From NCBI RefSeq assembly GCF_016734815.1, contig NZ_JAERQF010000002.1, forward strand, positions 62,001 through 126,000: a DNA stretch of 64,000 bases, in the 5' to 3' direction. Shown one piece after another: positions 1-64,000 of this stretch. The translations under genes were made by a program, and so were the position numbers. Source of the stretch: Hymenobacter rubidus. GTDB taxonomy: Bacteria; Bacteroidota; Bacteroidia; Cytophagales; Hymenobacteraceae. A model generated the notes under the pieces. The model ran no database searches, was not told the origin of the DNA, and saw only the letters and a program-made list of their open reading frames with translations. Each line of letters begins with the position of its first letter. Position 1 is the stretch's first letter.

Positions 1-972
1 ACCGGCGAGGAAGTGCTCAGCCTGCTCGCGGCCGACAACCCCATTGCCGCCCTCATCCTCGAATACCGCCAGCTCACCAAGCTGCGCAGCACCTACGTAG
101 AGGCCCTGCCCCAGCTGGTGAGCCCCGCCGATGGCCGCGTGCACACCAACTTCAACCAGGCCGTGGCCGCCACCGGCCGCCTCAGCAGCACCAACCCCAA
201 CCTGCAGAACATCCCCATCCGCACGGAGAAGGGCCGCGAAATCCGCAAAGCCTTCGTGCCGCGCGACGACCAGCACGTGCTCCTCGCGGCCGACTATTCG
301 CAGGTGGAGCTGCGCATCATGGCCGATTTCTCGGGTGATAAAACCATGATTGAGGCCTTCCGCCTGGGTCAGGACGTGCACACCAGCACCGCCAGTAAGG
401 TATTTAAGGTGCCTATGGACCAGGTAGATGCTGAGATGCGCCGCAAGGCCAAAACCGTCAATTTTGGCATCATCTACGGCATTTCGGCCTTCGGACTGGC
501 CCAGCGTATCGGCATCAGCCGCAAGGAGGCCACCGACATCATCGAGACCTACTTTCAGGAATTCCCCTCGGTGAAGGCCTTCATGGACGACAGCATCAAC
601 CGCGCCCGCGAGCTGGAATACGCCGAAACGCTGCTCAAGCGCCGCCGCTACCTGCGCGACATCAACTCGCGCAACGCCACGCTGCGCGGCTACACCGAGC
701 GCAACGCCATCAACGCTCCCATTCAGGGCACGGCCGCCGACATCATCAAGATGGCCATGATTAACATCTACCACTGGCTGCGCGAGGAGAAACTCCAGAC
801 CCGCATGATTCTGCAGGTGCACGACGAACTCGTGTTCGACGCCGTGCAGGAAGAGGTCGAGTACATCACCCCCAAAATCAAGGAGTTGATGACCACCGCC
901 CTGCTGCTGCCCCACGGTGTACCGCTGGAAGTGGAAGTGGGCACGGGGCGAAACTGGTTGGAGGCGCACTAA
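1..972 (+). CDS. polA: DNA polymerase I, C-terminal part (5' truncated by window edge)
   Basis: This is the family A polymerase domain of DNA polymerase I, which fills gaps during repair and Okazaki-fragment processing. The reading frame is open from base 1, so the start lies outside the window; about 323 codons are visible. The template-binding segment TGRLSSTNPNLQNIPIR, motif A (DYSQVELRIMADFSGD), motif B/O-helix (RRKAKTVNFGIIYGIS) and motif C (QVHDELVFDA) are all present, with both catalytic aspartates, so the polymerase part looks active. The 5'-nuclease and 3'-exonuclease domains cannot be seen. It stops well clear of the following DoxX-like gene. Confidence 0.97.
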   Translation, partial: TGEEVLSLLAADNPIAALILEYRQLTKLRSTYVEALPQLVSPADGRVHTNFNQAVAATGRLSSTNPNLQNIPIRTEKGREIRKAFVPRDDQHVLLAADYSQVELRIMADFSGDKTMIEAFRLGQDVHTSTASKVFKVPMDQVDAEMRRKAKTVNFGIIYGISAFGLAQRIGISRKEATDIIETYFQEFPSVKAFMDDSINRARELEYAETLLKRRRYLRDINSRNATLRGYTERNAINAPIQGTAADIIKMAMINIYHWLREEKLQTRMILQVHDELVFDAVQEEVEYITPKIKELMTTALLLPHGVPLEVEVGTGRNWLEAH

Positions 973-982
973 CTCATAGCCA

Positions 983-1043
983 AGAGGAATAAGAGGAACG
1001 GGCATGCTTCGACTGCGCGCAGCACGACCGTTCCTCTATTCCT
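983..1043. repeat. Inverted repeat enclosing a half copy of the 'tgctgagcgcag' palindrome
   Basis: Arms at about 983-1001 and 1028-1043 (AGGAATAAGAGGAACGG against CCGTTCCTCTATTCCT) flank a 25-base segment, about 1003-1027, that matches one arm of the repeated intergenic palindrome found elsewhere in the window. It directly follows polA and could end its transcription, but lacks a clear T-tract. Confidence 0.5.
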
Positions 1044-1107
1044 GCCCCTTTGCCACACCTCCAACTACCCGCAGGCCGTATAGCCATTTCACCCACTTAC
1101 GCCCGCC

Positions 1108-1548
1108 ATGCCGCACCGCCCCCACACCACCACGCTCCAAAACGTCGCCCGGGGCGTACTGGGCACGTTCATGGTTTTTGCCGGCACCGGCCACCTCACC
1201 TTTGCCCGGCGCGAATTCCAGGCCCAGGTGCCCGACTTTGTGCCCGGCGACAAGGACACCACCGTGCTGGCCTCAGGCGTGGTCGAAATCGGGCTGGGAC
1301 TCGCGCTGCTGTTGCTGAAGGGCAAAAACCGGCGGCGCATGGGCATTGGGCTGGCCGCGTTCTACGCAGCGGTATTTCCCGGCAACGTGCACCAGTACAC
1401 CGAGCGCATTTCGGCCTTCGGGCTCGATACCGATGCCAAGCGGCTGGCGCGGCTCTTTTTCCAGCCCGTGCTGATGGGCGCGGCCCTGTATTCGACCGGT
1501 GCTTTGCAGCCCCTAACGAAACCGAAACGCCAGAATGCCAATGGATAG
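1108..1548 (+). CDS. DoxX-like small integral membrane protein
   Basis: A 146-residue protein with three to four hydrophobic segments (roughly residues 14-32, 48-66, 74-90 and 112-130). The arrangement, including GTFMVFAGTGHL near the N-terminus and an FPGNVHQY segment, resembles DoxX-like membrane proteins. The biochemical role of these proteins is poorly defined. The ATG at 1108 follows a non-coding gap after polA. The last 14 bases overlap the start of the DinB gene, suggesting translational coupling of the two. Confidence 0.75.
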   Translation: MPHRPHTTTLQNVARGVLGTFMVFAGTGHLTFARREFQAQVPDFVPGDKDTTVLASGVVEIGLGLALLLLKGKNRRRMGIGLAAFYAAVFPGNVHQYTERISAFGLDTDAKRLARLFFQPVLMGAALYSTGALQPLTKPKRQNANG

Positions 1549-2023
1549 GCCCCATCAGAAAGCCATGCTGGCGGAATTAACCAGCCTGCTCACCAAAGAC
1601 AACGCCCACACTACTTTCGAGGACGCCTGCGCTGATTTGACGCCCGAAATCTGGAACCAGCGCGTGCCCGACGTGCCCTACACCATCTGGCAGCTGGTCG
1701 AGCACGTCCGCATCGCGCAGTGGGACATTGTGGAATTCTGCCTCGAGCCGGAGCACGAGTCGCCGAAATGGCCGGAGGGCTACTGGCCCGCCCCCGATGC
1801 CACCGCCGACGAAGACCAATGGCAGGAAGCCCTGGACCACATCCGGCAGAACCGGCAGCGCTTCCTCCACCTGCTGCACGCCCCCGGCACCGACCTGCTG
1901 GCCAAAATACCCCACGGCACCGGCCAGACCATTCTGCGCGAGGCCATGCTCATTGCCGACCACAACGCCTACCACACCGGCGAAATCATCCTCATCAGGC
2001 GCTTGCTGAAGGCTTGGAAATAG
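1535..2023 (+). CDS. DinB-family putative metal-dependent protein
   Basis: A 162-residue four-helix-bundle protein of the DinB/YfiT-like superfamily. The expected histidines are visible: one in VEHVRIAQWD (about residue 56) and two near the C-terminus in DHNAYHTGEI, which in the family bind a divalent metal. Family members include thiol transferases, but the substrate cannot be read from sequence. The start lies inside the end of the DoxX-like gene, so the two are probably one transcript. It converges with the sigma-54 activator, only 8 bases away, with no separate terminator visible. A second DinB protein is encoded at 32904-33398. Confidence 0.85.
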   Translation: MPMDRPHQKAMLAELTSLLTKDNAHTTFEDACADLTPEIWNQRVPDVPYTIWQLVEHVRIAQWDIVEFCLEPEHESPKWPEGYWPAPDATADEDQWQEALDHIRQNRQRFLHLLHAPGTDLLAKIPHGTGQTILREAMLIADHNAYHTGEIILIRRLLKAWK

Positions 2024-2031
2024 ACATTCAC

Positions 2032-4167
2032 TCACGCCTCTACCCCTACCATCCGCTTAATCCCCAGCTTTTTCATCCGCGCTTCCAGCGTTTTGGGGTT
2101 GATATCCAGCAGCACGGCGGCCCCCTGCGAACCGCTGACGCGGCCGCCGGTGCGGGTGAGGGCGGCGAGTATATGGTCGCGCTCCTGCTCTTTCAGCGTC
2201 TTGATGGGCGTTTCGGGCTGGGGCGCGGGCGCAGCGGTGGCAGCCATCATGAGCGGCGCCCCGGCAAAGCCCGCAAACTCCAGAAACGGGCCTTGGCTCA
2301 CAATGATGGCCTGCTCCAGCACATGCTCCAGCTCGCGGATATTGCCAGGCCAGGAATACGATTGCAGCGCGGCCAAATCGGTGGGGCGCACTTGCCGGAC
2401 GGGCTTGCCCAGCCGCTTGCTCAGGCGCTGGATGAAGTGGCGCAGCAGGGGCTCAATGTCTTCGCGGCGCTCGCGCAGGGGCGCTAGCTCGATGGGAAAA
2501 ACGTTGAGGCGGTAGTATAAATCGGCCCGGAACCGGCCGGCAGCTACTTCGTCGGCCAGCACGCGGTTGGTGGCGGCAATGACCCGTGCGTCGGAATGCA
2601 GCACTTTGGTACCGCCCAGGCGCTCGAACTCGCGCTCCTGCAGCACGCGCAGCAACTTGGCCTGCAGGTCGAGGGGCAATTCGCCGATTTCATCCAGGAA
2701 AATACTGCCGCCGTTGGCTAGTTCGAACTTGCCGATGCGGCGCTCCACGGCCCCGGTAAAAGCCCCTTTTTCGTGGCCAAACAGCTCGCTTTCAATCAGC
2801 TGCGCGGGCAACGCGGCACAGTTGAGTTTGATGAGGGCGCGGGCGTGGCGCGGCGAAGCGTTGTGCAGCTCCCGCGCCACCAGTTCCTTGCCGGTGCCGG
2901 TTTCGCCCGAAATCAATACCGTGGTGTCCGTCGGAGCCACTAGGCCGATGCGGCGCTCGACCAACTGCAAGGCCGGGCTGCTGCCAATAAAAGTACCCGA
3001 ATCGGCTCCGAAGCGGGCCGAGGTGTTGATTTCATCAACCAGGTAGGTGCGTTCCTGCTCTACCTGAGCCTTCAATTCCTCAATCTGCTCGAAGGCGAAG
3101 AGGTTTTCGAGGGCCAGCGCAATCTGGGGCGTGAGGGCCAGTACGGTGGCCAGGTCTTCGGGGCGGAAGGCCGTGGGGTTGGGCGAGGCCAGCATGAGCA
3201 CGGCCGCGCCATCGGGCCGCTGCCAGATGGGCACAATGAGCATGGCGCGCGTGCCGTACTCTTCGTACACATACCGCAGCAGCGGGTAGCGCTGGGCCTG
3301 GGCCCGGAAGTCATCGGCCGCATAAAGGCCGGGCACCTTCAGCAAGTCGCTCAGCTGGTGATACATGGCCGAAGCGTCGAGCCGGTTCAGGCCGTACTGG
3401 CGGTTGGGGTCGAGGGCCAGCAGGGGCGCATCAGGCCCCTCGCCGGAGCGCGAAAACTCAGCGAACCCCTCGAACGGCTCCTGCCGGCCGGCCCGCTGCA
3501 CCCGCAAGCCAAAGTAGTCGAACCGCACCACGCGGCTCAGCGCCTCGGCTACGGCCCGGAACAGCGGCTCGCGCTGCTTGATGCTGAGCAGGGCATTGGT
3601 GATGTTGAGCTGCAGGGTCCGCTCCTGCTCGCGCCGAGCCACTTCCTCGAAGGCCAGCGTGTTGGCCACGGCAATGGCTATCAGGGAGCCAATTTTTTCC
3701 AGCAGCTTTTCGTCGGCGGCCGTGAAGGTGGGCGTGCGGCGCGAGGCCAGCGTCATGAAGCCGGTGAGGCGGCCGCCGATGTGCAGCGGCACCGCCGTGA
3801 GGTGCGTGACGCCCAGGTGGGTCATCTTCTTATACGCCGCATACTCCGGATAATCGGCCAGGTACTGTTGCGGCGTGAACTGCTGCACGCGCGGGTTGGC
3901 CACCAGTTTTTCGAGCGGTGAGCCGGCAATGGGCGAAAAGTAGTCGGCCCCGGGCGGCAGGGGCGGCGCTTCGTCGGTGCCGTAGTAGTCGCGCAGGAAC
4001 AGGCGCTTCTGCTTTACTTCCTCATCAAACACGTTGATGCCGATGAGGTCGAAGGGAAAAATGAGCCGCAACTTGGTCGTGACAACCTTGAACAACTGGT
4101 CTTTATCGCGAATCGTGGCGATGGCCTCGTTGAGGTGCAGCAGCAGAGTTTCGTCAGTGGTCGGCAT
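2032..4167 (-). CDS. Sigma-54-dependent transcriptional activator with two GAF domains
   Basis: A 711-residue enhancer-binding protein. Two GAF-like sensor domains occupy about residues 10-175 and 190-360. An AAA+ domain follows (about 390-630) with Walker A GETGTGKE near 420, the sigma-54 contact loop GAFTGA near 468 and Walker B SIFLDEIGELP near 488. A Fis-type helix-turn-helix is at the C-terminus (about 665-705). Intact GAFTGA and Walker motifs mean it should activate RpoN promoters by ATP hydrolysis; the ligand sensed by the GAF domains is unknown. There is no adjacent histidine kinase. It is transcribed divergently from the TolC efflux gene, a possible target, though no -24/-12 sequence was identified there. 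Confidence 0.93.
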   Translation of the reverse strand: MPTTDETLLLHLNEAIATIRDKDQLFKVVTTKLRLIFPFDLIGINVFDEEVKQKRLFLRDYYGTDEAPPLPPGADYFSPIAGSPLEKLVANPRVQQFTPQQYLADYPEYAAYKKMTHLGVTHLTAVPLHIGGRLTGFMTLASRRTPTFTAADEKLLEKIGSLIAIAVANTLAFEEVARREQERTLQLNITNALLSIKQREPLFRAVAEALSRVVRFDYFGLRVQRAGRQEPFEGFAEFSRSGEGPDAPLLALDPNRQYGLNRLDASAMYHQLSDLLKVPGLYAADDFRAQAQRYPLLRYVYEEYGTRAMLIVPIWQRPDGAAVLMLASPNPTAFRPEDLATVLALTPQIALALENLFAFEQIEELKAQVEQERTYLVDEINTSARFGADSGTFIGSSPALQLVERRIGLVAPTDTTVLISGETGTGKELVARELHNASPRHARALIKLNCAALPAQLIESELFGHEKGAFTGAVERRIGKFELANGGSIFLDEIGELPLDLQAKLLRVLQEREFERLGGTKVLHSDARVIAATNRVLADEVAAGRFRADLYYRLNVFPIELAPLRERREDIEPLLRHFIQRLSKRLGKPVRQVRPTDLAALQSYSWPGNIRELEHVLEQAIIVSQGPFLEFAGFAGAPLMMAATAAPAPQPETPIKTLKEQERDHILAALTRTGGRVSGSQGAAVLLDINPKTLEARMKKLGIKRMVGVEA

Positions 4168-4413
4168 GGGCAGTGCGGTAGCTTTCGCTTGCCGGGACTA
4201 ATGATTTGGCAAGTTTTTCACGGCCAGCGAAAGCGAACCGCACAACAAATTTTCCTTAAATAACAGGAGTAAAAGTAGGGTGATTCCTGCTATTTGAGGA
4301 ATATGAAGTTAGACGACTAACTAACAGCCATACTTTATCTAGGCTCGAAATAATTTTAATTAATTGTTATTCAGCTAGTAAATACAAAAAAAAGTAACAG
4401 CGGCTGGGGTGGC
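4168..4413. other. Divergent intergenic region between the sigma-54 activator and the TolC gene
   Basis: About 246 bases without a gene. The part from 4240 to 4400 is clearly AT-rich compared with flanking genes, as expected for a divergent promoter region. No perfect TAnnTTTG box or sigma-54 site could be assigned with confidence. Confidence 0.4.
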
Positions 4414-5823
4414 ATGCCTTTCGGTAAGGGCGGGGCACACCCTATGCCACTTGGCCTTATGTTTTCTCATCAACACCTCTTGGGCTTTGCCGGTTTGTCG
4501 CTGTTCGGCGGCTTGCTGCTGGCCCAGCCGGCTCTGGCGCAAAACCAGCCCGGCGTACCGGCGGCTTCCCAGGCCATTGGCCTGGCCAGCGACTCCCTGA
4601 CTCTTGGCGCGACGCTGCAAGCCGTGCTCGACGCCAACCCCAGCATTACCAACCTCACCGAGCTGGCCAATGCTTCGACCAGCCGCCTGAGCCAGACGCG
4701 GGCCGGCTTCCTGCCGCAGGTAACGGGCACGGCCACCTATACCCGCATCGACCCGGTGGTGAAGCTGCCGTTCAATGGCGAAACGCTCCAATTTGCGCCG
4801 AATAACAACTACGACTTTCACCTCACGGCCCAGTACCTGCTGTTCGACTTTGGCAAGAACGAGGCAACGGTGAAAGTAGCCGAGTCGCAGGTGCAAACGG
4901 CGCAGGACAACATCAACGTAGCCCGCCGCGACCTCGCCTTTAATGCCGCGCAGGTGTACTACAACATCCTGTTCATGCGCGAAAGCATCAAGGTGCAGGA
5001 CCAGCAGATTGCCTCGCTACAAGCCCACCGCGCCGAAATGAACAAGCGCGTGCAGGCCGGCGTGAGCACCCGCTTCGACGTGACCACCACCGATGTGCGC
5101 ATCACGCAGGCCCAGAACACCAAGCTCGACCTGCAGAACCAGCTGCGCAACCAGCAGGTGCAACTGGCCCGCTTGCTGCACAAGCCTTCCAACGCCGACA
5201 TTCCGGTGAAAGGCCGCCTCACCTACGAGCCGCAGCCTGTAGATATTGAAGCCGAAGTAGCCAAAGCCAGCAACAACCGCCCCGAGGTGAAGCTGGCCCG
5301 CGACGCCGAAAACACGGCTGCCCTGCAAGCCCGCCTCATCGAGAAGAGCAACATGCCCAGCCTGGGCGCGGGCGTGCAGGCCGGTGCTAAAAACGGCTAC
5401 ATTTTGCCCGACATCAACCGCATTCGCTTCAACACGGTGGGCGTCATCCAGTTGTCGGTGCCGATTTATGACGGCAACAAGAACAAGAAGCAGCGCGTGG
5501 AAGCGGCCGCCAATGCCCGCGCCGCCGTGGCCCGCACCGCCGACACGCAGGAGCAAATCCGGGCCGATGTGCGCCAGGCTGTCAACAACATGGACTTCAG
5601 CCAGGCCCGCCACGAAAACGCGCAGCAGCAGGTAGCCCAGGCCACCGAGGCCCTGAGCAAAGCCCGCGACCGGTACCGCTACGGCGTGGGCCAGAACCTC
5701 GACGTGCTGGACGCCGAAACCCAGCTCGCCCAGGCCCGCCTGGCCCTGGTGCAGGCCGAGTACAACTACACGCTGGGCCAGTACCAGCTGCGCCGCGCCA
5801 CCGGCGAGCAGATTTGGCAATAA
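4414..5823 (+). CDS. TolC-family outer membrane efflux protein
   Basis: A 469-residue outer membrane channel subunit; a shorter start at 4459 (MFSHQH...) would place the signal peptide closer to the N-terminus and is plausible. A hydrophobic signal segment ends in ALAQ. Two OEP repeats follow, with long Ala/Gln-rich helices such as KVAESQVQTAQDNINVARRD and the C-terminal QARLALVQAEYNYTLGQYQL, matching TolC-like coiled-coil hairpins. It is the outer membrane part of a tripartite pump whose adaptor (6476-7579) and inner membrane transporter (7722-9293) lie downstream in the same direction. Confidence 0.93.
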   Translation: MPFGKGGAHPMPLGLMFSHQHLLGFAGLSLFGGLLLAQPALAQNQPGVPAASQAIGLASDSLTLGATLQAVLDANPSITNLTELANASTSRLSQTRAGFLPQVTGTATYTRIDPVVKLPFNGETLQFAPNNNYDFHLTAQYLLFDFGKNEATVKVAESQVQTAQDNINVARRDLAFNAAQVYYNILFMRESIKVQDQQIASLQAHRAEMNKRVQAGVSTRFDVTTTDVRITQAQNTKLDLQNQLRNQQVQLARLLHKPSNADIPVKGRLTYEPQPVDIEAEVAKASNNRPEVKLARDAENTAALQARLIEKSNMPSLGAGVQAGAKNGYILPDINRIRFNTVGVIQLSVPIYDGNKNKKQRVEAAANARAAVARTADTQEQIRADVRQAVNNMDFSQARHENAQQQVAQATEALSKARDRYRYGVGQNLDVLDAETQLAQARLALVQAEYNYTLGQYQLRRATGEQIWQ

Positions 5824-5846
5824 GCATTAGAACGACGACAGTTGAA

Positions 5847-5936
5847 CGTCATGCTGAGCGCAGTCGAAGCATCTCTACCTCAATACTAATTAATTACTAC
5901 TACGGTAGAGATGCTTCGACTGCGCTCAGCATGACG
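5847..5936. repeat. Intergenic palindrome, family 2 (perfect 33-bp arms)
   Basis: Arms 5847-5879 and 5904-5936 are exact reverse complements over 33 bases around a 24-base loop. The core of the left arm is TGCTGAGCGCAGTCGAAGC. This element lies between the TolC and Usp genes and is one of about ten copies of this family in the window. Confidence 0.95.
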
Positions 5937-5969
5937 GGCCGAAACTTTCTATTCCCGCTTCCCCCTAAA

Positions 5970-6419
5970 ATGAACCTCTCCACCATCCTTTGTCCGCTCG
6001 ATTTCTCGGCCGCGTCGGCTGGGCTGGTGGCCTATGCGGCGGCCCTGGCCGTGGCCACCGGCGCCGAGCTGCGGCTGCTGCACGTGTGCGAGCCGCAGGA
6101 GGACCCCACCGGCCAGCAGCCCGACGCCAAGGTGTTCGGCTCCTGCAAGGGCCGGATGCAGGAACTGCAAGCGTCGGCCGAACAGGCGGGCGTGGCCCGT
6201 GTGCACACCGGCATGGTGCGCGGCGAAGCCGCCCCGGAAATTGTGGCCGAAGCCGACCGCCAACAGGCTGATTTAATTGTTATTGGCGCGCATGGCCAAA
6301 CGGGCCTCACGCGCTTTTTGATGGGAACCACCGCCGAAATCGTGCTGCGCACCGCCCGGTGCGCCACGCTGCTGGTGCGCGCCCCGCTCCAACCCGAAAC
6401 CGCAGCGGCTCAGGAATAG
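5970..6419 (+). CDS. Universal stress protein (UspA family)
   Basis: A 149-residue single-domain Usp. It starts MNLSTILCPLDFS, and the C-terminal nucleotide-binding signature GAHGQTGLTRFLMGTTA fits the G-x2-G-x9-G-(S/T) pattern of ATP-binding members. The open frame extends upstream, but that part is translated palindrome, so ATG 5970 was chosen. Usp proteins bind ATP and support stress survival; their direct partners vary. It lies between TolC and the EmrA-like adaptor, an unusual place for a Usp and a hint of co-expression with the pump. Confidence 0.92.
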   Translation: MNLSTILCPLDFSAASAGLVAYAAALAVATGAELRLLHVCEPQEDPTGQQPDAKVFGSCKGRMQELQASAEQAGVARVHTGMVRGEAAPEIVAEADRQQADLIVIGAHGQTGLTRFLMGTTAEIVLRTARCATLLVRAPLQPETAAAQE

Positions 6420-6475
6420 CCCGGCCGCCGCTCCGCTCCTTTTTTCGTAAAACACCGCCCCGAATACTTACTAAG

Positions 6476-7579
6476 ATGGCCCAGACCGAAACTTCCGTTC
6501 AAAACGCTCCTGCTCCTTACCCCAACGCGGCCGCCGAAAGCGAGCCGATGGAAGAGCCAAAAAAGCGCAACCCCCTTGTCTTTATCATCCTGGCGCTGGT
6601 GTTGCTGGCCGGGGGCTACTACGGCTTCACGCGCTACCAATTTGCCAAAGCCCACGAAAGCACCGACGACGCCCAGGTAGAAGGCGACGTGTACCCGGTG
6701 CTGCCCCGCGTGGGCGGCCCGGTGCTGGAAGTGAAAGTGGACGACAACCAGCCCGTGAAAAAGGGCCAGGTCCTCGTCACGATTGACCCGGCCGACTACC
6801 AACAGCGCGTGAACGCCGCCGAAGCCGCCCTCTACGCCGCCCAGGCGCAGGTAGCGGCCGCCCGCGCCGGCGTGGCTACCGCCAGCGCCAATGTGCGCAC
6901 CGCCCAAACCGGCATCGGCGTGAGCCAAGCCAACCAGGAGCGCCTGCAGAAAGACCTCAAGCGCAGCGAGCTGCTCCGCAAGCAGGACATCATCCCGCAG
7001 AGTGAGTACGACGCGGTGCAGGCCAATCTGAAAGCCACCGCCGCCCAGCGCGCCACCGCCACCGACCAGGTGAGCGTAGCCCGCCAGCAGGTGGCCGCCG
7101 CTCAGCAGCAGATTGCCGTGGCCCAGGCCGTGGTGAAACAGCGCCAGACCGACCTCGACAACGCCAAGCTGCAGCTGAGCTACACCACCATCACGGCGCC
7201 GCAGGATGGCATCATCAGCAAGAAAAACGTGCAGCCCGGCCAGGTAGTCGGGCCTGGCCAGCAGCTGTTTGGCATTGTGGGCAGCGCCCGCACCTGGATT
7301 ATCGCCAACTTCAAGGAAACCCAGCTGGAGGACATGAAAGTGGGCCAGCCGGTGAAAATCGAAGTGGACGCATACCCGAAAGAGGAGTTCCAGGGCCACA
7401 TCGAGTCGCTCTCGGCCGCTACCGGCGCCCGCTTCGCCCTGCTGCCCCCCGACAACGCCAGCGGTAACTTCGTGAAAGTGACCCAGCGGATTCCGGTGCG
7501 CATTGCCTTAGATAAAGTGGACCCTGAGCACCCACTACGCGCCGGTATGAGCGTGAATGCGGTGGTGCAGGTGAAGTAG
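6476..7579 (+). CDS. EmrA/HlyD-family membrane fusion protein
   Basis: A 367-residue periplasmic adaptor. After a short cytoplasmic N-terminus, one transmembrane helix spans about residues 33-51. A biotinyl-lipoyl-like half motif (PVLEVKVDDNQPVKKGQVL), a long helical hairpin rich in Ala/Gln, the second lipoyl half (TTITAPQDGIISKKNVQPGQVV) and a beta-barrel domain follow, as in EmrA. ATG 6476 was chosen because the helix and its positive-inside flank follow directly; upstream codons overlap the Usp gene. It should bridge the EmrB-like transporter to TolC for drug export. Confidence 0.93.
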   Translation: MAQTETSVQNAPAPYPNAAAESEPMEEPKKRNPLVFIILALVLLAGGYYGFTRYQFAKAHESTDDAQVEGDVYPVLPRVGGPVLEVKVDDNQPVKKGQVLVTIDPADYQQRVNAAEAALYAAQAQVAAARAGVATASANVRTAQTGIGVSQANQERLQKDLKRSELLRKQDIIPQSEYDAVQANLKATAAQRATATDQVSVARQQVAAAQQQIAVAQAVVKQRQTDLDNAKLQLSYTTITAPQDGIISKKNVQPGQVVGPGQQLFGIVGSARTWIIANFKETQLEDMKVGQPVKIEVDAYPKEEFQGHIESLSAATGARFALLPPDNASGNFVKVTQRIPVRIALDKVDPEHPLRAGMSVNAVVQVK

Positions 7580-7593
7580 CAGGTTGTTCTATT

Positions 7594-7697
7594 CTGTCAT
7601 CCTGAGCGCAGCGAAGGACCTTATCGCGCTTGAACAGTTTGCAGCAACTCGGGCATTGCAGACGTGATTAGGTCCTTCGCTGCGCTCAGGATGACAG
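7594..7697. repeat. Intergenic palindrome, family 1 (27-bp arms)
   Basis: Arms 7594-7620 and 7671-7697 are exact reverse complements, with left-arm core CCTGAGCGCAGCGAAGGACC and a 50-base loop. It sits between the adaptor and transporter genes of the pump. Confidence 0.95.
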
Positions 7698-7721
7698 GAA
7701 AATCTATAAAACAGATATAAA

Positions 7722-9293
7722 ATGGAAACCGGATTTACCAAGTGGATTATCGTTGTGACGGTGGTCCTCTGCTGCTTGCTGGAGCTCATTGATACCAGTA
7801 TTGTGAACGTGGCCCTGACCCAGATGATGGGCAACCTCTCGGCCACGCAGCAGGAAGTGACCTGGGTGATTGCCTCCTACGGCATCGCCAACGTGATTGT
7901 GATTCCGATGACCGGCTTCCTGGCCGAGCAGTTTGGGCGCAAGAACTACTACTTCGTGTCGGTGTGCATTTTCACGCTGGCCAGCATGGCTTGCGGCCAA
8001 AGCACCAACATCTGGGAGCTGGTGGCGTTTCGCTTCATCCAGGGCATCGGCGGCGGTGCTTTGATGGCCACTTCGCAGGCCATTCTGATTGACACGTTCC
8101 CGCCCAAGCAGTTGCCGCTCGGCCAGGCGCTGTTTGGCATGGGCGTGATTATCGGGCCCACCATCGGGCCGGCGCTCGGCGGCTACATCGTGGACAACTA
8201 CGACTGGCCCTGGATTTTCTACGTGAACGTGCCGGTGGGCATTCTGGCCGCTATTTTCACCCTGACATTCATCCGCGACCCCGAGCGCATTAAAAACGCC
8301 ATTCCCCGGCCGTTGCGCGAAATCGACTGGGCCGGCATTGGCCTCCTGATTCTCGGTGTGGGCTCGCTGCAGCTGGTGTTGGAGCAGGGCGAAACCGAAG
8401 ACTGGTTCGAAAGCGCCTACATCAACACGTTTGTGCTGCTGGCCGCCATTGGCCTCATCGGTTTTGTGTGGCGCGAACTCACGGCCAAGCAGCCCATCGT
8501 GGACCTGCGGGTGCTGGGCAAGAGCCGCAACCTGGCCGTGGGCGCGATATTGTCGTTCGTGCTGGGCTTTGGCATGTTTGCTTCGGTATTCATCTTCCCC
8601 ATTTTCACCCAGCGCATTCTGGGCTTCACGGCGGCTCAAACGGGTTCGCTGCTGTTGCCGGGAGCTTTGGCGGCCGGCTTCATGATGCCGGTTATCGGGC
8701 GCATGCTGCAGGCCGGCATCCCACAGAAATTCATGATTCCGACCGGCTTCGTTATTTTCTTTGGCTTCACGTATTGGATGGCCAAAATCATTTCGCCCAC
8801 CGCCGGCGAGGACGACTTCTTCTGGCCCCTGATGGTGCGCGGCCTGGGCATGGGACTGATTTTCCTGCCCATCACCACCATGAGCCTGGCCGGCCTGAAG
8901 GGCAAAGACGCGGGCCAGGCCGCCGGCCTCACCGGCATGATTCGCCAGCTCGGCGGCTCGTTTGGGGTGGCCATTGTGGGCACCTACCTGGAGCGCAGCA
9001 TCGCCCAGAACCGCATCAGTCCGCTGGCCCATATCTCGCTCTACGACACCAACACCGTGCAGCGCGTCCAGGCTTTCACCCAGAACTTCCTCTCGCACGG
9101 CTTCCCCTTGGAGCAGGCCCAAAAGCAAGCTTATATGGCCCTGGAAGGCATCCTGATGAAGCAGGTATCCATCATTACCTACGCCCAGGTATTCTCGATT
9201 ATCGGCTTTTTCTTCCTCATCTGCCTGCCGCTGGTGCTGCTCATCAAGCGCGCCAAAACGGCCGAGAAAATAGACCTGAACGCGGCCCACTAG
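7722..9293 (+). CDS. DHA2-family (EmrB-like) MFS multidrug transporter
   Basis: A 523-residue inner membrane protein with about fourteen hydrophobic segments, the expected number for DHA2 drug:proton antiporters. Visible family features are DTSIVNVALTQM in helix 1, the motif A-like loop GFLAEQFGRKNYY, and motif C-like glycine/proline-rich GMGVIIGPTIGPALGGYI in helix 5. With the upstream HlyD-type adaptor and TolC protein it forms a complete tripartite export system. No local TetR or MarR regulator is adjacent; the divergent sigma-54 activator is the nearest regulator. A long opposite-strand open frame over this gene is a composition artefact. Confidence 0.94.
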   Translation: METGFTKWIIVVTVVLCCLLELIDTSIVNVALTQMMGNLSATQQEVTWVIASYGIANVIVIPMTGFLAEQFGRKNYYFVSVCIFTLASMACGQSTNIWELVAFRFIQGIGGGALMATSQAILIDTFPPKQLPLGQALFGMGVIIGPTIGPALGGYIVDNYDWPWIFYVNVPVGILAAIFTLTFIRDPERIKNAIPRPLREIDWAGIGLLILGVGSLQLVLEQGETEDWFESAYINTFVLLAAIGLIGFVWRELTAKQPIVDLRVLGKSRNLAVGAILSFVLGFGMFASVFIFPIFTQRILGFTAAQTGSLLLPGALAAGFMMPVIGRMLQAGIPQKFMIPTGFVIFFGFTYWMAKIISPTAGEDDFFWPLMVRGLGMGLIFLPITTMSLAGLKGKDAGQAAGLTGMIRQLGGSFGVAIVGTYLERSIAQNRISPLAHISLYDTNTVQRVQAFTQNFLSHGFPLEQAQKQAYMALEGILMKQVSIITYAQVFSIIGFFFLICLPLVLLIKRAKTAEKIDLNAAH

Positions 9294-9358
9294 GGCCGTG
9301 AGGTGCGCAACGGTGAGGTCAGGCCTTAGCCGTCCGGGCTCTCCTTCTTCGCATATAG

Positions 9359-9430
9359 GTTCGTTTCGCAAACGCAAAAAAGGCCCCGCCAGTTACCTGG
9401 CGGGGCCTTTTTTGCGTTTGCGAAACGAAC
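9359..9430. terminator. Bidirectional terminator: 34-bp perfect hairpin with 4-base loop
   Basis: Arms 9359-9392 and 9397-9430 are exact reverse complements around the loop TTAC. The stem contains GGCCCCGCCAG flanked by A6 and T6 runs, so it reads as a rho-independent terminator in both directions between two convergent genes. The stem continues outside the T-run for another 16 bases, longer than a terminator needs. Confidence 0.93.
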
Positions 9431-9482
9431 GTTGGCCAGCTGAGCATGAACTTGACCTCCTCGCCGTTTCACACCTCACCGC

Positions 9483-10526
9483 TTACTGATATTGTATGTA
9501 GAGAGGCTTGGGCGTGAGTTGGGCCAATATTTCGGATGGCGTCATCATGTGGTGAGGGGCCGGCTTGGGGTCGTACTCGTAGAACAGCTTGAAGCCGGTG
9601 TACTGCACAGGCTCGGTCTGAATGTAGTCGTGGTACGAATCCTTTTTCAGGGTGGGCTCGCCGTGGCCGTCCATGTGCATCACCACCTGCACGCGGGGGT
9701 CGAGCTTGATGTTTTTGTAGTTCGTAATCATCTTCCTGGTGAAGCGGTGCACCGTCAACACCTTGGGCGGCAGGTGGTTTTCGCTCACAATGCGGGCCAG
9801 GAAGTTGATGGTGAAGTTCACGTCCTTGGCGTCGAGCGTGCCGATGCGCTGGTTGGGGCGCACGCCGGGCATGGTGGCCAGCGAAAACTCGGGGTCGATG
9901 CCGAGGTGGATGTCGGGCTGCTTGAGGTAGGGCTCCAGCTTGGGCAGTTCCACGGGCAGGGTGCTGTGGCCGGGCTGCACGTCCAGAAACAGGATGCAGT
10001 GGTGCTCGCGGGCCCAGGAAATCACCTCCTCAATGGTGGCTTTGGAGTTCATCAGGCGCCACTTGCCGTCTTTGCCGGGCGAGCCCTGGGCTGTGATGGT
10101 GACGTTGTGCAAGGCCGGCTGCACCGGAATGCTGGGGTCGGCGGCCTGCCACTCCTTCAGCACGCCGGCAAACTTGCGGAACATCTGCTCCTTGGGCTCG
10201 CGGCCCAGAATGCCCATGCCCTTCGAGCGAATGTTGCCATAAAACGCCACAATGCGGTGGCCCGGCAGGATGGCACCCGGCAGCTGCCCGTTTTTCTTGG
10301 CAATGGAGTCGGCCTTCAGCGAGTCGCGCCGCATGGCCAGCATCTTGATTTTGATGGTGTCAATTGGCGCGGGCTTGGCGGCCGTCTCGCCATCCGCAGC
10401 GGCAGTGCCTGAGGCGGCGGTTTCGCCCTCGGCGGGGCGGGTTTTGCAGGCGGGCAGGCTGGCGGCGGCCAGCAGGCCCAAGGCGGCAGCCACGATGGCT
10501 TGACGTGGCAGGAAGGAAATCAACAC
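9483..10526 (-). CDS. Conserved lipoprotein of unknown function
   Basis: A 347-residue protein with a lipoprotein signal (lipobox-like SLPAC, Cys at residue 27) and an Ala/Thr/Glu-rich linker to about residue 55. The rest is a single soluble domain with segments such as AFYGNIRSKGMGILG, ILFLDVQPGHSTLPVE and HLGIDPEFSL, whose alternating beta strands and acidic loop ends (LDV, GIDPEF, VVMHMDGHG) resemble a TIM-barrel-like fold. I do not recognise a named family or catalytic set. It is probably anchored in the periplasm or outer membrane. It precedes the BlaR-like locus in the same direction, separated by about 130 bases. Confidence 0.7.
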   Translation of the reverse strand: MLISFLPRQAIVAAALGLLAAASLPACKTRPAEGETAASGTAAADGETAAKPAPIDTIKIKMLAMRRDSLKADSIAKKNGQLPGAILPGHRIVAFYGNIRSKGMGILGREPKEQMFRKFAGVLKEWQAADPSIPVQPALHNVTITAQGSPGKDGKWRLMNSKATIEEVISWAREHHCILFLDVQPGHSTLPVELPKLEPYLKQPDIHLGIDPEFSLATMPGVRPNQRIGTLDAKDVNFTINFLARIVSENHLPPKVLTVHRFTRKMITNYKNIKLDPRVQVVMHMDGHGEPTLKKDSYHDYIQTEPVQYTGFKLFYEYDPKPAPHHMMTPSEILAQLTPKPLYIQYQ

Positions 10527-10658
10527 TGAATGAAAACGAGTTAGAAGGCCAATACAGTCCGCAAGTTAGCCCATTTTGCCGGGTTGGCGCTGGACTTAAC
10601 GCAGAAAGGCCCCGGCGCAGACCGGAGCTTTTCAAGCGGTTTCTCACTTCATGCCGGG

Positions 10659-12002
10659 TTATTGGCTGATGATTTTCACGTTTTCGCCGCCGGGGAGTGC
10701 GGCCGTGGCAAACAGAATGGGCACGGTGAAGCTCACGGCCACGGGCTTGCCGTCTTGGGTGCCGGGCTTGAAGCGCGGCAACTGCGCAATGGCGGCCAGT
10801 ACCGCCGCGTCGTATTCCGGCCCGAGGCCCTTCACGATTTGCGGGTTGAATACATCGCCGGTGCTGTTCACGACGAAGGAAACGAATACCCGGCCCGTTT
10901 TCTGGCTGGCCACCGTTACCTGCGGGTAAGTCAGGTGATTTTGGATGTATTCGACGATGCCCCGGGTGCCCCCGCCGGTGGTCAGCTCGGGCATTTTCTC
11001 TACGTAGGTGTACACCTTTTCCAGCGTGGGCGGGGGTGGCGGGGGCGTCATGGCGGCTTGCGCAGCGCTCGGCGCAGCCGGCTCGGTGGGCGACGCGACT
11101 TTCTCGCAGGCAACGGTGAACAATAAGGCGCCGAGCAGCGGCAGCGCCAGCCACTGCTTCCAGCGGCGAATGGGGTTGTTTTTCTGTATCATGGCAATGC
11201 GACGTAGGGTTTGGGAATGGGAGAAGGTGTGCGCAAGCGGGACGGAGAAACCGAGGCGGCTGGCCACTTGCCGGGCCAGCAGGTGCGTGTAAGATTGAGC
11301 GGGCGAAAAGGCCGGCGCCAAACTGGTGGCGTGGCGCAGAGCGGCCTCATCGGCTAGGTATTCGTGGGTGAGGGCCAGGGCCCGGCCGCACAAATGCACG
11401 AAGGGGTTGAACCACAGCCCGGCGCGCAGCAGCTCCAGCAGCAGGCGGTCGTAGGTGTGGCCCTGGCGCACGTGGGCCAGTTCGTGGCGTAGCACCTGGT
11501 CGGCTTCGGCCGGGCTCAGGGCCAGGGTTTCATCCCAGAAAATGAGGCGGCCGAACGAACTGGTGGGCAACTGGCCGTGAGTAGGCACCAGCGTGTAGCC
11601 TTCGCATTTTTCGCGGGCCAGGCGGCGCGTGTTTCGCCACAATTGTCCCATTTCGACGGCTAGGCGGCCCAGCATGAAAACGGCGCCGGCCAGGTACACC
11701 AGTAGCAGCACCCGGGGCCAGTCGAGGAGCGCCGCCGGCGCTTCGCCGGGCCCCACGGCCACCGTGGGCAGCAGCACGGCGGCTACGCCGGCCAGCGGAG
11801 CGGACCCGGCGTTCCAAGTGGCGGGCACGGCCACGGGCAGCAGCGGCAGGCCCGCCGCCAGCAGCGGCCCTAGCACCAGAAACCAACGGTTGTAGGCGAA
11901 GCTGCGCTCCTGGCGCAGGACCAAGCGGTAGCAGAGCCACCACGCGCCCAGCAGCACCGTGCTGAGCAGCATCCAATTAAGCAGGCTGATTGGGGTTGTC
12001 AT
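10659..12002 (-). CDS. M56 (BlaR1-like) membrane metallopeptidase with TonB C-terminal domain
   Basis: A 447-residue protein. Hydrophobic helices at about residues 8-28, 40-60, 95-115 and 285-300 surround an M56 zinc peptidase domain with HELAH at 173-177 and a downstream EYLADE near 214 providing the third ligand. A TonB-C-like domain (about 335-445, ending SFTVPILF) replaces the penicillin-binding sensor of staphylococcal BlaR1. In the family the peptidase inactivates its partner BlaI after an envelope signal. The start overlaps the end of the BlaI gene by 26 bases, so the two are translationally coupled. The signal is unknown; no beta-lactamase gene is present nearby. Confidence 0.9.
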   Translation of the reverse strand: MTTPISLLNWMLLSTVLLGAWWLCYRLVLRQERSFAYNRWFLVLGPLLAAGLPLLPVAVPATWNAGSAPLAGVAAVLLPTVAVGPGEAPAALLDWPRVLLLVYLAGAVFMLGRLAVEMGQLWRNTRRLAREKCEGYTLVPTHGQLPTSSFGRLIFWDETLALSPAEADQVLRHELAHVRQGHTYDRLLLELLRAGLWFNPFVHLCGRALALTHEYLADEAALRHATSLAPAFSPAQSYTHLLARQVASRLGFSVPLAHTFSHSQTLRRIAMIQKNNPIRRWKQWLALPLLGALLFTVACEKVASPTEPAAPSAAQAAMTPPPPPPTLEKVYTYVEKMPELTTGGGTRGIVEYIQNHLTYPQVTVASQKTGRVFVSFVVNSTGDVFNPQIVKGLGPEYDAAVLAAIAQLPRFKPGTQDGKPVAVSFTVPILFATAALPGGENVKIISQ

Positions 12003-12387
12003 CGTCGGTGGGGTTTTGGGGTTGGGAAGCGTGGCGGAGTAGTTCGTCGAGTTGGGCGGCGTCGAGGTTTTCTTCTTTGGCGAAAAAGGAAATCAGTCGG
12101 CTAAAGGAATTGCCGAAATGCCCGCCCAGCAGCTTGCGCAGCGAAAAGCGGCGGTAGTCGTCCTGCTGCACCAGCACGAAGTAGCGGTGCGTGCGGCCAA
12201 AGGCTTCGTGGTCGACGAAGCCTTTGGTTTCGAGGATACGGATGATGGTCGAGACGGTGTTGTAAGCCGGCTGGGGGGCCGGCAGCTCGGCCAGCACGTC
12301 CTTCACGAAAGAGGGGCCAAGGCGCCAGAGCACCTGCATGACTTGTTCTTCGGCGCGGGTGAGTTCGGGGAAAGCAGCGGGGTCCAT
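11977..12387 (-). CDS. BlaI/MecI/CopY-family transcriptional repressor
   Basis: A 136-residue winged-helix repressor beginning MDPAAFPELTRAEEQVMQVLW; the helix-turn-helix region includes PAYNTVSTIIRILETKGFV, closely matching the family pattern (YNTVxTxLxRLxxKG). In BlaI/MecI the C-terminal half dimerises and carries the site cut by the M56 partner. Here the partner is the overlapping downstream gene. A twin dyad operator candidate sits 43-78 bases upstream of the start codon, next to a TACGTTTG promoter box, which fits autorepression of the blaI-M56 operon. Confidence 0.95.
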   Translation of the reverse strand: MDPAAFPELTRAEEQVMQVLWRLGPSFVKDVLAELPAPQPAYNTVSTIIRILETKGFVDHEAFGRTHRYFVLVQQDDYRRFSLRKLLGGHFGNSFSRLISFFAKEENLDAAQLDELLRHASQPQNPTDDDNPNQPA

Positions 12388-12420
12388 GTGGTGGTCGGGA
12401 ATGGGGATATCAGGGTATTA

Positions 12421-12428
12421 CAAACGTA
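12421..12428 (-). promoter_or_regulatory. -7 promoter box (TACGTTTG) of the blaI operon
   Basis: On the minus strand TACGTTTG fits the Bacteroidota consensus TAnnTTTG and ends 34 bases before the BlaI start codon. The two candidate operators lie immediately upstream, between it and the expected -33 element. Confidence 0.6.
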
Positions 12429-12429
12429 C

Positions 12430-12465
12430 AACTAATTTTTTAGTTTTAAAACTATGTCATTAGTT
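12430..12465. promoter_or_regulatory. Twin dyad operator candidate for the BlaI-type repressor
   Basis: Two 16-base dyads with identical half-sites, AACTA-N6-TAGTT, occupy 12430-12445 and 12450-12465, with starts 20 bases apart (two helical turns). Between them they also form the 14-base perfect palindrome TAGTTTTAAAACTA at 12441-12454. The location over the predicted promoter of blaI and the spacing fit cooperative binding of two repressor dimers, as described for BlaI/MecI operators. Confidence 0.65.
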
Positions 12466-12612
12466 CACAAGAAAAGACGCTTGAAACCCAGCGGCGGCAG
12501 TGGCAAAGCCGCTTCCGGCCCAAGGCTGCGGGTAGTGCGAAGCGAAAATGGCTGAGCTACGTAAGCCTCCAGAAATGCCGCCTCGCGTCTTGGTGTGCAA
12601 CGGCTTACTTTC

Positions 12613-14268
12613 ATGCCCATGAGTAGAATTATACCCTGCTGGCCACTCGTTCTAATGAGCAGCTTTACCGCTTTCGCTCAAACCGAAACCGCCCCGCCGT
12701 CTGCCGCCGCGCCCGTGCCCAATTCCAGCCCCGCCAGTGCTTTGCCTGCTTCGCCCCGGCAGTTGTTTCCGGGTTTGTTTGAAGCGGTGCAGCTGGGCCG
12801 GGTTTTTCCGGATAACAAAACCTTTGTCGATGCCGCGCCCCGGCAGCGGCCGGCCACCATTCTGGCCGCATGGCAGCGCGAGAAAAGCCAGCCGGGCTTT
12901 CAGCTTAAGGCCTTCGTGACCGCGCATTTCGACCTGCCAACCGATGGCGCAACGCCCTTTAAAACCGACCTCAAAGCCGGCCTGCGTCAGCACCTCGACA
13001 CCCTGTGGACGGTGCTGGCTCGGCCCGCCGCGCCGGCTGCCAGCCCGGCCGACTCGCTGGCCGAGTTTCGCTCGCTGCTGCCGCTGCCTAAGCCGTATCT
13101 GGTGCCGGGCGGGCGGTTTCGGGAGGTGTATTACTGGGATTCGTACTTCACGATGCTGGGGCTGGCCGAGGCCGGCAAAGGGCCGCTGCTGAAGGATATT
13201 ACCGACAATTTTGCCTTTCTCATCGGGCGCTACGGCTTCATTCCGAACGGCAACCGCACCTACTACCTCACCCGCTCGCAGCCGCCGTTTTTCGCCAACA
13301 TGGTGCAGCTGCTGGCCCAGGAGCGCGGCAACGGCGAGCTGCTGCGCTACCGCGCCGCCCTGGAGGCCGAATACCGCTACTGGATGCACGGCGCCGAAGA
13401 GCTCAAGCCCGGCAGCGCCGCCGGCCGGGTGGTGCGCCTGCCCGATGGCGCCCTGCTGAACCGCTATTGGGACGACAGCGACGAGCCCCGCGAAGAATCG
13501 TACGCGGAGGACGTAGCCGCGGCCAAACAGAGCAAGCAACCCGCCGCGCAGTTCTACCGCAACGTGCGGGCGGCAGCGGCCTCGGGTTGGGATTTCAGCA
13601 GCCGCTGGTTTGGGCCGGCGGGTGGGCTAGGCAGTATTCAGACCACCGATTTGCTGCCGGTGGACCTGAACTGCCTGCTTTTCAACCTGGAAATGACCCT
13701 GGCCGAAGCTGCCCGCACGGCGGGCCAGCTGGCGCAGTTCCGCAGCTACCGGGCCAAGGCAAATCAGCGCCAACAGGCCTTGTTGGCCTTGTGCTGGGAC
13801 GCGAAGGCCGGGTGGTTTCAGGACTATAACTGGCAGAGGCGGGAGCAGTCGCCGGTGCGCAGCCTGGCGGGCGTGTTTCCGCTGGCGTTTGGGCTGGCCA
13901 CGCCGGAGCAGGCGGCGCGGGTGGCCACGGGCCTGAAAACCAGCTTCCTCAAGCCCGGCGGCCTGGTAACCACCCTCACCGCCACCCGCCAGCAGTGGGA
14001 CGCGCCCAACGGCTGGGCCCCGCTGCAATACCTGGCCGTGGAAGGCCTCGCGCGCTACGGGCAGCCGGCCCTCGCCGACACCATTGCCAACCGCTGGATT
14101 CGCCTCAACAGCCGCGTATTTGCCCAAACTGGCAAACTGCTGGAGAAGTACGACGTGGTGAACGTGAACCGGCCCGCCGGGGGCGGCGAGTACCCGTTGC
14201 AGGACGGCTTTGGGTGGACCAACGGCGTGCTGCTGCGCCTGCTGAACCGGGAGAACACGAAGAGGTAG
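12613..14268 (+). CDS. treA: Periplasmic trehalase (glycoside hydrolase family 37)
   Basis: A 551-residue secreted trehalase, hydrolysing trehalose to two glucose molecules. Both family signatures are visible: PGGRFREVYYWDSY (signature 1, about residues 159-172) and QWDAPNGWAPLQY (signature 2, about 461-473). A signal peptide ends near AFAQTE (about residue 24), placing the enzyme in the periplasm, so it is closer to TreA than to cytoplasmic TreF. The frame also permits a GTG at 12595, but ATG 12613 or 12619 fits the signal peptide better. The gene stands alone, followed by a palindromic repeat. Confidence 0.93.
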   Translation: MPMSRIIPCWPLVLMSSFTAFAQTETAPPSAAAPVPNSSPASALPASPRQLFPGLFEAVQLGRVFPDNKTFVDAAPRQRPATILAAWQREKSQPGFQLKAFVTAHFDLPTDGATPFKTDLKAGLRQHLDTLWTVLARPAAPAASPADSLAEFRSLLPLPKPYLVPGGRFREVYYWDSYFTMLGLAEAGKGPLLKDITDNFAFLIGRYGFIPNGNRTYYLTRSQPPFFANMVQLLAQERGNGELLRYRAALEAEYRYWMHGAEELKPGSAAGRVVRLPDGALLNRYWDDSDEPREESYAEDVAAAKQSKQPAAQFYRNVRAAAASGWDFSSRWFGPAGGLGSIQTTDLLPVDLNCLLFNLEMTLAEAARTAGQLAQFRSYRAKANQRQQALLALCWDAKAGWFQDYNWQRREQSPVRSLAGVFPLAFGLATPEQAARVATGLKTSFLKPGGLVTTLTATRQQWDAPNGWAPLQYLAVEGLARYGQPALADTIANRWIRLNSRVFAQTGKLLEKYDVVNVNRPAGGGEYPLQDGFGWTNGVLLRLLNRENTKR

Positions 14269-14276
14269 TGGGCTGT

Positions 14277-14367
14277 CTGTCATCCTGAGCGCAGCGAAGG
14301 ACCTTCTCACGTTAGAACGCTTGCAGTTCAGCGGTGAGAAGGTCCTTCGCTGCGCTCAGGATGACAG
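14277..14367. repeat. Intergenic palindrome, family 1 (34-bp arms)
   Basis: Arms 14277-14310 and 14334-14367 are reverse complements over 34 bases (core CCTGAGCGCAGCGAAGGACC), with a 23-base loop, placed ten bases after the trehalase stop. Confidence 0.95.
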
Positions 14368-14393
14368 ACGCCCCTTCCGAATAACAGTCCCGT

Positions 14394-14424
14394 AAAAAAG
14401 GTTGGCCTCCCCGGCAGCCTTTTT
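14394..14424 (+). terminator. Weak terminator-like hairpin
   Basis: An A6 run, an imperfect GGTTGGC/GGCAGCC stem and a T5 run lie between the trehalase gene and the next sigma factor gene. The stem is short and imperfect. Confidence 0.4.
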
Positions 14425-14484
14425 GGGAGGTAACTTGTCTGACGGGCAGCGCCCGGCCGGGTTGCCGCTGCCTTTCCACTGTTA

Positions 14485-15039
14485 ATGCCCCTTTCTACGG
14501 AACTGGACGAGCTTCTTGCCGCCTGCCGTCGCTACGAACCAGCGGCGCAGCGGAAGCTCTATGCCCGCTACGCCGCCCTGATGCTGGGCGTGGCGCGGCG
14601 CTACACCCGTTCCCTGGACGAGGCCGAGGACATTCTGCAAGATGCTTTCATCAAGGTTTTTACCCGCCTGAATGAATTTCGGGGCGAGGGCTCGTTTGAG
14701 GGCTGGATGCGGCGCACGGTGGTGAACACGGCCCTCAACCACTGGCAAAGCGGGCAGCACCGCCGCCAGCAACTGCTGCTCGACGACGTGCCCGAACCCT
14801 TCGCCCCCGATGCCGACGCCTTCGACCGCCTGGGCGTGGCCGAGGTGCTGGCCCTGATGGAACGCCTGCCCGAAGGCTGCCGCATGGTCCTCAACCTCTA
14901 CGCCATCGACGGCTACACCCACGGCGAAATCGCGGAAATGCTGGGCATTCAGGAAAGTACCTCCAAGGCCCAGCTCAGCAAGGCCCGCAAACAACTCCAC
15001 CTGCTGCACCAGCAGCAGACCAGCTATTACCGATTATGA
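14485..15039 (+). CDS. ECF-type RNA polymerase sigma factor
   Basis: A 184-residue sigma-70 family protein with only regions 2 and 4. Region 2 includes DEAEDILQDAFIKVFTRLNEF and GSFEGWMRRTVVNTALNHW; region 4 includes GYTHGEIAEMLGIQESTSKAQLSKARK as the -35 recognition helix-turn-helix. It directs polymerase to a dedicated set of promoters. It overlaps the next gene by four bases (ATGA), so the downstream membrane protein is the likely regulatory partner in place of a classical zinc-finger anti-sigma factor. Confidence 0.95.
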   Translation: MPLSTELDELLAACRRYEPAAQRKLYARYAALMLGVARRYTRSLDEAEDILQDAFIKVFTRLNEFRGEGSFEGWMRRTVVNTALNHWQSGQHRRQQLLLDDVPEPFAPDADAFDRLGVAEVLALMERLPEGCRMVLNLYAIDGYTHGEIAEMLGIQESTSKAQLSKARKQLHLLHQQQTSYYRL

Positions 15040-16862
15040 TACCCGAACCAGACGATAACCGCCTTGATGAGTCCCTGCGCAGCAAGTTTGAGCAGTTTGC
15101 CCCGCCGCCCAGCGGCCGGGTGTGGCCGGGCATTGCCCCGCACGTAGGCCCACCGCCCCTGCCGCGCCCACGACGGCGGTCCTTGCCGCTGCCATTGCTG
15201 TTTGGCCTCACGGCGCTGCTGGCCGGACTGGTCGGCTGGCTCCTGCCGCACGGTGTCGAGGTGCCCGCTGCTGCGGTAAAAGTAGCACAGGTGGACACGG
15301 CGCAGAAGTCGAAAATGACGCAACATAAGGCCAGTATGGTACCATCGGGCTTTTATTCGCCCAACCTGGAGGTGAATTCGCCAGCGCTAAAACCCGCTTT
15401 ACCAGCGCGGAACTCCCAAGCGGCAAACCTGCACTCAGGTTTGGCCGGTACTAAGTCGAATTCGCTGAGCTTGAAGTCAGGTTTGGCCAACCTGAGCCTG
15501 GCTTTGGCAAATGAGAAGACCAGAACACGGAAATTGGGGCTGGCCCTTGCCCTTCGGGATGCTGAAAGCCGCCGCCGCAACAACCAGTTGCCGCCAACGC
15601 AGGAGCAAAACGTTCCTGCTTCGGCGTCGGCAGTAGCAACCGAAGCCACAACCGAACCACCCCAGCCGCTGGCAGACGCGGCCGTGACGAGCCTGCCGGC
15701 ATCTGCTCCCGACTCGCTGCCCACCACCCTGCGCCCGCTGGTAGCCCTGGAGCGCCAGACGCTGGGGCAGCTGCCGAGCACCGCCACGCTGGCCGCCGGG
15801 CCACTCGAAGCCGAAAGTCGCACCGGCTTCATCGGCACGCTGCGCCGGGAGCGGGCCGAGCTGCTGCGCCTCCAGCGCCGCACCGATAGCCTGCTGCTGG
15901 CCCTCGGCGACATTCTGCCCGGTGCGCCCGCCGTGGCCGCCCGCCCCGATTCAACCCAACCAACAACCGACAGCAAACAACCGGCAACCAACCGCTGGAG
16001 CGTGCTGCTCACGGCCACGCCCGAGCAAAATACCCTCACCCTGCAAGGGCCGGAAAACGACAACCTCACCGCCTTGCGCCGCAACCACGAAACCGGCCGC
16101 GCCGGCTTCAGTGCCGCAGCCCTGGCCGAATACAAGCTGACGCCGCGCCTTGGCGTGGGCGGCGGCGTGGGCTACACCACCTTCGGGGCCGACCTGCGCG
16201 TGACCAACAAAACCACCGACGTGAACGTGACCTACAACACCACGACCACGACCAACACCGCCGTGTACACGGCCGTCAACCAGACGCACTCCATCCGCAT
16301 CATTCAGGTGCCGCAGCTCTCGCCCCGGTTCAATGGCAGCGGCCAGGTAATTGGCTACGACACGGTGTATGTGGCCCGGCAAGACACGGTGTATTCGACA
16401 ACCATTCAGCACGATACCGTGCGGACCACCAACCGAGTCACCACTCCCACCATTACCAAAAAAGAAACGCTGACCTCCAAGCTGCTCCAGCCCAACTACC
16501 GCTTCTTTACGGTGCCGGTGCTGCTGCGCTACCGCCTGGCCGCGCCCGGCACCAGCCGCCTGTGGACCGATGTGGCCCTGGGCGCGCAGCTGCAATTTTT
16601 CCTCGGCGGCACCCAGGTGGTGACGGACGATGGCGAAAACTTCCGCACCGAAAAAATCACGGCCGGCAACGGGCCTTTCCGGACCCTGAACGTGGCACTT
16701 TCGGGCTCGTTGGCCCTGAACTACGCCCTTACCAACCGCCTCAGCGTGAGCGTGGCGCCCAGCATGCGCTGGCAGGCGTTGTCGCTGTATAAGTCCGAAA
16801 CCGGCCTTATTCAGCAGCCCACCGCCACGGGGCTGATGTTCGGGGTACGGTTCGGGCTCTAA
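15036..16862 (+). CDS. Membrane protein with N-terminal helix and C-terminal beta-barrel-like region, ECF sigma partner
   Basis: A 608-residue protein. Residues 1-50 are charged and proline-rich with no signal peptide; a single hydrophobic helix spans about 51-71 (PLLFGLTALLAGLVGWLL). A long Ala/Ser/Thr/Pro-rich low-complexity stretch follows (about 100-310). From about 325 to the end there is alternating beta-strand sequence, including GVGGGVGYTTFGADL and the end MFGVRFGL, typical of outer membrane beta barrels. A Thr/Asn-rich loop (VTYNTTTTTNTAVY) is notable. The four-base overlap with the sigma factor suggests an anti-sigma or envelope-sensing role, but no known anti-sigma domain was recognised. 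Confidence 0.7.
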   Translation: MIPEPDDNRLDESLRSKFEQFAPPPSGRVWPGIAPHVGPPPLPRPRRRSLPLPLLFGLTALLAGLVGWLLPHGVEVPAAAVKVAQVDTAQKSKMTQHKASMVPSGFYSPNLEVNSPALKPALPARNSQAANLHSGLAGTKSNSLSLKSGLANLSLALANEKTRTRKLGLALALRDAESRRRNNQLPPTQEQNVPASASAVATEATTEPPQPLADAAVTSLPASAPDSLPTTLRPLVALERQTLGQLPSTATLAAGPLEAESRTGFIGTLRRERAELLRLQRRTDSLLLALGDILPGAPAVAARPDSTQPTTDSKQPATNRWSVLLTATPEQNTLTLQGPENDNLTALRRNHETGRAGFSAAALAEYKLTPRLGVGGGVGYTTFGADLRVTNKTTDVNVTYNTTTTTNTAVYTAVNQTHSIRIIQVPQLSPRFNGSGQVIGYDTVYVARQDTVYSTTIQHDTVRTTNRVTTPTITKKETLTSKLLQPNYRFFTVPVLLRYRLAAPGTSRLWTDVALGAQLQFFLGGTQVVTDDGENFRTEKITAGNGPFRTLNVALSGSLALNYALTNRLSVSVAPSMRWQALSLYKSETGLIQQPTATGLMFGVRFGL

Positions 16863-17004
16863 ACTATTTGTTGCCGGGCCGGCAGCCTTTTGCGGACGGC
16901 TCCGGTCTGGCCCTCAGAAACGCAGTACCGCGCTCCGGCCGGAGCGGTGCTGGCCGGTTTCACTGCGCGCGGCCACGCCTCTGGCTTCTTCCATCCTCTT
17001 TCTG

Positions 17005-19800
17005 ATGCTCATGAAAATTCTACGCCATTGCTACCTGTTACTGTTTTTTCTGTCCGTGGCTGGCCTGGGGTCGGCGCGGGCGCAGTCGTTTACCTGGGCT
17101 AAAGTGGCCCGTGGGGCGCTCGATTCGACCGCAGTACAATTGCAGGCCAGTGCTACTGACGCGACCGGTAACACCTACGTAGCTGTCCAGTTTCGTGATA
17201 GTTTGCGAGCGGGCAGCTTCTTTCTCTCGACACTCGGCAGCCGTTCCGTCGGACTAATCAAGTATGATTCTACCGGTGTAGTAGTATGGGCAAAGCTGTT
17301 GCGAAACATTATAGTAGGTCAACTAGCGGCCGATAACAGTAGTGGTAGCGTATTCATTACGGCTAGCATTGGTAGTACAAACGGAGGCATTTGGGATGGT
17401 AACGCTGTAGCATTTAATGCGAACTCGGCTTTTTTTGGTAGATTTTCAAGCAATTCAACACTGCAATGGACTCAGACATTACCAGTACTGCCTCAACCCT
17501 ACTATGAAGGACATAGAATAGTTGCCGATGGAGCAGGAAACGCTTATATTCTGGGCACTGTGAATGGCAATACAACTTTTAATGGGATGAGTCTGCTTAA
17601 TAGACAATTATTATTTTTAAAAACTAACGGCGCAGGTACTTTGCAATGGGCGCAGGTGTTACATGGCGACTTTTCAAACTCTCTATCCAGTTACGTTTTA
17701 GGCGCTAAACCAAGCGGGGGGTGCTTGATAAGCGGACAACTGGCCGGACCATTGTATTTGGGTTCGGGCACCACGAATGTTCTGCTCACCGCTCGGCCAC
17801 AATACGACTATTTTGTGAGCAGTTTTGATAATAATGGTGCGCACCAATGGAGCACTCTGGTAGGAAATGCTACGGCTGGCACGCAAGCCTACGGGGCGGT
17901 TGGTGCAGCTGCTGCCGATGCTAGCGGCAATTGTTACGTTACAGGGAATGCCTATGGCTCACTGCCTTTGGGCGGCAGTATCGTAAGCGGTTATTTCTTG
18001 GCTAAATACGATGCGGTCGGCACACTTCAATGGGCGCGGAATATATTGAATACCAACGGTTCTGGAGTGCTCGCCGTAGGAAGCACTGGCCCTACGGTTG
18101 TCATTGGCACTTTCGTATCAAACGGCCTAGCTGCTCCCCTTGCTGGCACCATTCTTCTGCGCTCACCGGCCAACATATTGCATTACAACGCACAAGGGCT
18201 GGAACAATGGGCTGTAGCTAGCACTTGGACGTCTGCTTCGCCTTCTTTCTCTCCCATGAGCTTAGGCAGCGATGCCCGCGGCAATTTGTATCCTGTTGGG
18301 ATGCCACAATTTGCACGCTTTCGGAACATTCCGACCCCAATACCCGCCATTTTGCTGGGCGCTCAGACGGTATTGGGCAATGGTGCCATCGTATCTCGCC
18401 TCAACACCTACGCCAATACCCTGCGTGGGCAAGTATATTTCGACTTGAACGGAAATGGCCAGCAAGACACTGGCGAGGGCGTTTTCCCACGTCAGACCAC
18501 GGCATTATTAGTTCAAGGCGGTGCCACTTCCTATTCTCCAGTAAATACCAGTGGTGAATTTCAAGCTTACGCTAATTCAGGCACTTATTCTCTGAGCCTG
18601 GGCCTGATACCGTCCAGCTATACCCTGACGCAGCCAGCCAGCGGTGCGTATACGGGCACTTTTACCGGTAATAGCCAGCTTGTAAGTGGCCAAAACTTCG
18701 GTATTGCACCAATCGCCAATCAAGCAGATATCCGGGTTACGCTCACATCCTACAGCATTCCTCGAGCGGGTTTGACTACGCGTTACCGCCTCACGCTGGA
18801 AAACGTGGGGACCACAACCGTGCCAGCAGGCACGGCTACGCTGGCGCTCGATAGCCACATAACATACATAAGCAGCACGCCCAGCGGCACGGTAGCGGGC
18901 CAAACTATCACCTTGAATTATGCTGCGCTGGCTCCTTTCGGGCAGTCAAGTTATGATGTGCTGTTCAGCCTGCCTATTAATACCGCAATCGGTACGGCTC
19001 TCTCTACTATAGCTTCCGCCCCGCTAACCGGCGACGTGGTACCGGCCGATAACACTGCTACCCTAGCCCAAACCGTGGTGGGAGCTTATGACCCCAACAG
19101 CATTGAGGTCAACTACGACCGCCTGACGCCCACTCAAGTGGCCGCCCAGCAGCCGCTCGATTATACCATTCACTTCCAGAACCTGGGCACGGCTTCGGCC
19201 CAGAATGTCATTCTTAGTGACACGCTGGATTTTCGCAAGCTCAATCTGGCCAGCCTGATGCTGGTGTCGCAGTCGCACAGCTGCATCTGGAGCCTCACCA
19301 GCACCGGCCCCAATACCGGCCAGCTCACGGTGCGCTTCCTGGGCATCAACCTGCCCGAGCGCAACGTCGATGTGATTCGCTCGCAGGGCTTCGTGCGGTT
19401 CCGAGTGCAGCCCAAAACGACCTTGGCCGTGGGCGAAATCATTCCCAACCGCGCCGGCATCGTGTTCGACTACAACGCGCCGGTACTCACCAACACGGCC
19501 ACCACCACCGTGTTCTTGGCCACCGCCGCCCTGACCCGCCCCGAAGCCCCGGCCTGGACGGCCTACCCCAACCCGGCCACCGACGCCATCACCCTCACCG
19601 CCGAGCTGGCCACCGCCGGCCCGGTGCGGGTGGAGCTGCTCGACATGCTGGGCCGCCCCGTGCGCCAGCAAACCCTGACCGCCCCCGCCGGCCCCTTGCG
19701 CCAAACCGTGGACCTGCGCGGCCTGGCCGCCGGCGTGTACGTGCTGCGCCTCACCCCGCCCACCGGCCCGGCCACCAGCCGGCAGGTGGTGCGCAACTAG
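17005..19800 (+). CDS. Large secreted protein with T9SS type A sorting domain
   Basis: A 931-residue exported protein. A signal peptide ends near GSARAQS (ATG 17005 or 17011). Residues about 30-480 carry repeated strands such as DATGNTYVAVQF, DGAGNAYILGTV and DASGNCYVTGNAY, as in SBBP-type beta-propeller repeats. A short segment with VYFDLNGNGQQDTGEG (SdrD-like) follows, then conserved-repeat (DUF11-like) domains to about 840. The C-terminal 80 residues (AYPNPATDAITL ... GVYVLRLT) are a T9SS sorting domain that sends the protein across the outer membrane. GC content falls sharply in the first two thirds (about 45% in one line near 17300, against 77% near 19600), unlike its neighbours. Confidence 0.9.
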   Translation: MLMKILRHCYLLLFFLSVAGLGSARAQSFTWAKVARGALDSTAVQLQASATDATGNTYVAVQFRDSLRAGSFFLSTLGSRSVGLIKYDSTGVVVWAKLLRNIIVGQLAADNSSGSVFITASIGSTNGGIWDGNAVAFNANSAFFGRFSSNSTLQWTQTLPVLPQPYYEGHRIVADGAGNAYILGTVNGNTTFNGMSLLNRQLLFLKTNGAGTLQWAQVLHGDFSNSLSSYVLGAKPSGGCLISGQLAGPLYLGSGTTNVLLTARPQYDYFVSSFDNNGAHQWSTLVGNATAGTQAYGAVGAAAADASGNCYVTGNAYGSLPLGGSIVSGYFLAKYDAVGTLQWARNILNTNGSGVLAVGSTGPTVVIGTFVSNGLAAPLAGTILLRSPANILHYNAQGLEQWAVASTWTSASPSFSPMSLGSDARGNLYPVGMPQFARFRNIPTPIPAILLGAQTVLGNGAIVSRLNTYANTLRGQVYFDLNGNGQQDTGEGVFPRQTTALLVQGGATSYSPVNTSGEFQAYANSGTYSLSLGLIPSSYTLTQPASGAYTGTFTGNSQLVSGQNFGIAPIANQADIRVTLTSYSIPRAGLTTRYRLTLENVGTTTVPAGTATLALDSHITYISSTPSGTVAGQTITLNYAALAPFGQSSYDVLFSLPINTAIGTALSTIASAPLTGDVVPADNTATLAQTVVGAYDPNSIEVNYDRLTPTQVAAQQPLDYTIHFQNLGTASAQNVILSDTLDFRKLNLASLMLVSQSHSCIWSLTSTGPNTGQLTVRFLGINLPERNVDVIRSQGFVRFRVQPKTTLAVGEIIPNRAGIVFDYNAPVLTNTATTTVFLATAALTRPEAPAWTAYPNPATDAITLTAELATAGPVRVELLDMLGRPVRQQTLTAPAGPLRQTVDLRGLAAGVYVLRLTPPTGPATSRQVVRN

Positions 19801-19826
19801 CCTTCTACCTTTTTTCTGGCTACCGA

Positions 19827-19859
19827 GCCGGGCCGCCCAGTGGAGCGGCCCGGCTTTTT
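19827..19859 (+). terminator. Rho-independent terminator
   Basis: A ten-base perfect stem, GCCGGGCCGC/GCGGCCCGGC, with an eight-base loop and a following T5, 26 bases after the stop of the T9SS protein gene. Confidence 0.85.
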
Positions 19860-20079
19860 GCGTTTTTACGCCTGGGCAGTTGGTCGATTTCGTGCGGCCA
19901 TTCATCACGGTGTTGAGGGAATTGGTCTGGGCAACGGGAAAGCGCGGCCAAGCACGCGGCCGCTCGGCCAGTGGTTTGGCACGGTTTTGCAATGTTCCCT
20001 TTCATCGGCCAGCAGCCGGGCCGGGTGCCCGGCCCAACCAAGCGGCCGGCTTCTTTCACTCCTTTCAACCTTTCTGGTT

Positions 20080-20895
20080 ATGAAATTTTCACGCCTTTCG
20101 GGCGGCCTGGCCGCGGCTTGCCTATTGATTTCTGCGGCAGCAACTACTGCATCAGCCCAAGGGGCCCGCGACGCCTACGGCAACCCCAAAGCCGCGCCGT
20201 CGCCCCGGCCGATGGGCCCCGTGCGCCGCGCCCCCAGCTATTCGCGGCAGCCGGTGTACTCAGCCGCGGTCAGGGCCAGCACATCGGGCGTGCGGTTTGG
20301 TTTCCGGGGCGGGCTGAACGTGGCCGACCTGCAAGGCGATGCCGTGCAGAGCTTCACCACCCTGGCCGGCTACGCTCCCGACGGCACCATCACCAAGCAG
20401 ATGCGCCCCGGCTTCTATGCCGGCCTCTACGCCACGCTGCCTCTGGGGCCCAGCTTCGCCATTGAGCCGGGCGTGAACTACTCCGAAAAAGGCGCGGTGC
20501 TGCGGGCTTCGCTGCCCTTCCCGGCCCTCGATTTCCTGAACGCCAACGTGACCGGCACGGCCCGCCTGGCCTATGTGGATGTGCCGGTGCTGGCCAAGGT
20601 ATTCATCACGCCCGGCTTCTACCTCTATGCCGGCCCCCAGGCTTCCTTCCTGGTCAGCGGCAAGGCGCGGGTCGATGCCGGCGTGCTGGGCTTCTCGGCC
20701 TACAAGCAGGATTTCGATGTAGCGGACCAGCTGCGCAAGGTTGATTTCGCCGCCGTGGGTGGCCTCGGCTACCAGTTCGAAAACGGCCTCGGCATCAGCG
20801 CCGGCTACGACTACGGCCTCACCTCGCTCGACGCTGGCAACCGCTTCCAGGCCTACAACCGCGTGGCCAAAGTGGGCCTGAACTACTCCTTCTAA
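20080..20895 (+). CDS. Outer membrane beta-barrel protein (PorT-like/porin family)
   Basis: A 271-residue protein with a clear signal peptide (MKFSRLSGGLAAACLLISAAATTASAQ split), a basic Pro/Arg-rich linker to about residue 65, and then beta-hairpin sequence of the small Bacteroidota barrel type (FGFRGGLNVADLQG, GFYAGLYATLPLG, FAIEPGVNYSEKG, GLNYSF at the end). The terminal Phe is typical of outer membrane barrels recognised by the BAM complex. ATG 20080 was chosen because it starts the signal peptide; the upstream frame is not coding. Function beyond an envelope role is unknown. Confidence 0.85.
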   Translation: MKFSRLSGGLAAACLLISAAATTASAQGARDAYGNPKAAPSPRPMGPVRRAPSYSRQPVYSAAVRASTSGVRFGFRGGLNVADLQGDAVQSFTTLAGYAPDGTITKQMRPGFYAGLYATLPLGPSFAIEPGVNYSEKGAVLRASLPFPALDFLNANVTGTARLAYVDVPVLAKVFITPGFYLYAGPQASFLVSGKARVDAGVLGFSAYKQDFDVADQLRKVDFAAVGGLGYQFENGLGISAGYDYGLTSLDAGNRFQAYNRVAKVGLNYSF

Positions 20896-20975
20896 TTCTA
20901 AAGCCGATTAACGGCCATTATCGTCCCCTGTTTTTTCGTCCTATTTATTCGTAAGCATCCGAGATAGATTATTGA

Positions 20976-21007
20976 AAAGGCCCCGCTGGTAGCACAGCGG
21001 GGCCTTT
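20976..21007 (+). terminator. Rho-independent terminator
   Basis: A 13-base stem, AAAGGCCCCGCTG/CAGCGGGGCCTTT, with a short loop, 80 bases after the barrel gene and before a palindromic repeat. Confidence 0.88.
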
Positions 21008-21038
21008 CTGGTTTGTGGCTGTCATCTCTGGCTTCGTT

Positions 21039-21138
21039 TGTCATCCTGAGCGCAGCGAAGGACCTTCTCACCGCTAAACAGTTTGTAGAGGTAACTGGCC
21101 CAGCTGTGACAAGGTCCTTCGCTGCGCTCAGGATGACA
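21039..21138. repeat. Intergenic palindrome, family 1 (28-bp arms)
   Basis: Arms 21039-21066 and 21111-21138 are reverse complements (core CCTGAGCGCAGCGAAGGACC) with a 44-base loop. It lies between two convergent genes. Confidence 0.95.
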
Positions 21139-21150
21139 GATGGAACTCTC

Positions 21151-23202
21151 CTACCGCGCCCCCACGGTGCCGCTGCTGCTCAGGCCCTCGGCCAAACGCA
21201 CGAGGCGCACCAGCTCGGCGCGGTAGCCGTCGGAATCGGCGCCGCGGGCGTCGTTGGCCAGTTTTTCGGTGGCGGCCCAGGTGGCGGTGCCGCGCTGCTC
21301 GCTTTGGCGCAGCAACATGCCGAACTGCGCCACGGCGGCCGCGAAGCGGAAGTCGGGCGAGGCCTTCTCGATGGCTTCGGGCGCGCCTACCAGGGGCTGG
21401 GCCAGAAGCTTGCTGCTGCTGCCTTGCGGCTCTTTGTAGCGCAGCTTCACGGTCAGCACGTCGTTGGTGAGGAACTGCTGCATGGAAGCTGCAGTGGGTT
21501 TGCTGGGCTGGTATTTCAGGTCGTCGATAAGGGGCTGGGCGCTGCCCACGGGCACTATTTCGTAGAGGGCTGTGACGGTGTGGCCCGCGCCCAGCTCACC
21601 GGCATCTTTGCGGTCGTTGTTGAAATCCTCGGCTTCGAGCATCCGGTTTTCGTAGCCCACCAGGCGGTAGTTGGCCACGCGGGCGGGGTTGAATTCGATT
21701 TGTAGCTTCACGTCCTTGGCTACGGTGAAGAGCGTGCCGCCGAACTGCGCCACCAGCACCCGGCCGGCTTCGTCGAGGTTGTCGAGGTAGGCGTAGTTGC
21801 CGTTGCCTTTGTCGGCCAGGGTTTCCATGCGGGCGTCGCGCAGGTTGCCGCGTCCGCAGCCCAGCACCGTCAGGAAAATGCCGGTTTCGCGCTGGTCTAC
21901 AATGAGCTGCTCCATGGCCGCATCGGAGCTTTCGCCCACGTTAAAATCGCCATCGGTGGCCAGAATCACGCGGTTGTTGCCCTCTTTGTTGAAACTTTGC
22001 TTGGCGGTAGAATAGGCCAGTCGCAGGCCCGCACCGCCAGCCGTAGAGCCACCCGCCTGCAAGCGCTCAATGGCATCGAGAATAGCCTGTGGCTGTGAGC
22101 CGGGCGTGGGCGGCAGCACGAGGCCGGCCGCCCCAGCGTAGGCCACCAGCGCCACATGGTCCTGGGGGCGCAGCTGTTTCACCAGCAGTTTCAGGCCGGC
22201 CTGCACCAGCGGCAGGCGGTCGGGGCTGTCCATCGAGCCCGATACATCGACCAGGAAGACTAGGTTGGCGGGCGGCAGCTTGGCGGTTTCCACTTTCTTG
22301 GCCTGAATGCCGATGCGGGCCAGCTGGTGCGCGGTGTTCCAGGGGCACACGGCCAGCTCGGTGCTGATGCGCACGGGGTCGGGTGAGGTGGCAGCTGGCG
22401 CGGCGTAGTCGTAACGGAAGTAGTTCAGCATTTCCTCTACCCGCACGGCGTCGCGCGGGGGCAGCTGGCCTTCGTTCAGGAAGCGGCGCACGTTGGTATA
22501 AGAAGCATTATCTACATCCAGCGAAAAGGTGCTGAGCGGGGCATTCTTCGCCGAGAAAAAGGCGTTTTCCTTAACGTGGGCGTAGGTGTCGCCGGCTCCG
22601 GCTTCCTCCTTGGCCGGCAGGGTGGGCAGGGGCGCGGCCATTGTGCTGCTCGGTAGCAATTCGTAGTCAGCGGTGGAATAGCCCACCTCATTTTTGGCCC
22701 GTTTAGCTTTCCGGGCAGGCGCCGCACCGCGTATCTGGACGCCGGCAACCTTGCCCTCCAGCCCCTGCACTTGCGAAACGGAACCGGTTACGTCGCGGCG
22801 GGTCTGGCTGCCGTAGCCCGTCACCACCACCTCGTTCAATTGCCGGTTATCGGCGGCCAGGCTCAGGTTGATGGTGTGCAGCTTGCCCACCGGCTTGCTC
22901 ACCGTCAGGTAGCCGACGGAGCTGAACTGGAGCACCGCCTTGGCTGCGTTGAGCACCATCAGGGAGTAACGACCTTGTGCATCGGTACTGGCACCCGTGA
23001 CCGTGCCCTTGATGAGCACCGTGACACCCGGCAGCGGCTGATGACTGGCCTGGTCAGTCACCTGGCCGGATACCACCCAGTCTTTCGTGGTGTTTTCCAG
23101 CGCCGACTGGCCGGCAGGAGTAGGCGAGGGCGTGGCTTGGGCCGCGACGGACGCCGGGCGCAGCAAGACGGTGAGCAGCGGTAGCAACAACAGGTTTCGC
23201 AT
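21151..23202 (-). CDS. VWA domain protein (YfbK-like) with carboxypeptidase-regulatory-like domain
   Basis: A 683-residue exported protein. A signal peptide covers about residues 1-21. A CarboxypepD-regulatory-like domain (about 43-120) is followed by VVVTGYG at 125-131, the short linker usually seen before the plug of SusC-type receptors, but no receptor barrel follows. A von Willebrand A domain has an intact MIDAS start, DVSGSM at 319-324, and extends to about 490; the C-terminal part matches the DUF3520-type tail of YfbK proteins. The start was set at 23202 because the longer frame is translated palindrome. It diverges from the ECF sigma gene at 23440 and is a plausible member of that regulon. 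Confidence 0.88.
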   Translation of the reverse strand: MRNLLLLPLLTVLLRPASVAAQATPSPTPAGQSALENTTKDWVVSGQVTDQASHQPLPGVTVLIKGTVTGASTDAQGRYSLMVLNAAKAVLQFSSVGYLTVSKPVGKLHTINLSLAADNRQLNEVVVTGYGSQTRRDVTGSVSQVQGLEGKVAGVQIRGAAPARKAKRAKNEVGYSTADYELLPSSTMAAPLPTLPAKEEAGAGDTYAHVKENAFFSAKNAPLSTFSLDVDNASYTNVRRFLNEGQLPPRDAVRVEEMLNYFRYDYAAPAATSPDPVRISTELAVCPWNTAHQLARIGIQAKKVETAKLPPANLVFLVDVSGSMDSPDRLPLVQAGLKLLVKQLRPQDHVALVAYAGAAGLVLPPTPGSQPQAILDAIERLQAGGSTAGGAGLRLAYSTAKQSFNKEGNNRVILATDGDFNVGESSDAAMEQLIVDQRETGIFLTVLGCGRGNLRDARMETLADKGNGNYAYLDNLDEAGRVLVAQFGGTLFTVAKDVKLQIEFNPARVANYRLVGYENRMLEAEDFNNDRKDAGELGAGHTVTALYEIVPVGSAQPLIDDLKYQPSKPTAASMQQFLTNDVLTVKLRYKEPQGSSSKLLAQPLVGAPEAIEKASPDFRFAAAVAQFGMLLRQSEQRGTATWAATEKLANDARGADSDGYRAELVRLVRLAEGLSSSGTVGAR

Positions 23203-23280
23203 GACAGCAGGGGTTTGGGGTGAAACTTGCTGACTTGATGCGGGAGGGCGGCGGATTGCACACGTGGCATTGAAAGAAAA

Positions 23281-23395
23281 CAGGCCGTCATGCCGAGCGC
23301 AGCGAAGCATCTCGCGTGGGATAGTAATTCAATCGCAGAAAAAGAGTTAGTAGTGGCACGCGAGATGCCTCGGCTGCGCTCGGCATGACGGCCTG
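23281..23395. repeat. Intergenic palindrome, family 2 (imperfect 38-bp arms)
   Basis: Arms about 23281-23318 and 23357-23395, sharing the family core with a CCGAGCGCAGCGAAGCATC variant. It lies in the divergent promoter region between the VWA protein and the sigma factor. Confidence 0.9.
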
Positions 23396-23439
23396 CTGGA
23401 ATCATCCTTTCTCCGAAATACTCCTAACTTCCCAGCCCG

Positions 23440-24129
23440 ATGTTCTTCCGCCGCGCCAAACCGTCCGCTGCTGCCGCGCCGCTCTCCGACCAGGAGCTGC
23501 TGGCCCGCTACCGCGCGCACGGCAACGTGGCCGACCTCGGCCTGCTCTACGACCGATATTTGCCGGAAGCCTTTGCCGTGTGCCGCCGCTACCTGGCCCC
23601 GCCCGACGAAGACGCCCAGGATGCCGTGATGCAGCTGTTTGAACACCTGGTGAAAGTGTTGCGCACCCACGCGCCCGACAACTTCCCGGCCTGGCTGTAC
23701 ACCACTGCCCGCAACCATTGCCTGATGCAGCTGCGGGCCCGCAAGCGCGCCGGCCCCAGCGCGGGGCCGCTCGTGCTCAGCTTTCCCGATGCCACCGATG
23801 TGGAAACCGCCGCCGGCCGGCATCTGCTGGACGAGGACACGGCCGCCGAAGACGCCGAAGCTGCCGAAAACCGCCTGCAAAGCATGGAGGCGGCATTGGC
23901 CCAGCTGCCGCCGGCTCAGCGCCGCTGCCTCGAATTATTTTACCTTGAAAAGAAAAGCTACCGCGAAATCACCCTCGAAACCGGCCTGGAGCTGAACCTG
24001 GTGCGCAGCCACCTGCAAAACGGCAAGCGCATGCTGCGCCGCCAGCTGGAGCCGCCCGCGCCGCCCAGCGCCGCTCCCCGCCCCTCGCGCCCTACTTCCG
24101 ATAACAACCCGCTCCATGTCGCCCGCTGA
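23440..24129 (+). CDS. ECF-type RNA polymerase sigma factor
   Basis: A 229-residue sigma factor with region 2 (LLYDRYLPEAFAVCRRYL, DEDAQDAVMQLFEHLVKVL, NFPAWLYTTARNHCLMQLR) and region 4 (LPPAQRRCLELFYLEKKSYREI, then NLVRSHLQNGKRML). It has an acidic inter-region linker and a Pro/Ser-rich tail of about 25 residues. It overlaps the next gene, a zinc-finger anti-sigma factor, by 14 bases, so they form a coupled pair. It faces the VWA gene across a 240-base divergent region, which holds a palindromic repeat. Confidence 0.94.
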   Translation: MFFRRAKPSAAAAPLSDQELLARYRAHGNVADLGLLYDRYLPEAFAVCRRYLAPPDEDAQDAVMQLFEHLVKVLRTHAPDNFPAWLYTTARNHCLMQLRARKRAGPSAGPLVLSFPDATDVETAAGRHLLDEDTAAEDAEAAENRLQSMEAALAQLPPAQRRCLELFYLEKKSYREITLETGLELNLVRSHLQNGKRMLRRQLEPPAPPSAAPRPSRPTSDNNPLHVAR

Positions 24130-25300
24130 TTCGCCTTTTGCCCCGCTGCCTGCCCCCGGTCCGCACCCGGCCACGGCGGAGTTGCGCGCCTACGCGGCCG
24201 GCACCCTCAGCCCCGCCGAGGAGCACCGCATCGAAGCGCACCTGCTTGATTGCGAGCGCTGCGCGGACATCGTGGAAGGCTTTTCGATGAGCGACGCCGC
24301 CACTACCGACCGCGCCGTGGCCGAGCTGCGCACCCGCCTGCAAGCCCGCATCGGCCAGGAAGAGCCTGCGCCGGTAGCGGGCGGCTGGGCCTGGCCGCGC
24401 ATTGCTGCGGCTGCCGCACTGCTGGCGGCCGTGGGCGGTGGAATCTGGACGTTGGAGCAGCACCAAACCGCTCCGGCCCCTGCCACTGCCCGCCTCGAGA
24501 AAGTAGCCCCAGCACCGGCGCCAATAGCAGCGCCTGAGTCGGCACCGGTCACCACTCCAGAAGCGGAGGCAGCGCAGGAAACAGCGGGAAAGCCAACACG
24601 CCCTAAGTTGGCTGATTACGCAGCCGTGGTGCCATCGCAGCCCAAGAACCGCACCGCACCGCGTACCATCAGGCGTAGCAGCAGGGCCACTGATGCCTTC
24701 GCTAACCGCACCGAATTAGCCGACACGGAAGCACCCCTCAGCAGTGCCAAGGATGCTTCCGAGGCCAAAGTCTCTACGGCTGCTCCCATGGCTGCTGCGC
24801 CATCGCCCACCAACGCCGCGGGCTATTCCAGCGCTGGCCCCCCACCAGCCGCCACTAAAAGCGAAACCACCCTAGCCAGCCGGGCGGCCCCGGACAGTGC
24901 CGCCACACTAAGCGAGGTGGCCGTGGCCTCGCCGATGAAGAAGGCCAAAGCCAAAGCTGCCAGCCCCACAGCGTCCATGGTGGTAAACACGCCCATGCCC
25001 ACGGCGCCCGCTATTAGTCCCGCGCCGGTAGGCGGCTCGCTGGCCTTTCGTGAATACCTGCGCCGCGAAGCTTCCCAGTTTGAGTCCGAAATCAACAACC
25101 TGCGCCTGAGTGGCACGGTACGCGTGCAGTTTACGGTAGAGGCCGATGGCAAGCTTAGCCACCTGAAGGTGACGCGCGGCCTCCGCAAAGACTACGACGA
25201 CGAAGCCCTGCGCCTGGTGTGCGAGGGCCCGGCCTGGCAGCCCGGCATTGCCGGTGGCAAGCGCGCCCCGCTGCCCATGGAAGTGACCGTGCCGTTTTAG
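24116..25300 (+). CDS. Zinc-finger anti-sigma factor fused to a TonB C-terminal domain
   Basis: A 394-residue protein. The N-terminus carries a zf-HC2-like anti-sigma motif, H42-x3-C46-x2-C49, in the cytoplasm. One transmembrane helix follows at about 97-113. A 180-residue Ala/Pro/Thr-rich periplasmic linker leads to a TonB-C-like domain (about 300-394: SGTVRVQFTVEADGKLSHLKVTRG and a KRAPLPMEVTVPF end). The expected role is to hold the upstream sigma factor and release it on a periplasmic or outer membrane signal. The TonB-like end is unusual for an anti-sigma factor, and suggests direct contact with an outer membrane protein. Confidence 0.87.
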   Translation: MSPADSPFAPLPAPGPHPATAELRAYAAGTLSPAEEHRIEAHLLDCERCADIVEGFSMSDAATTDRAVAELRTRLQARIGQEEPAPVAGGWAWPRIAAAAALLAAVGGGIWTLEQHQTAPAPATARLEKVAPAPAPIAAPESAPVTTPEAEAAQETAGKPTRPKLADYAAVVPSQPKNRTAPRTIRRSSRATDAFANRTELADTEAPLSSAKDASEAKVSTAAPMAAAPSPTNAAGYSSAGPPPAATKSETTLASRAAPDSAATLSEVAVASPMKKAKAKAASPTASMVVNTPMPTAPAISPAPVGGSLAFREYLRREASQFESEINNLRLSGTVRVQFTVEADGKLSHLKVTRGLRKDYDDEALRLVCEGPAWQPGIAGGKRAPLPMEVTVPF

Positions 25301-25310
25301 TATAATCACT

Positions 25311-25412
25311 TGTCATCCTGAGCACAGCGAAGGACCTTATCACGTTTGATTCGATTGAGTTGTTGCTCGTCGTTCAGCGGTGATAAGGTCCTTCGCTGTG
25401 CTCAGGATGACA
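25311..25412. repeat. Intergenic palindrome, family 1 (33-bp arms, compensatory variant)
   Basis: Arms 25311-25343 and 25380-25412 are reverse complements. This copy has GAGCACAGCG in the left arm where others have GAGCGCAGCG, and the right arm carries the matching CGCTGTGCTC, so the stem is kept perfect. Confidence 0.95.
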
Positions 25413-25422
25413 GGCAGATTTA

Positions 25423-26493
25423 TTACAGCTCCGCGCCCGGCTTCACCGCCCCCGCATCCACCGATTTCAGGAACGTAATCAAGCCCTTGAAATACGTCTG
25501 CTGGTCGTCGTACATGCTCATGTGGCTGCCGTTGGGGCAGATGAGGGAGTTGCCGCGCTGCACTTTGGTAGCAATCATGCGCATGTGGGCGGGGTCCATG
25601 GTGTCGTGCTTGCCGCCGATGCTGAGCACGGGCACGCGCAGCTTGGGCAGGTCGGGCACCCGGTCCCAGGTGGTGAGCTTGCCCGAAATGCCGAACTCGC
25701 TGGGTCCCTGCATGGTCACGTACAGCGACTGGTTGATTTTGCCCAGCGAGCGGGTTACGGGCTCGGGGTTGGGCACGATGCGGCACAGGTGCTCGGCGTA
25801 GAAATTGGGTTCGAGCAGGGCCATGTAGCGCGGGTTGCTGAAGTCCTTTTTCGCCTCGATGGCGCGGATTTCCTTCAGCACTTCGGGCTTCATCTGCTTG
25901 GCCAGCACCTCATCGGCGTACTTGCCGTAGTCGGGGCAGCTCATCATCATGTTGGAGATAATGAGGCCCTTGAGGTGCTGCTGGTACTTGAAGGCGTACT
26001 CGGCGGCCAGGATGCCGCCCCAGCTGTGGCCCAGCAGGTAGAAGTTGGTGTTGTCCAGCTTCAGGGCCTGGCGCACCTGCTCCACTTCTTCCACGTAGCG
26101 CGGCAGGCTCCACATGGCGGTATCCTTGGGGTTGTCGGAGTTGCCGCAGCCGAGCTGGTCGTAGTAAATGAACTCGATGCCTTCTTTGGGCAGGAAGTTC
26201 TCAAAGCACTCGAAATACTCGTGCGTAGCACCCGGCCCGCCATTCAGCAGCAGCACTTTGATTTTGGGGTTATTGCCGAAGCGCTTGGTCCAGATGTTGA
26301 ACTTGCCTTTTGGCGTCGTTATCGGAATCACCTGCACGCCGCCGTCCTGCACGCCGCTTTCGGTGGTGGCGAAGTAGCGGGCCAGCGTGTTTGGCTCGCT
26401 GGCTCCGGCCGGTTTGGGTTGGTTGCAGCCTGCCACCAACAGGACGCTTAGCACAAGCGCGGCCGACAACCGCACGGGAGTAAAGATTTTCAT
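25423..26493 (-). CDS. Alpha/beta hydrolase, proline iminopeptidase-like lipoprotein (peptidase S33)
   Basis: A 356-residue protein with a lipoprotein signal (LLVAGC). The oxyanion region LNGGPGATHEYFECF and DQLGCGNSD, the nucleophile elbow GHSWGG, the acid in SIGGKHDTMDP and the terminal histidine in CPNGSHMSMYDD are all present in order, as in proline iminopeptidases of family S33. It likely trims N-terminal proline or similar residues from peptides in the periplasm. The start at 26493 gives the signal peptide; the longer frame is not supported. Adjacent genes are not clearly related. Confidence 0.88.
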   Translation of the reverse strand: MKIFTPVRLSAALVLSVLLVAGCNQPKPAGASEPNTLARYFATTESGVQDGGVQVIPITTPKGKFNIWTKRFGNNPKIKVLLLNGGPGATHEYFECFENFLPKEGIEFIYYDQLGCGNSDNPKDTAMWSLPRYVEEVEQVRQALKLDNTNFYLLGHSWGGILAAEYAFKYQQHLKGLIISNMMMSCPDYGKYADEVLAKQMKPEVLKEIRAIEAKKDFSNPRYMALLEPNFYAEHLCRIVPNPEPVTRSLGKINQSLYVTMQGPSEFGISGKLTTWDRVPDLPKLRVPVLSIGGKHDTMDPAHMRMIATKVQRGNSLICPNGSHMSMYDDQQTYFKGLITFLKSVDAGAVKPGAEL

Positions 26494-27019
26494 TTGCAGG
26501 AAAAACAGGGTGAAGTCATCATTCGGCTGGTTAGCCCGTCGAAATAACGTCATTCCGGAACAAGTATGCGGGCCCCGCTCCGAGCCCGCGCAACCCAGCA
26601 CATCAGGTGGCGCGAGGCAAGCGGGAAAATACCCCCTTCTGAAGTCGTAAAAACCCTGTCATGTTAGTGCACTTTTTAGCGCCGTTTGCCATCGAGCTAA
26701 ATACTGCCATGGCCTTTTACCCGACCTCTACTTATTAGTAAGATTCAATTTCAAATAAAAGTAAAGTAAAATATTCAACAAACATTAATTTTAGGAATTT
26801 TTTAATAGCGGCACTGGTTTAGTACTCAGAATATGAGGAATAGCCTAGAATACCAGCATCCGGGCCCGATTTCGGATGTGCCTGATTTTATCCTCGAAAA
26901 GAAACAGCACTAAACAAATCCAGGACAAAGACAACTATTGCCTGGAACTTTCTTTGACTTCGCTGCCTTTCTGCCGCCGATTCCGCTTCGCTAATCATCC
27001 ACTTTATTTCCCCAGCTTA
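26494..27019. other. AT-rich gene-free region before the subtilisin-like gene
   Basis: About 526 bases between divergent genes. From about 26650 to 26850 the sequence is strongly AT-rich (for example AAAATATTCAACAAAC), unlike the rest of the window. No tRNA, hairpin terminator or convincing small gene was seen. It presumably holds promoters for both flanking genes. Confidence 0.5.
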
Positions 27020-28252
<1,233 letters not shown>

Positions 28253-28270
28253 CGGGTTCAACTTTTAGTC

Positions 28271-28308
28271 AAAACAAAAAGGCAGCCCGCGGGCTGCCTT
28301 TTTGTTTT
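28271..28308. terminator. Perfect 18-bp hairpin terminator
   Basis: Arms 28271-28288 and 28291-28308 are exact complements with a two-base loop, GGCAGCCC flanked by AAAACAAAAA and TTTTTGTTTT, so it can act in both directions between convergent genes. Confidence 0.92.
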
Positions 28309-28364
28309 GGCAGTAGGAGTGTTTGTATCAAGTTGCTGTACCACGTTAACCGAATAAAGTTGAC

Positions 28365-28460
28365 TGTTCTGCTGAGCGCAGTCGAAGCATCTCTACCTCA
28401 ATACGAATCCAATCGAAGCAACGAAGCAGTAGAGATGCTTCGACTCCGCTCAGCAGGACG
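28365..28460. repeat. Intergenic palindrome, family 2 (32-bp arms)
   Basis: Arms about 28365-28396 and 28429-28460, near-perfect, in the CAGCAGGAC-ending subfamily; loop 32 bases. Confidence 0.92.
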
Positions 28461-28478
28461 GCCTTCCGGTGTTAACCG

Positions 28479-28862
28479 TTAGCCGCTGTAGCCGCCACCG
28501 CTGCCAGGCTCGGTGGCGCTGCCATTTTCGGGCGTGGCGGGCGTAGGCAGGTCGGGCGCGGTGTGCAGGGCGAGGTGGCTGTAGTCGGGGGCCCCGTTGC
28601 CGGCTGGCATGGGGGCTTCGTCGAAGGTGCGCTCGATTTCCGTCATGTCGAAGTCCTCCACCGGCGTTCCGAAACTCACTTTGGCCGTGATGCGGTACTC
28701 CACAATGCGGTTGTCGCGCACTTTGCAGCTCTGGTCTTTGATGTAGATGGAAGAAATATTGGGCACCGAGCTGCTGAGCGACGTGATGGCACGTTGCAGG
28801 GCATCCTCGAAGCTTTTGTCGGACGAGGCCAGAATTTCAATGACTTGTTTGATGGCGGACAT
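28479..28862 (-). CDS. Dodecin-family flavin-binding protein with C-terminal extension
   Basis: A 127-residue protein. Residues 1-68 (IKQVIEILASSDKSFEDALQ, ISSIYIKDQSCKVRDNRIVE, YRITAKVSFG) match dodecins, small proteins that form hollow dodecamers storing flavins. Typical dodecins have 65-75 residues. Here about 55 more residues form an acidic then Pro/Gly-rich tail of unknown role. The canonical flavin-stacking Trp is not evident: the segment reads IKDQSCKV. The start at 28862 was chosen because dodecins begin with this helix. It diverges from fumarase. Confidence 0.8.
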   Translation of the reverse strand: MSAIKQVIEILASSDKSFEDALQRAITSLSSSVPNISSIYIKDQSCKVRDNRIVEYRITAKVSFGTPVEDFDMTEIERTFDEAPMPAGNGAPDYSHLALHTAPDLPTPATPENGSATEPGSGGGYSG

Positions 28863-29030
28863 GGATGGCGGTGGTGAAACAGTGAAATGGGGAGTGTGCG
28901 GGGCGGGGCGGCAACCGGAGGCGCCGGCTGTGTTTAGTACCTGCGGTGCTTTTCCGTGTACGCGGGCAGTCCTTTCTTGGCCATTCTGGTTGAAATAAAT
29001 GTCACGGTTCGGCGGTGGTGTACTTTTGCA

Positions 29031-29038
29031 CCCGGCCA
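29031..29038 (+). promoter_or_regulatory. -7 promoter box (TACTTTTG) of fumC
   Basis: TACTTTTG matches TAnnTTTG and ends 57 bases before the fumarase start codon. Confidence 0.6.
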
Positions 29039-29095
29039 CGGCCGCTTTGGCTTTTCAAAACCCACCATTTCACTCTTCACCACCTCACCAACAGC

Positions 29096-30490
29096 ATGGA
29101 TTTCCGCACCGAAAAGGACACCATGGGCACCGTGCAAGTGCCTGCTACCGCCTACTGGGGCGCCCAGACCCAGCGCAGCATCGAGAATTTCCCCATTGCC
29201 CAGGACATCAACCGGATGCCCAAGGAAATCATTGCCGCTTTCGCCTACCTGAAGAAAGCCGCTGCCCTCACCAACCGCGACGCCGGTGTGCTGCCCGCCG
29301 AAAAGGCCGAGCTGATTGGCCAGGTGTGCGACGAAATTCTGGCCGGCAAGCTCGCCGATTCGTTCCCGCTGGTGGTGTGGCAAACCGGTTCGGGCACGCA
29401 GTCCAACATGAACGTGAACGAGGTGATTGCCTACCGCGGCCACGTGCTGCAAGGCGGCCAGCTGGCCGATGAAAAGAAAGTATTGGCCCCCAACGACGAC
29501 GTGAACAAGAGCCAAAGCTCGAACGACACGTTCCCGACGGCCATGCACATCGCGGCCTACAAAATCCTGGTCGAAACCACCATTCCCGGCATCGAGAAGC
29601 TGCGCGACACGCTCAAAGCCAAGAGTGAAAAGTTCATGCACATCGTGAAAATCGGCCGCACCCACCTCATGGACGCCACGCCGCTCACCGTGGGCCAGGA
29701 GTTTTCGGGCTACGTGTCGCAGCTCGACCACGGCCTGCGCGCCATCAAAAACACGCTGGCCCACCTGAGCGAGCTGGCCCTGGGCGGCACCGCCGTGGGC
29801 ACGGGCATCAACACGCCCAAAGGCTACTCCGAGAACGTGGCCAGGCACATTGCCGACCTCACCGGCCTGCCCTTTGTCACGGCCGAAAACAAGTTTGAAG
29901 CCCTGGCCGCCCACGACGCCATCGTGGAAGCCCACGGCGCCCTCAAAACCGTAGCCGCCTCGCTGATGAAAATCGGCAACGACATTCGCCTACTGGCTTC
30001 AGGCCCGCGCGCCGGCATCGGCGAGCTGCACATTCCTGATAATGAGCCTGGCAGCAGCATCATGCCCGGCAAGGTGAACCCCACGCAGTGCGAAGCCATG
30101 ACGATGGTGGCGGCCCAGGTGATGGGCAACGACGTGGCCATCAACATCGGCGGCATGAACGGCCACTTCGAGTTGAACGTGTTCAAACCCGTCATGATTT
30201 ACAACTTCCTGCACTCGGCCCGCCTCATCGGCGACGTGTGCGTGAGCTTCAACGACAAGTGCGCCGTGGGCATCGAGCCCCTCGAAGCCAACATCAAGAA
30301 GCACGTCAACAGCAGCCTGATGCTGGTGACGGCCCTCAACCCCTATATCGGCTATTACAAGGCCGCCGAAATTGCCCAAACCGCCCACAAAAACAACTCA
30401 ACGCTGAAGGAAACTGCCATTCAGCTGGGCTACCTCACGGCCGAGCAGTTTGACGAGTGGATGAAGCCCGAGGAAATGGTGGGCATGTAA
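29096..30490 (+). CDS. fumC: Class II fumarate hydratase
   Basis: A 464-residue iron-independent fumarase, interconverting fumarate and malate in the citric acid cycle. It begins [20 protein letters not shown] with no signal. The substrate-binding segments [30 protein letters not shown] and the superfamily signature [11 protein letters not shown] are intact, with the catalytic serine in the latter, and length matches the family. The related aspartate ammonia-lyase is less likely because of the [13 protein letters not shown] pattern. A TACTTTTG box sits upstream. Confidence 0.97.
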
Positions 30491-30576
30491 GCGCCGTCTT
30501 CGTTGAACGTTGTTCTGGTCAAACCGTCAAAGCGCAGTCCTGCTCCGGGCTGCGCTTTTGCTTTGTAGCTTGTAGT

Positions 30577-31200
30577 ATGAAACCCCTTCGGCTTCTCCCG
30601 TATCTGTTGGTGCTGGTGTTTTGCGTTGTTGCACCAGTGGCTGCCTCGGCCCAGCTGGCGCAAGCCGTTCCGGTCGACTCGGCCACGGCCAGGGCCGCGC
30701 TGCTGGCCAGTGCCAAACAGTACCCCACGTTTTACCGGGCAGTGCGGGAGGTGCAACAGCAGGATACACTGCTCAAACGGCTGGTGCTCGTGCGCAACGG
30801 CCGCAACGACGGCCCGGCCGCCGCGTTTCCCAACGGGGCCGTGCGGCTGGATGTGCGCTACCTGCAAAGTCCCCAGCCGGGCTTCGACGACAACCGCATG
30901 GTGGTGGTTTTCTATCATGAAATCGGCCACTTGCACTACTTCCGCACTATGCCGCAGGCCCAGCGCACGCCCGACGCCAGCGAGCGGGCCGCCTTCGACT
31001 ACTCGCTGCAAGCAACCCGTCGGCTGGCCGAAGCCGGCGACTGCGGCCCGCTGCAAGCCGGCCTGCATTTTATGCTGCTTCGCAGCCAGTCGAACGACGT
31101 GGCCGACCCGCACGTGCGCGCCCTGAAAAACCTGGTGCAAGAGCCCGCCTACGCCGAATACCGTCGCTACGTGGCCCGGCATTGCCCGGCGCGCCCCTAG
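30577..31200 (+). CDS. Secreted protein of unknown function with HEIGH zinc-protease-like motif
   Basis: A 207-residue protein with a signal peptide ending near AASAQ (residue 26). The middle contains VVVFYHEIGHLHYF, a HExxH motif at residues 114-118 on a hydrophobic helix, as in zinc metallopeptidases. A third metal ligand is not certain: acidic residues in the helix DASERAAFDYSLQATRRLAE are candidates. No family is recognised. ATG 30577 was chosen for the signal peptide. It follows fumC by 86 bases in the same direction. Confidence 0.65.
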   Translation: MKPLRLLPYLLVLVFCVVAPVAASAQLAQAVPVDSATARAALLASAKQYPTFYRAVREVQQQDTLLKRLVLVRNGRNDGPAAAFPNGAVRLDVRYLQSPQPGFDDNRMVVVFYHEIGHLHYFRTMPQAQRTPDASERAAFDYSLQATRRLAEAGDCGPLQAGLHFMLLRSQSNDVADPHVRALKNLVQEPAYAEYRRYVARHCPARP

Positions 31201-31268
31201 TGGGCCGGTGGGTTGATTTGAATTTTTGAAGGCAACTTTGCCAACTCATTTGCTCTTCGTTGCCTCGC

Positions 31269-31862
31269 ATGGATTTCTCCACGCCCATCGTCCTCGAAAA
31301 CCACCGCGTGCGCCTGCGTCCGCTGGAAATCACCGATTTTGAGCCCCTTAAAGCAGTAGCGTTTGATGCCGACATCTGGAAATACACCCTCACGCGGGGC
31401 GACGACGCGGTGAGTCTGGCCGCCTACATCCGCCAAGCGCTGGAAGCCCGCGAGCAGAACCTGCGCTACCCGTTTGCCATCATCAACCGCGAAAGCGGGG
31501 AGCTGGCCGGCAGCACCAGCTACTACAACGTGGCGCCCGCCGACAAGCGCCTGAGCATTGGCTACACCTGGGTGGGCACCAAATTCCAGCGCTCGGGCCT
31601 GAACCGGGCCTGCAAGCACTTGCTGCTCAGCCACGCGTTTGGCGCGCTCGACTGCGAGCGGGTGGAGCTGGAAACCGACGCGCGCAACCACAAGTCGCGC
31701 ACGGCCATGAGCCGCATGGGCGCCACCGAGGAAGGCACCCTGCGCAGCCACCGGCCCACGCAGGGCGGCATCCGGCGCGACACCGTTATTTTCAGCGTCA
31801 TCCGGCCGGAGTGGCCGGCCCTGCGCGAGTCGGTTTTCCAACAATTTGACGTTCGTGGCTGA
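31269..31862 (+). CDS. GNAT family N-acetyltransferase (RimJ/RimL type)
   Basis: A 197-residue acetyltransferase. Family features: VRLRPLEITDFE near the N-terminus, SIGYTWVGTKFQRSGLNRACKHLLLSHAF (acetyl-CoA-binding region, written split), and VELETDARNHKSRTAMSRMGATEEGTL, typical of RimJ/RimL-like enzymes. The substrate is not known. ATG 31269 is preferred over a TTG nine bases upstream. Its end overlaps the diacylglycerol kinase gene, indicating an operon. Confidence 0.88.
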   Translation: MDFSTPIVLENHRVRLRPLEITDFEPLKAVAFDADIWKYTLTRGDDAVSLAAYIRQALEAREQNLRYPFAIINRESGELAGSTSYYNVAPADKRLSIGYTWVGTKFQRSGLNRACKHLLLSHAFGALDCERVELETDARNHKSRTAMSRMGATEEGTLRSHRPTQGGIRRDTVIFSVIRPEWPALRESVFQQFDVRG

Positions 31863-32262
31863 GCCGGCTTCTTCCGGCCCCGGCCCGTTGCGTCCGCCCA
31901 ATGGCCTGTGGCGGCGGCGCGTGGCGAGCTTCGGCCACGCCTTTCGGGGCGTGTGGGCCGCCCTGCGCTCCGAGGTGCACCTGCGCTTTCATGCGGCCAC
32001 GACGGTGGTGGTTATCGGCCTGGGGTTTTACTGCGGCATTTCGCGCCTGGAGTGGGCGTTGGTGGCTATTTCGGTGGCCTGCGTGTGGGCAGCCGAGCTG
32101 ATGAATACCGCCATTGAGGCCCTCACGGACCTGGCCTCGCCGGCCTACCATCCGCTGGCGGGCAAGGCCAAGGACGTGGCGGCCGGGGCCGTGCTGCTGG
32201 CCGCGCTGGGTGCGGCAGTGGTGGGGGTGCTGGTGTTCGGGCCCAGGATTTTTAGTCACTAA
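31855..32262 (+). CDS. dgkA: Diacylglycerol kinase-family membrane protein (DgkA type)
   Basis: About 135 residues with three transmembrane helices. The N-terminal amphipathic part (ASFGHAFRGVWAALRSEVHLR) and the active site AAELMNTAIEALTDL match the DgkA/undecaprenol kinase family, where the E-x3-N-T-x-I-E motif binds ATP and magnesium. Gram-positive members act on undecaprenol and proteobacterial ones on diacylglycerol; which holds here is unknown. No ATG is available; GTG 31855 or TTG 31846 could start it, both inside the preceding gene's end. Confidence 0.87.
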   Translation: MAEPASSGPGPLRPPNGLWRRRVASFGHAFRGVWAALRSEVHLRFHAATTVVVIGLGFYCGISRLEWALVAISVACVWAAELMNTAIEALTDLASPAYHPLAGKAKDVAAGAVLLAALGAAVVGVLVFGPRIFSH

Positions 32263-32352
32263 TGCGGGGGCTATTCTGAACCATTGCTTGCCGGGGGCGT
32301 AACCATAGCCGGCCGGTCGGTTATCGGCCGGCTCCTGCCTTATTTTCTTGCC

Positions 32353-32811
32353 ATGCGCCTGCTTTCTCTCGCTTTCTCCTTGCTCCTGACCACGGCCTGC
32401 GCCCGCCAGCAAGTGAGCGTGACCACGCCCACCACGCCCCCCGAAGGACCCAACGTGGCCGGCACCTCCACGCCCGCCCCCACCAGCGCCAACACCGTGG
32501 ACCCCGTATATGCCCGCGTTATGGAATCTGACACCACCCACCGCCCCGCCTGGCTCAAAGCCCGCATTGCCGCCGTGCTGGCTGAGCGCAAGCGCAACCC
32601 CATCACCCGCATTCTGAGCTATCAGTACGACGGCCAGACGGTGTACTTTGAAACGGCGCCCTGCTGCGACCAATTTTCCCAGCTCTTTGACACCAAAGGC
32701 CGCCTGATTTGCCAGCCCGATGGCGGCATCACGGGCCGGGGCGATGGCAAATGCCCGGATTTCGACAAGAAGAAAACCAACGAAAAACTGGTCTGGCAAG
32801 ACCCACGGTAG
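32353..32811 (+). CDS. Small lipoprotein (DUF6970-like)
   Basis: A 152-residue lipoprotein: signal MRLLSLAFSLLLTTAC with Cys16, a Thr/Pro-rich linker to about residue 50, then a compact domain with ITRILSYQYDGQTVYFETAPCC, DTKGRLICQPDGGI and GRGDGKCPDF. The cysteines CC and those of ICQP and KCPDF suggest disulfides or metal binding. From memory this matches a Bacteroidota domain of unknown function. ATG 32353 is chosen because it starts the signal. Confidence 0.75.
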   Translation: MRLLSLAFSLLLTTACARQQVSVTTPTTPPEGPNVAGTSTPAPTSANTVDPVYARVMESDTTHRPAWLKARIAAVLAERKRNPITRILSYQYDGQTVYFETAPCCDQFSQLFDTKGRLICQPDGGITGRGDGKCPDFDKKKTNEKLVWQDPR

Positions 32812-32897
32812 AATGAAGAATTGGGAATGAGGAATGAAGAATTTATTCAACTGCCTCATTCCACCGATTCTTCATTCCTCATTCCCAATTCTTCATT
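32812..32897. repeat. Perfect 31-bp inverted repeat of a GAATGAAGAAT type
   Basis: Arms 32812-32842 and 32867-32897 are exact reverse complements with a 24-base loop. The sequence is unrelated to families 1 and 2 but has the same arm and loop sizes. It starts one base before the lipoprotein stop and ends seven bases before the DinB start codon. Confidence 0.93.
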
Positions 32898-32903
32898 ATC
32901 ATC

Positions 32904-33398
32904 ATGGACACCATTGCCAAGCTCGGCGCTTTCAACGTCTGGGCCAACGAAACGCTGTTGCGCCGCCTCGACTCGTCGGTGGCCGCCGGCAAAGAAGCGC
33001 CGCAGCCGGCCCTGCGCATTTTCAGCCACGTCATCAACGCCCAAGCCATCTGGATTGCCCGCCTCAGCGGCACCCAAAGCCCCCTGAAAGTGTGGCAGGA
33101 ACACGACCTGGCCGGCCTGCACCACTGGCACGAGCAAACCTCCCAGCACTTGGCCGACCTCTGCGCCCAGGCCCAGCACGATGATGCTGAGTTGAACCGC
33201 CACATCCAGTACACCAACTCGCAGGGCGATGCCTTCGACTCGCAGGTGAGCGACATCCTGACCCATGCCGTGATGCACGCCAGCTACCACCGCGGCCAGG
33301 TAGCCACCAAAATGCGCGAAGGCGGCCTGGAACCCGTCAATACCGATTTCATTACTTACTGCCGCGAAATGAGCGGGCAGGTGCAGCCGCAGCTGTAG
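32904..33398 (+). CDS. DinB-family putative metal-dependent protein
   Basis: A 164-residue DinB-like four-helix protein. The three expected metal-binding histidines are in FSHVINAQAIW (about residue 46) and HAVMHASYHRGQV (about 125-137). This second DinB is closer to the canonical DinB pattern (HxxxHxxYHRGQ) than the copy at 1535. The substrate is unknown. The start lies directly behind a perfect inverted repeat. Confidence 0.9.
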   Translation: MDTIAKLGAFNVWANETLLRRLDSSVAAGKEAPQPALRIFSHVINAQAIWIARLSGTQSPLKVWQEHDLAGLHHWHEQTSQHLADLCAQAQHDDAELNRHIQYTNSQGDAFDSQVSDILTHAVMHASYHRGQVATKMREGGLEPVNTDFITYCREMSGQVQPQL

Positions 33399-33415
33399 CG
33401 GCTGACCATACAGCC

Positions 33416-33604
33416 CGTTATGCTGAGCGAAGTCGAAGCATCTCTACCGCGCCGCCTGTCATCCTGAGCGCAGCGAAGGCCCTTCTCAAGCCTGTGCCAG
33501 TTAATTTATTGCCAAGCCAACTGTTCTTCGATGAGAAGGTCCTTCGCTGCGCTCAGGATGACAAGAGTTGCACGCGATATGCTTCGCCGCGCTCGGCACG
33601 ACGG
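33416..33604. repeat. Composite palindrome: family 1 nested in the loop of family 2
   Basis: Degenerate outer arms of family 2 (about 33416-33452 and 33570-33604) enclose a family 1 hairpin with arms 33457-33488 and 33532-33563. The same arrangement, with the same junction GCGCCG-Y-CTGTCATCC, recurs at 53303-53473. Confidence 0.88.
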
Positions 33605-33682
33605 CTTAGCAGCTGCCATTTTACCACCGCAGTATGTGCGCAAGCGTACATTGCGGTTTCATTTCTCATTCCATTCAGGCAC

Positions 33683-34213
33683 ATGATTTTTATCGTTATG
33701 GGCGTTTCGGGCTGCGGCAAAACCACCGTTGGCCAGCAGCTGGCACAGCAACTAAAGCTGCCGTTTTACGACGCCGATGACTTCCATTCGAAGGCCAACA
33801 TCGAGAAAATGAGCCACGGCACGCCCCTCACCGATGAGGACCGGCGCGACTGGCTGGCTACCCTGGCTACCGACCTCGGCCAGTGGGCACAAGCTGGCGG
33901 GGCCGTATTGGCCTGCTCGGCTCTGAAGGAAAGCTACCGCACCACGCTACAAAGCCACGTACCAGAGCCCTTCCACTGGGTGCTGCTGGATGGCCCCAAG
34001 GAATTGCTCCTGGAGCGAATGGGTACGCGCCAGGGTCATTTTATGCACTCGAACATGCTCGACTCGCAGCTGGCAACACTGGAAAAGCCGGCCTATGCCC
34101 TCCATCTATCCATCACGAACACCCCATCCCAGTTGGTGGAGCAGATAGTGACTGCGCTACAGCAAAACCCCGCCGTTGGAACAAAGCCGGCAGATTCTGT
34201 TACTACGTCCTAG
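33683..34213 (+). CDS. gntK: Gluconokinase
   Basis: A 176-residue P-loop kinase that phosphorylates gluconate to 6-phosphogluconate. Walker A GVSGCGKTT is at residues 7-15, followed by FYDADDFHSKANIEKMSHG, LTDEDRRDWL and the ACSALKESYR and GHFMHSNMLDSQ segments that are diagnostic of GntK. Length equals the family norm. The upstream open frame is palindrome sequence, so ATG 33683 is the start. No gluconate transporter or dehydratase is adjacent. A hairpin terminator follows. Confidence 0.95.
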   Translation: MIFIVMGVSGCGKTTVGQQLAQQLKLPFYDADDFHSKANIEKMSHGTPLTDEDRRDWLATLATDLGQWAQAGGAVLACSALKESYRTTLQSHVPEPFHWVLLDGPKELLLERMGTRQGHFMHSNMLDSQLATLEKPAYALHLSITNTPSQLVEQIVTALQQNPAVGTKPADSVTTS

Positions 34214-34232
34214 GCGCAATTTACCGACCAGC

Positions 34233-34265
34233 AAAAAGCCCCAACATAAATTGCTGGGGCTTTTT
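34233..34265 (+). terminator. Rho-independent terminator
   Basis: Stem AAAAAGCCCCA/TGGGGCTTTTT, 11 bases, with an 11-base loop, 20 bases after gluconokinase. Confidence 0.88.
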
Positions 34266-34270
34266 ATTAC

Positions 34271-34411
34271 AGTGGTTTTGGAGTCGGTATAAAGGCGCTG
34301 GAAGTAGCGCGAACTTTGTCGTTCGCGTCACCATGCCATCTTATCGACGCGACTGGCGCGGGGACGCGAACGACAAAGTTCGCGCTACGGTACACCGACC
34401 CCGAAACCGCT
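34271..34411. repeat. Long palindrome with GTAGCGCGAACTTTGTCG arms
   Basis: Inner arms 34304-34329 and 34363-34388 are exact complements over 26 bases; outer arms around 34271-34290 and 34390-34411 also pair imperfectly. The start GTAGCGCGAA is shared with the inverted repeat at 45505-45616, so the two may be one further family. Confidence 0.88.
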
Positions 34412-34433
34412 CTAGCTGCATTTAATCTGTTGG

Positions 34434-35276
34434 CTAGTTCAGCGACGTGGTGCCGAGGTCACTCACCTGTTCGTTGGTCACCACCACGCCGGTTCGCACC
34501 TTGTTCACGTAAGCTGGCTGGCCCGTCGGGGCCGTGGTGCTGGGGAAAAATTCGACCCGGTAGGTGCCGGCCGCCAAACCGTTAATCTGGTAGGCACCCG
34601 AAGCATCGGCCCAGGTGCTCACCGTATCGGGGCCGAGAATGGAGCTGCGAATGGCCAGAATCTGGGGCAAAGCGGCGGCCGGGCTCACGGTGCCGCGCAG
34701 GCCACCGCGCAGGTCCTGCGCCACCACCCGAATGACGGGTTTGAGCAGGTAACGCTCCTTCTTGTCGTTGCCGGGCTTCCAAGTGCCGCGCTCCACAATG
34801 GACTTAGCCACGTCGAAATCAAGCAGCAGCTGGAAGGTTTCGCGCTGCTTCAAGGTCGCTTTTTCCAGCTTCAGCTTCACGCCCGAAGTTTGGCCGCTGG
34901 GCGTTTTCAGGTCATATTGCTGGCCGTCGCGGCCCACCACGTAGCTGTTGGGGCCCAAAATGAGGCGAATTTCTTTGAGGTCGCCGGGGGCAAAGTCGTC
35001 GCTCACCAGCAGGGCCGAACGGCCGTTCACATAGTCGAGTACGTTGATGGCTTGTGGGGTGAAGCCCAAGGTTTTCCAGCCATCGGGGTCGTTTTCCTCC
35101 TTCAGGTGCACCTCAATCTGGCGCACATCGAGCACCACGCTCCGGAAGTCGCCGGGCGCATCCATCAGCCGCACTTCCAGTTTCGACGAATTAGCGTCTT
35201 CCGAGGTGCTTTTCGAGCAGCTGGCCAGCCCCAACAAGGCAGCCCCTGCAAGGGGCAATAGACGGAGAACTTTCAT
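34434..35276 (-). CDS. DUF4382 domain lipoprotein with C-terminal carboxypeptidase-regulatory-like domain
   Basis: A 280-residue lipoprotein (signal ending GLASC, Cys20). Residues about 32-185 (LEVRLMDAPGDFRSVVLDVRQIEVH, APGDLKEIRLILGPNSYVV) match DUF4382, a Bacteroidota surface lipoprotein domain of unknown function. Residues about 190-275 form a beta-sandwich of the carboxypeptidase-regulatory type (ADASGAYQINGLAAGTYRVEF). It stands alone and converges with gluconokinase. Confidence 0.88.
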   Translation of the reverse strand: MKVLRLLPLAGAALLGLASCSKSTSEDANSSKLEVRLMDAPGDFRSVVLDVRQIEVHLKEENDPDGWKTLGFTPQAINVLDYVNGRSALLVSDDFAPGDLKEIRLILGPNSYVVGRDGQQYDLKTPSGQTSGVKLKLEKATLKQRETFQLLLDFDVAKSIVERGTWKPGNDKKERYLLKPVIRVVAQDLRGGLRGTVSPAAALPQILAIRSSILGPDTVSTWADASGAYQINGLAAGTYRVEFFPSTTAPTGQPAYVNKVRTGVVVTNEQVSDLGTTSLN

Positions 35277-35406
35277 AGGTTAATGGCTAACTAAAAATGG
35301 AAATAATACAAGCCTTTGGCAACCAATAGGCTACCTGAGCTTCCCATACTCCAATTATACTGCCAAAGTTTCTTTGGAAGCCGTTGAGTTGGCCGAGAAT
35401 CATCTG

Positions 35407-35512
35407 AACCGTCCTGCTGAGCGCAGTCGAAGCATCTCTACCTCAACACTAACTCAATCGTCAGGAATAGTTACGTGGTAGAGATGCTTCGACTGCGCTC
35501 AGCAGGACGGTT
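35407..35512. repeat. Intergenic palindrome, family 2 (perfect 36-bp arms)
   Basis: Arms 35407-35442 and 35477-35512 are exact complements. This copy has GTCCTGCTG / CAGCAGGAC where others have GTCATGCTG / CAGCATGAC, a paired change. Confidence 0.95.
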
Positions 35513-35555
35513 TATTCGCTCAATTTCATTAGCTCAATCATTCTCCTGATTGCGG

Positions 35556-38500
35556 CTAATGCTTCGCCGTGTCGGCCGGCTCTGCGGGTTTGGGCTTGGC
35601 TTTCGGCTTGCCAAAGAGGCTATTGAAGCCTTTGGCCAGTTGCTCCTTGGCCTTGTTGGCCGCGTCGATGCGCTGCTGCTTTTTGTCGAGCTCGGCCTGG
35701 GCGGCGGCTTCCTCGGCCGTCTGGCCGGCGCGGCGGATGCTGTCTTCCTTGCTTACGGCGCGGGGTTTCACACCCAGCAGGTCGAGGGCTTTTTGCTTGG
35801 CCACGTTTTTCACCAGCGTCTGGCCCTGGGCCTTCATGCTGCCGCTGGTGAGCTTCACCACCGGCGCCTTCACCGTGCCGCCAATGTTGAGGCCCAGCGT
35901 CACGCGGTCGGTGCCCTGAATGTTTTGCACGCCGGTGAGCTGCGTGAGCTTGCCATTGAGCGCGTTGCCGAGCTTGCCGGTGGGCGTGTTGATGGCCGTG
36001 ACGTAGGCCAGCGCGCCGGTGAGGCTGTTCTGGCCACCCAGCGTCATCTTCACGTCGCCAATGGTCAGGTCGAAGGGCTGCACCACGAGGTTGCCATCCA
36101 CCAGGTTGGCCTGGATTTTTTTGTTCACCACCACCAGCGTTTTCAGCTCGGGCAGGGTGGTCAGGCTGGCCACTTTGGTCATTACTTCCGACTGATTGAT
36201 GGCCGCCTTTATCACGTCGAAAATGCCCTTGCCGCTCAGCGTGGCCAGGTTCGGGAACATATCGGGCCCCATCTCGCCGCTCACGTTGAAGGTGGTGCCG
36301 AACACGCCCTCCACCTGGCTGGCCAGCGGCACCAGGGTTTTGATGGTGTTGAACGCCGAAAAGGCCTTCTGAAAGCTCAGGTTGTTGATATTCAGCCCGA
36401 AGTTGAATTTCGGGTGCGCCAGGTTCTTGCTGCTGTAGCTGCCCGTGGTGCCAAAGCTGGCGCCTAGGGTATTAAACGTCAGGTTTTTGAGCGTAGCCGT
36501 TTGGTCGTTCACGGCTACCACGCCCTTGGCATCGGTCAGCTTGAGGTTGTCGTAAGTCACGTTGTCGACGTGACTGTTCAGCACCAGGTCGAAGAACTTC
36601 GGAATCTGCAGCACGCCCTCGGCCTTGGCCGGGGCCTTGCCGCCGGTAGTCGCCACCGTGGGTTTGGCCGATACCTCGTCTACCATCCACTCGTTCACAT
36701 TGAAATTGCGCGAGTTCACCGTCAGGTTGCCTTTTAGCGACTGCCCCGGCGTGAACAAATAGCCCAGGTAGTTGCTGATGGTGCCGGAAGCCGCAAAATC
36801 AGAGCTGCCGGCCACCCCGTTCAGGCTTTGCAGCGCAATCTGGTTGTTGTTGAACGTGGCCGTGCCGCTGCTGATTTTCACGCCCTGCGGCAGGTCTTTG
36901 CTCTTATAGGTCACGTTGCTGGCCCGCACCGTGCCGCTGGCCACCACGTTTTGGTAGCGGCCGGCTTCTACATCGGCCATGTTGCCTTTGGCGGCAATGT
37001 CGCCGGCCACGCGGCCCGTCACGGTCATGCCCTGGAGCGGGAAAATCTTGGTAATCTTGGTCAAATCCACCGTGCCGCGCACGTTGGTATCGAACACCGG
37101 CTTGTCGATGTTGTGGGCCGTGAGGCGGCCTTCCAGCGGCTCGCCTTCCAGCACCATCTTGAACTGAGGCAGGTTGATTTGGGTGTCGTTTACCTGACCC
37201 GTGGTGTTCACCACCGTCCCGCTCAGGTTGATGTTCTCAATCGGAGCCGGGAATTTGGCCGATTTCACGTAGCCGTTGGCGAGACGGATGGCGGCATTCA
37301 CCACCGGCATCTGGGTCTTGGAATACACGCCCTTGGCCGTGCCATCCACAAAAAACTGCCCGCGCATAGCCAGGTCTTTCACCGGATACACCTTCAGGGC
37401 CTCCGCCAGGTTCACGTTGGCTTTCACGCGGCCGTCCACCTTCATGGGGTTCAGCCCGTCTATGGCAATGTTGCCATCCACCGGGTCAGGGCCCAGGTCC
37501 AGATGGAATTGCGGAATATTCACCTTCACGTCGTTGGTCACGCCGGTCGGGTTGTCCACTTTCATTTTCAGGTTGATGTTTTTGGCCTCCCGTGGCAGGT
37601 CCGGGTACTTGAAGCGGCCGTTGGTTACGGTCAGGTTCACGCCGTAGCCGGGCAGCTGCGTCGCCGTTTGCGTGCCCTTCGCGTAGCCATCAAAGGCCAC
37701 CAGCCCGCTGGTTTCAATGTTCTTAAACTTCTCGGTAAACACACCCGGCACCAGGCTGAGCAAGGTTTTGAAATCGGTTTCCAGCGCCTTAAAGGTGAGG
37801 TCGTAGGTAATGTCCGTCGCATTGGGCAAGCCAATGGCACCCGCGAAGCTGAACGGAAAGTCGTTGAGCTTAATCTTGTTGTCCTTGAACGTGTAGAGGT
37901 TCTTATTCAAATCCATGTTCAGCGTCACGTCGGCATCAAGCTGCTTGTCCGTCACGTAGGCCACGCCGCCGTAGGTCATGTCGAGGTCGGCCGCCGTCGT
38001 TTTCGACGTCATGTCGAACACATTGCTGGCGAAGTCGCCGCTGCCGCTGTGGTTCACGCCGCGTGCCTCCATGCGGAAGGGGAGAGTCAGGTCCTCGTAG
38101 CGCAGGTGCGCGTCCGTCAGCTTCCAGCCCTTGATGGCGAGGCTCACCTGGCTGGTATCCTGACCTTTGGCCGCGGCCGCCGAGTCCGAAATCATCACGT
38201 CCCAGTTGGCGCGGCCGCTCTTCAGGCGGCGCAGGCTCAGGTCGGGCCGCTCCAGCTCCACGGTATTAATCTTGATTTCCTGGCCCTTAATGACGGTCAT
38301 CACGTCCAGCCCCACGCGCAGGTTGGGCAGGTAAGCCAGCGTGTCGCGGCTGAACGAGTCGAGTCCAATCACGCGCAATTCCTTAATGTCCAGCGTCAAA
38401 TCCGGGAAGGAGTGGAGCAGGCTCACGCCGATGTTGTTCGGGTCGTACTCCACTTTGGCCCGCACGCGCTGGGCAATCTGCTTGTCGGCCAGCGCCCGCA

Positions 38501-38588
38501 GCTTGTCCTTAAACAGAAAGGGCGCGGCCACCACGGCAGCCACCAACACAACCACAAAAACCAACAGTCCCAACAGTATTTTCCGCAT
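35556..38588 (-). CDS. AsmA-family large inner-membrane-anchored periplasmic protein
   Basis: A 1010-residue protein. One N-terminal transmembrane helix (about residues 4-24, ILLGLLVFVVVLVAAVVAAPFLF split) is followed by GVSLLHSFPDLTLDIKELRVIG, typical for the AsmA N-terminus. Repeated beta strands fill the middle, and the C-terminal AsmA-like part (GEMGPDMFPNLATLSGKG to KLTQLTGV) leads into a charged tail rich in Lys and Ala. AsmA-like proteins are thought to bridge the periplasm and carry phospholipids towards the outer membrane; this role is inferred. The start at 38588 fits a TACCTTTG box at 38625-38632. Confidence 0.9.
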   Translation of the reverse strand: MRKILLGLLVFVVVLVAAVVAAPFLFKDKLRALADKQIAQRVRAKVEYDPNNIGVSLLHSFPDLTLDIKELRVIGLDSFSRDTLAYLPNLRVGLDVMTVIKGQEIKINTVELERPDLSLRRLKSGRANWDVMISDSAAAAKGQDTSQVSLAIKGWKLTDAHLRYEDLTLPFRMEARGVNHSGSGDFASNVFDMTSKTTAADLDMTYGGVAYVTDKQLDADVTLNMDLNKNLYTFKDNKIKLNDFPFSFAGAIGLPNATDITYDLTFKALETDFKTLLSLVPGVFTEKFKNIETSGLVAFDGYAKGTQTATQLPGYGVNLTVTNGRFKYPDLPREAKNINLKMKVDNPTGVTNDVKVNIPQFHLDLGPDPVDGNIAIDGLNPMKVDGRVKANVNLAEALKVYPVKDLAMRGQFFVDGTAKGVYSKTQMPVVNAAIRLANGYVKSAKFPAPIENINLSGTVVNTTGQVNDTQINLPQFKMVLEGEPLEGRLTAHNIDKPVFDTNVRGTVDLTKITKIFPLQGMTVTGRVAGDIAAKGNMADVEAGRYQNVVASGTVRASNVTYKSKDLPQGVKISSGTATFNNNQIALQSLNGVAGSSDFAASGTISNYLGYLFTPGQSLKGNLTVNSRNFNVNEWMVDEVSAKPTVATTGGKAPAKAEGVLQIPKFFDLVLNSHVDNVTYDNLKLTDAKGVVAVNDQTATLKNLTFNTLGASFGTTGSYSSKNLAHPKFNFGLNINNLSFQKAFSAFNTIKTLVPLASQVEGVFGTTFNVSGEMGPDMFPNLATLSGKGIFDVIKAAINQSEVMTKVASLTTLPELKTLVVVNKKIQANLVDGNLVVQPFDLTIGDVKMTLGGQNSLTGALAYVTAINTPTGKLGNALNGKLTQLTGVQNIQGTDRVTLGLNIGGTVKAPVVKLTSGSMKAQGQTLVKNVAKQKALDLLGVKPRAVSKEDSIRRAGQTAEEAAAQAELDKKQQRIDAANKAKEQLAKGFNSLFGKPKAKPKPAEPADTAKH

Positions 38589-38624
38589 AAAACAGGTATT
38601 GAATGAATAGCTGAACCAACCCAA

Positions 38625-38632
38625 CAAAGGTA
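38625..38632 (-). promoter_or_regulatory. -7 promoter box (TACCTTTG) of the AsmA-like gene
   Basis: An exact TAnnTTTG match on the minus strand, 37 bases ahead of the chosen start codon, supporting that start. Confidence 0.65.
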
Positions 38633-38854
38633 AAACCAGGACCGTGCCTGCTTTTGCACCGTCGCAGTCCCAAAACGCATTTCCAGCGTCCCAACCCGCG
38701 CAACGCAGAAGTGCAAACCACCAGAAACGCGGCCGGCTTTCGCTTGATGCTCGTCCGCAAGTTCATCAGCCTGGGAGGCAATCAATAAAATCAAATTTTT
38801 TAGATTGAATAAGTTATAAATATTTTGAAAATTGTTACAAATTGGTTTTTGGTT

Positions 38855-38862
38855 TACCTTTG
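38855..38862 (+). promoter_or_regulatory. -7 promoter box (TACCTTTG) of the OmpA-like gene
   Basis: An exact TAnnTTTG match, with TTG at 38832-38834 twenty bases upstream as a -33 element. The predicted transcript would have a leader of about 185 bases. Confidence 0.65.
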
Positions 38863-38933
38863 GCTTATCAACCAACTAGCTGTTGTTTCTCGGCAATGCA
38901 TCGGTCCGGATAACACCTTGCTATTGGCTACTT

Positions 38934-39017
38934 AGAGCAGTTTCCAGGTTGGTGGATGGAGGTAGAAACGCAACATTTTGTGTCTCTACCTCCATCCACC
39001 AACCTGAAAACTGCTCT
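38934..39017. repeat. Long hairpin in the leader of the OmpA-like gene
   Basis: Arms 38934-38966 and 38985-39017 match at 32 of 33 positions (start AGAGCAGTTT, end AAACTGCTCT) and the loop pairs further. It lies between the predicted promoter and the start codon, ending 36 bases before the ATG. Confidence 0.9.
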
Positions 39018-39053
39018 ATCTACCTCGTCACGATTACAATTTCTCTGTTGACT

Positions 39054-40277
39054 ATGAAGCGTTTTGCCTTTTTGCTGCCGCTGGTATTGCTTAGCCTGCT
39101 GACGAGTGTAGCGCGCTCAGGCGCTGCACAAACGCCCGCCATGAGTCTGATGGGCAGCGTGCAGTCGGAAGAGCGGAAGCCCCTGGCAGGGGCCGCCGTC
39201 ACGGTGGTTCACATGCCTTCGGGCGCCCGGTACGCCGCAGCCTCCGACGCTTCGGGTCGCTTCGTCATTGCCAATCTGCTGGTGGGCGGCCCGTACCTCA
39301 TTCAAGTTGGCGAAGGCGGCTACCGCCCGCAGACGGTTGAAAACATCTTCCTGGAAACCGGAAAAACGGCTAACTTCACCGTTACCCTCAGCAAATTGGG
39401 CAAAACCAAAGCCCGCGACCTCGCCGATAATTCGGCAAATGGCACCACGCTCACCCTGGCTAAGGAAGCAGCCGTGGGTGGCCCCGTGCTGCTCACAACC
39501 AGCACCGCTCCAACCTCGCCCGCTGCGGCTCAGGCCGGTGCTAGGGTGGCGTCGGAAGCGAGTGCTGCCAAAGCAGGGGCTGCCCATTCGACAGCGGGGT
39601 CTTCATCCGGTTTGTCTACTGGTCCGGCTGCGGACCTGCCGGGTGCCGTGGCCTCCGCAACAGCAGTTCCAACGGCTACTGCCCCTCGCTACAAGCGCTA
39701 CAACCGTTACCCCGACCGCAAGCCCGGCACCAAAGTCAGAGTGGCCGACCCCATCGTGCCCGGTCATTTCGACGCCAAAAGCGGAAACTACATCTACGAA
39801 ACCGGCCAGCCTACTGCCCTGAAGCTGGCCAATGGCAGCGTCATTACGGGCGTTGGCATCAATTCGACCGAGAGCTACCTGTACCGGTTTCTGGCCAACC
39901 CCAGCACCCTGGTGGACACCCTGGACCTCACCCAGGGCTGGTACAACTTCGACCGGGTATTCTTCAATCCCGGCAAGGCCACGCTTACGCCGGAGTCCAT
40001 CGGCCAGCTGCGCAACATTGCCACCATCCTGCGGGCCTTTCCCAACGCTTGCATCAAGCTCGGTGGCTACACCGACAGCACCGGGACTTATAAAGTGAAC
40101 CGGCAGCTGAGCGAAGCCCGTGCCCGTACCGCCTGGGCCAGCCTGGTCGAAATGGGCATCAGCCCCAGCCGCCTCGACGCCCGCGGCTACGGTTCCAACT
40201 ACGCCATTGCCGAGAACAACTCCGACGAAGGCCGCGCCAAAAACCGCCGCCTAAGCGTGAAAGTGCTGCAGAAATAA
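39054..40277 (+). CDS. OmpA-family protein with N-terminal carboxypeptidase-regulatory-like domain
   Basis: A 407-residue envelope protein. A signal peptide covers about residues 1-30; a CarboxypepD-regulatory-like beta-sandwich spans about 36-120 (LAGAAVTVVHMPSGARYAA, YLIQVGEGGYRPQT). After an Ala/Ser-rich linker, an OmpA-like domain (about 290-407: VFFNPGKATLTPESIGQL, GYTDSTGTYKVNRQLSEARA, RAKNRRLSVKV) should bind peptidoglycan; the usual NxxLSxxRA motif appears as NRQLSEARA. The next gene encodes PorP/SprF, and in T9SS/gliding systems such OmpA and PorP/SprF pairs work together. The start was set at the signal peptide. Confidence 0.92.
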   Translation: MKRFAFLLPLVLLSLLTSVARSGAAQTPAMSLMGSVQSEERKPLAGAAVTVVHMPSGARYAAASDASGRFVIANLLVGGPYLIQVGEGGYRPQTVENIFLETGKTANFTVTLSKLGKTKARDLADNSANGTTLTLAKEAAVGGPVLLTTSTAPTSPAAAQAGARVASEASAAKAGAAHSTAGSSSGLSTGPAADLPGAVASATAVPTATAPRYKRYNRYPDRKPGTKVRVADPIVPGHFDAKSGNYIYETGQPTALKLANGSVITGVGINSTESYLYRFLANPSTLVDTLDLTQGWYNFDRVFFNPGKATLTPESIGQLRNIATILRAFPNACIKLGGYTDSTGTYKVNRQLSEARARTAWASLVEMGISPSRLDARGYGSNYAIAENNSDEGRAKNRRLSVKVLQK

Positions 40278-40381
40278 GGTCCTGGGCCGCGTCTGGCATA
40301 GCTCTTGCGGCCTGGCAGTGCCTTACCTTCGTCGTTGCCTGCTGCACTAAAACGCCCGGTGGCGGCGTTGTGCGGGTTCCT

Positions 40382-41434
40382 ATGTCAGTGTTTTCTTCTG
40401 CGTTGCGCTTTTCATTCCGGCGGCCGGCTTCAGTAGCGGCCGCGCTGCTGTTGGGTTCCGTGGGGGAAGCACAGGCGCAGGACGTTTTTTTCTCTCAGTC
40501 TTTTGCCACGCGCCTGCACACCAACCCGGCTTTCACGGGCCTGGTCGACGACTACAGCGTCACGCTGAGCTACCGCAACCAGTTTCCCACCCTGTCCGGC
40601 TCGTTCGTCAGCTCGCAGGCCGCTGCTGATTTGCGCCTCAACCAGCCCGGCCAGCACCACGCGCTTGGCCTGCTCATCAACCAGGACCGCGCCGGCGCCG
40701 TGGGCTATACCCGCCTCGAAATCGGCGCCCTCTACGCCTACCACACCCGCCTCACCGAAAAGCTGGCCTTGAGTGGCGGCCTGCGCGCCAGCTACGGCCG
40801 CCAGCGCGTCGGATATGATAATTTCGTGTTCGGCGACCAGATTCAGGAAGATGGCAGCGTGGTCGGCCCTTCGGCCGAATCCCTGGATTTTCCGCCTGTC
40901 AATTACCTCAGCCTGGGCACCGGCGCCGTGCTTTACACCGAGCAAGGCTGGCTGAGCGTGGCCGGCCAGCACCTCAACCAACCCAGCTTGGGCTTCCGCA
41001 CTGAAAGCCAGCTGCCCATTCTGCTCAGCATCTCGGGGGGGTACAAGCTATTTGCCATCAAGCCCGGCCAGGGCGTGGCCAACCGCGAGGTAAGCTACAC
41101 GCCCGTGGCGGCCTACACCCGTCAGGGCGGCTCCCAACGCGTTGAAACCGGCATTTATCTCACCGCATCGCCGGTCACGCTGGGCGCCGTATATCGCAAT
41201 ATTTCCCTGCCCGGCAGCGTTAGGCCGCAGCAGCTGGTAGCGGTGGTGGCCGGTGTGCAGGCCGGCGCCCTGCGCGTGGGCTACAGCTACGACGTGGGCC
41301 TGAGCCAGCTAAGCTCCGAGCTGGGCGGGGCCCACGAAGTGACCCTGGCCTTGCGGGCATTTGACCGATTAGAAAATGCGCATCGCCGTCTAAAAAGACG
41401 GGTTTACCCAAAAGCCCCTTGTCCGGCATTTTAA
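40382..41434 (+). CDS. PorP/SprF-family type IX secretion membrane protein
   Basis: A 350-residue outer membrane beta-barrel protein. A signal peptide ends near GEAQAQ; the mature N-terminus DVFFSQSFATRLHTNPAFTG is the hallmark of PorP/SprF proteins (usually hFsQ...NPA..G), and the strands GLLINQDRAGAVGYT and GYKLFAI fit as well. PorP/SprF proteins help T9SS export and anchoring of individual substrates such as adhesins. A GTG twelve bases upstream is possible. It is followed by GldJ, forming an envelope/motility cluster with the OmpA gene. Confidence 0.92.
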   Translation: MSVFSSALRFSFRRPASVAAALLLGSVGEAQAQDVFFSQSFATRLHTNPAFTGLVDDYSVTLSYRNQFPTLSGSFVSSQAAADLRLNQPGQHHALGLLINQDRAGAVGYTRLEIGALYAYHTRLTEKLALSGGLRASYGRQRVGYDNFVFGDQIQEDGSVVGPSAESLDFPPVNYLSLGTGAVLYTEQGWLSVAGQHLNQPSLGFRTESQLPILLSISGGYKLFAIKPGQGVANREVSYTPVAAYTRQGGSQRVETGIYLTASPVTLGAVYRNISLPGSVRPQQLVAVVAGVQAGALRVGYSYDVGLSQLSSELGGAHEVTLALRAFDRLENAHRRLKRRVYPKAPCPAF

Positions 41435-41502
41435 TTTTTTGTATTATTGCGTCCTAATTACCTTAGATAACTCTTCAGCCCTCATACTTTTTTAACTTTG
41501 TT

Positions 41503-42798
41503 ATGAAATTAACTCATTATCTACGCTTAGCCACGCTGGGTCTTGTGGTGCTGGCAAGCTGCGGCAAGAAAGGCCCGCCAACGGCCTCTAAACCGGGCAA
41601 ATATTCCTCTACGACGGGTATTGAGTACAACACCGAGAAGGGCATGGCCGTGGCCAACTTCAAGAAAATCCCCGAAGGCCCCGGTCTGGTGTTTATCGAA
41701 GGCGGCCGCACGGTGCTGGGCTCGCAGGAAGAAGACGTAACGATGACGCACGACAACATCGAGCGCACCGTGACCATTGCCTCGTTCTACATGGACATGA
41801 CCGAGGTGGCCAACATTCACTGGCTCGAATACCTGCACTTTATCCGCACCGACTCAGCCGAAGAATTTTATAAGTCGGCCCTGCCCGATACCACGGTGTG
41901 GGCGCGCGACCTGTCGTTCAACGACCCCTACGTGACTTACTACCTGCGTTACCCCGGCTTCCGCTACTTCCCCGTGGTGGGCGTGAGCTGGCTGCAGGCC
42001 GACGACTATTGCACCTGGCGTACCGCCAAAGTAAACGAGCGCCTCGCCGCCGGTGGCGACAGCAAGTCGGGCAAAGGTGGCCTGTTTGGCAAGAAAAAAT
42101 CCAAAGGTGCCGCTGAAGGCGCCGCCGCCGAAGGCACCATGGGTACTGCCGGTGCACTGGGCAACGGCAAAAGCTCAACCTCCATCGAAAACGGCAACAC
42201 GCTGCCCAACTACCGCCTCCCCACCGAGGCAGAGTGGGAATACGCCGCCCAGGCCCTCATCGGCACCCAGGAAGTGGGCAACGAAAACCAGGAAGAGAAG
42301 CGCATTTACCCCTGGGATGGCAAATCGACCCGCAACTCGTACGGCGGCAAAATGGGCCAGTTCCTGGCGAACTTCAAGCGCGGCCGCGGTGACTACGCCG
42401 GTATTGCCGGCAGCCTGAACGACGGTGCTATGATTACGGAGTACATCTACTCGTACCCGCCGAATGACTACGGCCTCTACAACATGGCCGGTAACGTGAA
42501 CGAGTGGGTACAGGACGTGTACCGCCCCCTGTCGTTCCAGGACGTAGAAGACCTGAACCCCTTCCGCCGCAACGGCGTGGGTGACCCCGCCGACAAGTAC
42601 GACAAAAACCCCAACGCCGCCGGCCGTGGCGGTTACCAGTCGCTGATTGACGACCACGTGCGCGTGTACAAAGGCGGTTCGTGGCGCGATGTGGCCTACT
42701 GGCTCTCGCCCGGCACCCGCCGCTTCATGGCCGAAGATTCTTCGACGGCTACCATCGGTTTCCGTTGCGCCATGATTAACGCTGGCTCGAACAAGTAA
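41503..42798 (+). CDS. gldJ: Gliding motility lipoprotein GldJ
   Basis: A 431-residue lipoprotein (lipobox VLASC, Cys20) with an FGE-sulfatase (SUMF1-like) fold: PGLVFIEGGRTVLGSQEEDV, VASFYMDMTEVANI (as IASFYMDMTEVANIHWLEY split), RYFPVVGVSWLQADDYCTWR, LPTEAEWEYAAQ, YNMAGNVNEWVQDVYR and the end TIGFRCAMINAG. The MTEVxNxxWLEYL and SPDTxVW-type segments point to GldJ more than GldK. GldJ stabilises GldK and is needed for T9SS and gliding in Flavobacterium. A Gly/Ala/Lys-rich insert lies at about 185-225. It is shorter than the about 560 residues of the Flavobacterium protein. Confidence 0.9.
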   Translation: MKLTHYLRLATLGLVVLASCGKKGPPTASKPGKYSSTTGIEYNTEKGMAVANFKKIPEGPGLVFIEGGRTVLGSQEEDVTMTHDNIERTVTIASFYMDMTEVANIHWLEYLHFIRTDSAEEFYKSALPDTTVWARDLSFNDPYVTYYLRYPGFRYFPVVGVSWLQADDYCTWRTAKVNERLAAGGDSKSGKGGLFGKKKSKGAAEGAAAEGTMGTAGALGNGKSSTSIENGNTLPNYRLPTEAEWEYAAQALIGTQEVGNENQEEKRIYPWDGKSTRNSYGGKMGQFLANFKRGRGDYAGIAGSLNDGAMITEYIYSYPPNDYGLYNMAGNVNEWVQDVYRPLSFQDVEDLNPFRRNGVGDPADKYDKNPNAAGRGGYQSLIDDHVRVYKGGSWRDVAYWLSPGTRRFMAEDSSTATIGFRCAMINAGSNK

Positions 42799-42814
42799 GC
42801 CGATTCTTCAAGCG

Positions 42815-42855
42815 AATAAAAAGGCCGCTCCTGAATAAGGAGCGGCCTTTTTATT
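42815..42855. terminator. Bidirectional terminator, perfect 18-bp stem
   Basis: Arms 42815-42832 and 42838-42855 (AAGGCCGCTCCT type) with a five-base loop, flanked by A- and T-runs, between the convergent gldJ and comF genes. Confidence 0.92.
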
Positions 42856-42871
42856 TTGGATGTTTTGAATT

Positions 42872-43573
42872 TTAACGGTCGGCGCAGGCAATGGTGGCAA
42901 TACTTACCTCGGCAGCTCCTGCCGCCAGCAGCACCGCGCCGCAGGCCTCCAGGGTAGCCCCAGTGGTCAGCACATCATCCACAATCAGAATGCGGCGGCC
43001 TGCGACATGGGCAGGGTTTTCGACCTCGAACACGGTGGCCACGTTTTCCCAACGCTCAGCGCGGTTCTTCTTGGTTTGCGTTTTGGTGTTGGTGGTGCGG
43101 CGCAGGGCGGTGTTGCTGGCGGGCACTTTCAAGCCCTCCGAAAGGCCGGTAGCAAAGGCGGCAGCCTGGTTGTAGCCGCGCTTGGCCAGCTTGCGCGGGT
43201 GCAGCGGCACGGGCACGATGAGGTCGAAATCGGCCGCTATTCCGGCGGCGAATAATTCAGTTCCATAGAGTTGGCCAAGGGCGGTGCCCACGTCGCGCTG
43301 GCCTTGGTACTTGAGCTCGTGGAGCAGGTGTTGCACCCGGCCGTGACGTATGAAGCGCAGGTAGCTCAGGGCGTGGCGGATGGGCAACTTGCCCCAGAAG
43401 CGACGGCCCAGCGGGTTTTGGTCGGGTGGCAGGCGGTGGAAATCGGTATACGGCAACTCGGCCCGGCAGCCGGTGCAGAGGTGGCTTTCGCCCGTCATTA
43501 GCGGCTCCTGGCAGGCCAGACACAGGCGCGGGTAGATGAGGCCCACAAAATCGGCCCAGAGCGTGCGGAGCAT
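42872..43573 (-). CDS. comF: ComF family protein (phosphoribosyltransferase-like)
   Basis: A 233-residue protein. A double zinc ribbon is visible at the N-terminus (CLACQEPL and HLCTGCRAELPY), and a type I phosphoribosyltransferase domain carries KRGYNQAAAFATGL and the PRPP-binding motif ILIVDDVLTTGATLEAC. In transformable bacteria ComF helps take up single-stranded DNA; in others its role is unsure. It is alone on its strand, with a terminator shared with gldJ. Confidence 0.93.
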   Translation of the reverse strand: MLRTLWADFVGLIYPRLCLACQEPLMTGESHLCTGCRAELPYTDFHRLPPDQNPLGRRFWGKLPIRHALSYLRFIRHGRVQHLLHELKYQGQRDVGTALGQLYGTELFAAGIAADFDLIVPVPLHPRKLAKRGYNQAAAFATGLSEGLKVPASNTALRRTTNTKTQTKKNRAERWENVATVFEVENPAHVAGRRILIVDDVLTTGATLEACGAVLLAAGAAEVSIATIACADR

Positions 43574-43654
43574 GAGCGGTAGAAATGGGAGCGAGGTTTA
43601 GGAGTAATTTTGAAGAAGCAATGTAGCCAAAATTCGTGGTCATTCCCCCTAATT

Positions 43655-43765
43655 ACGTCATGCTGAGCGCAGTCGAAGCATCTCGCTCGGAGAAGTAATC
43701 ATATTCGTTGAACGATTGGTTTACTGCTGCAGGCGAGATGCCTCGGCTGCGCCCGGCATGACCGT
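43655..43765. repeat. Intergenic palindrome, family 2 (imperfect 32-bp arms)
   Basis: Arms about 43655-43686 and 43733-43765; the right arm differs by several bases (CTCGGCTGCGCCCGGC), making it one of the more degraded copies. It lies in a divergent gap. Confidence 0.88.
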
Positions 43766-43792
43766 GCTTTTCTCTTAGCTAATTCCCTAAAA

Positions 43793-44206
43793 ATGTCCCA
43801 AGTAACCGAATTCAACGAGTACCGCCAGCGCATGAATGCCACCATCATGGCGGCCGATAACAAGGTCATCAAGCGGTTTTTCAACCTCGACACCAACACC
43901 TACGCAGCCGGCGCGCTCGACGTGAAAACCAAGGAAATGCTGGGCCTGGCCTGCTCCATGGTGCTGCGCTGCGACGACTGCATCAAGTACCACGTGGGCA
44001 AATGCTTCGAGGAAAAGCTCACCGACGAGGAGATTTACGAGGTGTTTGCCATTGCCAACATCATCGGCGGCAGCATCGTGATTCCGCACTTCCGCCGGGC
44101 GGTGGAATACTGGGAAATCCTGAAATCGGAAGCCGGCGCCGGCGCCCACGACGGCGCCGCCCTGGCTGCCCACAAAGCCGAACACGACGGCCAGCCCGCC
44201 GCATGA
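43793..44206 (+). CDS. Carboxymuconolactone decarboxylase/AhpD-family protein
   Basis: A 137-residue all-helical protein. The active-site segment VLRCDDCIKYHVGKCFE has the AhpD-type CxxC followed by H four residues after the second Cys, a thiol-disulfide centre. Such proteins reduce peroxiredoxins or act as small hydroperoxide reductases. It overlaps the next gene by four bases (ATGA), so the two are co-translated. Confidence 0.9.
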   Translation: MSQVTEFNEYRQRMNATIMAADNKVIKRFFNLDTNTYAAGALDVKTKEMLGLACSMVLRCDDCIKYHVGKCFEEKLTDEEIYEVFAIANIIGGSIVIPHFRRAVEYWEILKSEAGAGAHDGAALAAHKAEHDGQPAA

Positions 44207-44595
44207 GCGAGGACCTGAACCACGCCGCCCCAGCCGAACACCCCGAGGCCGAAGCCGACTTCGATGCCCGCTGGGAAACCCTGATGGTGGAGATGCAGGA
44301 GCGTTTCGGCAAGCGGCCGGACCTGAACGCGCTGCTGCTGCTCATCGGCATTCAGGAGCTGAACCAGGGCCTGACCACCTTCACCAAGGAGCAAAAACAG
44401 GACCTGATGCACATTGCTACCTGCCGGCTGTTCAGCCTGAGCGGCCACTACGAGCAGACGCACGTGGACGAGGACGGCTGGCCTCACTACAAGCTGCTGC
44501 GCCCCGTGCCTTTTGCTAATTTGAAAGAGCAGGAGCGCATGCTGAAGTGGCACATTCTGGAGTATTTCGCGCTGGACCCGGGAGATGACCTATAA
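44203..44595 (+). CDS. Conserved hypothetical protein coupled to the AhpD-like protein
   Basis: A 130-residue soluble protein beginning MSEDLNHAAPAEHPEAEADF; an acidic N-terminus is followed by helical segments RPDLNALLLLIGIQELNQG and KEQKQDLMHIATCRLFSLSGHYE, and LKWHILEYFALDPGDDL at the end. It has no signal or membrane helix. No family name is recalled, but the four-base overlap with the AhpD-like gene points to a shared function. ATG 44203 was chosen for that overlap. Confidence 0.75.
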   Translation: MSEDLNHAAPAEHPEAEADFDARWETLMVEMQERFGKRPDLNALLLLIGIQELNQGLTTFTKEQKQDLMHIATCRLFSLSGHYEQTHVDEDGWPHYKLLRPVPFANLKEQERMLKWHILEYFALDPGDDL

Positions 44596-44603
44596 GCTAT
44601 ATA

Positions 44604-44710
44604 GGCCGTCCTGCTGAGCGCAGTCGAAGCATTTCTACTGCAATAGTAAATCCTGTTAATTGGATTAGTTATGTGGTAGAGATGCTTCGACTGCGCTCAG
44701 CAGGACGGCC
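44604..44710. repeat. Intergenic palindrome, family 2 (35-bp arms)
   Basis: Arms 44604-44638 and 44676-44710, near-perfect with the GGCCGTCCTGCTG variant; loop 37 bases. Confidence 0.94.
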
Positions 44711-44732
44711 TGAGTTTAATTCAGAAAACCAC

Positions 44733-45503
44733 ATGAAAATCGTTTCTTACAACGTCAACGGCCTGCGCTCGGCCCTGAGCAAAGGCCTGCTGGACTGGGT
44801 AGCTGAGGCCGCACCCGACGTGCTGTGCCTGCAGGAAATCAAGGCCAGCCGCGAGCCGATGGACGTGTCGGGCTTCGAGAAGCTGGGCTACTTCGCTTAC
44901 CTGCATCCGGCCCAGAAACCGGGCTACAGCGGCGTGGCCGTTTTCTCGAAGGTGGAGCCGAAAGCCGTGGTGCACGGCTGCGGCCAGCGTTGCTACGACG
45001 ACGAAGGCCGTGTACTACGGCTTGATTTTGAGGATGTATCGGTGCTGAATACCTACATGCCCTCGGGCACCAGCGGGCCGGAGCGGCAGGCCTTTAAGGT
45101 AGAGTGGCTGCACTTTTTTCGCGACTACGTGGCGAAGCTGCGAACCGATGGAAAAACCCCGCCGCTGCTCATCGGCGGCGACTTCAACTGCTGCCAGACG
45201 GCTATCGACCTGCACAACCCCAAGGCCAACCAGAACAGCCCCGGCTACACGCCGGAAGAACGACGGTGGTTTGCCGATTTTTTGGCCGATGGGCTGGTTG
45301 ATACTTTTCGGCATCACCACGGCGGGGCACCGGGCCATTACTCGTGGTGGAGCTACCGGGCCGGCTCGCGCGACCGCAACGTGGGCTGGCGCCTCGACCA
45401 CTGGCTGGCCGATGCGGCCCTGCAACCACGGCTGGCCGGCGCAGGTCTGTTGCCCGATGTGGTGCATTCTGACCATTGCCCGGCCTGGGTGGAGGTATTG
45501 TAG
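44733..45503 (+). CDS. xth: Exodeoxyribonuclease III
   Basis: A 256-residue AP endonuclease/exonuclease that cuts DNA at abasic sites in base-excision repair. Family motifs are complete: NVNGLRSAL, LCLQEIKA (metal-binding Glu), NTYMPSGTSG, GGDFNCC (catalytic Asp and Asn) and VVHSDHCP (catalytic His). It starts at ATG 44733, since the upstream frame is palindrome sequence. Length matches ExoA/Xth. Confidence 0.96.
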   Translation: MKIVSYNVNGLRSALSKGLLDWVAEAAPDVLCLQEIKASREPMDVSGFEKLGYFAYLHPAQKPGYSGVAVFSKVEPKAVVHGCGQRCYDDEGRVLRLDFEDVSVLNTYMPSGTSGPERQAFKVEWLHFFRDYVAKLRTDGKTPPLLIGGDFNCCQTAIDLHNPKANQNSPGYTPEERRWFADFLADGLVDTFRHHHGGAPGHYSWWSYRAGSRDRNVGWRLDHWLADAALQPRLAGAGLLPDVVHSDHCPAWVEVL

Positions 45504-45504
45504 C

Positions 45505-45616
45505 AGAACGAGTAGCGCGAAATTTCATTTCGCAATGAGCGAAGCGAATCCTACTTTCTGAAGTGGTTAGAACTCGCGCTGCTCGATGCAAAATGAAATT
45601 TCGCGCTACACGTTCT
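45505..45616. repeat. Inverted repeat with GTAGCGCGAAATTTC arms
   Basis: Arms 45505-45534 and 45587-45616 match at 28 of 30 positions; loop 52 bases. It shares the GTAGCGCGAA start with the palindrome at 34304-34388. Confidence 0.9.
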
Positions 45617-45679
45617 ATGCCCGCCAAACGAACCAAGCAGCCCGCTCCTGATGTATCTTTCCCAACTAAGACCTGATTT

Positions 45680-48600
45680 ATGGCGATGCTGATGGAGCGC
45701 GGCGCTTCGGCGGCCGAGTACCCCGCCCTGGCGCGGGTGCGAACGGAGCTGGAAGCCTTCAAGCGCAAGTTTTACCTTAACCTGCTGGTGCGTGGCTTGC
45801 TGGTGGCCGGTGGGCTGCTGCTCACATTTTTTGTGGCGTTCAACGGGCTCGAATATTTTCTTTACCTGCCCACCGTGGTGCGGGCCGGGCTGCTGTTTGG
45901 CTTCATCGGCCTCACTGTTTACAGCTTTGCCCGCTGGATTTGGACGCCGCTGGCCGCCCTCACCAACCTGCGCCGGCTGCTTAGCGACGAGCAGGCGGCC
46001 CGCCGGGTAGGGGAGTTGTTTCCCGAAGTGCAGGACCGCCTGCTCAATGCCTTGCAGCTGCAGGGCCAGGCCCGCGACAACGCCCTCATCACCGCCAGCC
46101 TGGAGCAGCGCGCCGCCCAAATGGGCGACATTTCCTTTGCCAAAGGCATCGATATTCAGCAGCAGAGCCGGCCGCTGTGGAAATACGCGGCTATTCCCGC
46201 CGCCGTGCTGCTGTTGCTGCTGGCGTTTTACCCCAGCTTCCTGGTGCAGGGCACCGAGCGTATCTGGCACTACAAGCGGGCGTATTCGCCGCCGGCGCCG
46301 TTTCAGTTTCAGATTAAAAACCCCAAGCTGACGGCTTTCAAAGGGGAAGATTTTACGCTGGATGTGGGCGTGGCGGGCAACGCGCTGCCGGCCGACGTGA
46401 GCATTGCCTTCGACGAAGGCGAGCGCAAGCTGAGCAAGGTAGCTGGGCGCGGCGACCGGTTCCGCTACACGTTTGAGCAGCCGCAGGGCGACGTGACGTT
46501 TCAGCTGAAAGGCGCCGGGTTTGCCTCGCCCGAGTACCAGCTCACGGTGCTGGAGCGGCCCAACCTGCGCGATTTTAAAGTCAATATCACCTACCCGGCT
46601 TACACCGGCAAGGCGGCCGAAACCATTGAAAACGGCGGCAACCTGACCGTGCCCGAAGGCAGCACGGTGCGCTGGGAATTTGCCACGGCCGCCACCGATG
46701 AGCTGGCGCTGGTGTTCCAGAACCCGGACGAGACGCTGGCCGCCACCGGCGACGACGGCACCTTCGTAGCCGAGCGGCGGGTACTGCGTTCGCAGCCCTA
46801 CGTGCTGCGCCTGAAAAACCCGGCCAGCCTCAACCGCGACCCCATTTCTTATCAACTCACGGCCGTGCCCGATTTGCCGCCCACGCTCACGCTGGAGGCT
46901 TTTTCGGATACCGTGACGCGGCGCTACCTGGCGCTGGGCGGCACCGTGCGCGACGACTACGGCCTGACCCGGCTGGAACTGCATTATGCATTGCGCCGCG
47001 CCGGGCAAGGACCAAATTCAGTCCCCAGTCGCGTAGGGGCCACGCCGCTGGGCTTGCCCCGTGAGAGCGCCGGCACTTATGCCTATACCTGGAACCTGGG
47101 TGCCCTGAACATGCACCCCGGCGACCGCCTCGAATACTTCGTGGAAGCCTGGGACAACGACGGGGTGCACGGCCCCAAGGCCACTCGCACCCGCCCGGCC
47201 GAGTTCCGCCTGCCGAGCAGCCGCGAATTGCGCCAGGAAATGCAGGCCCAGGCCCAATCCGTGGCCAGCCAAATGAGCCAGGCCGCCAAGCAAAGCGAGA
47301 AGCTGGAGCGCGAGCTGGCCAAAACTCAGGACAAACTGAAAACCAAGCGCGACCTGAGCTTCCAGGACCGCAAGCAGCTGGAAAACATGCTGGACCAGAA
47401 AAACCAGCTCAACCAGCAGATGGAGCAGATGCAAAGGATGTTTGACCAGCTGCAGCAGAAACAGGACCAGCTCAGTCCCAAAAGCGAGGAGCTGGCCAAA
47501 AAAGCCGAGGAGCTAAAAAAGCTGATGGCCGACCTGCTCGACCCCGAAACCAAGAAGCTCTACGACAAGCTGCAAAAGCTGCTGGAAGAAAAAAAACAGC
47601 CCGACGCCGAGATGCAGAAGCTGCTCCAACAGCTCGAAAACAAAGAAGATACTCTGCAAAAAGAGCTCGACCGCGCCCTCGAAATGTTTAAGCAGATGCA
47701 GCTGGAGCAGAAGGCCGAGGAAACCGCCAACAAGCTCGACGAGCTGGCCAAGCAGGAAGAAAAGCTGGCCGAAAAAACTGAGCAGAACGACAAGGAAAAC
47801 CCCGATAACAATGCCTCGAACCAGGAGCAGAAAGCCAAGCAGGAGCAACTCAAGCAGGAGCAGGCCCAGAACCAAAAGGAATTTGAAGACCTAAAAAAAG
47901 AGCTGCAAGACCTGAAACAGATGGACAAGGAGCTGGGCGACCAGAACGGCATGGACGAGCAGAAGCCCGAACAGGAGCAGACCGACCAGGACATGCAGGA
48001 AAGCCAGCAGAGCCTCAGCAAAAACCAGAACAAAAAGGCCGCCGGCAAGCAGAAAAGCGCCGCCTCGCGCATGAAGAAAATGGCGCAAAAAATGCGCGAC
48101 CAGATGAGCGAGGAGGAAAGCGACCAGGCCCAACAAAACATCGACGACCTGCGCGACATCCTCGAAAACCTGCTCACCCTGAGCTTCGACCAGGAGCAGC
48201 TAATGAAGGATTTCCGCAAGGTGAATCAGAGTGACCCGCGCTTCGTGCAGCTCGGCCAGACCCAGCGCAAGCTGCGCGACGACGCCAAAATCATTCAGGA
48301 TTCGCTCTACGCCCTGGCCAAGAAGGAGCCCAAGATTCAGAGCTTTGTGACCCGCGAAGTGGGCGAGATGAACGGCCGCATGGACGAGTCGCTCACCCAC
48401 ATCCAGCAGCGCGACCTGACGCGCGCCACCGCCACCGAGCAGCAGGCCATGACCAGCATGAACAACCTGGCACTGATGCTGCAAAGCTCCCTCAACCAGA
48501 TGCAGCAGGAAGCCAAGGCCGGCCAGGGCCCGCCCCAGGACGGCCCGGGCAAGCCCGGCAAAAAGAAAGGCAAGGGCAAAGGGCAGGGCCAGGGCAGCAA

Positions 48601-49210
48601 GCCCGGCCCCGGCAACATGGGCCAGATGCAGCAACAGCTCAACGAGCAGATTCAGAAACTCTCGCAGAGCGGCAAATCGGGCCGGGCCATGTCGGAAGAG
48701 CTGGCCAAGCTGGCCGGTCAGCAACAGATGCTGCGCCAGGCCATGCAGCAGCTCGACAAGATGCAGCAGGGCCAGGGCAAGCCCGGCGGTGCAGGCCAGG
48801 CCGGGCAGGGCAAAGACGGCAAGGATGGAAAAGAAGGCAAGGAAGGTGGCCCCAACGGCAAGGACGGCAAAAGCGACCAAGGCGGCGGCCAGGGCACCAG
48901 CGACATCAAGAAAATGATGGAACAAACCGAAACCGACCTCGTGAACAAGCGCCTGACCGAGGAAACCATCATGCGCCAGCAGCAAATCCTTACCCGCTTG
49001 CTGGAAGTAGAAAAATCGGCCCGTGAGCGCGACCAGGACACCAAACGCGAAGCCCAAGCTGCTCAGTATAAACCACCGGTTTTCCCGCCTGCCTTCGACA
49101 AATACAAGGTCAGCAAAGAACGCCAGACGGAATTACTACGTAGTACTCCACCAAGCCTCACTCCATACTATCAGCGCGAAGTGGGCGAATATTTTCAAAA
49201 AATCAAGTAA
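45680..49210 (+). CDS. DUF4175-family membrane protein with very long coiled coil
   Basis: A 1176-residue protein typical of Bacteroidota. Two transmembrane helices lie at about 36-56 and 65-85 and a third at about 163-183; an extracytoplasmic beta-rich domain follows (about 190-500). From about 510 to 1000 the sequence is mostly Gln, Lys, Glu and Leu with heptad character, a long coiled coil containing KLQKLLEEKKQPDAEMQKL. A Gly/Lys/Gln-rich collagen-like stretch (about 950-1085, GKDGKDGKEGKEGGPNGKDG) precedes a conserved end, PPSLTPYYQREVGEYF. Function is unknown; the architecture suggests a scaffold between membrane and envelope. Confidence 0.85.
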   Translation: MAMLMERGASAAEYPALARVRTELEAFKRKFYLNLLVRGLLVAGGLLLTFFVAFNGLEYFLYLPTVVRAGLLFGFIGLTVYSFARWIWTPLAALTNLRRLLSDEQAARRVGELFPEVQDRLLNALQLQGQARDNALITASLEQRAAQMGDISFAKGIDIQQQSRPLWKYAAIPAAVLLLLLAFYPSFLVQGTERIWHYKRAYSPPAPFQFQIKNPKLTAFKGEDFTLDVGVAGNALPADVSIAFDEGERKLSKVAGRGDRFRYTFEQPQGDVTFQLKGAGFASPEYQLTVLERPNLRDFKVNITYPAYTGKAAETIENGGNLTVPEGSTVRWEFATAATDELALVFQNPDETLAATGDDGTFVAERRVLRSQPYVLRLKNPASLNRDPISYQLTAVPDLPPTLTLEAFSDTVTRRYLALGGTVRDDYGLTRLELHYALRRAGQGPNSVPSRVGATPLGLPRESAGTYAYTWNLGALNMHPGDRLEYFVEAWDNDGVHGPKATRTRPAEFRLPSSRELRQEMQAQAQSVASQMSQAAKQSEKLERELAKTQDKLKTKRDLSFQDRKQLENMLDQKNQLNQQMEQMQRMFDQLQQKQDQLSPKSEELAKKAEELKKLMADLLDPETKKLYDKLQKLLEEKKQPDAEMQKLLQQLENKEDTLQKELDRALEMFKQMQLEQKAEETANKLDELAKQEEKLAEKTEQNDKENPDNNASNQEQKAKQEQLKQEQAQNQKEFEDLKKELQDLKQMDKELGDQNGMDEQKPEQEQTDQDMQESQQSLSKNQNKKAAGKQKSAASRMKKMAQKMRDQMSEEESDQAQQNIDDLRDILENLLTLSFDQEQLMKDFRKVNQSDPRFVQLGQTQRKLRDDAKIIQDSLYALAKKEPKIQSFVTREVGEMNGRMDESLTHIQQRDLTRATATEQQAMTSMNNLALMLQSSLNQMQQEAKAGQGPPQDGPGKPGKKKGKGKGQGQGSKPGPGNMGQMQQQLNEQIQKLSQSGKSGRAMSEELAKLAGQQQMLRQAMQQLDKMQQGQGKPGGAGQAGQGKDGKDGKEGKEGGPNGKDGKSDQGGGQGTSDIKKMMEQTETDLVNKRLTEETIMRQQQILTRLLEVEKSARERDQDTKREAQAAQYKPPVFPPAFDKYKVSKERQTELLRSTPPSLTPYYQREVGEYFQKIK

Positions 49211-49325
49211 CCATGGCCGGCCTCCCATCCAAACGTCTCCTGGTTTCGTTAACCGATTCATGTTCTGCCGGAACCAGGTAAGGTGGGCCCGCATAAATAG
49301 TGGTGGCGCTTTGCTGCCAAAAGAC

Positions 49326-49333
49326 TATTTTTG
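49326..49333 (+). promoter_or_regulatory. -7 promoter box (TATTTTTG) of the RsbW-like gene
   Basis: Matches TAnnTTTG and ends 41 bases before the start codon of the RsbW-like protein. Confidence 0.5.
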
Positions 49334-49374
49334 CCGCCCTTAACCCGCCGCCGTCCTACCTATCAAACCGCCTT

Positions 49375-49821
49375 ATGAAGCAGGTAAAAATTCAGATTCC
49401 GTCGCTCGTCGAAAACATCCGCGTGGTGGAGAGTTTCATCGATAACTCCAAGGATACCTTTCAGATTGAGGACGATATCTACGGCAACATCATGGTGGCC
49501 GTAACCGAAGCAGTAAATAACGCCATTCGCCACGGCAACAAATTCGATAAGGACAAGAACGTCTATTTGTCGCTGTACGTGGAGCCGCAACAGCTCAAAT
49601 TTGAGATTGAGGACGAGGGCGCCGGCTTCAATTACGACAACTTGGACGACCCCACGGCGCCCGAAAACCTGGAAAATCCCGGTGGCCGCGGCATCTTTCT
49701 CATTCGCCATTTGGCCGATGAAGTGGAATTTAGCAAAGACGGCCGCCGCGTGCAGCTCACGTTCCAGCTCGCGCCCGCACCCGCCGGCACAAACTCCACC
49801 GCCGACCACATCGCGGCCTGA
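49375..49821 (+). CDS. RsbW-like serine-protein kinase / ATP-binding anti-sigma-type protein
   Basis: A 148-residue HATPase (GHKL) protein. The N box VTEAVNNAIRHGN, the G1 box EDEGAGFNYDNL and the G2 region NPGGRGIFLIRHLADEVEF are intact, so it should bind ATP. RsbW-type proteins phosphorylate an STAS-domain antagonist and hold a sigma factor; no such partner (RsbV or a group IV sigma) is next to it, so the targets must be elsewhere. The next gene, YbeY, follows after five bases. Confidence 0.9.
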   Translation: MKQVKIQIPSLVENIRVVESFIDNSKDTFQIEDDIYGNIMVAVTEAVNNAIRHGNKFDKDKNVYLSLYVEPQQLKFEIEDEGAGFNYDNLDDPTAPENLENPGGRGIFLIRHLADEVEFSKDGRRVQLTFQLAPAPAGTNSTADHIAA

Positions 49822-49826
49822 TTGCC

Positions 49827-50324
49827 ATGATGAGTACCCCGCCGATGGGCCCGCCCCACCACGAAAACTTCCCACCCGGCGAGCTCCACCACGAAGCTCC
49901 CGGCATCGAGTTCATGGTGGAGGACGTGCCTGAATTTGAATTGTCCGATGCTGAAGGGGTAATTGACTGGATTGAGCGCGTGGCCAAGGTGCACGAGCAC
50001 CGCATTGTGCAGCTCACCTACATCTTTTGCTCCGATGACTACCTGCACCAGCTCAACGTCGAGTACCTCGACCACGACACGCTGACCGACGTCATCACCT
50101 TCGATAATTCGGACGACGCCGACATTCTGGAGGGCGACATCTTTATCAGCGTGGAGCGGGTGCGCGAGAATGCGCAGGACCTGGGCATCCCCTTCCGCGA
50201 CGAGCTGCACCGCGTCATGATTCACGGCGTGCTACACCTGCTCGGCTACCACGACAAAGACCTGCTGAGCCAAACGGCCATGCGCAAAAAGGAAGACGAC
50301 TGCCTGTCTCTCCGCACTTTTTAG
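49827..50324 (+). CDS. ybeY: rRNA maturation endoribonuclease YbeY
   Basis: A 165-residue metal-dependent RNase for 16S rRNA processing and ribosome quality control. The zinc-binding signature appears as HGVLHLLGYHDKD, with the two histidines of HGxLHLxGY; the third ligand position differs from the enterobacterial GYDH, as in other Bacteroidota members. The N-terminal 30 residues (MMSTPPMGPPHHENF) are Pro/His-rich and probably an extension; ATG 49827 was kept since no better start is visible. Confidence 0.92.
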   Translation: MMSTPPMGPPHHENFPPGELHHEAPGIEFMVEDVPEFELSDAEGVIDWIERVAKVHEHRIVQLTYIFCSDDYLHQLNVEYLDHDTLTDVITFDNSDDADILEGDIFISVERVRENAQDLGIPFRDELHRVMIHGVLHLLGYHDKDLLSQTAMRKKEDDCLSLRTF

Positions 50325-50351
50325 CCCAGCCGTTGTTGTTCAGCTAAGATT

Positions 50352-50469
50352 AAAAAGAACGTCATGCTGAGCGCAGTCGAAGCATCTCTCCCGTGTGACT
50401 AACCCTTATTAATGGGATTACTACTGCGGGAAAGATGCTTCGACTGCGCTCAGCATGACGTTCTTTTTA
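50352..50469. repeat. Intergenic palindrome, family 2 (about 42-bp arms)
   Basis: Arms 50352-50393 and 50427-50469 pair almost completely; the outer part continues through an A- and T-rich end (AAAAAGAACG/CGTTCTTTTT), so this copy may double as a terminator. Confidence 0.94.
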
Positions 50470-50499
50470 TAGGTTTCTAGTCGTCTTCCCGCTTTTTCC

Positions 50500-51231
50500 A
50501 TGTCTGCTTCCCCTTCTGCCCTGCCCATTATTCGGGGCGATGCGTTGGATTTTTACTTGGCCCAAGGCTACTACCGGATGCAGCAGGAATTATTCACCTG
50601 CCACTTCGTGCCCTTCGGCAAGCGCCTTTACACCGCCCACTGGCTGCGGCTGGACCTGAGCCGCGTAGAATGGGGCCCCGAGCAGCGCCGGCTGCTGCGC
50701 CGCAACGCCCGGTTTGCCGCCACCGTCTGCCCGTTTCGGCTCACCGAGGAATATGAGGAATTGTACGCCCGTTACCACGCCTCCATCACCTTCGATGCTG
50801 CTCCAACCATCGAAGCCGTGCTGCTTGGCGGTGAGCCCCACAACGCGTTCAACACCCAGGTCATCGAGCTGCGCGACGGCGAGCGCCTGATAGCTGCCGG
50901 CATCTTCGACCTTGGCGAGCGCACCATGGCCGGTATCCTGAATTTCTACGACCCCGATTACCGTCAATTCAGCCTCGGAAAGTACCTGCTGCTGCTGAAA
51001 ACCGACTACGCCCGCCGCCTGCGCCTGGAGTACTACTACCCCGGCTACCTCGTGCACGGCTACCCCAAATTCGATTACAAACTATTCGCCTGCGCGGCGG
51101 CCACCGAGGTTTTTGATAACGTGCGGGGCTTCTGGCAGCCTTTTTCCTGGGAAATCGTCAACGCGCATTCGGCCGAATTGCTGGATGAATGGCTGTCCGA
51201 AGACCTGCGCGAAATGGTCGACCCCGACTAA
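50500..51231 (+). CDS. Arginyl/leucyl-tRNA-protein transferase-like protein (ATE C-terminal type)
   Basis: A 243-residue GNAT-fold protein. Segments AQGYYRMQQELFTCHF, SLGKYLLLLKTDYARRL, YYYPGYLVHGYPKFDYKL match the C-terminal domain of ATE/Bpt enzymes, which add an amino acid from an aminoacyl-tRNA to protein N-termini, marking them for degradation (N-degron). The N-terminal ATE domain with its cysteine cluster is absent or divergent. Whether it still does protein aminoacylation is unproven. It stands between two palindromic elements. Confidence 0.75.
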   Translation: MSASPSALPIIRGDALDFYLAQGYYRMQQELFTCHFVPFGKRLYTAHWLRLDLSRVEWGPEQRRLLRRNARFAATVCPFRLTEEYEELYARYHASITFDAAPTIEAVLLGGEPHNAFNTQVIELRDGERLIAAGIFDLGERTMAGILNFYDPDYRQFSLGKYLLLLKTDYARRLRLEYYYPGYLVHGYPKFDYKLFACAAATEVFDNVRGFWQPFSWEIVNAHSAELLDEWLSEDLREMVDPD

Positions 51232-51300
51232 ACGGTTCTGCCTAACCCGAATTCCTGAACCCACAAGCCGTTTCACGTGAAACTGACAACTGGCTGCCTT

Positions 51301-51424
51301 TTAGCGCAGAGTTTCGCGGATTAAGCCGAGGTGCGCAAAGTTTTCCGGTTGAACTGTTTTAGTTATTCCGAACTTTGTCAAATACTTCGCGGAACTCAGC
51401 TCCCTCCGCGAAACTCTGCGCTTA
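51301..51424. repeat. Inverted repeat ending on the mnmG start codon
   Basis: Arms 51301-51320 and 51405-51424 match at 19 of 20 positions (GCGCAGAGTTTCGCGGA type). Inner segments around 51333-51346 and 51369-51380 also pair (GCAAAGTT/AACTTTG). The right arm ends at the A of the ATG. Confidence 0.88.
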
Positions 51425-53292
51425 TGTTTCAGCAAGAAGAATACGACGTCATTGTAGTAGGCGCGGGCCACGCCGGCTGCGAAGCCGCGGCTGCCGCCGC
51501 CAACCTCGGCTCGAAGGTGCTGCTGGTGACGATGAATATGAATACCATCGCCCAGATGTCGTGCAACCCCGCCATGGGCGGCGTGGCCAAGGGCCAGATT
51601 GTGCGCGAAATCGACGCGCTGGGCGGCCAGTCGGGCATCATCACCGACCAGACCATGATTCAGTTTCGGATGCTGAACCGCTCCAAGGGCCCCGCCATGT
51701 GGAGCCCCCGCGCCCAAAGCGACCGCATGCGCTTCGCCGAAGCCTGGCGCCTGACCCTGGAAGGCATCGCCAACGTGGACTTCTGGCAGGAAGCCGTGAC
51801 CGGCATCGTGGTGGAAAACGACGCCGTGGTAGGCGTGAAAACGCAGCTCGGCATTGAGTTCCGCGGCAAGTCGGTGGTGCTCACGAACGGCACCTTCCTG
51901 AACGGCCTCATCCACATCGGCGAGAAGAATTTTGGCGGTGGCCGGGCGGCCGAGAAAGGCAGCCGCGGTATCACTGAGCAGCTGGTGGAGCTGGGTTTTG
52001 AAGCCGGGCGCATGAAAACCGGCACCCCGCCCCGCGTGGACGGCCGCAGCCTGGACTACTCCAAAATGGAAGCCCAGGGCGGCGACGAGGTGCCCAGCAA
52101 ATTCTCCTACCTCGATACGCCGCGCCTCACGCAGCAGCGCCCCTGCTACATCACCTACACCAACGAGCGGGTGCACGACATCCTGCGCGAGGGTTTCGAG
52201 AAGTCGCCTATGTTCCAGGGCCGCATCAAGGGCCTGGGGCCGCGCTACTGCCCCAGCGTGGAGGACAAAATCAACCGTTTCGCCGACAAGGACCGCCACC
52301 AGATTTTTGTGGAGCCCGAGGGCTGGAGCACCGTGGAATGCTACATCAACGGCTTCAGCAGCTCGCTGCCGGAGGACGTGCAGTACCGCGCCCTGCGCGA
52401 AATAGCGGGCTTTGAGAACGCCAAGATGTTCCGCCCCGGCTACGCCATCGAGTACGACTTTTTCCCGCCTACCCAGCTGGCGCTCACGCTCGAAACCAAG
52501 CTGATTGCGGGTCTGTATTTCGCGGGCCAGATTAACGGCACCACGGGCTACGAGGAGGCCGCCTGCCAGGGCCTGATGGCTGGCATCAACGCCCACAACA
52601 AGGTGCACGGCAAACAGCCCTTCATTCTCAAAAGGAGCGAAGCCTACATCGGTGTGCTCATTGATGACCTGGTGAACAAAGGCACCGACGAGCCCTACCG
52701 CATGTTCACGAGCCGCGCCGAGCACCGCATTCTGCTGCGCCAGGATAATGCCGACCTGCGCCTCACGCCGCTGGGCCACGAGTTGGGCTTGGCGTCGGAT
52801 GAGCGGCTGGAGCGCGTGCGGATGAAGGAAGCCCAGACCGCCGAAATCGGCACGCTGTTCCAGAAATTCGCCATCGAGCCGGCCGAAATCAACCCGCTAC
52901 TGGTGGAGCTGGGCTCGGCCGAAATCCACGAAAAAACCCGCGCCGTGAACCTGCTGCGCCGCCCCAACGTGGAGCTGACCGACCTGCGCCGCGCCCTGCC
53001 CGCGCTCGATGAAGCGTTGGCGGCTTACGATGCAGAAGCATTGGAGCAGGCCATTATCAACATCAAGTACGAAACCTACCTGCTGAAGGAGCAGCAGCAG
53101 GCCGAGCGCATGCAGGAGCTGGAAAACTTCGTAATTCAGGGCCGGCTCGATTACCGCGCCATGCCCGCCCTCTCGCACGAGGCCCGCGAAAAGCTGCTCA
53201 AGATTCAACCAGAAACCATTGGGCAGGCCTCGCGCATCAGCGGCATCTCGCCCGCCGATGTGTCGGTACTGATGGTGTACTTGGGCCGTTAG
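51424..53292 (+). CDS. mnmG: tRNA uridine-5-carboxymethylaminomethyl modification enzyme MnmG (GidA)
   Basis: A 622-residue FAD enzyme which with MnmE modifies the wobble uridine of certain tRNAs. The FAD-binding motif GAGHAGCEAA, the segments SCNPAMGGVAKG, GRMKTGTPPRVDGRS, CPSVEDKI and INGTTGYEEAACQG, and the helical C-terminal domain (SRISGISPADVSVLMVYL) are all present, with family length. The start was set at ATG 51424; the upstream frame is inverted-repeat sequence. mnmG lies next to the origin in many bacteria, and here a DnaA-box cluster is 3.4 kb downstream. Confidence 0.97.
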   Translation: MFQQEEYDVIVVGAGHAGCEAAAAAANLGSKVLLVTMNMNTIAQMSCNPAMGGVAKGQIVREIDALGGQSGIITDQTMIQFRMLNRSKGPAMWSPRAQSDRMRFAEAWRLTLEGIANVDFWQEAVTGIVVENDAVVGVKTQLGIEFRGKSVVLTNGTFLNGLIHIGEKNFGGGRAAEKGSRGITEQLVELGFEAGRMKTGTPPRVDGRSLDYSKMEAQGGDEVPSKFSYLDTPRLTQQRPCYITYTNERVHDILREGFEKSPMFQGRIKGLGPRYCPSVEDKINRFADKDRHQIFVEPEGWSTVECYINGFSSSLPEDVQYRALREIAGFENAKMFRPGYAIEYDFFPPTQLALTLETKLIAGLYFAGQINGTTGYEEAACQGLMAGINAHNKVHGKQPFILKRSEAYIGVLIDDLVNKGTDEPYRMFTSRAEHRILLRQDNADLRLTPLGHELGLASDERLERVRMKEAQTAEIGTLFQKFAIEPAEINPLLVELGSAEIHEKTRAVNLLRRPNVELTDLRRALPALDEALAAYDAEALEQAIINIKYETYLLKEQQQAERMQELENFVIQGRLDYRAMPALSHEAREKLLKIQPETIGQASRISGISPADVSVLMVYLGR

Positions 53293-53302
53293 GTCATCTT
53301 TG

Positions 53303-53473
53303 AACGTCGTGCTGAGCGCAGCCAAAGCATCTTTACTGCGCCGTCTGTCATCCTGAGCAGAGCGAAGGACCTTATCACGTCATAACAAATAGTTGAAACG
53401 TGATAGGATGCTTCCTCCGTCAGCATGACAAATGGCACGGTAGAGATGCTGCGGCTACGCTCAGCACGACGTT
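53303..53473. repeat. Composite palindrome: family 1 nested in the loop of family 2
   Basis: Outer arms 53303-53337 and 53439-53473 enclose a family 1 hairpin with arms 53346-53379 and 53399-53430. The layout and junction are the same as at 33416-33604. The inner right arm is degraded (CTCCGTCAGCATGACA). Confidence 0.87.
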
Positions 53474-53589
53474 CTTTTTGCTCTGAAAATAGTCCGTTCC
53501 GTTCCTGCTAAAATCTTGCGAACTTTGCCGGGCTACGAATTATGCTGCGCCGCACTTGTGCCGGCCGGCTTTTGCCTTTAGAAGTATCC

Positions 53590-54495
53590 GTGTCCTACGA
53601 ACGAATAGATAATTGCCCGGTTTGCGGCAAAACCGAGTTTCGCAACAAAATGGTGGTGGAAGACCGCACGGTTAGCCACGAAAGCTTTGCCATCGTGCAA
53701 TGCGCGGGCTGCGGCTTCCAGTTCACCAACCCGCGGCCGAACGAGGCCGAAATCGGCAAGTACTACGAGTCGGACGCCTACGTGTCGCACAACAGCGCGG
53801 CCCAGGGCTTCGTGAACCAAGCTTACAAGGTGGCGCGGTTCTTCACCATGCGCCGCAAGGTGAGTTTGCTGAACAAGCTGGCGCCGCGCCGGGGCAAATT
53901 ATTGGACTACGGCTGCGGCACGGGCCATTTTCTGGCCGCCGCCAAAGCCGCCCGCTGGCAGGTGGCCGGCCTGGAGCCCAACGCCCGCGCCCGCGAGGAG
54001 GCCAGCCAGCGCCTCGGCCAGCCCATCGGACAGGAGAGCTTGTCCCAATTTCAGCCCGGCACGTTTGATGTGATTACCCTCTGGCACGTGCTGGAGCACA
54101 TTCATACCCTCAACGAAACCCTAGCCCAGCTGGTGGCCCTGCTGAAGCCCGATGGCGTGCTGCTCATTGCCGTGCCCAACGTGGAAAGCCTCGACGCCCA
54201 GCACTACCGCGAGCTGTGGGCGGCCTACGATGTGCCGCGCCACCTCTACCACTTCGCCCCCAAAACCATGGCCCAGCTGCTGAAAAAGCACAAGCTGACC
54301 ATCCGCCAAACCTTGCCTATGCCGCTCGATGCCTACTACGTGAGCATGCTCAGCGAGAAGCACAAGGCCGAGCGCGCCGGCGGCCTGCTCACCGTGCTCA
54401 AGGCCGGCTACAAGTCGAACCAGTACGCGGCCGACCACGAGGGGCAGTATTCGAGCCTGCTGTACGTGGCCGGGCGGCGCACCCCGGCGGCCTGA
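53590..54495 (+). CDS. Class I SAM-dependent methyltransferase with N-terminal zinc ribbon
   Basis: About 301 residues. A small zinc ribbon is at the N-terminus (CPVCG ... CAGCGF), followed by the methyltransferase domain: LLDYGCGTGHFL (SAM-binding motif I), acidic end of strand 2 (GLEPN), FDVITLWHVLEHI (motif with the catalytic region) and GVLLIAVPNVESLDAQ. This arrangement is common in glycan or lipid methyltransferases, but the substrate is unknown. GTG 53590 gives VSYERIDNCPVCG; an ATG at 53542 would add 16 residues of unlikely composition. It overlaps the next gene by one base. Confidence 0.85.
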   Translation: MSYERIDNCPVCGKTEFRNKMVVEDRTVSHESFAIVQCAGCGFQFTNPRPNEAEIGKYYESDAYVSHNSAAQGFVNQAYKVARFFTMRRKVSLLNKLAPRRGKLLDYGCGTGHFLAAAKAARWQVAGLEPNARAREEASQRLGQPIGQESLSQFQPGTFDVITLWHVLEHIHTLNETLAQLVALLKPDGVLLIAVPNVESLDAQHYRELWAAYDVPRHLYHFAPKTMAQLLKKHKLTIRQTLPMPLDAYYVSMLSEKHKAERAGGLLTVLKAGYKSNQYAADHEGQYSSLLYVAGRRTPAA

Positions 54496-54779
54496 TGCGA
54501 CGGGCGGCGCGGCGGTGGGGGAGGGGGCTGGCCGTGGCCGCTTGCCTGCTGCCGGCTGCTTATGCCCAAACCGTGCCCACTGCGCCTGCTCAGACGCAGC
54601 CCGATTCCATCAAAAAGCCAACGCCGACCTTTGTGGCCGATACCGCCCGGCGCATTGTGGTCGTTAGCGCCGCCGAGCCGACCAACGAGGTGACGCGCCG
54701 CACGGGGCTGCGCATCGGGGCGGCCATTGTTGTTCTTACGCTCACCACGCTGCTGCTGTATAATGTCCGTTCGCGCTGA
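54495..54779 (+). CDS. Small membrane protein of unknown function
   Basis: A 94-residue protein with a basic start (MRRAARRWGRG), a signal-like hydrophobic stretch ending PAAYAQ, a Thr/Pro-rich middle, and one C-terminal transmembrane helix (IGAAIVVLTLTTLLLYNV). Its ATG overlaps the methyltransferase stop by one base (TGATG) and its last 17 bases overlap the next gene, so the three are translationally coupled. No family recognised. Confidence 0.7.
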   Translation: MRRAARRWGRGLAVAACLLPAAYAQTVPTAPAQTQPDSIKKPTPTFVADTARRIVVVSAAEPTNEVTRRTGLRIGAAIVVLTLTTLLLYNVRSR

Positions 54780-56397
54780 ATTGCTGGCTTTGCTGGCGCT
54801 GGTTGCCTTGCTTGAAAGCTGCGCCGCCGTGGCCCCGCCCCTGGGCGGCCCGCGCGACCGCACCCCCCCGCGCCGCATCAGCAGCTCGCCCGACAGCGCG
54901 GCCCGCAACGTGAAGCAGCAGTTTGTGCGGCTGATTTTTTCGGAGCCCGTCATCACCAAGGACCTGAGCAAAAACCTGCTCATCACCCCGCAGCTGCCCG
55001 AAGACAATCCCTACAAGCTGCGCGAAGACCGCAACTCCGTCACGCTACTTTTCGACAAGCCCCTCGACCCGAATACCACCTACAGCTTCAATTTCCGCGA
55101 CGGGGTGGTGGACATTACCGAAGCGCTGCCGGCCAAAAACGCCTACCTCACCTTCAGTACCGGCGCGGTGCTCGATTCTGGCAAAGTGAGCGGCACCCTG
55201 ACCGACGTTCTTTCCCAAAAACCCGTGGCCGACGCCAGCATCGGCCTCTACCGCGTGGGCGACACCCTGGGGGTGCGCAAGGGCCGGCCGTACTACACCG
55301 TTCTCACGGATAAGAGCGGCAAATTCAGCCTGAATTTTCTGAAAGATGGTTCTTATAACCTCTATGCCCTGGTCGATAAAAACAACAACGGCCACTACGA
55401 CGAAGGTGAAAAAATAGCTTACCTGCCTGCCCCCGTTAGCATTGTGGGCAGCACCGCTGCGCCCTTCGCGCTCGTGCTCACGCAGCCGGACAAACGGCCG
55501 CCCCTCCTCACCTCCCGAAACCCCACGCCCACGCAGTTGAGCATCAACTTTAACGAAGGCCTGCGAACGGCCGTGCTCTCGCCGCTCGGTGCCTCGGCCA
55601 GTGCCGCCGCGGTGGCCGAGGCCGTGCAACTCGCCGAACGAGGCCGCGCCGTGGTGGTCTTCAAAACCCCGGAAGTGGGCGACGGTCGCTACCTGCTCAC
55701 CACAGCCGACAGCACGGGTAACGTCGCTCACGATACCCTCAACATTAAATTTCCGGTGCCGGCCGCCGCCGCCAAAAAAACGCTTCAGCCCACGCTCTAC
55801 ACCGTGGAAGGCGCCCCCCGTTCCGTGTACCACGAGGGTCAGGTCAAATTTCAGTTTCAGGTACCGGTGCGGGTAGTGCAAAACCGGCCTTTCGGCACCC
55901 TGGTCGAGGATTCGGTGAAGCGCCGCCCCCTGCGTCTGCCCACCGACGGTACCCTCAGCGCCGACCGCACCCACCTCATGGTGCGCTTCAATACCAAAGC
56001 CAAAACCCGGCTCGAAATCTGGCTCGACAGCACGGCCATCACCGCCATAACTGGCCAGAACCTGCGGCTAAAACCTTTGCGCCTCGGCCTAAGCGAGCAA
56101 GACGTTTCGACCAGTCTTGCGGGCACCATCACCACCAAGGCAAAGAATTTCGAGCTGCAACTGCTCGATGACAAGCTGCAGGTAGTGGCCAGCTTGGCCT
56201 CCCCCAAAGGAAGCTATCTGTTTTCCGACATAGCGCCCGGCACCTACCACCTGCGCGCGCTCATTGACACCGACGGCGATGGCCGCTGGCGCGGCGGCGA
56301 CCCCAACCTGCTCTTGGCGCCCGAGCCCGTGTACCTCGACCCCAGGCCCCAGCAAGTACGGGCCGGTTTCGACATTGTGGAGAACCTCGCGTTTTAG
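54763..56397 (+). CDS. Ig-like (Big_5) domain lipoprotein
   Basis: A 544-residue lipoprotein (LLESC, Cys20). Mature start APPLGGPRDRTPPRRISSSPD is typical of Bacteroidota lipoproteins that begin with a Big_5 Ig-like domain (about 45-140, FVRLIFSEPVITKDLSK, VTLLFDKPLDPNTTYSFNF). A carboxypeptidase-regulatory-like segment (about 145-235) and further beta domains follow; a final CarboxypepD-type unit (YLFSDIAPGTYHLRALIDTDGDG) ends the protein. Function is unknown; related proteins often sit near cell wall and division genes. Confidence 0.85.
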   Translation: MSVRAELLALLALVALLESCAAVAPPLGGPRDRTPPRRISSSPDSAARNVKQQFVRLIFSEPVITKDLSKNLLITPQLPEDNPYKLREDRNSVTLLFDKPLDPNTTYSFNFRDGVVDITEALPAKNAYLTFSTGAVLDSGKVSGTLTDVLSQKPVADASIGLYRVGDTLGVRKGRPYYTVLTDKSGKFSLNFLKDGSYNLYALVDKNNNGHYDEGEKIAYLPAPVSIVGSTAAPFALVLTQPDKRPPLLTSRNPTPTQLSINFNEGLRTAVLSPLGASASAAAVAEAVQLAERGRAVVVFKTPEVGDGRYLLTTADSTGNVAHDTLNIKFPVPAAAAKKTLQPTLYTVEGAPRSVYHEGQVKFQFQVPVRVVQNRPFGTLVEDSVKRRPLRLPTDGTLSADRTHLMVRFNTKAKTRLEIWLDSTAITAITGQNLRLKPLRLGLSEQDVSTSLAGTITTKAKNFELQLLDDKLQVVASLASPKGSYLFSDIAPGTYHLRALIDTDGDGRWRGGDPNLLLAPEPVYLDPRPQQVRAGFDIVENLAF

Positions 56398-57394
56398 TCG
56401 CGGCCCCCTTCAGAACTTTTCCTGGCCCTGGCAGGGCGGACCTTCCTCATTCGAAGGCCGTCCGGCCGGGGCTTCGTCGTCGGGCTCAGTTTGCGCAGAG
56501 TGAATTATCCGCGTTTTTGACCTGGTGTTAACGAAGCTGTTTAGAAAAACGGCTCGGGCCGGTCCCGACGCCCTCGGCGTCCGACCGGTTTTAGGTCGAC
56601 GGTCGTTTGCGCATCGTTCTGACAACAGCCGGTCGGACGCCGAGGCGTCGGAACGGTCAACGAGGCACTTCCTAATCAGCCTTAACGTGAAGAACACACC
56701 CCGCAACGCGGTTTCGTGGATAAATAAGCTTTGAATCCAGTTACTGGGGGTGGTTTTTCATACTAATCCACCGGTTTTCCACGGGTTTTTCCACACGGGT
56801 TTGGCTTTGTGGGAAATTTCGGGGATAACCTAGGGGAAACAGGGGCACAACACGGGGATAAATGGGGCACAAGTTTTTTTGGCCATTCAGCCGCCTGCAC
56901 AGGGACCAAAGCACGGGGATAAACGGGGATAACTTCCACCCGGCAGCGGGCCTTCCCACACCGCTATTTAAAGGTGGATAATAAAAATGTGGAAAGCCGG
57001 TGGAGATGTTGAAAAACAATTTAACCGGCTTTATTACAACGCTTTACTTTCCACAATGCTGGTGTATAGCACGTGGAAAAGCCCGGCCTTACCCCCACGT
57101 TTTCCACGCTGGGGATAACCTCGCTGGCTTATCCACTTATCAACTGACCTAATGAGTGGAAACAAGAAGAGTTTTTTAGAAAAAAATTTAATAAAAAGTT
57201 AAGACTGGGGAAAACCAGAAAAGCTGCGCTTCCTGCCCCACGGTTCGGGCCGCGCTTTGCAAACAGAGTCCGGCCCCCAGAAAAGGGCGCCTTCCAAGGT
57301 TTGGTGAAAAAGCTGTTGCAAAAAGCGGAGTTATCCCTGCCGCTTTGTGGAAAAGTGCGTAAAAAGGTCGTTCCAACCCTTTTGCCCACCCGCC
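56398..57394. other. Gene-free region with DnaA-box cluster (candidate replication origin)
   Basis: Nearly 1 kb without a convincing gene, the longest such gap in the window. Nine-base sites similar to the DnaA box TTATCCACA occur on both strands at about 56716, 56775, 56787, 56808, 56821, 56854, 56915, 56926, 56953, 56974, 56988, 57048, 57073, 57100, 57111, 57129, 57156, 57331 and 57346 (for example TTTTCCACA, TTATCCACT, GGGGATAAC, TGTGGAAAA). A strongly AT-rich run, about 57166-57203, follows the main cluster and could be a duplex-unwinding element. A palindromic pair lies at 56559-56656. Confidence 0.65.
56559..56656. repeat. Pair of mutually inverted GC-rich hairpins
   Basis: Segments 56559-56588 and 56629-56656 are each palindromic (CCGGTCGGACGCC type) and are also reverse complements of each other with few differences. 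They lie between the Ig-like lipoprotein gene and the DnaA-box cluster. Confidence 0.8.
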
Positions 57395-57889
57395 ATGCCG
57401 TTCGATTACACCCTCGATTTCCACACCACCGACTTCCGCCAGCACCCCGAGCTCTACCGCGTGGGCCGGGGCGAGCAGGGCGTGCTGCTGGTGCAGCCCT
57501 ACAAGGGCGAAATTTTGCCGCACTGGCGCTTCAAAGACGCGGCGGCAGCCCGGGAGTCGTCCGAGACGATTTACGCGCTGTTTGAGGCTTATTTGAAAGC
57601 CCACGACTTTGTAGGGGCGGACATGGCCCGGAAGTTCATCCAGATGGGCTTCACCCGGGCCCGGCGCTATGCCAACCACAAAGGCGGCAAAAAATACGAC
57701 GGCCCCGTGCCCGACGATAAAAAAGGCCAGAGCGGCGCCCACGGCCGTGCCGAATTGCCCCGCACCACCCACCCCGATGCCGACAAGGTAGAGGCCGCTG
57801 CCATTTTCAAGCGCAAATGGGACGAGGCCAAAGCTAACCCCGAATACATCCGTCAGAAAGACGCATTTATGGAGAAATACGGAAAGTGA
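57395..57889 (+). CDS. DUF4385 family protein
   Basis: A 164-residue soluble protein beginning MPFDYTLDFHTTDFRQHPEL. Conserved blocks GRGEQGVLLVQPYKGEILP, DMARKFIQMGFTRARRYANH and KGGKKYDG match DUF4385, found in many bacteria and of unknown function; the basic ARRYANHKGGKKY stretch hints at nucleic-acid binding, which is inference only. Family length is normal. It lies just right of the DnaA-box cluster. Confidence 0.88.
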   Translation: MPFDYTLDFHTTDFRQHPELYRVGRGEQGVLLVQPYKGEILPHWRFKDAAAARESSETIYALFEAYLKAHDFVGADMARKFIQMGFTRARRYANHKGGKKYDGPVPDDKKGQSGAHGRAELPRTTHPDADKVEAAAIFKRKWDEAKANPEYIRQKDAFMEKYGK

Positions 57890-57903
57890 GGTATAATTCT
57901 GCC

Positions 57904-58005
57904 TGTCATCCTGAGCGCAGCGAAGGACCTTATCACGACTGCCCGGCTTGCAGCAAACCAATTGGCACAGTCGTGATAAGGTCCTTCGCTGCGCTCAGGA
58001 TGACA
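57904..58005. repeat. Intergenic palindrome, family 1 (37-bp arms)
   Basis: Arms 57904-57940 and 57969-58005 are exact complements (core CCTGAGCGCAGCGAAGGACC), loop 28 bases. Confidence 0.95.
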
Positions 58006-58038
58006 ACCGACACCCGCTGAACACCCAACCTCCCTGCC

Positions 58039-58046
58039 TACCTTTG
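58039..58046 (+). promoter_or_regulatory. -7 promoter box (TACCTTTG)
   Basis: An exact TAnnTTTG match that ends 24 bases before the start codon of the acidic protein. Confidence 0.65.
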
Positions 58047-58070
58047 CTGACTACCCTTCACCCCAACCGC

Positions 58071-58559
58071 ATGAGCACCACGCAACCCTCCAGCATCGAG
58101 GAAAACGAAATTATACTGGGCACCGGCATGGGCCCGCTGCGCTTCGGCGCCACCATGGACGAAGTGCGCACCCTCGTGGGCGAGCCCGAGGAAATTGAAG
58201 AGTCCGACGACGACGACGACTTTGAGCACCAAGCCTGGAACTACCACGAGGAAGACTACCTGCTTTCGCTCTACTTCGACCGCGAAGACGACTTCCGCCT
58301 GAGCTGCATCGAAACCGATAACCCCAACATGCGCCTCTTCGGCGAAGCCATCTACGGCCTGAGCGTGGACCAGGTGAAGGCCATCATGGCGCGTCACAAC
58401 CAGCCCACGCCCGAGCTCGAAACCATGGAAGAGGGCGCGGTACGCCTCTCCTACGAGAAGTCGATGATAGACCTATACTTTGAAGAAGGCGAGCTGCAGT
58501 TCGTCAATTTCGGCGTCTTCATCAACGACGACATGGAAGTGCAGTGGCCCAAACAGTAG
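58071..58559 (+). CDS. Acidic cytoplasmic protein of unknown function
   Basis: A 162-residue protein with high Asp/Glu content (for example ESDDDDDFEHQAWNYHEEDY) and no signal. The beginning ILGTGMGPLRFGATMDEVRTLVGEPEE has the pattern of immunity-like/DUF proteins that begin GxGxxxxxxGxSxxEVxxxLGxP. It may belong to the broad SMI1/KNR4-like or BamE-like fold group, but that is uncertain. ATG 58071 fits a TACCTTTG box upstream. A pair of perfect DnaA boxes starts right after its stop. Confidence 0.75.
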   Translation: MSTTQPSSIEENEIILGTGMGPLRFGATMDEVRTLVGEPEEIEESDDDDDFEHQAWNYHEEDYLLSLYFDREDDFRLSCIETDNPNMRLFGEAIYGLSVDQVKAIMARHNQPTPELETMEEGAVRLSYEKSMIDLYFEEGELQFVNFGVFINDDMEVQWPKQ

Positions 58560-58564
58560 CTCAC

Positions 58565-58636
58565 TTATCCACATTTACCGCTGTTTTTACTGTGGATAAG
58601 TGGATAAGTAACTAAAAACAGTGGGGTTATCCCCCA
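58565..58636. promoter_or_regulatory. Second DnaA-box cluster
   Basis: Two perfect DnaA boxes in opposite orientation, TTATCCACA at 58565-58573 and TGTGGATAA at 58591-58599, are followed by GTGGATAAG at 58600-58608 and GTTATCCCCC near 58626-58635. Three strong boxes within 44 bases are unlikely by chance in such GC-rich DNA. Confidence 0.7.
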
Positions 58637-58684
58637 GTTTTGGCTTTCCGCTAGCAACGGTTGGCTTTGCTAATTTGCCGAGCA

Positions 58685-58721
58685 CGAAAAAGGCTGCCCC
58701 GTTGAAGGGCAGCCTTTTTCG
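58685..58721. terminator. Bidirectional terminator
   Basis: Arms 58685-58699 and 58707-58721 (GGCTGCCC/GGGCAGCC with A and T runs), 15-bp perfect stem, between convergent genes. Confidence 0.92.
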
Positions 58722-58742
58722 TATTCAAGCGGGTACGTTTTG

Positions 58743-60146
58743 TTAGCCCAGCACTGCGCGGAACAGGAGAAACAACAGGCCCGAGAGCACCATGGTCACG
58801 GGCAGGGTGAGCACCCAGGCCAGGGCAATGTTGCGCACCATGCCGGGGTTGATGTTCTTCACGCCGCGGCTGGCCACCATGCTGCCTGCAATGCTCGAGG
58901 TGAGCACGTGCGTGGTCGATGAGGGCAGGCCAAACTGCGTGCTCACGCCAATCATGGCCGCGGCCACCAGCTCGGAGCTGGCGCCCTGGGCGTAGCTCAG
59001 GTGCTCCTTGCCGATGCGCTCACCAATGGTTTTCACGATGCGCTGCCAGCCAATCATGGTGCCCACGGCCAGCGAGAGGCTCACCATCAGCAGCACCCAC
59101 CAGGGAGCGTAGTCGGTGAAGGTTTTCATCTCCTTCGTGGCCGCGTCGTAGATGTTGCGGTCCTGGGTGCTGAGGCTCACGTTGGGCGAAGCCAGCAGCT
59201 TTTTCGACTGGTTGGCCAGCAGCAATACGTCGCGACGAATTTCAAAGCGCGTTTGCTGCGGCAGGTCCTTCACGTTGGTTTTGCCTTCGAAAATGCGGTC
59301 GAGGTCGGCGGTTTCGGTTTGAATTTGGGCCAGGCTTTTCTGGTCGTTGGGGCTGAGGTCGGCGCGGTTTACGCGGCCGATGACGTACTCAATTTTGCCC
59401 AGCGACTCGCGCAGGTCGAGCGGGTTCTTGGTTTCGTCGAGGGCGAAGCGGAAAGGCACAATGCCAATCAGAATCAGCATCACGAGGCCTACGCCCTTCT
59501 GGCCGTCGTTCGAGCCGTGGAAGAAGCTTACCAGCGTGCAGGTGGTGATGAGCAGCAGGCGAATCCAGAGGGGCGGGGGCTTGCGCTTATGCGGCTCCTT
59601 AAAAATGGCCTTGCTCGGCGTGAAACGCTTAAACAGGAACATCATGCCGATGGTGAGCGCAAAGCCCAGCAACGGGCCCACCAGCAGCGCGATGCCGGTT
59701 TCGCCGGCCTTGCTCCAGTTCACGGCCGCGCCTTTGGAATCGGGCAGCAGCGAAAAGGCAATACCCACGCCCAGAATCGACCCGATGAGGGCGTGCGAGC
59801 TGGAGGCTGGAATGCCGTAGTACCAAGTGCCCACGTTCCAGATAATGGCGGCCAGGATAAGGGCGCCCACCATGGCAATGCCGTGGTACACGTTCTGGTC
59901 GACGAGCGTTTCGACGGGCAGCAGGTAAATGATGCCCATGGCCACGCCAATGCCGCCGGCAAACACGCCGATGAAGTTCCAGAACGCCGACCAGATAACC
60001 GCGACCCACGGCCGCAGCGCGTTGGTGTAGATGACAGTGGCCACGGCGTTGGCCGTGTCGTGAAAGCCATTCACGAACTCAAATGCGCAGGCGGCCAGCA
60101 GGCACAGGCCGAGAAGCAGAAGTACGTGAGGTTCTAAACCAAACAT
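58743..60146 (-). CDS. pit: Low-affinity inorganic phosphate transporter (PiT family)
   Basis: A 467-residue inner membrane permease. The duplicated PHO4 signature is visible in the N-half (FVNGFHDTANAVATVIYTNAL, split) and C-half (PSSTTHVLTSSIAGSMVASRG), with SSSHALIGSILGVGIAF and FFHGSNDGQKGVGLVM. A hydrophilic central loop of about 120 residues lies in the cytoplasm (residues about 250-370). The start at 60146 (MFGLEPHV) was chosen over 60188 because a TACCTTTG box at 60186-60193 overlaps the longer version. Confidence 0.94.
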   Translation of the reverse strand: MFGLEPHVLLLLGLCLLAACAFEFVNGFHDTANAVATVIYTNALRPWVAVIWSAFWNFIGVFAGGIGVAMGIIYLLPVETLVDQNVYHGIAMVGALILAAIIWNVGTWYYGIPASSSHALIGSILGVGIAFSLLPDSKGAAVNWSKAGETGIALLVGPLLGFALTIGMMFLFKRFTPSKAIFKEPHKRKPPPLWIRLLLITTCTLVSFFHGSNDGQKGVGLVMLILIGIVPFRFALDETKNPLDLRESLGKIEYVIGRVNRADLSPNDQKSLAQIQTETADLDRIFEGKTNVKDLPQQTRFEIRRDVLLLANQSKKLLASPNVSLSTQDRNIYDAATKEMKTFTDYAPWWVLLMVSLSLAVGTMIGWQRIVKTIGERIGKEHLSYAQGASSELVAAAMIGVSTQFGLPSSTTHVLTSSIAGSMVASRGVKNINPGMVRNIALAWVLTLPVTMVLSGLLFLLFRAVLG

Positions 60147-60185
60147 AAAAGGCGGGTTTGTGGGAAATTGGATGTAATCATGGGT

Positions 60186-60193
60186 CAAAGGTA
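60186..60193 (-). promoter_or_regulatory. -7 promoter box (TACCTTTG) of the phosphate transporter
   Basis: An exact TAnnTTTG match on the minus strand, 40 bases upstream of ATG 60146; it decides the start site. Confidence 0.65.
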
Positions 60194-60255
60194 GGGAGGT
60201 AGCTTACAGACCCTATGTTACCGAATTGTGACGCGGGGCAGAGGGGATTGAGTTA

Positions 60256-60370
60256 GAACGTCATGCTGAGCGCAGTCGAAGCATCTCGCGTGCAATAGTG
60301 ATTCAATCGTTTAAGAGAAAGGATTAGTGATGGCACGCGAGATGCTTCGACTGCGCTCAGCATGACGTTC
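60256..60370. repeat. Intergenic palindrome, family 2 (perfect 38-bp arms)
   Basis: Arms 60256-60293 and 60333-60370 are exact complements with a 39-base loop; one of the longest perfect copies. Confidence 0.95.
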
Positions 60371-60418
60371 TTGTTTCGCGCCTTCTACGCACAAGTTTCG
60401 GCTTCCGCCGTACCGGCC

Positions 60419-60426
60419 TACTTTTG
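60419..60426 (+). promoter_or_regulatory. -7 promoter box (TACTTTTG) next to the glyS start
   Basis: Matches TAnnTTTG but ends only five bases before the ATG at 60432, implying a leaderless or very short-leader transcript if it is used. Confidence 0.45.
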
Positions 60427-60431
60427 TGGAT

Positions 60432-61934
60432 ATGAACCCAGCAATCGAAACCACCCAGCTTAAGGATATTGTGGCCCACGCCAAGGAATACGGCTTCGTG
60501 TTCCAGTCATCGGAAATCTACGACGGCCTAGCCGCCGTATACGACTACGGCCCCAACGGCGTGGAGCTGAAAAACAACCTCAAGCGCCTGTGGTGGGAAA
60601 CCATGACCCAGCTGCACGCCGACGTGGTGGGCATCGACGCCGCCATTTTTATGGCTCCGCAAACCTGGAAGGCCTCGGGCCACGTCGACGGTTTCAACGA
60701 CCCCATGATTGACAACCTCGACAGCAAAAAGCGCTACCGCGCCGACGTGCTGCTCGAAGAAAAAGCCGCTGAATACGAGAAGGCCGGCGACCCCGCCCGC
60801 GGCGCTGCCCTCACCGCCGAAATGGGCCGCCTGCTGACGGAAAACGACCTCGCCGGCGTGCGCCAGCTCATCATCGACGAGAAAATTCTGTGCCCCGTAT
60901 CGGGCACCGGCAAGTGGACCGAGGTGCGCCAGTTCAACCTGATGTTCTCCACCCAGGGCTCGGCCGTGGACGGCGATGCACCGCCCGTGTACCTGCGCCC
61001 CGAAACGGCCCAGGGCATTTTCGTGAATTTCCTGAACGTACAGAAGTCGGCCCGCATGAAGATTCCGTTCGGCATTGCTCAAATTGGCAAAGCTTTCCGG
61101 AACGAGATTGTGGCCCGGCAGTTCATCTTCCGCATGCGGGAATTTGAGCAGATGGAGATGCAGTTCTTCGTGCGCCCTGGCACCGAAGGCGAGTGGTATG
61201 ACACCTGGAAAGCCGCCCGTCGTCGTTTTCACGAGGCTATTGGTCTGCCGGCCGCCAAGCTGCGCTTCCACGACCACGACAAGCTGGCCCATTACGCCAA
61301 GGCGGCTGTGGACATCGAGTACGAATTCCCCTTCGGCTTCAAGGAAATCGAAGGCATTCACTCCCGCTCCGACTTCGACCTGACCCAGCACCAGAACCTG
61401 AGCCGCAAAAAGCAGCAGTACTTCGATGCCGACATCGACCCTGCCACCGGCAAGGCCTACGGCAACTACGTGCCCTTCGTGGTCGAAACCTCCGTGGGTG
61501 CCGACCGCCTGTTCCTGGCCACGCTCTGCAACGCCTACCAGGAAGAAACCATCACGGAAGGCGAGGGCGACGCCCAGACCACCAAAACCCGTACCGTGCT
61601 GAAGCTGCATCCCGCCGTGGCCCCGGTGAAAGCCGCCATTTTCCCGCTCGTCCGCAAAGACGGCATGCCCGAGAAGGCCCAGGAAATCTTCGACGCGCTG
61701 AAGTTCGATTTCCGCCTCGTGCTGGAAGAGCGGGATGCCATCGGCAAGCGCTACACCCGCCAGGACCTCATCGGCACGCCCTTCTGCATTGTGGTGGATG
61801 GCCAGACGCTGGAAGACGAAACCGTGACCGTGCGCCACCGCGACTCCCGCGAGCAAACCCGCATGCCGATTTCGGAGCTGCGCGCCTACATCGGCGAGGC
61901 GGTGAGCTTCCGTCGGATTTTTGAGCAGCTGTAG
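60432..61934 (+). CDS. glyS: Glycyl-tRNA synthetase, homodimeric class II type
   Basis: A 500-residue class II aminoacyl-tRNA synthetase charging tRNA-Gly. The segments YDYGPNGVELKNNLK, APQTWKASGHVDGFNDPM, the motif 2 region GKAFRNEIVARQFIFRMREF, LRPETAQGIFVNF, and the C-terminal anticodon-binding domain are complete. It is the eukaryote/archaea-like alpha2 type (also in Bacteroidota), not the alpha2beta2 GlyQ/GlyS type. ATG 60432 is two codons after an in-frame GTG. A small hairpin follows the stop. Confidence 0.97.
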   Translation: MNPAIETTQLKDIVAHAKEYGFVFQSSEIYDGLAAVYDYGPNGVELKNNLKRLWWETMTQLHADVVGIDAAIFMAPQTWKASGHVDGFNDPMIDNLDSKKRYRADVLLEEKAAEYEKAGDPARGAALTAEMGRLLTENDLAGVRQLIIDEKILCPVSGTGKWTEVRQFNLMFSTQGSAVDGDAPPVYLRPETAQGIFVNFLNVQKSARMKIPFGIAQIGKAFRNEIVARQFIFRMREFEQMEMQFFVRPGTEGEWYDTWKAARRRFHEAIGLPAAKLRFHDHDKLAHYAKAAVDIEYEFPFGFKEIEGIHSRSDFDLTQHQNLSRKKQQYFDADIDPATGKAYGNYVPFVVETSVGADRLFLATLCNAYQEETITEGEGDAQTTKTRTVLKLHPAVAPVKAAIFPLVRKDGMPEKAQEIFDALKFDFRLVLEERDAIGKRYTRQDLIGTPFCIVVDGQTLEDETVTVRHRDSREQTRMPISELRAYIGEAVSFRRIFEQL

Positions 61935-61940
61935 TAGCTT

Positions 61941-61969
61941 GTGGCGCGGACTCGCAGAGTCCGCGCCAC
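61941..61969. repeat. Perfect 13-bp hairpin after glyS
   Basis: GTGGCGCGGACTC and GAGTCCGCGCCAC are exact complements with a three-base loop, seven bases after the glyS stop. There is no T-run, so it is a palindrome rather than a clear terminator. Confidence 0.85.
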
Positions 61970-62032
61970 TGCCGGGGCACCTTTCTGCGGGCCGCTGCCG
62001 TTATCAGTTAATTCTTCGCCAACTCCATCGCC

Positions 62033-62281
62033 ATGCTCCGCTACATTCACGACCGAATTACCGTTCATCCGGATTTGTGCGGGGGGCGGCCAACCATTCG
62101 GGGACACCGGCTGACGGTGCAAACGGTTCTGGAATTTCTGGCGGCTGGCGACAGTCCAGAAGAAATTCTGGAAGATTTTGATTTTCTGGAGCCGGCCGAC
62201 ATCATAGCCTGCCAGCAGTTTGCCATGAAAATGGCCCTCGAAGCGCTAAGCCAGCGTACCTACCTGCCGGTGGCCGCCTAG
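62033..62281 (+). CDS. DUF433 antitoxin-like protein
   Basis: An 82-residue protein with the DUF433 pattern DRITVHPDLCGGRPTIRGHRLTVQTVLEFL and a helix-turn-helix-like DSPEEILEDFDFLEPADIIACQ, both read here as split segments. DUF433 proteins are antitoxins that pair with PIN-like toxins. Three bases separate it from the next gene, the DUF5615 partner. Confidence 0.9.
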   Translation: MLRYIHDRITVHPDLCGGRPTIRGHRLTVQTVLEFLAAGDSPEEILEDFDFLEPADIIACQQFAMKMALEALSQRTYLPVAA

Positions 62282-62284
62282 CGC

Positions 62285-62641
62285 ATGGCGGAATATTTAA
62301 TCGACGCTAACCTGCCCAAAAAGCTCGTTTTCTGGCGCGACAGTGACTGTGAGATGCTGCCGGACAGCCAGTGGCACGATTCCGTCATTTGGCGCTACGC
62401 CCGGCAGCATCAGCTAACCATCGTGACGCGAGATGCCGACTTTGAGCGGCTGGCGCTGCTGGAAGGGCCACCCATCGTCATTCTGCTGTGCGTAGGGCCG
62501 GCTTCGCGGCGGGTAATCTGGGAAATTCTGGAGCGATGGTGGCCCACGGCTCAGGCTGCCAGCCGCTTGCCGGGCTGCCGATTAGTTCGTATTTATCCCG
62601 ATTGGGTAGAAACCGTGCCCAGCCCGGTGGCTGACCTGTAA
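62285..62641 (+). CDS. DUF5615 PIN-like toxin
   Basis: A 118-residue protein starting MAEYLIDANLPKKL, whose acidic residue in LIDANLP and later TRDADFERLALLEGPP follow the DUF5615 (PIN-like ribonuclease) pattern. Together with the upstream DUF433 protein this forms a type II toxin-antitoxin module. The conserved Asp residues of the PIN-like active site appear intact. A putative MMPL transporter gene follows 27 bases later. Confidence 0.88.
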   Translation: MAEYLIDANLPKKLVFWRDSDCEMLPDSQWHDSVIWRYARQHQLTIVTRDADFERLALLEGPPIVILLCVGPASRRVIWEILERWWPTAQAASRLPGCRLVRIYPDWVETVPSPVADL

Positions 62642-62668
62642 TTTTGCCTGATTATTTACAAGGATTTT

Positions 62669-64000
62669 ATGTGGGAAAAGCTCGCCGTCTTCATCATCCG
62701 ATTCCGCCTGTCGCTGGTGGTGCTACTGGCTGCCATCACAGCAGTCATGGCCTATAAGGCCAAGGACGTGGAAATGACTTACGACTTCGCCCAGGTGGTG
62801 AGCGAGAAGGACCCGGACATGCTCTATTTCAAGCAGTTCAAGCGGACGTTTGGGGAAGACGGCAACGTGCTGGTTATCGGCCTGCAGGACAGTTCCATCT
62901 ACAAGCTGGGTAATTTCAACGAGTTCCGGCAGCTGACCGACACGCTGGCTAAAGTGCAGGGCGTGAACGGTGTGCTTAGTGTGAGCAAACTGCTCAACAT
63001 CAGCAAGGACACGGCCAGCAACAGCTTTAAGGCCGCGCCCATCTTCAAAGCGCCGCCTCGCTCGCAGAAGGAACTCGACAGCCTGATGCGCGTCGTGAAC
63101 AGCGTCGAGTTCTACAAAGGCCAGCTCATCAGCCCGAACACCGGGGCCACGCTGCTGGCCCTCACCATGGACCCGAAGTACCTGAACTCCTCGAAGCGGC
63201 AGGCGGTGATGAACAACATTCTGGGCTTCGCGGCGCAGTTTGAGAAGAAAACCAGCATCAAGCTGCATTACGCCGGCCTGCCCTACGTGCGTTCCACGAT
63301 GACAAGCAAGGTGGCCGGGGAGATGAAATTCTTCACCATCCTGGCCATGATTGTGACCGGTATCACGCTGCTGGTGTTCTTCCGGACTTGGTCGGCGGTG
63401 CTGTTTCCGCTCATCGTGGTGGGTGTCACTGTCATCTGGTGCATCGGCTCGATTGTGCTGCTGGGCTTTAAAATCAACCTGCTCACCGGCCTGATTCCCA
63501 GTATCATCATCGTTATCGGCATCCCGAACTGTACCTACCTGCTCTCGCGCTACCACTACGATTACCGCAAATCGGGCAACCAGATGCTGGCCATGACCCG
63601 GGTAATCCGCAAAATCGGCCTCGTCACGCTGATGAACAACACGACCACGGCCGTGGGCTTCATCGTGTTTGCCTTCACGGATATTGCCATTCTCTACCAG
63701 TTCGGCCTGGTCGCCACCATCAACATTTTCGCGGCCTTCATCATCAGCTTCATCCTGATTCCGGCTGCTTTCACCTACCTGCCGCCGCCCACGCCCAAGC
63801 AGCTGGAGCACCTCGATGCCGCGCCTCTCACCAAGCTGCTGGAGTTCTTCGACCACCTCGTGCTTGACCGCCGGCCCACCGTATACATCGCCGCGCTGGT
63901 GCTGGTGGCGGGCGCCGCCATCGGCATCTCGCGCATCGAAGCCGTGTCGTACATGGTGGACGACCTGCCCAAGAAAAGCTCCGTGAACTCCGATTTAGCC
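62669..64000 (+). CDS. RND/MMPL-family transporter, N-terminal part (3' truncated by window edge)
   Basis: Open from ATG 62669 to the window end, 444 codons without a stop. It starts MWEKLAVFIIRFRLSLVVLL, with a first membrane helix (residues 11-29), a periplasmic domain (about 30-205), then a block of helices including TGITLLVFFRTWSAVLFPLI-like sequence, a sterol-sensing-type region with LIPSIIIVIGIPNCTYLLSR and a conserved charged loop RYHYDYRKSGN, followed by further helices. At about residue 410 onward a second periplasmic domain begins (VSYMVDDLPKKSS). The family exports lipids or drugs with proton energy; the substrate here is unknown. Confidence 0.9.
   Translation, partial: MWEKLAVFIIRFRLSLVVLLAAITAVMAYKAKDVEMTYDFAQVVSEKDPDMLYFKQFKRTFGEDGNVLVIGLQDSSIYKLGNFNEFRQLTDTLAKVQGVNGVLSVSKLLNISKDTASNSFKAAPIFKAPPRSQKELDSLMRVVNSVEFYKGQLISPNTGATLLALTMDPKYLNSSKRQAVMNNILGFAAQFEKKTSIKLHYAGLPYVRSTMTSKVAGEMKFFTILAMIVTGITLLVFFRTWSAVLFPLIVVGVTVIWCIGSIVLLGFKINLLTGLIPSIIIVIGIPNCTYLLSRYHYDYRKSGNQMLAMTRVIRKIGLVTLMNNTTTAVGFIVFAFTDIAILYQFGLVATINIFAAFIISFILIPAAFTYLPPPTPKQLEHLDAAPLTKLLEFFDHLVLDRRPTVYIAALVLVAGAAIGISRIEAVSYMVDDLPKKSSVNSDLA

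Follow-up and report, generated by a model that had tools for sequence, protein, structure and literature searches.

We analysed a window of 64,000 nucleotides lying within a 311-kb contig of a Hymenobacter genome that is available as 5.49 Mb in 87 contigs. The left landmark in this window is mnmG (gidA; 51421..53292, + strand; PF01134, PF13932), and at 57395..57889 on the same strand lies a DUF4385 gene (PF14328, E 9e-67) whose protein shares 97% identity with a protein of Hymenobacter sp. CA1UV-4 and 96% with a protein of Hymenobacter sp. M29. Further right, a small gene with no Pfam match (57996-58559) separates the DUF4385 gene from a group of three candidate DnaA boxes. An earlier note on this DNA had described the surroundings of the cluster as free of genes and, indeed, Pfam searches on the ORFs found none between 56398 and 57394: the five ORFs of at least 80 aa that lie wholly or partly within this region (an extended reading of the DUF4385 gene aside) have no Pfam match, and an Rfam search of 56300-57500 returned no match.

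DnaA-box-like nonamers around an AT-rich run

The gene-free region contains a cluster of DnaA-box-like nonamers on both strands (56715..57354), with mnmG 3.4 kb to its left, where the earlier note had placed it. Within the 661 bases from 56700 to 57360, we counted 21 nonamers with at most two mismatches to TTATCCACA: none is exact, six have one mismatch, and 15 have two. This is the kind of cluster beyond chance that an oriC should hold; 200 dinucleotide shuffles of the same sequence gave a mean of 1.7 and a maximum of 6 at this threshold, and at one mismatch or less the shuffles gave a mean of 0.1 and a maximum of 1. The earlier note had counted 18-19 boxes starting at 56716; the end of its last box at 57354 holds, whereas the count is 21 and the first box starts at 56715. 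Its claim that such motifs are rare elsewhere is also correct, as no other 700 bases of the window hold more than 4 boxes. The motif TTWTCCMC occurs 606 times in this genome of 5.49 Mb, and 14 of these occurrences fall within the cluster, where about 0.07 would be expected by length.

Toward the right of the cluster is an AT-rich run of 36 bases (57167..57202), a candidate unwinding element (DUE) which had been given before as 57166-57203. By nearest-neighbour energy, and with overlaps left out, it is the third least stable 36-mer in the window, such that an easily unwound run lies beside the boxes as it does in an oriC. Just to its left are two forward boxes, TTATCCACT and TTATCAACT, that have one base in common (57129..57145, + strand), and between these last left boxes and the run lies a conserved CCTAAYGA motif (57146..57155, + strand). 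To the right of the run is a reverse box, TTTTCCCCA (57206..57214, - strand), at which many relatives read TGTGGAWAA on the + strand. Judged by eye, the sequence beside the DUE agrees with a DnaA-trio at the first CTA that follows the left boxes and no further.

Just left of the proposed origin we also observed a 17-base perfect inverted repeat (56572-56588 and 56629-56645), and the stretch around it, 56556-56660, folds strongly (z -7.6). This is a dispersed palindromic repeat; there are 48 among the matches listed in the same genome, some of which represent both strands of one copy.

Conservation of the cluster in relatives

From a search with DUF4385 we took the best 80 of 236 loci, including 68 (L011-L078) from Hymenobacter or near kin; the remaining 12 come from Acinetobacter (7), Alkanindiges (2), Neolewinella (2), and Pontibacter (1). 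Among the 68 Hymenobacter-group loci in this best 80, 66 have their densest 700 bases immediately upstream of DUF4385; this stretch begins 600 to 1125 bases before the gene and contains 18 to 32 boxes. The exceptions are L063, with its cluster 6.6 kb upstream of DUF4385, and L031, with no cluster within the 14.8 kb of locus sequence. None of the 12 loci from outside the Hymenobacter group has a cluster just upstream of DUF4385; in the Pontibacter locus, a density of 13 boxes per 700 bases is reached 2.7 kb upstream.

The arrangement within the cluster is also conserved. With boxes allowed up to two mismatches, a forward box, a CCTAR-type motif, an AT-rich run, and a reverse box follow one another in that order in 65/68 loci (the failures are L027, L031, and L063), and a looser test raises this to 66/68. 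We aligned the window with 13 of the 68 loci; in these 14 sequences, the forward boxes at 57129-57145 are near-invariant, and there is little change in most left boxes, the TTATCCACTTATCAAC pair, CCTAATGA, the AT-rich run, and the TGGGGAAAA box. The earlier note had proposed conservation in relatives as a check on its reading, and both the alignment and the 66 loci show that the boxes are kept.

Two kinds of local change stand out in individual loci. In L063 (Hymenobacter metallicola), some 6 kb with ORFs of 705, 405, and 301 aa (about 4050-9950) lie between the cluster and DUF4385, and the three-box element is still beside DUF4385 despite the displacement of the cluster. In L023 and L026, the spacer to the right of the AT-rich run, upstream of DUF4385, contains repeated AAGGGTTTG-type units; in L023 this spacer includes a run of N in the record.

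The cluster can also be found from the position of mnmG. In a set of 20 family genomes, six of the window's genus and 14 of five other genera, 19 carry a cluster at a distance of 4.4-6.6 kb beyond the start of mnmG, and its density ranges from 10 to 28 boxes per 700 bases; the sole miss is G016, which has no cluster near mnmG. Exact matches to the pattern TTATCAACNNNCCTAAYGR were found in 38 of 200 family genomes, one per genome and all in the window's genus, and the 21 for which the position of mnmG is known all lie 5.1-5.9 kb past its start. When one mismatch is allowed, 100 of the 200 genomes have matches, some of them by chance, because a reversed-pattern control matched too; this short pattern is too strict to serve as a presence test across the 200 genomes.

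Gene orientation and GC skew

Given that rRNA and ribosomal-protein genes should point away from an origin, we placed the origin at the cluster and the terminus opposite in 14 single-contig genomes, two of which have no 16S match. On this assumption, 24 of the 27 16S genes listed and all 14 rplB genes are on the leading strand, with the other three 16S genes on the lagging strand. In 5000 sets of random origins, the mean was 20.4 leading genes of 41 and the maximum 35, such that none reached at least 38 (the real value being 38/41), a statistic drawn from related genomes, which are not independent. The score stays at 38/41 if the assumed origin is moved in one direction by as much as 10% of the circle.

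The earlier note had regarded the genes to the left, which run toward the cluster, as evidence against an origin. Its statement that all genes between 43.8 and 56.4 kb point rightward is borne out for 49.8-56.4 kb, the range that was checked, where five Pfam-matched genes are all on the + strand. We do not see this as an objection, because mnmG points toward the cluster in all 19 family genomes that have the cluster beside it, and because there is no overall strand bias of ORFs in the two genomes sampled (48% and 51% of ORF length on the leading strand).

Since our own genome is fragmented into 87 contigs, we sampled GC skew in two complete relatives, NZ_CP053904 (4.41 Mb, of which 60 stretches of 20 kb cover 1.2 Mb) and NZ_CP060784 (4.63 Mb, of which 40 such stretches cover 0.8 Mb), using a two-breakpoint fit with a free origin, which fixes the terminus and not the origin. 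In both genomes, the maximum of the cumulative skew, corresponding to the terminus, lies opposite the cluster: in NZ_CP053904 it is fitted at 1.68 Mb, with the cluster at 3.82 Mb and its antipode at 1.61 Mb, and in NZ_CP060784 at 3.86 Mb, with the cluster at 1.53 Mb and its antipode at 3.85 Mb. The minimum is broad in both, and the best fits lie off the cluster. For NZ_CP053904, the best origin in the orientation-corrected free fit is 4.14 Mb, and the cluster, 0.32 Mb away, is worse by 4.35 units of n ln(RSS ratio) (3.4 uncorrected); forcing the terminus opposite moves the best origin to 3.92 Mb, and the cluster is then worse by 1.4 (2.6 uncorrected). For NZ_CP060784, the corresponding free fit gives a poorly constrained origin at 2.42 Mb, with the cluster worse by 4.0 units (5.6 uncorrected), and forcing the terminus opposite gives 1.58 Mb, 50 kb from the cluster, which is worse by 4.0 (4.9 uncorrected). 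In the 206 kb that we read of our own contig, the cumulative skew keeps falling across the cluster, with no switch there, and reaches its lowest value 55 kb to the right. A skew minimum elsewhere was what the earlier note would have counted against an origin at this site, and the result is divided: the two maxima opposite the cluster speak for the origin, and the broad minima, the fits off the cluster, and the course of the skew in our own contig speak against it. The skew thus supports the origin-terminus axis, not the exact place of the origin.

These results bear on the possibility, also raised in the earlier note, that the cluster is a reservoir or inactivation site for DnaA like datA, acting by titration or ATP hydrolysis, with the origin elsewhere. 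The datA locus stands apart from the origin. In E. coli, it has five boxes and an IHF site (PMC4585315). A site of this type would be compatible with many boxes and no exact consensus among them, and with a best free fit in NZ_CP053904 that is 0.32 Mb away. In contrast, the conserved AT-rich run between convergent boxes, the location of the cluster opposite the skew maximum, and the leading-strand placement of rRNA genes and rplB all fit an origin instead. Moreover, we found no second cluster of like density in the 100 sampled 20-kb stretches, which cover 1.2 Mb of the 4.41 Mb of NZ_CP053904 and 0.8 Mb of the 4.63 Mb of NZ_CP060784 and where the maximum was 9 boxes per 700 bases against 22 in the cluster of NZ_CP053904 and 21 in that of NZ_CP060784. 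We consider a datA-like site very improbable.

The origin might also be expected beside dnaA, leaving the cluster described here as a secondary one, given that oriC usually adjoins dnaA (PMC10225481). The densest sampled stretch outside the clusters, with the 9 boxes per 700 bases just mentioned, is in fact at the dnaA of NZ_CP060784. In the three dnaA loci of 3.5 kb each, however, the maxima per 700 bases are 4 in our own genome, 5 in NZ_CP053904, and 9 in NZ_CP060784, and across the 14 single-contig genomes dnaA is 14-47% of the circle away from the cluster. The largest distance is that of NZ_CP053904 (locus L091), whose dnaA at 1.474 Mb is 47% of the circle from the cluster and close to the skew maximum. 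We give an origin beside dnaA almost no credence. The other 13 single-contig genomes have dnaA at 14-28% of the circle, and the position near the inferred terminus in NZ_CP053904 is perhaps due to a rearrangement.

Taken together, the cluster, the unwinding run, and the axis lead us to propose with high confidence that this Hymenobacter has its chromosomal replication origin, oriC, at 56715-57354. The reading of the earlier note as a chromosomal origin is supported by conservation, architecture, the orientation of rRNA genes and rplB, and the place of the skew maximum; we do not favour its datA-like alternative. By analogy with known bacterial origins, DnaA would occupy the many imperfect boxes. 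The run at 57167-57202, with two forward boxes on its left (57129-57145) and a reverse box on its right (57206), would open for helicase loading, and two forks would then depart in opposite directions.

A three-box element beside the cluster

About 1.2 kb to the right of the origin cluster is a second group of boxes (58565..58607) that the earlier note had overlooked and that includes two exact TTATCCACA boxes. This element, TTATCCACA-N17-TGTGGATAAGTGGATAA, has its boxes on the +, -, and - strands with starts at 0, 26, and 34. It lies between two convergent genes, with the end of the small gene (57996-58559) on one side and the end of a PHO4-family transporter gene on the other; being downstream of both, it has no obvious promoter position. 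The convergent pair is found here in 67 of 69 sequences (the 68 loci and the window), as L032 and L077 end too soon rightward, and in all 67 that are long enough (66/66 loci and the window) the facing boxes are 26 bases apart. Outside the main cluster, the only other common spacing is 34, which is that of the third box of this element. Of the 66 loci, 65 have the exact nonamer as box I. Box II reads TGTGGATAA in 41 loci and TGTTGATAA in 19, and the third box, oriented like box II, reads AGTGGATAA in 41, AGTTGATAA in 16, and another variant in 9. As a background, 41 of 1795 tiles of 1.1 kb elsewhere in the same loci hold at least two boxes within one mismatch.

With up to one mismatch, the element is present in six of six single-contig loci of the window's genus and in both loci of genus g5. 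It was not found in 11 of the 12 other family loci at up to two mismatches; in the twelfth, L231, there is a weak match inside the main cluster. Nor did we find it, at up to one mismatch, in the 100 sampled stretches of NZ_CP053904 and NZ_CP060784. Among the 63 TTWTCCACA sites of our own genome, those of the element form the only convergent pair with 26-base spacing. A further convergent pair of exact TTATCCACA boxes, with starts 16 bases apart, is found on a separate contig (C65:2166-2190).

Located between convergent genes, the element could be a transcription terminator hairpin and no DnaA site at all: its arms can pair, and a 106-base stretch folds with z scores of -2.9 (+ strand) and -4.0 (- strand). 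A more stable hairpin (z -5.5) followed by T-rich sequence, however, lies further right at about 58684-58722, and the third box is mostly outside the 9-base arms. Only 40 of 66 loci have arms that are complementary along their whole length, whereas box I is exact in 65 of 66, indicating that it is the sequence that is kept and not the stem. Given the incomplete complementarity and the more stable hairpin to the right, we view a terminator as unlikely. Instead, the element is probably a second candidate DnaA site of the same origin region, one that may load, loop, or adjust DnaA.

A bolder and rather doubtful idea is that the Hymenobacter origin is a module of two parts, a melting cluster and a rigid three-box DnaA switch linked to the origin that works in the manner of DARS or datA. 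The switch would lie across DUF4385 and one small gene from the melting cluster and, being beside oriC, would be copied at the moment of initiation. If true, the origin of a lineage of Bacteroidota would contain an inbuilt site for nucleotide exchange, hydrolysis, or loading of DnaA. With its base-exact spacing and its place beside the proposed origin, the element lets origin-built control of DnaA outside the gamma-proteobacteria be tested directly. The cluster, for its part, offers a candidate origin that can be tested in a family whose dnaA is no guide to it, and makes the downstream side of mnmG an anchor for orienting draft genomes and for trying replicating plasmids.

Comparison with known systems

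As a kind of object, the proposed oriC would be an ordinary one that is well supported by comparison; what is unusual about it is its distance from dnaA and its rigid three-box companion. It resembles bacterial origins in having intergenic boxes, an adjoining AT-rich run, and gidA/mnmG in the vicinity. A predicted enterobacterial origin, for example, lies between gidA and mioC, like that of E. coli (PMC10225481). It differs from the usual oriC in that it is far from dnaA, has 21 boxes of which none is exact, has mnmG 3.4 kb off with DUF4385 adjoining, and has no DnaA-trio beyond the first CTA (again by eye).

Cytophaga hutchinsonii belongs to the order Cytophagales. Its oriC plasmids (Xu et al. 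2012) can be set beside our origin as coming from the same order; an oriC fragment is used on plasmids in that species, as cited and listed in the plasmid table of PMC5891637. Within literature searched by titles and abstract openings, we found no description of a Hymenobacter oriC, and a predicted entry in DoriC may exist.

The bipartite origins of B. subtilis and Helicobacter pylori have two groups of boxes with genes between them, as in Hymenobacter; in those two species it is dnaA that lies between the groups, whereas in Hymenobacter it is DUF4385 and the small Pfam-less gene. The three-box element itself can be compared with the DARS sites of E. coli. These are far from oriC, in contrast to the 1.2 kb that separates the element from the origin cluster. 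In E. coli, the release of ADP is promoted by a head-to-head contact between the DnaA molecules on DARS boxes I and II (PMC8682772). Our search for DARS-like sites in the Bacteroid* literature gave, among the matches listed, only E. coli DARS and unrelated papers. For the comparison of boxes, we used what we take to be the places of DARS1 and DARS2 in E. coli K-12 and located boxes by the consensus TTWTNCACA with up to one mismatch, the assignment of boxes being our own. The DARS cores share with the three-box element the +, -, - order, with box I facing boxes II and III, and both have the first box and one reverse box 26 bases apart. The layouts nevertheless differ: the DARS1 and DARS2 boxes start at 0, 14, and 26 (steps of 14 and 12), and those of the Hymenobacter element at 0, 26, and 34 (steps of 26 and 8).
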